Source: Acidimicrobiales bacterium (GTDB lineage: Bacteria > Actinomycetota > Acidimicrobiia > Acidimicrobiales > MedAcidi-G1). From it: a stretch of DNA of 33,035 bases. Positions within the stretch are counted from its first letter, which is position 1. Each line of letters starts with the position of its first letter. The translations under genes were made by a program, and so were the position numbers. The notes beneath the pieces were generated by a model. It was not told where the DNA came from and searched no databases. It saw only the letters and a program-made list of their open reading frames with translations. The DNA lies in NCBI GenBank assembly GCA_030747775.1, contig JASLKB010000008.1:1-33035 (forward strand). Reading direction: 5' to 3'. Positions 1-33,035 of this stretch are shown piece after piece.

Positions 1-588
1 GTCTCCCGGACTGCGCTCCCGAATAGCGTCGACCAGGTCCACGGCCTCCAGGACTGGCACACCGTCCACCCTCACGATCACGTCGTTGATCGTCAACCTC
101 CCAGTCGACGGACCACCAACCACGATCTGAGCTAGCCCCACGCCGGTGGGCTGGAACGGGTCGATACCCAGGTATCGAAGGGCCACGGCGACCGCCGTGG
201 ACTTCGACACCCGCATCAGTTGCATGTTGAACGCTCGGTTCTCGTCCCGGGACCGGCCATCGAGAATCCGGTCCTCCTCGATGAGGGTTAGCGACGGCTT
301 CATCCGGGCCTCCAACCACTCCCAGCCGTTGACGGTGGCGTCCTGGCGAACCGTCGTGAAGTGGATCTCACCGGTGGCATTGAAACGCTGCCCCGTAGTG
401 ACCATCACCTTCCCGCTCAACGGCTGGACTGATCCAGGCCGGAATACGAAATAGGGGACCCGGACGAACGTGGCCAGCAAGGCGGCGGCCACGAGTAACA
501 GGACCATGGTGGCCCGCAGGGGATGAGACGGTGGCACCGTCAGATCCGACGAACCCGGAAGGTCGCCCGCCGGTAGATTCTCCTCCAT
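1..588 (-). CDS. Membrane-anchored PDZ domain protein (YlbL/Lon-like family), C-terminus cut by window edge
   Basis: This is an open reading frame with no stop before the left edge; 196 residues are visible. A short polar N-terminus is followed by one hydrophobic segment (about residues 26-42) and then the family-typical stretch FVFRPGSVQPL. The last visible part (from about residue 165) reads like the start of a PDZ domain (TINDVIVRVDGVPVLEAVDL). This order (one membrane anchor, extracytoplasmic region, PDZ) matches the YlbL-type family, whose members usually end in an S16 Lon-like peptidase domain. That part would lie outside the window, so peptidase activity cannot be judged. The start is uncertain: ATG codons at 627, 621 and 588 are all in frame and none has a clear Shine-Dalgarno sequence. 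I used 588 because it leaves a normal short cytoplasmic tail. It is divergent from the small membrane protein at 649. Confidence 0.75.
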   Translation of the reverse strand, partial: MEENLPAGDLPGSSDLTVPPSHPLRATMVLLLVAAALLATFVRVPYFVFRPGSVQPLSGKVMVTTGQRFNATGEIHFTTVRQDATVNGWEWLEARMKPSLTLIEEDRILDGRSRDENRAFNMQLMRVSKSTAVAVALRYLGIDPFQPTGVGLAQIVVGGPSTGRLTINDVIVRVDGVPVLEAVDLVDAIRERSPGD

Positions 589-648
589 GGATGCCCAGCC
601 TGCCACGGAGCCGACCGGCATAGGCATCGACACCGGCTGCCCAGTTTG

Positions 649-927
649 ATGAACCTACGGCGGTTCCGCAGTCGGGCGCTGCCGCCAGTCGGCGACCTCG
701 AGTACGCCGTGGACCGTCAGTGGAGCCCGGGCGCCCGCCTCGGCATCTGGTTCCAGCCCCCGCGTCAGGTCGTGACCGGCCGCCGGGCCCGCATCCGATG
801 GTGGCACCGGGTTCGCTCGGTGCTCCTGCTAACCACCTTCGTGGCGGTCGGTGGCGTCGCCCTGGCCACCGTGATCGGCGTGGGCATCTTCCTGTCGGGA
901 TTCCTGGTCGAACAGGCCATCGGCTAA
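649..927 (+). CDS. Small single-span membrane protein, unknown function
   Basis: It encodes 92 residues with a basic, tryptophan-containing N-terminal half (RRARIRWWHRVR before the membrane) and one hydrophobic segment at about residues 57-84. The basic flank suggests that the N-terminus stays in the cytoplasm. A TTG immediately precedes the ATG and could also serve as start. The stop is 12 bases before the GTG of the HEAT-repeat gene, so the two are probably co-transcribed. I do not recognise a family. Codon usage and charge pattern look like a real protein. Confidence 0.55.
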   Translation: MNLRRFRSRALPPVGDLEYAVDRQWSPGARLGIWFQPPRQVVTGRRARIRWWHRVRSVLLLTTFVAVGGVALATVIGVGIFLSGFLVEQAIG

Positions 928-939
928 TCGGCCACCCCA

Positions 940-1695
940 GTGACCGACCCAACCATTGAGCCCGGGGCCGATCCCGGCATAGCCGCTAACCGCCACGTCC
1001 ACCCAGAACCCGCGCCGGGCCCGGAGACAGCCGAACGTCGTCGTCGGGCCGTGCTGGCCGGATACGGCGGCGATGCCGAGACGGCACGGTCCCTGGCCAG
1101 CGACCCAGAGGCTGTGGTGCGCGCTGCCGCTCTTGGTGCCCTGAGCCGCACTGGCACCCTCACCGACGACGGATTGGCCCGGGGTCTTACTGACCCCCAT
1201 CCGACTGTCCGACTACGAGCCCTGGAGATCCTGGGTCGACCGATACCTGTGTCCGGCCGACTCACAAGGCTCCTCGCAAACCTGCTCGTGGACCCGATCG
1301 CCGAGGTGATCGAGACGGCCTGCTGGGCGGCCGGCGAGCACCTCGAGGCGGCTGACCAACTTGTCGATTCGCTCGTGGCAGTGGCCGGTAACGGTCCCGA
1401 CAGTGACCAACCCGGACACCCTGATCACCTCTGCCGCGAAGCAGCTGTGGCCGCCCTTGGTGCTCTAGGACACGAGCTGGGCCGAGAATCGGTTCTGGCT
1501 GGCCTCGACCAACGGGCCACCATCCGCCGTCGGGCCGTGCTCGCCTTGGCCGCCTTCGAAGGAGATGACGTGGAAGCCGCTCTCACCCGAGCTTTGGATG
1601 ACCGTGACTGGCAGGTCCGCCAGGCCGCCGAGGACCTCCTCGGCTTGGACCCGGTCGTCGCCAACGCCGACCTACCCGAACCCGAAGTCCGCTAA
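940..1695 (+). CDS. HEAT-repeat protein
   Basis: A 251-residue, alanine- and leucine-rich protein made of short helical repeats. Recurrent blocks such as DPEAVVRAAALGALSRTG, DPHPTVRLRALEILG, RATIRRRAVLALAAFEGD and DRDWQVRQAAEDLLG have the D-x-x-x-V-R-x-A-A-x-x-A-L pattern of HEAT/PBS-lyase repeats, at least five of them from about residue 35 to 240. Such proteins are usually protein-binding scaffolds; there is no enzymatic motif. The first 30 residues are proline-rich and probably disordered. The start is a GTG. Its TAA overlaps the stop codon of the convergent mreB by three bases. The partner is unknown; the small membrane protein upstream is the obvious candidate. Confidence 0.75.
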   Translation: MTDPTIEPGADPGIAANRHVHPEPAPGPETAERRRRAVLAGYGGDAETARSLASDPEAVVRAAALGALSRTGTLTDDGLARGLTDPHPTVRLRALEILGRPIPVSGRLTRLLANLLVDPIAEVIETACWAAGEHLEAADQLVDSLVAVAGNGPDSDQPGHPDHLCREAAVAALGALGHELGRESVLAGLDQRATIRRRAVLALAAFEGDDVEAALTRALDDRDWQVRQAAEDLLGLDPVVANADLPEPEVR

Positions 1696-2696
1696 CGCCG
1701 GCCCTCCATGAACATCACCCGCATAGCCTCGAACGACTCGATGCAATGGCCGGCACCCAACACCACGCACTCCATTGGCGTCTCCACGGGAACAACGGGC
1801 ACTCCGGCGTCCTCGGCGATCCGCACGTCCAGGCCCCGGAGCAGGCTGCCGCCGCCCACCAAGCAGATTCCATGGGCCATCAGGTCCTGAGCCAGCTCGG
1901 GCGGAGCCTGAGCCAAGCACTGCACCACCGACTCGACCATGGCAGTCACCGGCTCCTCAATGGCCCGACGGATCTCTACCGGGGTCAGCACCACCGTCTT
2001 GGGTAGACCGCTCATCAGCTCACGGCCCTTGACCTCGGCCCGACCCTCGTCGGGGGTCGACGCAGCCGAACCGATTGTCCACTTGATCTCCTCGGCAGTT
2101 CGCTCCCCGATGGCTAGCCCGTATTCGCGCCGAACGTAAGCCTGGATGGCGGAGTCGATGTCGAACGAACCGACCCGCACCGCCTCGAGGGCCACCACCC
2201 CACCGAGCGAGAGAAGCGCCGACTCCGACGTCCCGCCACCGATGTCGACCACCATGTTCCCGACTGGCTCGGAAATGGGGAGATTGGCGCCGATCGCCGC
2301 AGCCAACGGCTGTTCGATGAGCTGAGCGTCGGCCGCCCCGGCGCGGCGGGCCGCCTCGGTGACCGCCCGCCGCTCGACGGCTGTGATAGCCGACGGCACA
2401 CAAATCAGCACCTTTGGTCGGTTGAACCGGCTCACTCCGACCCGTTCCAGGAGGAGCCGTACCATCCGCTGGGTCACCTCGAAGTCGGTGATAGCCCCCT
2501 TGCGTAGTGGCCGCTTGGCCACCACGTACTCAGGGGTACGCCCGATCATGTGCCACGCATCGTCGCCCATGGCTAGGACCTCGCCTGAGCGTTCGTTGAT
2601 GGCGATCACCGATGGCTCAGCCAGCACCACCCCCTCACCACGGGCGTAGACGAGCGTGTTGGCCGTACCCAGGTCAATGGCCAGATCACGTGCCAC
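1692..2696 (-). CDS. mreB: Rod-shape determining protein MreB (actin homologue)
   Basis: A bacterial actin that polymerises under the membrane and guides cell-wall elongation. The three actin-type nucleotide-binding motifs are present: phosphate 1 (DLAIDLGTANTLVYARG, residue 3 onward), phosphate 2 (VVDIGGGTSESALLSLGG) and adenosine (LVGGGSLLRGLD). Its 334 residues are normal for MreB. The frame stays open far upstream (to 2921), but I place the start at GTG 2696, because translation then begins MARDLAIDLGTANTLV as in relatives and the codon lies four bases after the TGA of the upstream gene, which indicates translational coupling. It is the last gene of an overlapping operon with a small membrane protein, moaE and an SDR protein. 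No mreC or mreD is present here. It converges with the HEAT-repeat gene and overlaps its stop. Confidence 0.93.
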   Translation of the reverse strand: MARDLAIDLGTANTLVYARGEGVVLAEPSVIAINERSGEVLAMGDDAWHMIGRTPEYVVAKRPLRKGAITDFEVTQRMVRLLLERVGVSRFNRPKVLICVPSAITAVERRAVTEAARRAGAADAQLIEQPLAAAIGANLPISEPVGNMVVDIGGGTSESALLSLGGVVALEAVRVGSFDIDSAIQAYVRREYGLAIGERTAEEIKWTIGSAASTPDEGRAEVKGRELMSGLPKTVVLTPVEIRRAIEEPVTAMVESVVQCLAQAPPELAQDLMAHGICLVGGGSLLRGLDVRIAEDAGVPVVPVETPMECVVLGAGHCIESFEAMRVMFMEGRR

Positions 2697-2700
2697 AACG

Positions 2701-3012
2701 TCAGCGTCCGGACTGGCCGGAACCAGTGATCCCGTCGGAGTCCGGCCCGTCGGGCGACACGTTGCCCAGTACTCGAATGCCGCCCGTTCCGCCATCACTC
2801 GACCCTCTACCGCCTGAGGTCGGCCGCGACATACCCGAGGTCCAGTTCCCGGAACGCGAAGGACCAGACCCATGCCGCAGGGCGCGGAGATTTGCCCGGG
2901 CCCGGTTCGGGTCTTTGACAACCTTCTTCGGTCGACTGAACAACCAGACCAGCGCGGAGAGCACCACGGCTAGACCAGCCCCACCGGCCAGAAACAGCAC
3001 CGCAGGGTTCAC
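2701..3012 (-). CDS. Small N-terminally anchored membrane protein of the mreB operon
   Basis: It encodes 103 residues. Residues 4-25 (AVLFLAGGAGLAVVLSALVWLF) form one membrane helix, followed by a basic stretch (SRPKKVVKDPNRARANLRALR) and a long glycine/serine-rich, probably disordered tail. The GTG start shares bases with the TGA of moaE (GTGA overlap), and its stop lies four bases from the mreB start. This tight coupling suggests co-regulated amounts and possibly a role near MreB at the membrane. That is inference from position only; no family is recognised. The whole frame extends 95 bases under the over-long MreB reading frame, which is one reason to prefer the shorter MreB. Confidence 0.65.
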   Translation of the reverse strand: MNPAVLFLAGGAGLAVVLSALVWLFSRPKKVVKDPNRARANLRALRHGSGPSRSGNWTSGMSRPTSGGRGSSDGGTGGIRVLGNVSPDGPDSDGITGSGQSGR

Positions 3013-3548
3013 GCGCCCGCCTCCATGGAAGCCGAATCAGTCACGTCGATCACGTGCTGGGCGTCCACACCCCAGTGCTCGCCTCCCGCCCAGACCTCCC
3101 GCTTCCAGATCGGGACGGTCGCCTTCAGCGTGTCGATGCACCAGCGACCGGCATCGAAGGCCGTATCCCGGTGGGGCGACGACACAGCAACCACCACCGC
3201 CGCCTCGCCAATGGCCAACGATCCGGTTCGGTGGATCATCGCCACCCGACCTAGGTCCGGCCAGCGGTTCCGCGCCTCGGCGGCTAGACGTTCCAAGCGA
3301 GAAACCACCTGGGTCTCATAGGCCTCATACTCCAACGCGGTGACGTCTGGACGGCCTTCAGCATGGTCCCTGACGTCACCGCGGAACACCACCACCGCCC
3401 CACAGCCGGGACGCCCGATCCAACAGGCCACCTCGTCGACGGGTAGTGGGCCATCGGTCAAGCCCAACCAGGTGTCATCACCGACGTGTTCATCACCGTC
3501 TTCGTCAGGGCGTCCATCAGGACAGGTTTCATTGACCATCAGCCGCAT
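3009..3548 (-). CDS. moaE: Molybdopterin synthase catalytic subunit MoaE
   Basis: MoaE inserts dithiolene sulfur, carried by MoaD thiocarboxylate, into precursor Z to make molybdopterin. The family signatures are clear: VVVFRGDVRDHAEG, LEYEAYETQ, IHRTGSLAIGEAAVVVAVSS and DTLKATVPIWKRE. The last carries the two lysines (K142 and K149) that match the catalytic lysines of E. coli MoaE. The 179 residues include an acidic N-terminal extension of about 30 residues. ATG 3548 and ATG 3539 are both possible starts; both overlap the end of the upstream SDR gene. No moaD or other molybdenum-cofactor gene is in the window, so MoaD must be encoded elsewhere. The stop overlaps the next gene (GTGA). Confidence 0.92.
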   Translation of the reverse strand: MRLMVNETCPDGRPDEDGDEHVGDDTWLGLTDGPLPVDEVACWIGRPGCGAVVVFRGDVRDHAEGRPDVTALEYEAYETQVVSRLERLAAEARNRWPDLGRVAMIHRTGSLAIGEAAVVVAVSSPHRDTAFDAGRWCIDTLKATVPIWKREVWAGGEHWGVDAQHVIDVTDSASMEAGA

Positions 3549-4599
3549 CGTACGTTCCACGACCCGGCCCCCGGGGGCGGCGCACGAGGCGAACCAGCAG
3601 CCACCCCAGGCCCACCACCAGTAACCCAGCAACGGCCAGCGAGACCTGCTGTCGGGCTCGGGCGTCCATTCGATCAAGCAGGCCAGGTTCGTGGCCCGCC
3701 ACGTAGGCCTCCTCGTTGGAGTGGGTGGGCTCCCACCCCAGGTCCCGGAGTCGATCGTTGGCCACCACCCACGGGTGCACCGAGTAAGGGAACACGCCAG
3801 GAGGCGCGGGGGACAATCCGGTGTGCCATAGCACCCGGGCGGTCAGGGCGGCCAGCGGACCGGGCAGACGCAAGCGCGGACCTGGCCCACCCAACTCGGC
3901 CATGACCTCCACGCCGATCCACCCGTCGGGTGCCACGTTCAACGGCCCGTCGTAGCGGGTCTCCACGGCACAAACCGCAGCGCCGGCAAGGTCATCGGAG
4001 TGCAGGAACTGACCCAACGGGTCTCCCTCGTCGCTGCGGATCGACGCTGCCGCGCCAACCACCGTGGCCAAACCGCCGGGCCGTTCCTCAGCGACCGTCA
4101 CCGCGTTGCGTAGCACGGTCAGCGACCGCTCACCGGACTCGGTGGCCCACGCAGTGGCTAGTTCCTCCATCCGGGCCCGATGAACAGCGAAGGCGAAGTC
4201 CGGGCACGGGCGCACCGGGGCGTCCTCGGTCAGTGGCACCGGGTTGTCAGGCCACGCCCCGTAGACCATGGCCGACGAGCGGACCACCAGATGGGTCACC
4301 CCCGCGTCGGACGCTGCTGCTAGTAGACGTTCGACCACCGCCAAACGGTCCCGGCCCACGTCGACCCCCGAGTCTCCTGCCGTCACACCAGCCGCCATGT
4401 GGACGACCACGTCCACATCGGCTAGTTGGGCCCGTAGGTCGGTGACGGCCAGATCCACTGTCCGCAGTTCGATTCCGGGTGCCGGCGGAATACTCGACCG
4501 ACGATCCAAACCGATGACCTCGTAGCCGGCAGCAGCCAAACCCACGCAGGTCTCCCGCCCAACCGCCCCGGTCGATCCGGTGACCACTACGCGGCTCAC
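3529..4599 (-). CDS. Atypical NAD(P)-binding SDR / epimerase-like protein with C-terminal membrane helix
   Basis: A 356-residue protein starting with a Rossmann fold (VVVTGSTGAVGRETC; GxxGxxG at about residues 8-14) and the extended-SDR features DVVVHMAAG and VRSSAMVYGA. In the position of the active-site Tyr-x3-Lys there is F137-A-V-H-R141, so both catalytic residues are replaced by conservative but normally inactive ones. A hydrophobic segment near residues 322-342 (VSLAVAGLLVVGLGWLLVRLV), followed by arginines, forms a C-terminal membrane anchor, which is unusual for this family. GTG 4599 is chosen because AAGGGGAGG lies just upstream; the open frame continues further but has no such signal. 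It is the first gene of the operon with moaE, a small membrane protein and mreB. Its role could be NAD(P)-dependent sensing or a sugar-nucleotide reaction with altered chemistry. Confidence 0.82.
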   Translation of the reverse strand: MSRVVVTGSTGAVGRETCVGLAAAGYEVIGLDRRSSIPPAPGIELRTVDLAVTDLRAQLADVDVVVHMAAGVTAGDSGVDVGRDRLAVVERLLAAASDAGVTHLVVRSSAMVYGAWPDNPVPLTEDAPVRPCPDFAFAVHRARMEELATAWATESGERSLTVLRNAVTVAEERPGGLATVVGAAASIRSDEGDPLGQFLHSDDLAGAAVCAVETRYDGPLNVAPDGWIGVEVMAELGGPGPRLRLPGPLAALTARVLWHTGLSPAPPGVFPYSVHPWVVANDRLRDLGWEPTHSNEEAYVAGHEPGLLDRMDARARQQVSLAVAGLLVVGLGWLLVRLVRRPRGPGRGTYDAADGQ

Positions 4600-4696
4600 C
4601 GTGCCTCCCCTTGTACCGCCCGCCGGGCGGCTCCGTCCGTCGATTTGCCAGCTCGACCGCGGGACTCCATGGAAACCACGCCCATAGAGTGCCCCC

Positions 4697-5980
4697 GTGA
4701 GCCCCAACGATCCACCAGAGGATCCATTTGCCGCATTCAGCCGGGCATTCGGCGGGATGTTCCCCAGCATGAGTTTGCCCGGAACGGGCCAACCGGGCGG
4801 CGACCCAGCCCGCCAGATCGCCATGGCCATCGCATCCGAGGGCACCAGCGAACCCAACGTCGACCCCGTAGTACGGATGGAATACGAGTCCCTCCTCCGC
4901 GTTGCCGAACTCCAAGTGGCGGCCTGTACAGGCCTGAGCGTGGCTCGCACGGGAACGCTGTCGGTCCGACCGGTGACTCGCACCGTTTGGGCGTCAACGT
5001 CGGTCGATGCCTACCGGCCGTACTTGTCAAAGATGACCCAACTACCTACCGACCTGACCTCTGATCTGGGTCCAGACGCCACCCTAGAAATCGATGGAGA
5101 ACGCTTCGACCCAGACGACCCGCGCACCCAACAGACCCTCGGCTGGCTGTCGGGCCTAATGGCCGCCATGGCCCCGATGATGGCCGGGATGACCACCGGG
5201 ACGATGGTCGGTCGTCTCGCCCTGCGGAGCCTCGGTACCTACGACCTGCCCATCCCCCGCCCGACCAGTGGGCCCGACGCCGACACCCTGCTCGTGGTGG
5301 CCCCCAACGTCGAGGCGTTCAGTAACGATTGGAGCCTCCCAGCTGACGACCTGCGTTTATGGGTGTGCCTGCACGAAACGGCGCACCACGCAGTACTCGG
5401 CGTGCCCCACGTCCGCGACGCCATCGGCGACCTGCTGGCCCAACACGCCGGAGCGTTCCGCAACGACCCGTCTGAGTTGGGTGACCGACTCGGACTGGAC
5501 CTGGGCTTGGACCTCGACCCCGCAGCAGCATTGGATCCGACCACCGGACCCGAACTGCTGGCCAGACTTCAGGACGCCCTGGACCCCGATGCCGTCCTTG
5601 GGGCAGTGCGCTCACCAGAACAAGAAGCACTCCTCCCACGCCTCGAGGCACTAGTAGCGGTAGTTATTGGCGTGGTCGACCACGTAATGGATGCCGTGGG
5701 TACGGGGCTGATCGCCTCCTACGGTCAGGTGACCGAGGCGGTCCGTCGACGGCGAGTCACCACCAGCGATGCCGACCGGTTCGTGGAACGCATCCTTGGC
5801 CTGAACCTCACCCAGGAGCAGGTCGACCGGGGTACGGCCTTCGTAGCCGGTGTACTGGAGCGGGCCGGTGATGACGGCCTCGCCCTCCTCTGGCAGGAGA
5901 GCCAGAATCTGCCCACTCCCTCGGAGGTAGACGCCCCCGGCCTTTGGTTGGCCCGTCTGGAGTTGCCACCCGACGCCTGA
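4697..5980 (+). CDS. Zinc-dependent metalloprotease of the DUF2342/TIGR03624 type
   Basis: A 427-residue protein with the zincin motif HETAHH (H226, E227, H230) in the context LWVCLHETAHHAVLGVPHVRDAI, as in the actinobacterial family annotated as zinc-dependent metalloprotease or coenzyme F420 biosynthesis-associated protein. The N-terminal 30 residues are rich in proline, glycine and phenylalanine (DPFAAFSRAFGGMF). A glycine/methionine-rich stretch follows (GLMAAMAPMMAGMTTGTMVGRLAL), which could pack on a membrane. The C-terminal half is helical and acidic. The start is GTG. The gene is divergent from the SDR operon with 97 bases between them. The substrate is not known; the F420 link in the family name rests on distribution, and no F420 gene is seen here. 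Confidence 0.85.
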   Translation: MSPNDPPEDPFAAFSRAFGGMFPSMSLPGTGQPGGDPARQIAMAIASEGTSEPNVDPVVRMEYESLLRVAELQVAACTGLSVARTGTLSVRPVTRTVWASTSVDAYRPYLSKMTQLPTDLTSDLGPDATLEIDGERFDPDDPRTQQTLGWLSGLMAAMAPMMAGMTTGTMVGRLALRSLGTYDLPIPRPTSGPDADTLLVVAPNVEAFSNDWSLPADDLRLWVCLHETAHHAVLGVPHVRDAIGDLLAQHAGAFRNDPSELGDRLGLDLGLDLDPAAALDPTTGPELLARLQDALDPDAVLGAVRSPEQEALLPRLEALVAVVIGVVDHVMDAVGTGLIASYGQVTEAVRRRRVTTSDADRFVERILGLNLTQEQVDRGTAFVAGVLERAGDDGLALLWQESQNLPTPSEVDAPGLWLARLELPPDA

Positions 5981-6004
5981 TCGGACCCACTACCCGGCCG
6001 GAAG

Positions 6005-7336
6005 TCAGTCCTCGCTGAGTTCCCCACGTCGCCAGAACCCGAGTTGACCGTCGGGCCGGTCCGGTTCGTCCGGAGTCTGGATCCTCGGAGTGGGCGGCGA
6101 TGCCAACCCGAACCAGGTGAGACCCATCGCAAATAGCGCGGCAACGAGCAGGTAACCGACTTCAATCGATACGGGCAAGAACACCGCCAGGAACGCTCCA
6201 ACGGCCCACGCCAGTTGGAAGCGGCCCTCGAACCTGGCGAACGAACGACCATGGTTGGCCCCCGGGGCGTCACGTTGGACCAGCGAGTCGAAGGCCAACT
6301 TGGCCACACCACTGCACATGGCGACCGTGCCGCCGATCAGGACCGCTCCCCAAAGGCCGCCAAGCCAGACGGCCAGGCCGGACAGGGTGACGCCTACGAA
6401 TAGCACGCCACGAATAATCCGCTCTTCGAGCAGCCGACGGCGCAGCATCGGTGAGTACTGGGCAGCCAGGAACGCTCCCATACCTGCGGCGGCCAGGACC
6501 AACCCGAAGTGCCATGCGGGTGCCGCTGCACCGGCCAACTCAGATTCACCCCGTACCACCCCGGCCCCCGCACCCGCCGCCCGACCGGCCACGTCGATAG
6601 ACACCCCGTCGCCCCCGCCCCGAAACTCGAAGGCCAACAGGAACGAGGTGAACCCAACGGCGGCCCGCAGCACCCCTACCGCCATCGACGCGGTCAAGAT
6701 CCCCCGTTGGCGCAACACGGCGCGCTCGCCGGCCGAGGCCGGGGACGATGCCACCAGCACCTTGGGCACCAGAAACGCCGTCATAAGAGCCAGGGCATAG
6801 CCAACCACCGCCACCACGGCAGGCGCCGACGAACTGATCAGCAGCGCTATCCCGCCGATCCCCGCGCCCACCATCGAGGCCACCGAACTCACCATGGCCA
6901 ATTTGGCGTTGGCCTCCACCAATTCGATGTCATTGCGCACCAACGACGGCACCACCGCGCTCTTAGCGATGGAGTAGGTCTTCTGCATCACCAACAGCCC
7001 GAAGGCAAGGGGAAACAGGAGTAGCCCGTCGATGTGTTCGATCATCTGCCAGGCGATTAGTCCCCGAACCAGGATCGAGGTCATGATCATCCCCCGCCGA
7101 CCCCCGCGGACCCGGTCCACTAGCGGCCCCAGCAACGGGGTAACTACGGCAAACGGGGCGATGGTCAGTACCAGGTACAAAGCGACTCGCCAACGAGCCG
7201 CATCGGGGTCAATGGAGAAGAAAATCGACCCGGCCAGGGCAACGGCCAACATGGCGTCCGACATGGCCCCCAGACCGTGAGTCCGGCCGAACCGGGCGAA
7301 CGGGCTAGACAGGTAGCCGGGAGGTCTCGCGTTCAC
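6005..7336 (-). CDS. MFS-type membrane transporter
   Basis: A 443-residue polytopic protein with about 12 hydrophobic segments and an MFS-like loop between segments 2 and 3 (PLLGPLVDRVRGGRRG), so a secondary transporter of the major facilitator type is the best call. A glycine-rich, acidic insert occurs in the middle (near residues 245-280, FRGGGDGVSIDVAGRAAGAGAG). The C-terminal tail is hydrophilic and proline-rich. The start is GTG 7336, placed by AGGGAG five bases upstream and by a GTGA overlap with the stop of the preceding small gene; longer in-frame starts lack this. Substrate cannot be predicted. It is the third gene of an operon after surE and the small membrane protein. Confidence 0.82.
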   Translation of the reverse strand: MNARPPGYLSSPFARFGRTHGLGAMSDAMLAVALAGSIFFSIDPDAARWRVALYLVLTIAPFAVVTPLLGPLVDRVRGGRRGMIMTSILVRGLIAWQMIEHIDGLLLFPLAFGLLVMQKTYSIAKSAVVPSLVRNDIELVEANAKLAMVSSVASMVGAGIGGIALLISSSAPAVVAVVGYALALMTAFLVPKVLVASSPASAGERAVLRQRGILTASMAVGVLRAAVGFTSFLLAFEFRGGGDGVSIDVAGRAAGAGAGVVRGESELAGAAAPAWHFGLVLAAAGMGAFLAAQYSPMLRRRLLEERIIRGVLFVGVTLSGLAVWLGGLWGAVLIGGTVAMCSGVAKLAFDSLVQRDAPGANHGRSFARFEGRFQLAWAVGAFLAVFLPVSIEVGYLLVAALFAMGLTWFGLASPPTPRIQTPDEPDRPDGQLGFWRRGELSED

Positions 7337-7524
7337 TGCGCTCCCTGCGGCAGTTCGTACCGGTCGCCGTCCAGGACGTCGGTTACGCCGTAGCGGTGCG
7401 CCGTCCTTCCGATCGGGCCGACCAACAGGCCACCCCACGAGCGACCTGCCACCAGCACGATGAACACCGCCTCGATCAAGACGGCGATCGGGACAACCAC
7501 CACGAAGACGAAGAAGACCTCCAC
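7333..7524 (-). CDS. Small membrane protein between surE and the MFS gene
   Basis: It encodes 63 residues. The N-terminus is almost wholly hydrophobic (EVFFVFVVVVPIAVLIEAVFIVLVAG), giving one membrane helix, followed by about 35 hydrophilic residues (GPIGRTAHRYGVTDVLDGDRYEL). The GTG start is four bases after the surE stop and the stop overlaps the MFS start (GTGA), so it is almost surely translated as part of the operon. I do not recognise the family. It may be an accessory subunit of the transporter, but only its position suggests that. Confidence 0.6.
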   Translation of the reverse strand: MEVFFVFVVVVPIAVLIEAVFIVLVAGRSWGGLLVGPIGRTAHRYGVTDVLDGDRYELPQGAQ

Positions 7525-7528
7525 TAAC

Positions 7529-8353
7529 TCAGTCTCCCCGATTGACGGCCCGCTCCCACTCGGCCAACGGCAGTTCCATCTTCAGGGCCGCCGTGGGCGC
7601 TATCGGCGTGACAGTGGCCCAACCAGCCCGGACCAGAGCGGTGTCCGAATCGTCGGGCATCGATTCTTCGTTGGAGACGAGGTCCAAGTTCAGGCCAGTG
7701 TCGTCACGGCCGGTGACCGTCGTGCGGACACCACCAACCGGCGCCAAACTGGCCCACCGGATGCCCCGCAGTTCAGCTATCGGAGCATCCGGCGCGTTCA
7801 GGTTGAGGACCGTCCGCTGTGGCGCGTCGACCAACCACGGCAGGATCGCCTGGGCCACTGCGGCGGCCGTCTCCCAATGCACGTGACCGGGAATCCCTAC
7901 GGCACCGGTCCCGCCGGTCACTGGGACGTCCGCGCTGACTGCCATGCCCGACCAACCAAATCGTTCTCCGGCCAGCACCGCACCAATGGTTCCCGAGAAC
8001 AGGGTGGACCGTCCGGTGTTGGGACCTCGATTGATGCCCGCCACCACCATCATGGGCGGCGGTCCAAAGCCACCCAGGTCGGCCAGCATCGATATCAGTG
8101 CGGGCGGTGCGCCGACGGCATGACCCACAACCGGAGATCCATCAGCCGTCACAACGCCCGGGACGGGAACCCGATCGATAGACACCCGGTCCGGGTCATC
8201 GAGCGGGCCGAGGCAAGCCGAGGCACCACTCCAATCGGTAGACGGAGCGGCCACCACCGGCTCGTGGCCGACGGCGACCACCGCCGCGACTAGGGCATGG
8301 AGCCCCGGGGAGGTGATCCCGTCATCATTGGTGACCAGGATGCGCACGGACAC
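7529..8353 (-). CDS. surE: 5'/3'-nucleotidase SurE
   Basis: A metal-dependent phosphatase of nucleoside monophosphates, cytoplasmic, usually linked to stationary-phase survival and nucleotide salvage. The fold-defining motifs are present: VTNDDGITSPG with metal-binding D10 and D11, WSGAS with S42, and AGINRGPNTG with N108, followed by TLFSGTIGAVLAGERFG. Its 274 residues fit the family. The start is GTG 8353 with AGGG upstream; GTG 8347 is also possible. It heads an operon with a small membrane protein and an MFS transporter, separated from the PhoU-like gene upstream on the same strand by 50 bases. Confidence 0.93.
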   Translation of the reverse strand: MSVRILVTNDDGITSPGLHALVAAVVAVGHEPVVAAPSTDWSGASACLGPLDDPDRVSIDRVPVPGVVTADGSPVVGHAVGAPPALISMLADLGGFGPPPMMVVAGINRGPNTGRSTLFSGTIGAVLAGERFGWSGMAVSADVPVTGGTGAVGIPGHVHWETAAAVAQAILPWLVDAPQRTVLNLNAPDAPIAELRGIRWASLAPVGGVRTTVTGRDDTGLNLDLVSNEESMPDDSDTALVRAGWATVTPIAPTAALKMELPLAEWERAVNRGD

Positions 8354-8403
8354 CGACCCTAGAGGCGTCCGCTCCCCCTATGGACCCCGGACGGGACCAA
8401 GGT

Positions 8404-9072
8404 TCAAGTACGCGTTTCCTCAGCCTCGTCGTAGTAGTCGAGGCGGTCCACCGGCATGATCACCGCGGTGACCACATTCAGACTGTGAGCGGTTATCCGC
8501 TTCAAAAACCGGTAGAGCAGGGCACGCGGCACGGCGTACCGGGCGGGCTCTGGCGAGTGGACCAGCCCGTTGACCAAATTGTCGAACTCCCGACGAAGTT
8601 CATCGGACCGGGCGATATAGGCCCGGGCCCGCTCCTCGTCACGGACAGTCAGGATCTCTCCCATCAGCGCGATGCGCGACGAGATCTCGTCCCGGAAACC
8701 GATAATGCGCTCTAGGTCGTCAGCCCCCGCGAACGACACGCCCTCCTCGGCCAGATCGAAGACATTCTTGTTGTAGTCGCCGATCCTTTCGAGGTCCTTG
8801 ACCATGTTCATGAACACGAGCATCTCGGTGGCGTCACCACCGGCATGAACTGAGAAGTGCACGACTAACTCGCGCCGGATCTCCATCTCGGTGACGTTGA
8901 TCTGGCGGTCGGTCCGGCGTACCTCTTCAGCCACCGACCCCACCGACCCACCGGTGATCGCATTCATGGCGAGGTCGAAGGTGTGACGGGCATCGGTCAC
9001 CATGCGCTGGACCTGCGCCTCGATGTGGTCGATGCCGCTGTCGTCGGGGCGGCGGAAGAAGCTCATGACCAT
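8404..9072 (-). CDS. PhoU-domain protein
   Basis: A 222-residue all-helical protein with the PhoU-type repeat core, including the metal-cluster-like motif VKDLERIGDYNKNVFDLAEE. A second helical unit ends in LLYRFLKRITAHSLNVVTAVIM. PhoU proteins bind metal clusters at the membrane and restrain phosphate uptake. It follows, on the same strand and 73 bases downstream, a sodium-phosphate cotransporter gene, so it probably tunes that transporter and not a Pst system, since no pst gene is present. ATG 9072 is preceded by AAGGAGA at a spacing of about 8; a second ATG lies at 9066. Confidence 0.85.
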   Translation of the reverse strand: MVMSFFRRPDDSGIDHIEAQVQRMVTDARHTFDLAMNAITGGSVGSVAEEVRRTDRQINVTEMEIRRELVVHFSVHAGGDATEMLVFMNMVKDLERIGDYNKNVFDLAEEGVSFAGADDLERIIGFRDEISSRIALMGEILTVRDEERARAYIARSDELRREFDNLVNGLVHSPEPARYAVPRALLYRFLKRITAHSLNVVTAVIMPVDRLDYYDEAEETRT

Positions 9073-9145
9073 GGGAGGGTCTCCTTAGGGATTCATCAAT
9101 GAAGGTACTGGCGGACAGATGGTTCAGGCATGATCGAAAGTCGGG

Positions 9146-10249
9146 TCATCGCAACAAAAGCACACCCAGTAGCGGGACCACAATGAACATCCCAACTGCG
9201 TAGGCGATAGCAGTGCTCCGGCGTTCAGCAGCGACGTGAGATAGGCCAGTGGCGAGTCGAATGGGGATCCGACGCAGAGCCTGGAGCGGGTAGAAGACAA
9301 GGATCCCGCTGAGGTTGAACAGGGTATGCACGACGGCCACCGTCACCGCCGCTGGATTACCGGTGGCTAGTGAGGCCAGCAACGCTGTGACCGTCGTTCC
9401 CACGTTGGCGCCCAGCGTCACTGGATAGATGTTCTCCAGCGTCAGCACCCCCGACGCAGCTAGCGGAACCAGCACCGAGGTGGTGATCGAAGAGGACTGC
9501 ACCGAGATGGTGATGACGGCGCCCAGCAGTATGGCCACGATGCCCGAGCCGGCTCCCAATGCCCGATTGATGGCCGCCTCGACCCGGTCGGCCACTAGGA
9601 GGCGCATGTTCCGTGTTATGTAGGCCAACGCCAGGAAGATGAACAGCAGGCCGATGACGATCATCAGCCCGCCCTTCGAGTTGCCGTGGGCGCCAAGATC
9701 AGCCAGCAGGTCCTTGACCATCCCGGCCGGCTTCTTCACAGCCGCCTTCAGCGGACTCTTGAAGGACGAGCCGGAACTCCCTACTACCCGCTCAGTGATC
9801 CAGCCCGCGGTGTCGGAGAGGTACCCAGTGGCTAGCTCTATGGGCAAGAAAACGGCCACGGCCAGAATGTTGAAAAAGTCGTGGATGGTGGCCGCGGCGA
9901 ACGCCCGGCGGAACTCGAGGTCTCGCCTGACATGGCCGAGCGAGGCCAGCGTGTTGGTGACCGTTGTCCCAAGGTTGGCCCCCATGATCATCGGAACGGC
10001 GTCACCGGAACTGACCACACCGGAAGCGACCAGGCCCACGATGACCGATGTCGACACCGAGGAGGACTGGACCAGCACGGTCGCCAGAAGTCCAACGAAC
10101 AGGCCACCGATCGGGTTCGAGACGCCCTCGAACAGACCGTCCACGAAGCCCTTGCCCATCGTCTTAAAGCCACCGCTGAGCAGCTCCACACCGGTTAGGA
10201 ACAGGTAGAGCAGGGCTAGTACCAACAAGGCTCGGGCAAGGGTTGGCAT
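9146..10249 (-). CDS. Sodium-dependent phosphate cotransporter, NptA / Na-Pi type II family
   Basis: A membrane protein with two inverted repeats, each carrying the QSSS signature of the Na/Pi-II family: LVQSSSVSTSVIVG and SVQSSSITTSVLVP. Each is followed by a matching GAN-x-GTTVT segment (MGANLGTTVTNTLAS and LGANVGTTVTALLAS). About eight to nine hydrophobic helices are visible. It should import phosphate with sodium. Two starts are plausible: ATG 10249 with GGAGGG at spacing 7 (used here, 367 residues), and ATG 10309, which adds 20 polar residues and has GGGAAG upstream. The PhoU-domain gene directly downstream supports a phosphate role. It is divergent from a whiB gene. Confidence 0.9.
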   Translation of the reverse strand: MPTLARALLVLALLYLFLTGVELLSGGFKTMGKGFVDGLFEGVSNPIGGLFVGLLATVLVQSSSVSTSVIVGLVASGVVSSGDAVPMIMGANLGTTVTNTLASLGHVRRDLEFRRAFAAATIHDFFNILAVAVFLPIELATGYLSDTAGWITERVVGSSGSSFKSPLKAAVKKPAGMVKDLLADLGAHGNSKGGLMIVIGLLFIFLALAYITRNMRLLVADRVEAAINRALGAGSGIVAILLGAVITISVQSSSITTSVLVPLAASGVLTLENIYPVTLGANVGTTVTALLASLATGNPAAVTVAVVHTLFNLSGILVFYPLQALRRIPIRLATGLSHVAAERRSTAIAYAVGMFIVVPLLGVLLLR

Positions 10250-10483
10250 CTCTCGGCCCTCCGGCGGCCGGGACGTCAACGACGGGATTCCGTGCTCGAT
10301 GTCATTCATGCGCTTACTTCCCGAAGCGACGGCGAAATCCGTGTCGCGGAAAGAAACATGCGAGATCGATCTGACCAGAGCCTGAACTCTGCGGGAATTC
10401 CAAGTGAACGGCTGTCTGCGGGAGAAATCTCGGCAGAAATCTCATCCTTTACAGGGGTTTTCGGTCCTATGTGGGAGAAATGT

Positions 10484-10507
10484 ACCTGCAGGGGCACCTG
10501 CAAGGGC
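10484..10507. repeat. Tandem 12-base direct repeat in the whiB leader
   Basis: ACCTGCAGGGGC is followed at once by ACCTGCAAGGGC, 11 of 12 bases identical. It lies about 70-90 bases before the whiB ATG. It could be a double operator or a part of a leader structure; the hairpin starting four bases later supports the second view. Confidence 0.6.
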
Positions 10508-10510
10508 GGA

Positions 10511-10530
10511 GCGGCCACTCTCCGGGCCGC
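10511..10530 (+). promoter_or_regulatory. Hairpin in the whiB leader
   Basis: GCGGCC and GGCCGC form a 6-bp all-GC stem around an 8-base loop (ACTCTCCG), with flanking G/C runs that can lengthen it around a bulged A. It is not followed by a T-run, so it looks more like a leader structure than a simple terminator. Confidence 0.4.
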
Positions 10531-10573
10531 CCCCACGGAGAGCAAGAAAACAGAAAGTAGAGCACCAGAAGCC

Positions 10574-10876
10574 ATGAACACCCAGTTACTGGAGTTCAAT
10601 CCAACCATCGAAGGCACGGCATCGGCGTGGATGTCCCGAGGCGCCTGCGCCCAGAGCGACCCGAACGTCTTTTTTCCCCACGACGGGGTGGGAGTCGAGG
10701 TCGCCAAGGCCATTTGCGCCGACTGCCAGATCACGGGCCCGTGCCTCGAGTACGCCCTGGCCCACCGCATCGAGCACGGCGTGTGGGGTGGATGCTCCGA
10801 GCGCCAGCGTCGGCGAATCCTGCGGGACCGCCGAGCGGCTGCCCGCGAGTCCGGACTGGTCGCCGTGGCCGCCTAA
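10574..10876 (+). CDS. WhiB-family iron-sulfur transcriptional regulator (copy 1)
   Basis: A 100-residue protein with the four-cysteine [4Fe-4S] site C25-x22-C48-x2-C51-x5-C57, then the WhiB turn GVWGG (residues 69-73) and a basic DNA-binding tail (SERQRRRILRDRRAAAR). WhiB proteins are small redox- or NO-sensitive regulators that usually act with the principal sigma factor; they are confined to Actinobacteria and their phages. ATG 10574 gives the normal family length. The frame is open upstream to 10292, and ATG 10469 would add a cysteine-containing N-terminus (WEKCTCRGTCKGG), which I regard as leader. Its neighbour on the opposite side is a phosphate transporter. Another whiB lies 0.8 kb downstream in opposite orientation. 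Confidence 0.93.
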   Translation: MNTQLLEFNPTIEGTASAWMSRGACAQSDPNVFFPHDGVGVEVAKAICADCQITGPCLEYALAHRIEHGVWGGCSERQRRRILRDRRAAARESGLVAVAA

Positions 10877-10884
10877 GCGACCGA

Positions 10885-10908
10885 ACGGGCGTACCCCTCC
10901 ACGCCCGT
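10885..10908 (+). terminator. Hairpin after whiB copy 1
   Basis: ACGGGCG and CGCCCGT make a perfect 7-bp stem with a 10-base loop, nine bases after the whiB stop. The following sequence (CTCTG) has no real T-run, as is common in high-GC Actinobacteria. Confidence 0.55.
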
Positions 10909-10916
10909 CTCTGCGG

Positions 10917-10951
10917 CAGTAGCCCCGGTGAGCCAAGCGTCGGGGCTGCTG
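10917..10951. terminator. Strong hairpin between convergent genes
   Basis: CAGTAGCCCCG and CGGGGCTGCTG form an 11-bp stem with one G-U pair and a 13-base loop. It is followed by TCGCGTTTCC on the plus strand. It lies between whiB and the convergent gene at 10992, so it may end transcripts from both sides. Confidence 0.6.
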
Positions 10952-10991
10952 TCGCGTTTCCGGGCAGATTGGACTGTCCGGAAGTCGAGTC

Positions 10992-11279
10992 TCAGGCCGA
11001 GGCCTGCTCCTCTTCCTCGTCGTAACCCAGATCCCAGGAGATAAGTACGTTCTCGCGCTCGGCGTCGCGGTTGATCCGTTCGCGATTGCGACGGAACTGC
11101 GGATCGTGAGGCGGTAGCAACATCAAGCGGGCGTGTACCCGGTCACGAAACGACTCGATCAGGTGCGGGTCGCCAAAGCTGGACCGGACCTCCCAATGGG
11201 GGGCGGCCGGACCGAGGTAGACGACCTTCACGTCGCCGACCGGCGGCTGGGGGGGAAGATCGTCGGGAAAGGTGCTCAT
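10992..11279 (-). CDS. Hypothetical protein with acidic C-terminal tail
   Basis: It encodes 95 residues. The middle part (VKVVYLGPAAPHWEVRSSFGDPHLIESFRDRVHARL) looks like a small alpha/beta unit, followed by an arginine-rich helix (FRRNRERINRDAERENV) and an acidic end (DLGYDEEEEQASA). Composition is balanced and protein-like. The ATG has no clear Shine-Dalgarno sequence, so it could be leaderless. It follows tatA on the same strand after 96 bases. No family is recognised and no function is proposed. Confidence 0.6.
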   Translation of the reverse strand: MSTFPDDLPPQPPVGDVKVVYLGPAAPHWEVRSSFGDPHLIESFRDRVHARLMLLPPHDPQFRRNRERINRDAERENVLISWDLGYDEEEEQASA

Positions 11280-11375
11280 GGGCCGGGAGTGTACCGGTGA
11301 CCCAACGAGCCCCGACCGGCGTGTAAAGGACCGAGTTGGCCCGACGGCAAGAGCCGGATCAGATCCTGAACCGAA

Positions 11376-11582
11376 TCAGACCTGGTCGGTACCGCTCTCC
11401 GGCTCTTTCCCAGCCTCGGCCTCGGCCTCGGCCTGCCCTTCAGCGAGTCCCTTTTGGAGCTCCTTTTGAGCTTTACCGAGGTTGCGGGCCAACTTGGGTA
11501 TCTGGTTCCCACCGAACAGCACCAAAGCGATGACCGCCACGATGATCAGTTCCTGGGTTCCCAGGAATGCAAACGTGCTCAT
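11376..11582 (-). CDS. tatA: Sec-independent protein translocase subunit TatA/TatE
   Basis: A 68-residue protein with the TatA plan: a short N-terminus, one membrane helix (LIIVAVIALVLFG), the conserved FG hinge (LFGGNQIPKLARNLGKAQKELQKG) and an amphipathic helix, then an acidic, alanine/glutamate-rich tail. TatA multimers form the transport pore for folded proteins with twin-arginine signals. No tatB or tatC is in the window. It lies downstream of whiB copy 2 on the same strand, with a possible hairpin terminator in the 74-base gap. Confidence 0.9.
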   Translation of the reverse strand: MSTFAFLGTQELIIVAVIALVLFGGNQIPKLARNLGKAQKELQKGLAEGQAEAEAEAGKEPESGTDQV

Positions 11583-11611
11583 AGGACGACCCTAGCCATC
11601 TAGAGCAAGCA

Positions 11612-11640
11612 ACCGGCGTGAGGCCGTCAACGAGGCCGGT
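11612..11640 (-). terminator. Possible terminator after whiB copy 2
   Basis: ACCGGC and GCCGGT form a 6-bp outer stem with a GC-rich interior. On the minus strand it is followed by TGCTTGCTC. It sits between the whiB stop and tatA. Confidence 0.35.
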
Positions 11641-11656
11641 AATCCAGTGGTGGTGC

Positions 11657-11941
11657 TCAGACGGCTTCGGCGGTCTGAGCAGCCGCCTGACGCTCGAGAG
11701 CACGCTGACGGCGGATGCGACGACGCTCCCGCTCGCTCATTCCACCCCAGATGCCGAATTTCTCGCCGTTCATCAGCGCGTACTCCAGGCAGTCTTCCCG
11801 CACGATGCAGCCCCGGCACACCTCCTTGGCCTCCCGGGTGCTGGCCCCGCGCTCCGGGAAGAACAGGTCAGGGTCCACGCCGAGACAGTTCGACGAGTCC
11901 TTCCAGTCTGTGTCTAGGTCGGGTTTCGCGATGATCCCCAT
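11657..11941 (-). CDS. WhiB-family iron-sulfur transcriptional regulator (copy 2)
   Basis: A 94-residue protein with cluster cysteines C19-x22-C42-x2-C45-x5-C51, the GIWGG turn (residues 63-67) and a strongly basic tail (MSERERRRIRRQRALERQ). The pattern NCLGVDPDLFFPERG before the second cysteine and GGMSERERRRIRR after the turn resemble the WhiB2/WhmD-type septation regulators more than copy 1 does, but the subclass is a guess. ATG 11941 has GAAAGGCGG about ten bases upstream; the open frame extends further but the extra residues are not WhiB-like. Its leader contains overlapping palindromes and a plausible promoter, described separately. Confidence 0.93.
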   Translation of the reverse strand: MGIIAKPDLDTDWKDSSNCLGVDPDLFFPERGASTREAKEVCRGCIVREDCLEYALMNGEKFGIWGGMSERERRRIRRQRALERQAAAQTAEAV

Positions 11942-11959
11942 GATGTTGATCCGCCTTTC

Positions 11960-11982
11960 ACCGGTCGATCGACCGGTCGATC
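11960..11982. repeat. Overlapping perfect palindromes in the whiB copy 2 leader
   Basis: ACCGGTCGATCGACCGGT (11960-11977) is a perfect 18-base palindrome, and GATCGACCGGTCGATC (11967-11982) is a second, overlapping perfect 16-base one. They arise from a tandem CGGTCGAT unit. They sit 19 bases upstream of the start codon, downstream of the proposed promoter, where a bound protein or an RNA hairpin would block expression. Confidence 0.65.
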
Positions 11983-12037
11983 CGATCACCATGACCGGTT
12001 TCGGTCCCCGGAACCCTACAAAGGTTCCTTCCATGGA

Positions 12038-12067
12038 ATTACACCACTGTGATTCCCTGAATTGCAA
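12038..12067 (-). promoter_or_regulatory. Candidate sigma-70-type promoter of whiB copy 2
   Basis: On the minus strand TTGCAA (12062-12067) and TGTAAT (12038-12043) are 18 bases apart. Transcription would start near 12031 and leave a leader of about 90 bases that contains the palindromes. This is the AT-richest stretch nearby. Confidence 0.45.
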
Positions 12068-12076
12068 GGGAAATCA
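12050..12076. repeat. Imperfect inverted repeat over the -35 box of whiB copy 2
   Basis: TGATTCCCT (12050-12058) faces AGGGAAATCA (12067-12076); the arms match except for one extra base and enclose the TTGCAA box. The half-site recurs as GATTTCCC just beyond it. This looks like an operator. Confidence 0.45.
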
Positions 12077-12138
12077 AGGATTTCCCAGATTCTGGGGCAA
12101 ACCCTTTCAGGTCCCCAAGTCGTACCCCGAGGCACCCG

Positions 12139-14157
12139 TCAGCGCCGGGAACGCACTGTCCGACGCTGTTCGACGAAGTCCAACAGCACATAGTCGCCCA
12201 GTTCCCGGTTGTCGGTCATGAAAGCCCGTCCACCGTTCAGGCGAGTGACTTGCTCGATAAACCTCGTCAGGTACGGGGTGGCGTCCAACATGAACACGTT
12301 GATCCGGATGTCATCGCGGGTGCAGCGCTGAACCTCCCGCAGAGTGCGATCCACCGTCTCGGCGGTCGGCGGGTAGTTGAACAATGGTCGGCCGTCGTCG
12401 TTCAGGTGTGCCGTGGGTTCCCCGTCGGTGACCATGATGATCTGGCGGTTGCCGGGCTGGCCAGTCAGCATCCGACGCGCCAGTGCAAAGCCGTGCTGCA
12501 TGTTCGTGCCGTACACGTAGTCCCATGACACCTCAGGCAGCCGTTCGGGCTGGATCTCCCGGGCTACCTCACTGAACGTCACCACCCCCAGGTAGTCGCG
12601 TGGGTACTGGCTGGCCATCAACTGGTGAAGGGCCATAGCCGTCTTCTTGGCCGGCAGGAAGTTGCCTCGCATCGGCATGGAGAGCGACAGGTCCAACATG
12701 AGTACGGTGGACGCCTGCACCTCCGACTCGGTGCGTTCAATGGCGAAGTCGTCCACGACCAGCGACACCGGGATGCCCTGTCCATTTCTGGCCACCGCGT
12801 TGCGCACCGTGGCCTGGATGTCCAGGTCGAAAGGGTCGCCGTACTCCCATGGCCGAGTGGTGTACTCCCGCTCGTGACCGACGCCGTCCTGCGACTGGTC
12901 GTGGCGACCCGCCCGGTCCCGGTCAAGCCGTCGGTACAAGTCACCGAGGGCGTTCTGTCCGAGCCGTCGGATTGCCCGTGGCGTGAGCTGCAGCCTCCCC
13001 TCGACCTGTTCGACCAGCCCAGCCTCGGTAAGCATCCCTGTTAGGTCGGCCAGCCGGTCGAGGCTGTCGGCAACCTCGTCGTCAAGCAGATCGCGTACCC
13101 GATCAACATCCACCTCCGCCAGCGCTCCAGGTGATGTCGCGGCCCGCAGCATCTGCTCCAGTCGGTCCAGATCGGCCAGCTCTTCCATGGCCGCCATGGC
13201 CTCCCCCAGGCCGATGGGCTGGTCTCCGGTGAACTCGCGGGACTCCTCCCAACCCATGCCAGGAAACAGGTCATGAAGGGCGTCGCCCAGTTGGCTGACC
13301 TGCCATGAGAGATCTAGATCCTCCAACAATTGGTCGGAGAGCGCCTGGATCTGCTGCTGCTGCTCGGGGGACATTGAGTTCATGACCTGAGCCATGGCGG
13401 CCATGCGGCGGGCCATGGCCTCCAGCAACTCGTCGAGGGTCCGCGGGTTCTCGGGGAAGAAATCGCTGAACCGCTCCATGAAGTCAACGAACGCCCGCTG
13501 CTCCTCGGCCGGGTCAACGCCATCACGTCGCCGATCAAGCATGGCGTTCAACTCGGCCAGCATCTCGGTCATCCGGGTTCGGTCCTCGGGCGTGGTCTGC
13601 CCAGCGGCCTCGGTGACCTGGTCAACGAACTGCTGGGTGAGCTGGTTGCGAAGCGTTTCGAGGAGCTCCTCGAAACGTCGACTGGCCTCCCCGGAGAGGA
13701 ACTGATGGTTCTGGAGACCCCGGACCCGGCCTGCTAAGTCCTCATGGTCCAACAGAGCCAGATCGTCGCTAGCCGCCCTGTGAGCGGGCTCTCCCGATGC
13801 GTTCAACGCAGCACGTTCGGTCTCAACCACCTCGCGCAGCGCTTCATCGACCTTGGCAAAAACCCCGCCCAGGTCATCACGCTCCAGGCGTTCCCGGCGA
13901 GCGTCCCGCAGACGCTCCAGAATCTCCCTAATCCCCTGGAGGCGTTGTCCATCCACCTCCAAGCCCTGCCGCAGCATCCGGCGGAGTGCAGCCTCGGGGT
14001 CACCGTGTTCGATCAGCTCGTCCCCCATGGCCTTCAGAAGGGCATCGGCATCCATGTCGGGGACCTGCTGGGTGCCATCCCACCGGGAGTAGGTGGCCCG
14101 ATGGGCCGTGGGGCCGCGCCGGCGACCCGACCTCCATGGCCTCGACAAGCGGGCCAT
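12139..14157 (-). CDS. vWA-domain protein, partner type of MoxR/magnesium-chelatase-like ATPases
   Basis: A 672-residue protein. The N-terminal two thirds are helical and charged and begin with YSRWDGTQ and LLKAMGDELIEHGDPEAALRRM, like the mycobacterial Rv0959 family. The C-terminal third is a von Willebrand A domain with the MIDAS motif LMLDLSLSMPMRG (Asp near residue 489) and the later metal-site segment MVTDGEPTAH. Such proteins act with a MoxR-type AAA+ ATPase as a chaperone or metal-insertion machine in the cytoplasm. The ATPase expected as partner is encoded 2.3 kb away on the same strand (16435-17940) with two plus-strand genes between. ATG 14157 has AGG at spacing 7; GTG 14172 is an alternative start. 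Confidence 0.87.
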   Translation of the reverse strand: MARLSRPWRSGRRRGPTAHRATYSRWDGTQQVPDMDADALLKAMGDELIEHGDPEAALRRMLRQGLEVDGQRLQGIREILERLRDARRERLERDDLGGVFAKVDEALREVVETERAALNASGEPAHRAASDDLALLDHEDLAGRVRGLQNHQFLSGEASRRFEELLETLRNQLTQQFVDQVTEAAGQTTPEDRTRMTEMLAELNAMLDRRRDGVDPAEEQRAFVDFMERFSDFFPENPRTLDELLEAMARRMAAMAQVMNSMSPEQQQQIQALSDQLLEDLDLSWQVSQLGDALHDLFPGMGWEESREFTGDQPIGLGEAMAAMEELADLDRLEQMLRAATSPGALAEVDVDRVRDLLDDEVADSLDRLADLTGMLTEAGLVEQVEGRLQLTPRAIRRLGQNALGDLYRRLDRDRAGRHDQSQDGVGHEREYTTRPWEYGDPFDLDIQATVRNAVARNGQGIPVSLVVDDFAIERTESEVQASTVLMLDLSLSMPMRGNFLPAKKTAMALHQLMASQYPRDYLGVVTFSEVAREIQPERLPEVSWDYVYGTNMQHGFALARRMLTGQPGNRQIIMVTDGEPTAHLNDDGRPLFNYPPTAETVDRTLREVQRCTRDDIRINVFMLDATPYLTRFIEQVTRLNGGRAFMTDNRELGDYVLLDFVEQRRTVRSRR

Positions 14158-14300
14158 CAACGAACCTGCCACCGTTGAGCCAAAGCCGGATTCGGATCCT
14201 CCACCGATCGGACCGTAGCGTCACCTAGGGAGCCAGTCCGATGACCGGCGCCGACCGTCTGCCACCAGGTCGACGGGACCACGAGCCCAGGGGAGTCAAC

Positions 14301-15146
14301 ATGCCCATCAACCCGGAAGCCGTCGGATCGGTTGGCGAACCGACCGAGATCTCTTGGACCTCCAAACAGAGTCTGATCTACGCCCTAGGCATCGGTGCCG
14401 GCGTAGCCGACCCCACGGGCTTCGAGTTGGAGTTCACCACCGAAAACTCCGACGGGGTCACCCAACGGGCTTTCCCCACCCAGGGTGTGGTGATGGGCGG
14501 CGGCGGTACCCCCGACTTCGGGAGCTTCAACCCGGTGTTCCTCCTGCACGCGGAGCAGGCCATCACCTGCCACCGGGAAATTCCCGCGACGGGTAAGGGC
14601 ATCGCTACCGGGCGGGTCGGGAACATCTGGGATAAGGGCAAGGCAGCCCTCGTCTACCTAGAGACCGATGTGACCGACCCAGACGGTGAACCGCTCTGGT
14701 CCACCAGTGCCGGCCTATTCCTCGGTGGGGAGGGCGGGTGGGGTGGCGATCGCGGACCATCTAACGACTGGGAGGCCCCCGATCGGAACCCCGACCACGT
14801 GGTCTCTTACGCAACCCGCTCCGACCAAGCCCTCCTGTACCGGCTCAGTGGCGACCGCAACCCGCTGCACTCCGATCCGACGTTCGCGTCAGCTGCCGGC
14901 TTCGACACGCCAATACTCCACGGGCTGTGTACCTATGGGTTCACCGGCCGCGCGCTCCTGCACGCCACCTGTGGCTCAGATCCGGCACGCTTCGCCGATA
15001 TGGCTGGGCGGTTCAAGTCCCCGGTCACACCCGGCGAGGTACTCGAGGTCCACGCCTGGGAGGTCGACGATGCCACCGTGCTGTTCCAGACCCGAGTCGG
15101 CGACAGGGTGGTGTTCGACGCCGGCGTGATGACCCGCCGGCACTAA
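14301..15146 (+). CDS. MaoC-type (R)-enoyl-CoA hydratase, hydratase 2 family
   Basis: A 281-residue double hot-dog protein. The C-terminal half has the hydratase-2 motif YRLSGDRNPLHSDPTFA followed by AAGFDTPILHGLCTYGFTGRALL, with the catalytic Asp and His in GDRNPLHSDP. The N-terminal half (from MPINPEAVGSVGEPTEISWTSK) is the degenerate first hot-dog domain typical of this family. It hydrates trans-2-enoyl-CoA to (R)-3-hydroxyacyl-CoA in fatty-acid or sterol side-chain breakdown. ATG 14301 is fixed by GGGGAG six bases upstream; the open frame extends to 14241 without support. The GH1-like gene follows 25 bases later. Confidence 0.9.
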   Translation: MPINPEAVGSVGEPTEISWTSKQSLIYALGIGAGVADPTGFELEFTTENSDGVTQRAFPTQGVVMGGGGTPDFGSFNPVFLLHAEQAITCHREIPATGKGIATGRVGNIWDKGKAALVYLETDVTDPDGEPLWSTSAGLFLGGEGGWGGDRGPSNDWEAPDRNPDHVVSYATRSDQALLYRLSGDRNPLHSDPTFASAAGFDTPILHGLCTYGFTGRALLHATCGSDPARFADMAGRFKSPVTPGEVLEVHAWEVDDATVLFQTRVGDRVVFDAGVMTRRH

Positions 15147-15171
15147 ACCGCTCAGGAATCACATCAGCGCT

Positions 15172-16425
15172 ATGAGCCTGCCCGCTGATTTCCGGTGGGG
15201 AGTGACCGATTCCTCGCTGTCGGCCGAAGGGGTGGCTCCAGCGGCCGACTGGTCCCGCTGGGAACGCGACGGCCGAGTACCGGTCTCCGGTGACGGGGCC
15301 GGGTTTGCTAGCGATTACAACGACGATCTCCGGCTGGCCGCCGCTCTGGGCTTCCTCGACATCCGTATCACCGTCGAGTGGGCCCGGCTCGAACCAAGCC
15401 CCGGGAAAGTCGATACCGATGCTCTGGAAAGTACCCGCGAGGTTCTGGTCGCCGCGAGCCACGCTGGGCTCAGGCCATGGGCCACATTGGTCCACAGCAC
15501 GCTGCCCGGCTGGTTCGCAGACGATGAACGAGGCTTCGCTGATCCCTCTAGTCGGAGCGGCTGGTGGGCACGGCACGTAGACCGGACCGCTGAGGCGCTT
15601 GAGGATCTGGTGGCCGGTTGGGTACCCATCGAGGACCCGATCGGCTTGGCCCTCCGGGGCCACCTCCTAGGAGTCCGGCCGCCCGGGCGGACCGACCCCG
15701 AGGCCGCCCGGGCGGCCGTGGAGGGCTCATTGGAGGCAACCTTCGAAGCCTGGCGCCTCCTGCGCAGCGGCCCGGCACCTGTCATGGGCGTGTTTTCCAC
15801 TCCGTCGATCTTCGCTGCGGCCTCCCGGGAGGGAGCCGGAGGGAGCCAGGCCCGCGACCAAGCTGACCACTGGGAACGCGTGCTGTGGGACCCTTGGCTG
15901 CGCGCCCTGGCCGACGGGGAACTGGCTTGGCCGTGGCGCGCACCGGTCGACCGGCCCGAGCTAGCCGGCGCCTTCGACCTGGTGGGTCTGGCGGCCGACC
16001 ACCCTGTGGCCGTTGACGCTTCCGGAGCCGCCGGTCCCTACCCGCCCGACGCGCGGATTGACGCCTCCAACTGTGCTCCCCTTCCCGAGGAGCTCGGTGT
16101 GGCCCTCCGGCGCGTTCACGATCGCCTCGGCGACCAGGACCTCATAGTTGCTGGTTGGGGAGTGTCGACAACCGACGACGACTGGCGAGACGAATTGCTC
16201 CACGATGTCGTCACCCAAGTGGAATCGGCAGTTGCCGACGGAGTACCGGTGGTGGGCCTTTTCCACGACGGGTTGCTGGACGGCTACACCACCGCGGGGT
16301 GGGGTTCTATCCCAGGCTTCTCAGGACCCCGTGGGCTGGTGACGAGGAACCGCCGCCTCAAGGAAAGCGGGCGCTGGCTGTCCGAGCGCATCACCGGCCG
16401 TCCGCCAGTGGGCTCACTCTCCTGA
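15172..16425 (+). CDS. GH1-like (beta-glucosidase fold) protein lacking the catalytic glutamates
   Basis: A 417-residue protein that follows the family 1 glycoside hydrolase plan from end to end: FRWGVTDSSLSAEG at the start (family: WG-x5-Q-x-EG), SDYNDDLRLAAALGF, ITVEWARLEPSPGKVD, ATLVHSTLPGWFAD, and near the end DGVPVVGLFHDGLLDGYTTAGW. The two active-site motifs are changed. TLNEP is PIEDP, with Asp155 at the acid/base place. ITENG is VAGWG, with Gly328 where the nucleophile Glu should be. The sugar-binding Gln of the N-terminal motif is also Ser. Retaining hydrolysis by the usual mechanism should be impossible. The gene is intact with no frameshift, so a binding or regulatory role is more likely than decay. 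It follows the maoC gene and is convergent with the MoxR gene (9-base gap). Confidence 0.82.
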   Translation: MSLPADFRWGVTDSSLSAEGVAPAADWSRWERDGRVPVSGDGAGFASDYNDDLRLAAALGFLDIRITVEWARLEPSPGKVDTDALESTREVLVAASHAGLRPWATLVHSTLPGWFADDERGFADPSSRSGWWARHVDRTAEALEDLVAGWVPIEDPIGLALRGHLLGVRPPGRTDPEAARAAVEGSLEATFEAWRLLRSGPAPVMGVFSTPSIFAAASREGAGGSQARDQADHWERVLWDPWLRALADGELAWPWRAPVDRPELAGAFDLVGLAADHPVAVDASGAAGPYPPDARIDASNCAPLPEELGVALRRVHDRLGDQDLIVAGWGVSTTDDDWRDELLHDVVTQVESAVADGVPVVGLFHDGLLDGYTTAGWGSIPGFSGPRGLVTRNRRLKESGRWLSERITGRPPVGSLS

Positions 16426-16434
16426 GGCGAATCG

Positions 16435-17940
16435 CTACTTACCGGTAGCCGCCACGGGGCCCGATGGACCACCGGGGCCCTGTGCACGGGACTCCGCCCC
16501 TCTCGACGAGTACCGGGAGTGAGAGCCAGAGGTCCTCTTGTTGAGCCGCTTAGACAGGTGCAGACCCTCCAGCACCAATTCGAGGGCACTGGCCAGCAGC
16601 ACCGGCGCAACAACGGAAACGCTTTCCGGTTCATCACCCAGAACGACGGTGACTGCAGTGGCCAGGGCCGGAATCTCGTCAAGTACCTCGGCGTAGGCCC
16701 CAGCACCCAGGTCGTCGCCAGTGGCCACCCCGTCGTGAGCGTCGAACGCCTCCACCACACCACGGTGCAGGTCGCCGGGAACCAGGTCCCGGAACACCGA
16801 CAGCACTGCGGCCTGCACGATGCGCATCAGGATCTCGCCGTCACGGTCCTCGTCCAGGCTGTCCACCTCGACCTTTCCGGCCATGGCCGCCGGCAGAGCC
16901 TCAAGGTCAGATACCCGGGGTACGGCCACCGACTCCCCTGCCCTGACCGCCCGCCGCACGGCACTGGCCGCCAACGCCTCCTGACATGCCAGTGACATGC
17001 GAACCGACACTCCGGACCGCTGGTTCAGGTGCGGACTCCTACGAGCCTCCTGGGCGATGGTGGCCACCAGCCGGGTCATGAAGTCGGGCACCACCACCTC
17101 CACCCCGTCGACTGCAGGGATAGTGGCCTCCTGAATCACGATGTCCATCTCGACGTCAGCGTCCAACGGGTAGTGAGTGCGAATCTGAGAGCCGAACCGG
17201 TCCTTGAGCGGGGTGATGATGCGACCTCGGTTGGTGTAGTCCTCCGGGTTAGCCGAGGCGAACAGCACCACATCCAACGGCAAACGCACCCGGTGACCCC
17301 GGATCTGGACATCGCGTTCCTCAAGCACGTTTAACAGGCCGACCTGGATCCGTTCGGCCAGGTCGGGCAGTTCGTTGATGGCGAACAGACCACGGTTGCA
17401 GCGCGGTACTAGGCCGTAGTGGATGGTCAGTTCGTCGGACAGGTACCGCCCCTCAGCCACCTTGATGGGGTCTACCTCACCGATGAGGTCGGCAATAGAG
17501 GTATCCGGAGTGGCCAACTTCTCGCCGTACCGGTCGCTGCGATGCACCCAGCTCAGCGGCGTGTCGTCACCCTCGGCCGCCACTAGTTCCTGGGCGTACC
17601 GCGACACGGGTGCGTACGGGTCGTCGTTGATTTCAGACCCGGACACGATCGGCATCCACTCGTCCAGCAGTTCGGTGAGGCCACGAATGAGCCGCGTCTT
17701 AGCCTGCCCGCGCTCACCGAGAAAGATGACGTCATGCCCGGCCAGCAGGGCGTTCTCCAACTGGGGAAGCACCGTGTCGTCATACCCGATGACGTCGGCG
17801 AATAGAGGGTCGCCAATCCGGATACGGGCTACCGCGTTGCGGCGAAGTTCGGCCGAAACAGAGACCGACTCCCACCCGCCAGCTCGCAACTCACCGATAG
17901 TCGACGCCAGGGAGGTGGGCAGCATCATGGCGAGCACCAT
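16435..17940 (-). CDS. MoxR/magnesium-chelatase-type AAA+ ATPase
   Basis: A 501-residue AAA+ protein close in plan to mycobacterial Rv0958. Walker A is GERGQAKT (residues 75-82). Walker B is GLFAINE (184-190), with Asn in place of the first acidic residue, as I recall for this subfamily. Sensor 1 is FASANPEDYTNRGRI (about 227-241), followed by TPLKDRFG with an arginine. These ATPases work with a vWA partner to remodel proteins or insert metals; the vWA gene at 12139-14157 is the likely partner. The C-terminal 40 residues are Ser/Gly/Arg-rich and disordered. The start is ATG 17940, with an AGGA ten bases upstream; two ATGs shortly after are alternatives. It is divergent from the GH2-like gene with 46 bases between. 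Confidence 0.88.
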   Translation of the reverse strand: MVLAMMLPTSLASTIGELRAGGWESVSVSAELRRNAVARIRIGDPLFADVIGYDDTVLPQLENALLAGHDVIFLGERGQAKTRLIRGLTELLDEWMPIVSGSEINDDPYAPVSRYAQELVAAEGDDTPLSWVHRSDRYGEKLATPDTSIADLIGEVDPIKVAEGRYLSDELTIHYGLVPRCNRGLFAINELPDLAERIQVGLLNVLEERDVQIRGHRVRLPLDVVLFASANPEDYTNRGRIITPLKDRFGSQIRTHYPLDADVEMDIVIQEATIPAVDGVEVVVPDFMTRLVATIAQEARRSPHLNQRSGVSVRMSLACQEALAASAVRRAVRAGESVAVPRVSDLEALPAAMAGKVEVDSLDEDRDGEILMRIVQAAVLSVFRDLVPGDLHRGVVEAFDAHDGVATGDDLGAGAYAEVLDEIPALATAVTVVLGDEPESVSVVAPVLLASALELVLEGLHLSKRLNKRTSGSHSRYSSRGAESRAQGPGGPSGPVAATGK

Positions 17941-17986
17941 AGCCAGCGCGTCCTGACCGGCATCTGGTCGGACCTAACGTTCGGAC

Positions 17987-20176
17987 ATGGCGTATCCACA
18001 AGCTGACGAACCAGACATGGTGGATGTTGGGATGCTCCCCGGTCCGTGGCGAGCTGTTGAGGCCGACGAGACGCTCCGTCGGGACTTTCCGCTCGAGAAC
18101 CTCGACGACGAGGACTGGCCCGAGGTCGTCGTGCCCGGGGCGTGGCGCAGTAACCCGACTTTCACCGATGCCGATGGGCCGCTGCTTTACCGCACCCGCT
18201 TCACCACTAGCACCCCCGTACCTGACCGGCGGACCTTCCTGGAGTTCGCCGGTGTCACCGTGCAGGGCGACGTGTGGCTGGACGGCTCTTACCTGGGACC
18301 AACTGAGGGTTCGTTCGTCCCTCATCTGCTGGAGGTCACAAGAGCGGCCCGTGCTCGCTCGGACCACCTGCTGGCCGTGGAAGTGACCTGTCCACCCATC
18401 GGCAATCCGGACGAGAAACGGACCCTGACCGGCACCACCCAGAGCGGTCGAGGTATCGCCCCGTGGAACCCGGGCGGCATCGGACGCCCAGTGAGACTGC
18501 GCGAGACCGGTCCCGTCACCCTGTTCCACGTTCGAATGGTCTGTACCCGGGCCACGGAATCTGTGGCCACACTGGCCTTCCGGGCCGTGGTCCACACAGA
18601 CCGGCCGCGGGCCGTGGTGTTTCACACCCGGGTCCGGGGTATCGACCACCGACACCGCCAGCCTCTGGCCGGTGGTGAGAACCGGGTGGAGTGGTCGGTC
18701 AGGGTCCCCCGTCCCCCACTGTGGTGGCCCAATGAGATGGGTGAGCAACCACTGCACGACGTGGAACTAGAGATCACCACCGAGGACGGCCGGACCAGCG
18801 ACCGTGTGGTGCGGCGAACCGGCTTTCGGTCGGTCCGGATGCAGGACCACGTGTGGTCGATCAATGGGGAACGAATCTTCCTGCGGGGCGCCATCGTCCC
18901 GCCGCTGGACCGTGACCTGGCCCGAGTGACTGCGGCTTCGGCCGCTGACGATCTTGGCCTAGCCCGTGACGCCGGACTGAACCTGCTCCGGATTGTGGGA
19001 CACGTCTCGGCCCCCGCCTTATATGACGAGGCAGACCGGACCGGGATGCTGCTGTGGCAGGACCTACCGTTGACCGGCGGCTACCACCGGGGAATTCGCG
19101 GTCAGGCAGCAGACCAAGCCCGCGCCGCTGTCGACCTACTGGGGCACCATCCGTCGGTAGCGGTCTGGTGTGGCCACGACGCCCCTGACTCCGTGGATCG
19201 GACCCGGGCCGTCCCTCGCCAGATGGACCAGCAACTTCCGAACTGGAACCGCACTGTGCTGGACCGCACGGTGCGTCGTGCCCTCGTTCAAGCAGATCCG
19301 TCCCGCCCAGTGGTCAGTCACACGGGGGTGCTGCCCAACCCCCCTCTCGTTGACGACGCGACCGGACAACTCTGGTTCGGGTGGTACAGCGGGCGCCGGG
19401 GCGACTTGGCGGACTACGTGGACCGGGTACGACGAGCCGGTCGGTTCGTGTCAGCCTTCGGTTCGCAGTCGATTCCCGAGGGATCACCCGCCCTGTCCGA
19501 CGGAACGTTGGACCCTGGCAAATGGCCCAACGTGGACATAGAACGCCTAGCCCGCGACTACGGCGCCGAAGCCGACGTGCTGGTCCGCCGCTTTCCCCCC
19601 GCCGACCGGTCGGGACCCGACGAATGGGCGGCCGACACTCGGCGACACCAGGACCGCCTGCTGCGGATCCAGATCGAGGCTCTGCGTCGACGCAAGTATC
19701 AGCCCACCGGTGGGTTTACTCTGGACCGCCTGTTGGATGGGGCGCCAGCGGTGTCAGGAGCGCTGGTCGACCACCAACGGGTCCACAAGCTGGCATACGT
19801 AACGGTGACCAACGCGTGCGCACCAACCATCGTGGTGGCTGACCCACCGCTGGAGTCCATCGCCCCCCGATCTAACGTTCTGGTCCGAGTAGTGGTGATT
19901 CATGACGGTCGCTATCCCATCGAGAGGTGTCGGGTGGACGCCCGGGTGCTGCTCCCCGGCCAGCAGCCGTACGATGAAGAATCGTCTTCGGATGGCGAAC
20001 CCGCCGTTACCCGTTCGTGGGGCGGAGCCCTGGAGGCCGACTCGGTCACCCCGATCGGCACCGTCGAGTTGGAACTAGCGGACGCCATCGGTGTGGTAGT
20101 CCTCGAACTGGAACTGTCCGTCGACGGCGAGATGCTGGCCACCAACCGGTACGAGGGTCGCATCGGGTCCGACTGA
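17987..20176 (+). CDS. GH2-like (beta-mannosidase-type) protein lacking both catalytic glutamates
   Basis: A 729-residue protein with GH2 architecture: a sugar-binding jelly roll (LPGPWRAVEAD and VVVPGAWR, then QGDVWLDGSYLGPTEGSFVPHLLEVT), an immunoglobulin-like domain (GGIGRPVRL to RRTGFRSV), and a TIM barrel starting at INGERIFLRGAIVPP with LLRIVGHVSAPALYDEADRTGMLLWQDLPL. The acid/base motif normally ending WCGNNE or WCGHNE reads WCGHDA (Ala399). The nucleophile motif SEFGxQSxP reads SAFGSQSIP (Ala490). The 91-residue spacing is right for the family, so these are true aligned positions. Both glutamates are alanine, so hydrolysis is not expected. There is no signal peptide. A C-terminal beta domain (about 600-729) follows. 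The gene is intact and under apparent selection. Confidence 0.85.
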   Translation: MAYPQADEPDMVDVGMLPGPWRAVEADETLRRDFPLENLDDEDWPEVVVPGAWRSNPTFTDADGPLLYRTRFTTSTPVPDRRTFLEFAGVTVQGDVWLDGSYLGPTEGSFVPHLLEVTRAARARSDHLLAVEVTCPPIGNPDEKRTLTGTTQSGRGIAPWNPGGIGRPVRLRETGPVTLFHVRMVCTRATESVATLAFRAVVHTDRPRAVVFHTRVRGIDHRHRQPLAGGENRVEWSVRVPRPPLWWPNEMGEQPLHDVELEITTEDGRTSDRVVRRTGFRSVRMQDHVWSINGERIFLRGAIVPPLDRDLARVTAASAADDLGLARDAGLNLLRIVGHVSAPALYDEADRTGMLLWQDLPLTGGYHRGIRGQAADQARAAVDLLGHHPSVAVWCGHDAPDSVDRTRAVPRQMDQQLPNWNRTVLDRTVRRALVQADPSRPVVSHTGVLPNPPLVDDATGQLWFGWYSGRRGDLADYVDRVRRAGRFVSAFGSQSIPEGSPALSDGTLDPGKWPNVDIERLARDYGAEADVLVRRFPPADRSGPDEWAADTRRHQDRLLRIQIEALRRRKYQPTGGFTLDRLLDGAPAVSGALVDHQRVHKLAYVTVTNACAPTIVVADPPLESIAPRSNVLVRVVVIHDGRYPIERCRVDARVLLPGQQPYDEESSSDGEPAVTRSWGGALEADSVTPIGTVELELADAIGVVVLELELSVDGEMLATNRYEGRIGSD

Positions 20177-20189
20177 ACGGTAGGACCGT
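20177..20189 (+). terminator. Small hairpin directly after the GH2-like stop
   Basis: ACGGT and ACCGT form a 5-bp stem around AGG, starting at the base after TGA. It is short and lacks a T-run, so it is only a weak terminator candidate. Confidence 0.3.
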
Positions 20190-20237
20190 CCGATCACCAG
20201 CGGTGGACCATCCTCGAATCGGCTATCGGGTGTCGCG

Positions 20238-20255
20238 CTACCCTCCACCGGGTAG
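20238..20255 (+). promoter_or_regulatory. First leader hairpin upstream of sdhC
   Basis: CTACCC and GGGTAG form a 6-bp stem with loop TCCACC. It lies five bases before the larger hairpin that covers the sdhC ribosome binding site. Confidence 0.4.
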
Positions 20256-20259
20256 TCGG

Positions 20260-20295
20260 CCCTCCCGTCGTGCCGGGGTCGGCACACAAGGAGGG
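20260..20295 (+). promoter_or_regulatory. Hairpin enclosing the sdhC Shine-Dalgarno sequence
   Basis: CCCTCC (20260-20265) pairs fully with GGAGGG (20290-20295), which is the Shine-Dalgarno sequence of sdhC. Inside, GTGCCG (20270-20275) pairs with CGGCAC (20280-20285) around a GGGT tetraloop, leaving a symmetric 4x4 internal loop (CGTC/ACAA). Twelve perfect base pairs close the ribosome binding site, three bases before the ATG. This predicts translational control of the succinate dehydrogenase operon by a protein, small RNA or transcript coupling. Confidence 0.6.
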
Positions 20296-20298
20296 AAC

Positions 20299-21138
20299 AT
20301 GGCCCAGACCACTGAGCAGCGCTACCGCGTGGCACCGGTCCGACCCCGTGGCCGCCAGTGGCCGTTTCCGCTGAACCTCTACCAGAGCGCGGTGGGTCGT
20401 AAGTGGGTCATGGCCGTGACTGGAATCGGTCTCATCGGGTTCGTGCTAGTCCACATGGTCGGCAACCTGCACGTGTACGAGGGCCCAGCCCGGATGTATG
20501 AGTACGCCGAGTCGCTTCGTACCCTGGGCGGAGGACTGGTGCCCACCTCCACCATCCTCTGGCTTATGCGAGCGGGCCTGCTGTCGATGTTCGTCCTGCA
20601 CCTGCACTCGGCCATCACCCTCAGCCGGATGAGTGGCAACGCCAGCGAGAAGGCCACCATGGTCAGCGGTGCCAAGAAATACGAGGGCGGGCGCGACCAC
20701 GTGGCGGCCACCTACGCCAGCCGGACCATGCGCTGGACTGGACCGATCATCGCCCTGTTCGTGCTGTATCACCTAGCTGACCTGACCTGGGGCTGGTGGC
20801 TGGGCGACGACTTCGTGGCCGGGGACCCGTACCACAACGTGGCCACCTCGCTCAGTGCGCTGCCCGTGGCCATCCTCTACGTGGTGGCCAACATGGCTCT
20901 GGCCTGGCACATATTCCACGGCTCCTGGTCGATGTTCCAGAGCCTCGGGGTGAACAACCCCCGCTACAACCACCTACGGCGCGCTGTGGCCACCAGCCTG
21001 GCTGGTCTGATCCTGGTCGGGAACCTGAGCTTTCCCATCCTCACCCAGGCCGGCGTGATCGACGAGGACGGACGCCAGTGTCCAATCGGCAAGGTAGAGG
21101 GCAACGCCTGTCTCGCTGAGCAGGCATCGGAACACTGA
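20299..21138 (+). CDS. sdhC: Succinate dehydrogenase cytochrome b558-type membrane anchor
   Basis: A 279-residue membrane protein with five hydrophobic segments and conserved histidines that can hold haem b: [39 protein letters not shown] and [13 protein letters not shown]. This is the single-subunit anchor of the Bacillus-like b558 family, which explains why no separate sdhD is present. It carries electrons from the SdhB clusters to quinone. ATG 20299 has a perfect AAGGAGG just upstream; the longer open frame is a shadow overlapping the GH2-like gene. It is the first gene of sdhCAB. The Shine-Dalgarno sequence is inside a hairpin, see 20260-20295. Confidence 0.93.
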
Positions 21139-21178
21139 GCATCCGAGCACCAGGCCCGGACCGGTAGGAGACACGACG

Positions 21179-23134
<1,956 letters not shown>

Positions 23135-23164
23135 GACCGGGACGGAGAAAAGAGGAAGCACGAT

Positions 23165-23962
23165 ATGTCTTCAGGAACCAATTCCTCAAAACATGGTGAC
23201 ACCATCGACGTAACTCTCAAGGTGTGGCGCCAGGCCGGGCTGGTTGACACCGGTCGGTTCGAGGTCTACCAGCAGACCATCAGCACCGACGCCTCGTTTC
23301 TCGAAATGCTCGACCAGTTGAACGAGCAACTCAACGACGATGGCGCCGAACCGGTCGCCTTCGAAAGCGACTGCCGCGAGGGCATCTGCGGTACATGCGG
23401 AGTGATGATCAACGGGCGGGCCCATGGTCCACAGAAGGCCACCGCAACCTGCCAACTGCACATGCGAGAGTTCCGGGACGGCGACGAGATAGTCATCGAA
23501 CCGTTCCGCGCCGCCGGCTTCCCGGTGGTCCGCGACCTGGCAGTGGATCGCTCGCCGCTGGACCGCGTGATCGAGGCTGGGGGTTACATCTCGGTCAACA
23601 CCGGTGCAGCCTCGGACGCCAACCTCACGCCGGTACCCAAGGTGGCTGCCGATATGGCGTTCGATGCTGCGGCGTGTATTGGTTGCGGTGCTTGTGTGGC
23701 CGCTTGCCCGAATTCGGCGGCCCAGTTATTCACGTCGGCCAAGATCGGCCACCTCGGGCTCCTACCTCAGGGCCAGGCTGAGCGGTGGAGCCGTACCGAG
23801 GCCATGGTCGAGACCATGGAGGAGTTCTTCGGCTCGTGCACCAACCACGGAGAGTGCTCCGAGGCGTGTCCAAAAGAGATCTCGCTGGACTTCATTGCCT
23901 TCATGAACAGGGACTACATGAAGGCCAAGGTCAAGAACCGGGCGCTAGCCGGCCAACGTTGA
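23165..23962 (+). CDS. sdhB: Succinate dehydrogenase iron-sulfur subunit
   Basis: A 265-residue protein with all three cluster sites: a [2Fe-2S] plant-type ferredoxin domain (C70, C75, C78, C96), a [4Fe-4S] site (C171, C174, C177, C181) and a [3Fe-4S]-type site (C225, C231, C235). It passes electrons from SdhA to the haem/quinone anchor. AGAGGAA precedes the ATG. It is the last gene of the operon; a GC hairpin suitable as terminator lies 80 bases after the stop (24042-24061). Confidence 0.95.
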
Positions 23963-24041
23963 GTCGACCCGGTGGACGGCCGCATCTCCCATGGTCTATC
24001 TCAGATGGTGATGGCCTATCCGGTTGACAGAAACACCCTTC

Positions 24042-24061
24042 GGCGCGACGGTTGACGCGCC
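24042..24061 (+). terminator. Candidate terminator of sdhCAB
   Basis: GGCGCG and CGCGCC form a perfect 6-bp all-GC stem with loop ACGGTTGA, 79 bases after the sdhB stop. The downstream sequence is CTCCCGATTCCT with only a weak T content. Confidence 0.45.
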
Positions 24062-24076
24062 TCCCGATTCCTAGGC

Positions 24077-24111
24077 GATCCCGACACTCCACCGATCGGA
24101 GTTCCGGGATC
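24077..24111. repeat. Long hairpin: 7 bp, 2x2 internal loop, 5 bp
   Basis: GATCCCG pairs with CGGGATC, then a 2x2 mismatch, then ACTCC pairs with GGAGT around loop ACCGATC. Twelve of fourteen positions pair. It could be a second terminator of sdhCAB or the first domain of the RNA proposed downstream. Confidence 0.5.
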
Positions 24112-24165
24112 CACGGAGGATCGGGAGGTGGACGGCCATAGCCACGAGCGAAGGGAGGAGATCAC

Positions 24166-24264
24166 ATGCGATCTGGACTCTCCCCCTCGTCGGCATCGAC
24201 CCCGGTTGCAACCCCCCTCGGGATGTCATCGGGACGGCCGTGCCGCTCGCCACCCACCGGGTGA
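24166..24264 (+). CDS. Possible 32-residue peptide ORF with strong ribosome binding site
   Basis: AAGGGAGGAG lies five bases before ATG 24166, one of the best Shine-Dalgarno sequences in the window. The frame then runs 32 codons to TGA (Ser/Pro-rich, e.g. SGLSPSSASTPVATPLGMS). The start codon lies in the loop of a hairpin (AGATC-ACATGC-GATCT), with an outer AGGGAG/CTCCC pairing that would hide the ribosome binding site. The peptide shows no family features and composition is not convincing, so this could also be a structural RNA element that only resembles a start site. Confidence 0.25.
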   Translation: MRSGLSPSSASTPVATPLGMSSGRPCRSPPTG

Positions 24265-24265
24265 G

Positions 24266-24406
24266 TTCGAGGCCTGCCGAACGAGTCGGTCCTCTCGTGC
24301 TCTCGCGACCAAGGCCCTGCTGGGCCACGGAGAACGTTGGCGCGAGACGACTCGAGATCGGGCCCGGCGATGGCGGCGCCCTTCCACCCGCCGGAAGGGC
24401 GTCGCC
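24266..24406. ncRNA. Candidate structured RNA domain, unidentified
   Basis: Nested perfect stems occur here. CGAGTCG (24282-24288) pairs with CGACTCG (24348-24354). TCTCGCG (24301-24307) pairs with CGCGAGA (24341-24347), directly stacked on the former. CCAA (24309-24312) pairs with TTGG (24337-24340), and GGCCC-TGCT-GGGCC (24313-24326) caps the helix. That is 23 pairs in one branched rod with a 12-base bulge. A second hairpin at 24372-24406 has a 14-bp stem (one G-U) with loop ACCCGCC. I checked by eye for RNase P RNA, tmRNA, 5S rRNA and SRP RNA signatures and saw none. Strand is unknown, since stems are symmetrical; the minus strand would be the hydrolase 3' end, the plus strand the sdh 3' region or its own unit. 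Confidence 0.4.
24372..24406. terminator. 14-bp hairpin, possible terminator of the opposing hydrolase gene
   Basis: The arms 24372-24385 and 24393-24406 pair at 14 positions with a single G-U, with a 7-base loop. It is the most stable simple hairpin I see in the window. It lies 55 bases beyond the hydrolase stop on the minus strand. No T-run follows on either strand. Confidence 0.4.
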
Positions 24407-24461
24407 TTCGCGTCCGGGAACGGCTCCAACGGATCGAGTCTCCAGAATCCGGCCATTCGGT

Positions 24462-25328
24462 TCAGGCTGCCCGCGCCAAATGCGCCGTCAGCCGAGGTAG
24501 GAGATCGCGCATCAGGCCATCCGGCAGTTCGTGACCTAGATCCTCGACCAGCCACAGTTCAGCCGCCGGGATACCGTCAGCGAGCGCCACGGCATGCTCC
24601 ACGCTAAACACGGGATCTGCCGTGCCGTGCACCACGAGCGTTGGAACCCCGATTCCCCCGAGACGATCTAGTCGTGAGGGCGAAGCTCCCACTGCGGCAC
24701 CGTGGCCCGATTCCGGGTACCAGCACCGGGCCACCTCAGCCACCGCTATCACATATCGGCTGGCGGTGGATACGGCGTATCGGGACCCGGCAAACCACTC
24801 GTCCTGTTCCACAATCCACGCCGCCCGATCGACCTCACCGCAGGGCGGCCCGGTGAACAGGCGCTCGGTCATCCGCTCCAGTAGCCAGCCGGCAGCTACC
24901 GGCAACCGCTCATCTCCTAGGCCGGGGGTCGAGCATGCAAGCGTCAGGGTTGCCACCCGGTCAGCGTGGTCCAGTGCCAGTACCTGGCCGACCATGCCGC
25001 CCATCGACCTGCCGATCACGTGTGCCCGTTCGACCTCGTGGGCTTCCATGACGGCCAGCGCGTCGTCAGCCAAATCGTCCAAGGTGTAGCCCACGTCAGA
25101 GGGCACCTTGGACGACAGGCCGCTGTCACGGTGGTCGTAGCGGACCACCCGATGGCCGAGAGCCTGGAGGGGCTCGATCAGGGCTGGTGTCCATCGGGTG
25201 CAGTGCGAATCAGCCCCTGACACCAAGAGAACCGGGAGTACCTCGTCGCACCCGGTACCGCCGGGACTGGTGGTCGCCTCGAAGCACTCTGAGAACAACC
25301 CAGCGGCGAACGGGGTTGCCTCGGTCAC
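24462..25328 (-). CDS. Alpha/beta hydrolase
   Basis: A 288-residue alpha/beta-hydrolase-fold protein with the nucleophile elbow GRSMGGMVGQ (Ser108), catalytic Asp238 in HGTADPVFS and His266 in EDLGHELPDG. The sequence VVRYDHRDSGLSSK after strand 4 is typical of the epoxide-hydrolase/esterase branch. The usual HG oxyanion motif is VSGADS here. Substrate is unknown; esters of small molecules are likely. The start is GTG 25328. It is divergent from the thioesterase gene (50 bases between) and ends in the hairpin-rich region. Confidence 0.87.
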   Translation of the reverse strand: MTEATPFAAGLFSECFEATTSPGGTGCDEVLPVLLVSGADSHCTRWTPALIEPLQALGHRVVRYDHRDSGLSSKVPSDVGYTLDDLADDALAVMEAHEVERAHVIGRSMGGMVGQVLALDHADRVATLTLACSTPGLGDERLPVAAGWLLERMTERLFTGPPCGEVDRAAWIVEQDEWFAGSRYAVSTASRYVIAVAEVARCWYPESGHGAAVGASPSRLDRLGGIGVPTLVVHGTADPVFSVEHAVALADGIPAAELWLVEDLGHELPDGLMRDLLPRLTAHLARAA

Positions 25329-25378
25329 GGCGCCGAGGGTACCGGTGCCCTCCGGGGGTGGGAGTTAGCGTCGCCGCC

Positions 25379-25819
25379 GTGCCCCACTGTCATCCCGTCA
25401 AGGTCCGGTTCTACGAACTGGATCCCTACGGCCACCTGAACCACAGCGTCTATGTGCAGCTCTTCGAAACCGGCCGCATAGAACTGCTCGACGAGGCCGG
25501 TATTGGCCTTCACGACCTAGAGACCGAGGGCTACCGCTTCGTGGTGACCCAGATAGCCACGCGCTTTCTGGCCTCCGCTGTAGGTGGAGATGCTCTCGTT
25601 GTAGAAACCGAGGTACTGGAGATTCGACGTGCTTCGTCCCAGTGGGGCCAAAGGATCCTGCGAATCGACCCCGGGACTGGGGGTCAGACGCTGTTGGCTA
25701 CCCAGGAGGTGGTCGTCGCCATCACTGGGACCAACGGTCGACCTATCCGGTTCCCCGACTCGATGATTACCCGCCTGCGACCCTGGCTGTCGGCTGACCC
25801 GTCGCCCACCGCCGAGTAA
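25379..25819 (+). CDS. Hot-dog acyl-CoA thioesterase (4HBT family)
   Basis: A 146-residue single hot-dog domain with the 4-hydroxybenzoyl-CoA thioesterase motif VRFYELDPYGHLNHSVYVQLFETGR, where the Asp-x-x-Gly-His-x-Asn pattern holds the catalytic Asp. It hydrolyses an acyl-CoA or acyl-ACP thioester in the cytoplasm. GTG 25379 is used; GTG 25358 in the same frame is an alternative, and neither has a good Shine-Dalgarno sequence. The DUF368 gene follows 11 bases after the stop, so they are probably co-transcribed. Confidence 0.85.
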   Translation: MPHCHPVKVRFYELDPYGHLNHSVYVQLFETGRIELLDEAGIGLHDLETEGYRFVVTQIATRFLASAVGGDALVVETEVLEIRRASSQWGQRILRIDPGTGGQTLLATQEVVVAITGTNGRPIRFPDSMITRLRPWLSADPSPTAE

Positions 25820-25830
25820 CCAACCGACCA

Positions 25831-26760
25831 GTGGCCAGCCATCCAGCAACCGACCCCCGTTCGTTCCTCGGGTTAGTCGGCCGGGGCGCGGCAATGGGGG
25901 CCGCCGATGTGGTTCCCGGGGTGTCCGGCGGCACTGTCGCCCTCCTAACTGGCATCTACGACCGCCTGATCGGCAACATCGGAATCGGGGCTCGCTCCAT
26001 CGGTCGACTGGTCAGAGCCGACCTCCGCGGGGCGATCCGTCAACTAGGTCGAGTCGAGTGGGGCTTCCTGATCCCCGTCGGGGTCGGCCTGCTGGCTGCC
26101 GTGGTCCTCCTGGCCGGGGTGATCGAGGAGGCGCTCATCGAGCATCCCGAACCCATGGCTGGGCTGTTCCTCGGCCTGGTCGTCGCCTCAGTGCTGATCG
26201 CCGGGCGGGGCGTGGAGTGGACACCCGGTCGGCTGACCACTGCAGGACTCGTGGGCGTGGCCCTGTTCGTGGCCCTCGGCTGGCAGGGCGCCCCGGTGGC
26301 CGACCCGGGGGGGCCTGCCTTATTCGGGGCCGGGGCGGTGGCTATCTGCGCCATGATCCTGCCCGGTGTGTCCGGGTCGTTCCTACTGCTCATGATGGGC
26401 ATGTACGCCACGTTGATCGACATCATCGACGACCGTCTGCTGGTTGACGCCGCGGTTTTCGGGGCCGGCGCGGTCTTCGGGCTGGCCTGTTTCTCCACCC
26501 TGCTAGCGCGTCTGTTAGCCGACCATCCCCACGAGGTACTGGCCGTCATGGTGGGCCTGCTGCTGGGCTCGACCCGCGTACTCTGGCCGTGGCCCCATGG
26601 CGTGGGCGTGGTCAGCCGCCACACCGGCGAGACCGTCTCGGGAACCGGTTTGGGCTGGCCCGATGCGGCCAGTGGCCTGGTGTCGCCCACCCTCCTGGCC
26701 ATGATCGCGATGGCCCTGGTGCTGGTAATCGATCGACTAGCCCGGGGCTCCGACCACTAG
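25831..26760 (+). CDS. DUF368 membrane protein (polyprenyl-phosphate transporter family)
   Basis: A 309-residue membrane protein with the DUF368 signature near the N-terminus (RGAAMGAADVVPGVSGGTVALLTGIYDRLI) and its inverted partner motif in the second half (AICAMILPGVSGSFLLLMMGMYATLI). About eight to nine helices are visible. DUF368 proteins have been described as undecaprenyl-phosphate translocases that recycle the lipid carrier for cell-wall synthesis. The start is GTG 25831, 11 bases after the thioesterase. It converges with the unknown gene at 26931. Confidence 0.9.
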   Translation: MASHPATDPRSFLGLVGRGAAMGAADVVPGVSGGTVALLTGIYDRLIGNIGIGARSIGRLVRADLRGAIRQLGRVEWGFLIPVGVGLLAAVVLLAGVIEEALIEHPEPMAGLFLGLVVASVLIAGRGVEWTPGRLTTAGLVGVALFVALGWQGAPVADPGGPALFGAGAVAICAMILPGVSGSFLLLMMGMYATLIDIIDDRLLVDAAVFGAGAVFGLACFSTLLARLLADHPHEVLAVMVGLLLGSTRVLWPWPHGVGVVSRHTGETVSGTGLGWPDAASGLVSPTLLAMIAMALVLVIDRLARGSDH

Positions 26761-26914
26761 GCGGATAGTTCACGCCACCCCACCCCGGTACGGTCGTCGG
26801 ACCGGTCATCGGACCAAACCACCGGTCCAACCGGAGTTCCCAGCCGGCCTGTTCGGTCAGGACTGCCGCCCTGGCGGTTGCTCCTTCGGATTCATTCCCT
26901 TGACCGGTCTCTCG

Positions 26915-26937
26915 CGACTGGTCACCGGGGTCAGTCG
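26915..26937. terminator. Weak hairpin at convergent gene ends
   Basis: CGACTG and CAGTCG form a 6-bp stem with an 11-base loop, with CTCT/AGAG able to extend it. It overlaps the stop codon of the minus-strand gene. The 170 bases between the DUF368 stop and that gene otherwise show only scattered GGACCGG/CCGGTCC motifs. Confidence 0.25.
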
Positions 26938-28103
26938 TAGAGCGGGAAGGGGTCGGTGTCGAGGTTCCCCTCCGGGGGTTCACCCTCGGCGGTGACGAGC
27001 GGATAGAGCTCAGAAGGGGTATCTCTCGGGCAGGTCCAGTCAATTTCGTTGGCCACCCCGGCCAGTTCGGCAAACGGTCGCAGGAACGTGAGGTACACAT
27101 AAGCCCCGCAGGCGATCCGCTCGTCACGGTCCATGGCCACCACGTCTCGGTAGTGCCGCTTCTGGGCGGTCCGGCATGCCGACGCCACTCGATCTAGGTC
27201 GTCGTCGGACAACAGCCGGAGCGACGAGCCCTGTTCTAGCCCCTCGTTAGCGGTCCGATCGGAGGTCCAAAGGCCGAAGCCCACCAGATAATCCAGGTAG
27301 TCCTCAGGCGACGAGACGGTGGTCCCATAATCGGTAATCGACACGTCGACCCCCTCGGCTAGGACGAAGGCGGCCGTTAGATTCGAGAACGGCACCGCGT
27401 CGGCCACCTCGGACCACGCGAAGTCGCTACGACCCAGTCGGAAGTAGTCACGCACCACAAGCGTGCGGCCGTCGTCCAGGACGTACGGTCCTGTGTCCCC
27501 ATGGCCCACCCGTGTGTCGAAGTAGAGCAGGAATAGGTGGTTGATGATGGTGGCGTTTGCATGCCGAATCCGCTCCCGACGCTCCTCATCGACCGGTGTA
27601 GTGCCGGCAACCAGGGTGTCGACAACCGCAGTAGGGAACACGTCGTTGCGGTCACCGACGTCGGCGGCCTGGAGATGGCCTCCTCCGCGGTAGGCCATGG
27701 AGGCCCGGGCCCAGAAGTCCAGTACGGCGTCGGTCCGGGCCAGTCCGGACGGACCGGCGTCAATCGACGGGTCGACCATGTTCATGACGTTGCGGCCAAT
27801 AAGGAAGAAATTGGCCACCCCCCAGAGGAATACCGAGTCGGCCTGGCACCCAGGCCGTCGGGCTGCTTCTCCGATCTCCTCGGGGGTCCGGGCCGAGGTA
27901 ATGGCCTCCACGGCCGCCGGGTATCGGAGAAAAGCCTCGATGCAAGAGACAGTCACGTACTGGGTTACCGGGATGAGTTGGGAGGCGTACGCCGTGCGCT
28001 CGGCCACCAAGCGTCGGGTCACCGGGTTGATGGCCCGGATCCGGTGGTTGACCCGATCCCGGACCGGCTGGTCACTCAACCCTGTCACCCGCACGGTGCT
28101 CAT
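26931..28103 (-). CDS. Unknown 390-residue protein coupled to a phosphohistidine-domain protein
   Basis: A mostly helical, soluble protein with no membrane segment or signal peptide. Notable stretches are INPVTRRLVAERTAYASQLIPVTQYV near the start, FLIGRNVMNMVDPSIDAGPSG, and a central HANATIINHLFLLYFDTRVGHGDTGPYVLDDGRTLVVRDY-type region rich in His, Asp and Arg. There is no P-loop, ATP-grasp or PEP-synthase motif that I can see. The ATG shares bases with the TGA of the upstream phosphohistidine gene (ATGA), so the two are translated together and probably work together. The open frame extends upstream to 28409, but that part is a shadow of the neighbour. I do not recognise a family. Confidence 0.75.
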   Translation of the reverse strand: MSTVRVTGLSDQPVRDRVNHRIRAINPVTRRLVAERTAYASQLIPVTQYVTVSCIEAFLRYPAAVEAITSARTPEEIGEAARRPGCQADSVFLWGVANFFLIGRNVMNMVDPSIDAGPSGLARTDAVLDFWARASMAYRGGGHLQAADVGDRNDVFPTAVVDTLVAGTTPVDEERRERIRHANATIINHLFLLYFDTRVGHGDTGPYVLDDGRTLVVRDYFRLGRSDFAWSEVADAVPFSNLTAAFVLAEGVDVSITDYGTTVSSPEDYLDYLVGFGLWTSDRTANEGLEQGSSLRLLSDDDLDRVASACRTAQKRHYRDVVAMDRDERIACGAYVYLTFLRPFAELAGVANEIDWTCPRDTPSELYPLVTAEGEPPEGNLDTDPFPLYD

Positions 28104-28501
28104 CGGGCCGGTATCAATATGATGCCGTCGTCGCCGGTGGCGTTCAGCTCCACCACCGTGCCGTCGACCGGCTCTTCGCTTTCCACAGCGAACACCATGC
28201 CAATCACACCGGGTACCCGGTACTCCCGGCTGATGATTCCGATATGACTCCGGATGGTCCCACCGGTGCACACCACGCCGGCCAGCTCGTCGAAGATCGG
28301 ACCCAGGAAGGTGGCACCGGCATCGCGGACTACGGCCACCACGCCCTCGGCGCCCGCCTCCCCGTCCATCAGGTCCAGAACGTCCTCCGGGCCCTCGAGG
28401 CGCCGCCACTGGCCATACACAGTGCCGAAGTCGTAGGTCTTCTGGCCCCGGCCCACTTCAGCCTGCCACTGTTCGTCGTGATCTTTCGAACGATGTCCCA
28501 T
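28100..28501 (-). CDS. Free-standing PEP-utilising-enzyme mobile (phosphohistidine) domain
   Basis: A 133-residue protein whose C-terminal two thirds match the swivelling phosphohistidine domain of PEP synthase, pyruvate phosphate dikinase and rifampin phosphotransferase: GVVCTGGTIRSHIGIISREYRVPGVIG, with His86 in the phosphorylation position (family pattern GG-x3-SH-x-x-I-x-x-RE-x-x-x-P-x-V-x-G). The ATP-grasp and PEP-binding domains that normally flank it are absent. The N-terminal 35 residues are charged and aromatic (YDFGTVYGQWRRLEGPEDVLDL). ATG 28501 is used; 28504 adds one Met. It overlaps the unknown 390-residue gene by ATGA. It may be the phosphocarrier part of a split phosphotransferase whose kinase is elsewhere. 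Confidence 0.8.
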   Translation of the reverse strand: MGHRSKDHDEQWQAEVGRGQKTYDFGTVYGQWRRLEGPEDVLDLMDGEAGAEGVVAVVRDAGATFLGPIFDELAGVVCTGGTIRSHIGIISREYRVPGVIGMVFAVESEEPVDGTVVELNATGDDGIILIPAR

Positions 28502-28546
28502 CATCGGGACGAGACCGTAGCCGTGACGACCCGTAGGCTCGGAAGC

Positions 28547-28894
28547 GTGCCTGAACCGCTGACCGAAGCCTGGTTCGAGGCCATGGCCGAAGCCGCAGCA
28601 GGCCGGTCAGTGGCCGACGGGGTGTCCCTCGTTCTGGAGTACCGGGTGATCGGGGGGCCGACCTGGCACCTGGCCGTGGCCGACGGCACGATCCGGGTGG
28701 CTACCGGTTCGGCCGAGGCCCCTGACATGTCGTTCCACGCCGAATGGGCAACTGCACTTGCGATGGCCGACGGTTCCCTGGACCCGCTGCAGGCCGTAAT
28801 CGATGGAGACCTGCTGCTGCACGGCGACCCTCGCTCGCTGGTCACGGCACGTGACCTGTTGGACGACGTGGGCGACCTCTTCTCCAACTGTTGA
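28547..28894 (+). CDS. SCP2-like sterol/lipid-binding domain protein
   Basis: A 115-residue protein with the SCP-2 pattern: an N-terminal helix (EPLTEAWFEAMAEAAAG), strands of a lipid-binding sheet (VSLVLEYRVIGGPTWHLAVADGTIRVATG), then SFHAEWATALAMADGSLDPLQAVIDGDLLLHGD, which matches the family's helix-loop before the last helix. It probably binds a lipid or acyl-CoA. GTG 28547 is used; ATG 28493 is in frame but would overlap the start of the divergent gene. Confidence 0.8.
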   Translation: MPEPLTEAWFEAMAEAAAGRSVADGVSLVLEYRVIGGPTWHLAVADGTIRVATGSAEAPDMSFHAEWATALAMADGSLDPLQAVIDGDLLLHGDPRSLVTARDLLDDVGDLFSNC

Positions 28895-28916
28895 ATCGGA
28901 TCCAGGACCTGGAACG

Positions 28917-28935
28917 GGAACTGGAAACCGGTTCC
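28917..28935. terminator. Bidirectional hairpin between SCP2 and mdh
   Basis: GGAACTGG and CCGGTTCC form an 8-bp stem with one G-U around an AAA loop, midway in the 52-base gap between two convergent genes. Confidence 0.5.
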
Positions 28936-28946
28936 GAAAGCAGGCT

Positions 28947-29936
28947 CTAGATCAAGCCGAGGCTTTGGACCATCTGCCGTTCGGACTCCAGTTCGGCCAC
29001 TGAGGCGTCGACCCGACTCCGGGAGAACTCGTCGAGTTCCAGGTCCTGCACAACAGACCACTGGCCGTCGCTACATCTAGTGGGCAAACCGCACAACAGA
29101 CCCTCGGGTACGCCGTAGCTCCCGTCAGACGCCACGCCCATGCTGACCCAGTCGCCTTCACCGGTACCCAGCACCCAGTCGTGGACGTGGCCGATAGCAG
29201 CGTTGGCCGCCGACGCAGCACTCGATGCGCCCCGGGCCTCGATGATGGCTGCGCCCCGCCTCTGCACGGTGGGGATGAAGTCGCTCTCCAGCCACGCGTG
29301 GTCGTTGATGACGTCCATCGCCGACCGTCCACCGACTTTGCAGTGGAACAGGTCTGGGTACTGGGTTGCCGAGTGGTTACCCCAGATGGTCATCCGACTC
29401 ACGTCGGCCACTGGGACTCCCGCCTTCTGGGCGACTTGGGTCATAGCTCGGTTGTGGTCCAGGCGCATCATGGCCGTGAAGCGCTCATCGGGCACATCTG
29501 GGGCACTGTTCATGGCAATGAGGCAGTTCGTGTTGGCTGGGTTGCCGACCACCAGAACCTTCAGGTCGTTGGAGGCATGATCATTCAGCGCCCGGCCCTG
29601 CACGGTGAAGATGGCCCCGTTCGCCTCCAACAGGTCCTGGCGTTCCATGCCGGCGGTTCGGGGCCGGGAGCCAACCAGCAACGCCACCTCGGTGCCTTCG
29701 AAGGCGATGTTGGGATCGTCGCTCAGCACCATGTCGGTCAACAGTGGGAAGGCGCAGTCGTCAAGTTCCATGGCTACGCCGTCAAGAGCACCCATGGCCG
29801 GCGGGATCTCCAGCATCTGGAGGATGACCGGCTGATCGGGGCCCAGCAGAGCACCGCTGGCGATACGGAACACGAGGCTGTAACCGATCTGACCGGCAGC
29901 ACCGGTGACGGCGACTCGAACGGGGTTGGTGCTCAC
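28947..29936 (-). CDS. mdh: Malate dehydrogenase
   Basis: A 329-residue NAD-dependent enzyme converting malate to oxaloacetate. Seen motifs: the Rossmann start [13 protein letters not shown] (G12, G15, G18), substrate-binding arginines in [29 protein letters not shown], the LDHNRAM segment and the catalytic His in [11 protein letters not shown]. This is the type 2 (cytosolic-like) MDH family. GTG 29936 is set by AGGAG six bases upstream and by homology; the open frame runs on to 29987. It joins sdhCAB as the second TCA-cycle function in the window, but is transcribed separately. Confidence 0.94.
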
Positions 29937-30058
29937 GGTGGGCTCCTGCTGCTGGGGAATTCCGAAAGGAGCTGCCGGAGCGGGCACCGCCCGGCTGCTC
30001 TCCGCAGGCTACAGACCGTCCTACGGGGCGTCCGAACCATAAAGGGGTGACACGCGGC

Positions 30059-30811
30059 TCAACCCGGAAGTAGGAACACCTCGGCCGGTCGGCTGAAGTG
30101 GGCCAGGAAGTCGGCGGGAAGCACGGGCCGATTACCGTCCTCGGCATGGATCTGGCTGGCGTAGGCGGCGATTCCTGCCCGTTTGCGGACCAGTAGGCCC
30201 CCATCAAGATCGAACCGGACCGCCCTGTGGAACGGAATCGCTGGAGTATGCGGGCGATCCCAGTTCCAAGACCAGACCGGGAACGAGACCAGGGTGACCT
30301 CGGCGGCGATAGCCACGGTGGCTGCCACTCGCCCACAGGCGTCATGGTCGGGGTGGCCGTCTCCCTCCCACGGGGCCAGAATCACCGCGGCACCGTCGAC
30401 GAGAGGTGCGAGGCGTTCAGCAAGACGCTCTCCCCAGTCGTCGGCGGCCGTGGCGGCGCCAAAGTCGGGCAGTGAGAACCTCGTTCGGGTGGCGACGATC
30501 CCCGCCGCCTCATAGGCCCGGTCCGTCTCGGCCAACCGTCGCTCCACAAGGTGGCGCCGCTCGACGGCGGATAGGTGGGGGTGGGACATCTCCCCGTCGG
30601 TGGCCGCCGCCACCCGAATCTCCGTTCCGGCATCAGATGCAGCGGCCAGCGTGGCCCCGGCAGCCAGCAACTCGTCGTCGGGATGCGGAGAGACCAGCAC
30701 GATCGGTCCAACCGGGGGCCAAACAGCGGGTGCTGATAGGCCGTCCACCAGCCCATCCCATTCCACGGCCGTCCGTCCCGCCAACGGATCAATCGGGTCG
30801 TGACCCGTCAT
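30059..30811 (-). CDS. PIG-L/LmbE-type zinc N-deacetylase
   Basis: A 250-residue protein with the zinc motif SPHPDDELLAAG (H43, D45/D46) and the second motif HPDHDACG (H153, H156) of the PIG-L family. Members deacetylate N-acetylglucosamine conjugates, such as mycothiol precursors (MshB, Mca) or other glycosides. ATG 30811 lies seven bases after the ABC gene stop; ATG 30829 would overlap it. It is co-transcribed with the exporter pair, so the substrate may be a compound that is also exported, which is inference. Confidence 0.88.
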   Translation of the reverse strand: MTGHDPIDPLAGRTAVEWDGLVDGLSAPAVWPPVGPIVLVSPHPDDELLAAGATLAAASDAGTEIRVAAATDGEMSHPHLSAVERRHLVERRLAETDRAYEAAGIVATRTRFSLPDFGAATAADDWGERLAERLAPLVDGAAVILAPWEGDGHPDHDACGRVAATVAIAAEVTLVSFPVWSWNWDRPHTPAIPFHRAVRFDLDGGLLVRKRAGIAAYASQIHAEDGNRPVLPADFLAHFSRPAEVFLLPG

Positions 30812-30818
30812 GAAACCA

Positions 30819-32603
30819 TCAGACTGCATGCCGGGTCCCACCCAGCCACGAGGCGTACAGCCCGCTGTAGATACCGCCCCGCTGTACCAGTTGGTCGTGC
30901 GACCCGGACTCGGCAATCAGGCCGTCGTCAAAAACCAGCACTAGGTCCGACCGCTCGGCAGTCGACAACCTGTGGGCCACACTGACCGTGGTCCTACCGG
31001 CGGCCAGTCGCTCCATGGCCCGCTCAAGGGTGGTTTCGGTCTCCGGGTCGACGGCTGAGGTGGCCTCGTCGAGCACCAGTAGGCCAGGGTCAGCTAGCTG
31101 CGCCCTGGCCAGGGCAACCAGTTGGCGCTCGCCCACCGATAGGCCCTCGCCCCGCTCACCTACCCGGGTCTGGATCCCGTCGGACAGCCCCTCCACCCAA
31201 GCCGTCAGGCCGAGGGCTTCGACGGCGACGGTTACCTCCTCGTCGGTTGCCCCTAACCGTCCGTAGGCGACATTGGCGGCAATCGAGGTGTCAAACAAGA
31301 AGCCGTCTTGGGGCACCATACGGATGCAGCGCCGACGATCTTCGGGGGAAGCGTCGCGCAGGTCCACCCCACCAACAAGGACCTGGCCACCGGTGGGGTC
31401 GGCCAACCGGGCAAGGAGCCGAGCGAACGTGGTTTTCCCCGAGCCAGTCTCACCGACCACGGCCACCGAGGTACCCGCCGCCACCTCTACGTCGATCCCG
31501 TGAAGCACCCGCCCACCTGTCCGGTACTGGAACTCGACGGCCTCCATCCGCAGGGCCAGTGCCCCGACTGGTAGGGGCATCGGCACCACCGGGTCGACTA
31601 AGTCCACCTCAGTGTCCAGAACGTCGAGGATCTTCCACCAACCAGCCAACGCTGTCTGGGTCTGGTCTAGGACTTCGCCTAGTTCGCTGATGGGCGCTAC
31701 CAGCAGATTGCACAGGAATACGAACGCCACCAACTCTCCAGAGGTGACCCCCCAGGCATCCCCCCACCACACTCCGGCTCCAACCACCGCTGCGATGGCC
31801 GATACTCCGAACACGTCGCTCAACGGCAGGATGAGCGAGAAGTACCGGGCGGCCACCATCTGCTGGGAGAACTGGGCGTCGATGGCGTCCCGTACCCGGC
31901 GACGCATGGGCTCACGGTGTCCGTAGGCCCGAACCACCTCCACCCCGTGGACCGACTCAGACACCACGCCGAGTGTGTCCGACACCCGGGTACGCAGCTC
32001 CTCGTATGCGGTCAACTGCCGCGACTGCATCCACTTCAGGATGGGCACCAGGGGCAAGTGCAACACCAGCACCACGATGGTCAGCTGCCACGAGTAGACG
32101 GCCATGATGACCAGCACGGTCACGATCTGGACCGAGTCGATGATCCAGGCGATGGCCCCCCACTGGGCGAACTGGGTGAGCGTCTCGACGTCGCTGGTCA
32201 CCCGCGCGGTCAGCACGCCCTTCTTCGAGGCCGTGTGCTCGGCGAGGCTCAACCGGTGGAGATGATCGAAGGTCCGGACCCGCAGACCCAGTAGAACGTC
32301 CTCGGCGGTCCGGACGAGCCGGAAGTACGTCAACTTCCCCAGTTGGATACTTCCCACCACCAGCACCGTGGCCCCTATGCACATTGCCACCGCCCGGCCC
32401 ATGTGGACCCCGTCGGAGGTAATCGACAGATCCATCACCGCTTGGATCAGGAGGGGGATGAGTAGTTTGCCACCAGCCACCGACATGGCCATGACGACGG
32501 TCTGGGGCATGCCTACCCGCAACTCGGGGGAGGCAGCGATGCCGCGACGGAGCACCGACAGGGCACTCACTCCATCGATCCGGCGCGGGTCGGCGTCGCT
32601 CAC
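30819..32603 (-). CDS. ABC exporter half-transporter, canonical-ATPase half of a heterodimer
   Basis: A 594-residue protein: six-helix transmembrane domain (about 1-325) and ATP-binding domain (about 345-590). Walker A is GETGSGKTT (384-392), Q-loop Gln432, Walker B LLVLDEATSAVD with catalytic Glu513, and switch His544. The signature is LSVGE (488-492) instead of LSGGQ. With the upstream partner, which has Asp in place of Glu but a normal LSGGQ, this predicts one active and one degenerate ATP site, as in heterodimeric exporters such as TM287/288 and BmrCD. The GTG start overlaps the stop of the partner (GTGA). Substrate is unknown, likely lipid or drug-like. Confidence 0.93.
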   Translation of the reverse strand: MSDADPRRIDGVSALSVLRRGIAASPELRVGMPQTVVMAMSVAGGKLLIPLLIQAVMDLSITSDGVHMGRAVAMCIGATVLVVGSIQLGKLTYFRLVRTAEDVLLGLRVRTFDHLHRLSLAEHTASKKGVLTARVTSDVETLTQFAQWGAIAWIIDSVQIVTVLVIMAVYSWQLTIVVLVLHLPLVPILKWMQSRQLTAYEELRTRVSDTLGVVSESVHGVEVVRAYGHREPMRRRVRDAIDAQFSQQMVAARYFSLILPLSDVFGVSAIAAVVGAGVWWGDAWGVTSGELVAFVFLCNLLVAPISELGEVLDQTQTALAGWWKILDVLDTEVDLVDPVVPMPLPVGALALRMEAVEFQYRTGGRVLHGIDVEVAAGTSVAVVGETGSGKTTFARLLARLADPTGGQVLVGGVDLRDASPEDRRRCIRMVPQDGFLFDTSIAANVAYGRLGATDEEVTVAVEALGLTAWVEGLSDGIQTRVGERGEGLSVGERQLVALARAQLADPGLLVLDEATSAVDPETETTLERAMERLAAGRTTVSVAHRLSTAERSDLVLVFDDGLIAESGSHDQLVQRGGIYSGLYASWLGGTRHAV

Positions 32604-33035
32604 CCGTACCCCCCGACCTGACCTCGGGCGATCAGATCACCGCTGGCCAGTTCATAAGCGTGAGCTAGGGCGGCGTACCCATCTAGTTCGAGCAACTCAT
32701 CGTGGGTTCCAGAAGCGACGATCCGACCACCATCCAGGAACAAGACCCGGTCAGCCAGTCGAATGGTGGCCAGCCGGTGGGCCACTACCAGCAGGGTCGG
32801 GCGGTCCACCTGGTCATTACCGTCAAACGGCCGACGCAAGGCAGCCAGAATCCCCGCCTCGATCACTGGGTCGACGGCCGACGTGGCATCGTCCAGTACC
32901 AGGACTGATGGACGACGGAGCAGGGCGCGGGCAATGGCCAACCGTTGGCGCTGCCCCCCCGACAGAGTCACCCCGCGTTCGCCGAGCACCGTGTCCAGGC
33001 CCTTGTCCAGCTCGGCCACGAAGCCGGAGGCCGCC
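32600..33035 (-). CDS. ABC exporter half-transporter, degenerate-site half, cut by window edge
   Basis: Only the C-terminal 144 residues are visible; the gene continues past the right edge, because the frame stays open and reads into a normal NBD sequence (AASGFVAELDKGLDTVLGERG). It has a canonical signature LSGGQRQR, and Walker B VLVLDDATSAVD with Asp in place of the catalytic Glu. The switch His is kept in VVAHRLATI. It is the first gene of the exporter / deacetylase operon as far as can be seen. Confidence 0.9.
   Translation of the reverse strand, partial: AASGFVAELDKGLDTVLGERGVTLSGGQRQRLAIARALLRRPSVLVLDDATSAVDPVIEAGILAALRRPFDGNDQVDRPTLLVVAHRLATIRLADRVLFLDGGRIVASGTHDELLELDGYAALAHAYELASGDLIARGQVGGYG

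Follow-up and report, generated by a model that had tools for sequence, protein, structure and literature searches.

An asparagine preceding the acid/base glutamate is a hallmark of clan GH-A glycosidases, and an arginine of barrel strand 2 assists the nucleophile. The pseudoglycosidases known are isolated cases, mostly from animals. In klotho, dead GH1-like domains bind sugar-mimicking motifs (PMC7828330). Among the GH2 enzymes themselves the nucleophile glutamate is invariant across 23 subfamilies (PMC12243196). A MoxR-type AAA+ protein and a VWA protein, RavA and ViaA, act on fumarate reductase in Escherichia coli (PMC10585395). In the literature searched, neither GH2 nor GH1 pseudoenzymes are reported from Acidimicrobiia, and the locus described below is not reported either, which is weak evidence of absence.

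The window, by which we mean the whole stretch of 33,035 nucleotides that was analysed, encodes a GH2-like protein with the following features (f1 denotes the family to which the genome of the window belongs):

17987-20176, forward strand: GH2-like protein of 729 residues, very likely a pseudoglycosidase; ATG start, no internal stops, possible start at 18032 (M16)
18434-18463, forward strand: replaced substrate loop, TTQSGRGIAP where the presumably active relatives have QHWDCLDPDW
18989-18991, forward strand: codon 335, Arg on barrel strand 2, invariant (145/145 orthologues)
19076-19087, forward strand: codons 364-367, with Gly364 (Trp in the presumably active relatives) and His367, both fixed in f1
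19178-19180, forward strand: codon 398, Asp, invariant in f1, where clan GH-A has the Asn preceding the acid/base residue
19181-19183, forward strand: codon 399, Ala at the position of the acid/base Glu; drifting among A, T, S, G, V and N in f1
19454-19456, forward strand: codon 490, Ala where the nucleophile Glu would be, in 27/27 of f1
19724-19726, forward strand: codon 580, Asp fixed in f1; the presumably active relatives have Phe here, at the strand-8 end

Because homology begins at about residue 16-17, M16 may be the true start. The sequence-only reading had described an intact protein, free of frameshifts, in which both catalytic glutamates of a GH2 enzyme are replaced by alanine. The open reading frame agrees with this description. 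WCGHDA occupies residues 394-399 and SAFG residues 489-492, A399 and A490 being 91 residues apart, and in phmmer alignments the two fall on the corresponding catalytic motifs, acid/base and nucleophile, of the solved beta-mannosidases 5n6u, 6byg and 6byi. When the protein is aligned independently with 58 GH2 proteins, mostly from Bacteroidales, columns 399 and 490 hold Glu in at least 90% of the rows.

The GH2 N-terminal and immunoglobulin-like domains are present, with matches to PF22666 (29.6 bits) and PF00703 (30.2 bits), both above the cut-off; the threshold of PF02836 was reached neither by this protein nor by 26 of 32 intact relatives. The best solved relatives are GH2 beta-mannosidases (5n6u, phmmer E 1.7e-23). 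The structure predicted from 62 aligned sequences, which is of middling quality (mean pLDDT 65, pTM 0.71; residues 447-542, A490 included, below 50), has the GH2 fold over residues ~44-729, with a TIM barrel in GH2 architecture, and Foldseek and VIA match it to solved GH2 enzymes at Z ~22. It superposes on the beta-mannosidases, a comparison that had been proposed from the sequence.

Of the features expected in a retaining GH2 enzyme, the protein keeps the strand-2 arginine (R335), and lacks the nucleophile glutamate (Ala490) and the Asn-Glu pair (Asp398-Ala399). Since every active GH2 subfamily has an invariant nucleophile glutamate, the protein should be unable to act as a retaining glycosidase, and it is very likely non-hydrolytic. 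A hidden replacement glutamate, which would have undermined the early reading, was sought and rejected: no Glu close to position 399 or 490 is invariant in f1.

Among 36 genomes tested in f1, 27 carry the gene. Both glutamates are absent and the frame is open in all 27, with Ala invariably at position 490 and A, T, S, G, V or N at position 399. Whether a clade shares the Ala/Ala pair had been posed as a check; the double loss and Ala490 are shared across f1, and position 399 drifts. The genomes are mostly fragmented, and metagenome-assembled where this is recorded, so that an artefact of alignment, assembly or sequencing deserves consideration. With 27 independent genomes concordant, the motifs and their spacing intact and the phmmer, MAFFT and tblastn alignments in agreement, such an artefact is scarcely conceivable: the concordance speaks against both a sequencing or assembly error and a single odd strain.

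In the order Acidimicrobiales, 232 of 397 genomes have a match to the gene. The orthologue set comprises 145 syntenic sequences from many families across the order; 70 have both glutamates and 75 lack one or both. The former are presumably active enzymes. Relatives from another class of the phylum, ~30-31% identical, also have both glutamates, which indicates that the active-looking state is ancestral; the orthologues and this outgroup together support descent of the window protein from an active glycosidase. Glutamate in close homologues had been named as a finding that would speak against the proposal. It is not seen within f1 and is seen in more distant orthologues of the order, where it points to repeated loss from an active ancestor and does not refute the proposal. 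The observation of glutamate loss was right but understated.

In a tree built without the trait columns, parsimony requires 15 or more switches between the intact and the disabled state. With regain forbidden, the minimum becomes 18 separate losses; for the nucleophile the figure is 15, and for the acid/base residue it is 13. A single loss giving rise to one dead clade was rejected: in a 27-row set, a tree constrained to place every nucleophile-loser in a single clade is worse by 600 log-likelihood units (p-AU 7e-111). Losses nest within well-supported intact clades, for example in families f3, f14, f16 and f28; the trees are quick ones made with one substitution matrix, and nesting within families is independent of the deep branches. 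Among the copies of this one syntenic bacterial gene there are some that look active, some that are half disabled and some that are fully disabled.

The neighbouring genes in the window are:

12139-14172, reverse strand: protein with a VWA domain that probably pairs with the AAA+ ATPase
14241-15146, forward strand: MaoC-type hydratase, in the conserved neighbourhood of several families
15172-16425, forward strand: GH1-like protein of 417 residues, NEP changed to EDP (E154-D155), nucleophile Glu replaced by Gly328
16435-17940, reverse strand: ChlI/MoxR-like AAA+ ATPase, oriented divergently to the GH2-like gene, with the annotated starts 46 bp apart
20299-21138, forward strand: sdhC; a longer ORF runs from 20017, true start approximately 20290-20380
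21179-23134, forward strand: sdhA
23165-23962, forward strand: sdhB

The order-wide arrangement is VWA, (MaoC), (GH1-like), AAA+, then divergently the GH2-like gene and sdhCAB. In loci with enough sequence, the AAA+ gene lies upstream of the GH2-like gene in 95 of 101 and SdhA downstream in 75 of 93. A polyprenyl-phosphate transporter-like gene (25831-26760, forward strand; PF04018), downstream of sdhB in the window, is often found in the same neighbourhood. At ten loci the downstream SdhA is only 28-30% identical; at the single one of these for which the type was determined, L032:9462-11345, it is of another succinate dehydrogenase type (TIGR01816, 863 bits) than in the window. Occurrence of a second SdhA type at GH2 loci suggests either a link with complex II or an ancient tandem.

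The AAA+ neighbour matches AAA_5 and Mg-chelatase models, and its PDB matches are ChlI-type Mg-chelatase chains only, not RavA. Together with the VWA gene it is conserved across the order next to sdhCAB, as a chelatase- or chaperone-like pair; there may be a link to Rv0958/Rv0959. In genus g2 (L257-L260) the GH2-like gene and sdhCAB are kept and AAA, VWA and GH1-like are absent, and for this genus the AAA protein was accordingly rejected as an obligatory partner. In genus g3 of f1 (L283 and L284) the GH1-like and GH2-like genes are jointly absent, and MaoC, AAA and sdhC are adjacent, in that order. The gene set of g2 indicates that no single neighbour is obligatory for the GH2-like protein, and the conserved synteny may reflect slow rearrangement only.

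The GH2-like gene is missing from two genera of f1 and is hence dispensable. This absence, and the fact that several pocket columns are more variable than in intact relatives, would fit a decaying gene under relaxed selection whose loss is pending. We consider this very unlikely. The 27 frames are open across a deep divergence (48-100% identity); dN/dS, estimated from unsaturated pairs only as many pairs are saturated, is 0.15-0.22, against 0.16 in an intact pair; and the ratio of GH2-like to AAA protein distance is 1.78 in f1 versus 1.55-4.5 in Glu/Glu families, so that the rate relative to the AAA gene is not raised. New residues have, moreover, been fixed. The disabled protein is under purifying selection with no visible acceleration, as had been supposed from its preserved frame; by dN/dS and relative rates, catalytic residues were lost and the protein was kept by selection.

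Families f35 and f18, placed near f1, lack the nucleophile and mostly keep E399. Column 399 changed once over a tree length of 5.9 in f35 and f18 together, versus eight times over 4.9 in f1, where it is among the fastest tenth of columns. Constraint in the former and drift in the latter indicate that, in this part of the tree, nucleophile loss most likely preceded acid/base loss, and that E399 most likely stayed useful for some time afterwards and is no longer so in f1. In f35 and f18 (L204, L212, L214, L159, L165, L181, L231; L040, L222, L228 and others) an Asp mostly precedes the kept acid/base Glu; f3 too has orthologues without the nucleophile in which E399 is kept. These proteins could use a nucleophile-free chemistry.

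The change at position 398 is recurrent. N398 is kept in 63 of 70 intact versus 9 of 75 disabled proteins, and N398D accompanies nucleophile loss in about seven of 11 independent pairs, with fewer than one against (sign test p ~0.03). Asp398 may restore the counter-charge lost by Arg335; the alternative is a changed chemistry. A re-tooled enzyme, in which D398 and D580 with H367 and R335 perform a different reaction, and in which D398-E399 form a substrate-assisted pair where E399 is kept, would explain the invariance of D398, H367 and D580 in 27/27 of f1, the recurrence of N398D after nucleophile loss and the constraint on E399 thereafter in f35 and f18; GH20 enzymes employ such an Asp-Glu pair (PMC4752478). 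For the window protein we regard it as quite unlikely, because N398D is equally expected from charge compensation of R335 once E490 is gone, and because the loss of E399 in f1 makes the substrate-assisted version inapplicable.

In mannosidases a WDWxP loop lies in the region matching QHWDCLDPDW, the loop which most intact members share ahead of NPGGIW. In f1 this loop reads TTQ[S/G]GRGIAP or a close variant, and each of the remaining disabled families has a version of its own; the intact families f28, f54 and f59 also deviate from the consensus. Besides the loop, f1 has lost W364, H337 and the beta-8 aromatic F580, and many of its members lack Y92, Y109 and W166, while G364, H367, D398, A490 and D580 are fixed in 27/27. 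Of 14 residues that f1 has fixed and that intact proteins rarely have, five fall in barrel-end pocket segments, which make up 63 of the 729 positions (p 0.004, or p 0.04 against invariant columns only, the segments having been defined after the residues were seen). As a lead, this enrichment points to a rebuilt pocket and not to a kept sugar site.

The remodelling bears on the proposal, made from the sequence alone, that the protein binds glycans. A lectin-like protein, which has given up hydrolysis and retained ancestral sugar binding, would have gone the way of other known pseudoglycosidases, YKL-39 among them (PMC7828330), and R335, H339, W394, H397 and W466 are indeed kept. Nevertheless the replaced sub-site residues listed above run against it, and no carbohydrate-transport or polysaccharide gene was recognised beside the GH2-like gene, the dead GH1-like gene apart. 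We hold glycan binding of this kind to be unlikely. The combination of a dismantled sugar sub-site with newly fixed pocket residues suggests instead a pocket that has come to bind some other ligand or a partner protein. With moderate confidence we favour a vertically inherited GH2 pseudoglycosidase which is maintained by selection and whose rebuilt pocket would have acquired such a binding role.

The GH1-like protein, encoded two genes upstream, is by its sequence a second pseudoglycosidase: it has neither the NEP acid/base motif nor the ENG nucleophile glutamate of GH1 enzymes, and it matches TIGR03356 at 97 bits, far under the cut-off of 478. Its predicted structure (pLDDT 35) was useless. 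Among the sampled genomes the syntenic GH1-like protein is intact in seven, all with an intact and none with a disabled GH2-like protein; it is disabled in nine genomes with intact and in 28 with disabled GH2-like protein, 13 of the latter outside f1. Outside f1 the two states are associated (Fisher p 0.008, uncorrected for relatedness). The nesting of the states suggests that the GH1-like protein was usually disabled before the GH2-like one. A search of the window's genome with PF02836, PF00232 and protein queries yielded no further GH1 or GH2 at the thresholds used; PF02836 is insensitive to the GH2-like clade, and the protein search carries the weight of this negative. The GH2-like protein as a regulator of an active paralogue in the same genome was rejected on this result.

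The course of events was as follows. The ancestral orthologue at the locus possessed both catalytic glutamates. In the lineage of the window the nucleophile disappeared, the adjoining Asn changed to Asp, and the acid/base Glu also disappeared, most likely afterwards, with the whole protein remaining under purifying selection. Neither the GH1-like nor the GH2-like protein has an evident signal peptide in its N-terminus, for which reason both are probably cytosolic, and the pair has probably been repurposed to a non-hydrolytic, probably cytosolic role. The f1 pocket would bind another ligand or a protein partner as the dead GH1 pocket of klotho does, and it is possibly connected with the adjacent AAA+/VWA pair or with succinate dehydrogenase.

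A bolder and rather unlikely extension is that both proteins were recruited to one shared non-glycosidase function and for this reason repeatedly lost their catalytic glutamates across the order, with recurrent Asn-to-acid changes beside the acid/base residue in each and with intermediates that were possibly substrate-assisted and nucleophile-free. If true, the shared function might be ligand sensing in the cytosol, or a partnership with the AAA+/VWA pair or with succinate dehydrogenase. The range of states, the repeated losses, their order and a neighbour from a second GH family that fared alike make the path from enzyme to non-enzyme accessible to comparative and experimental tests. The GH2 and GH1 annotations in marine Acidimicrobiales would overstate their capacity for sugar degradation.

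Compared with the GH2 beta-mannosidases (5n6u, 2je8 Man2A and 6byc), the GH2-like protein has a common fold (Z ~22, 590-610 aligned residues, 4.1-4.9 A rmsd) and equal motif spacing, and these enzymes are also the top sequence matches for a profile of the intact relatives. It differs by the absence of both catalytic glutamates, of the Asn before the acid/base residue and of the sub-site loop, at ~18-22% identity. With the RavA-ViaA system the locus shares an AAA+/VWA gene pair that adjoins genes for succinate dehydrogenase; the AAA+ protein is, however, closer to ChlI, and in genus g2 the GH2-like gene stands at a locus that has neither AAA nor VWA. Chitinase-like proteins (YKL-39, GH18) likewise lost activity while the protein was kept, but they retain chitooligosaccharide binding, whereas in the GH2-like protein the sugar sub-site is dismantled. 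Klotho also has a clan GH-A fold devoid of the catalytic glutamates and kept by selection, and a GH1-like case is found at the present locus too. Klothos are animal membrane receptors, whereas the proteins described here are bacterial, have no evident signal peptide, and combine GH2 with GH1.
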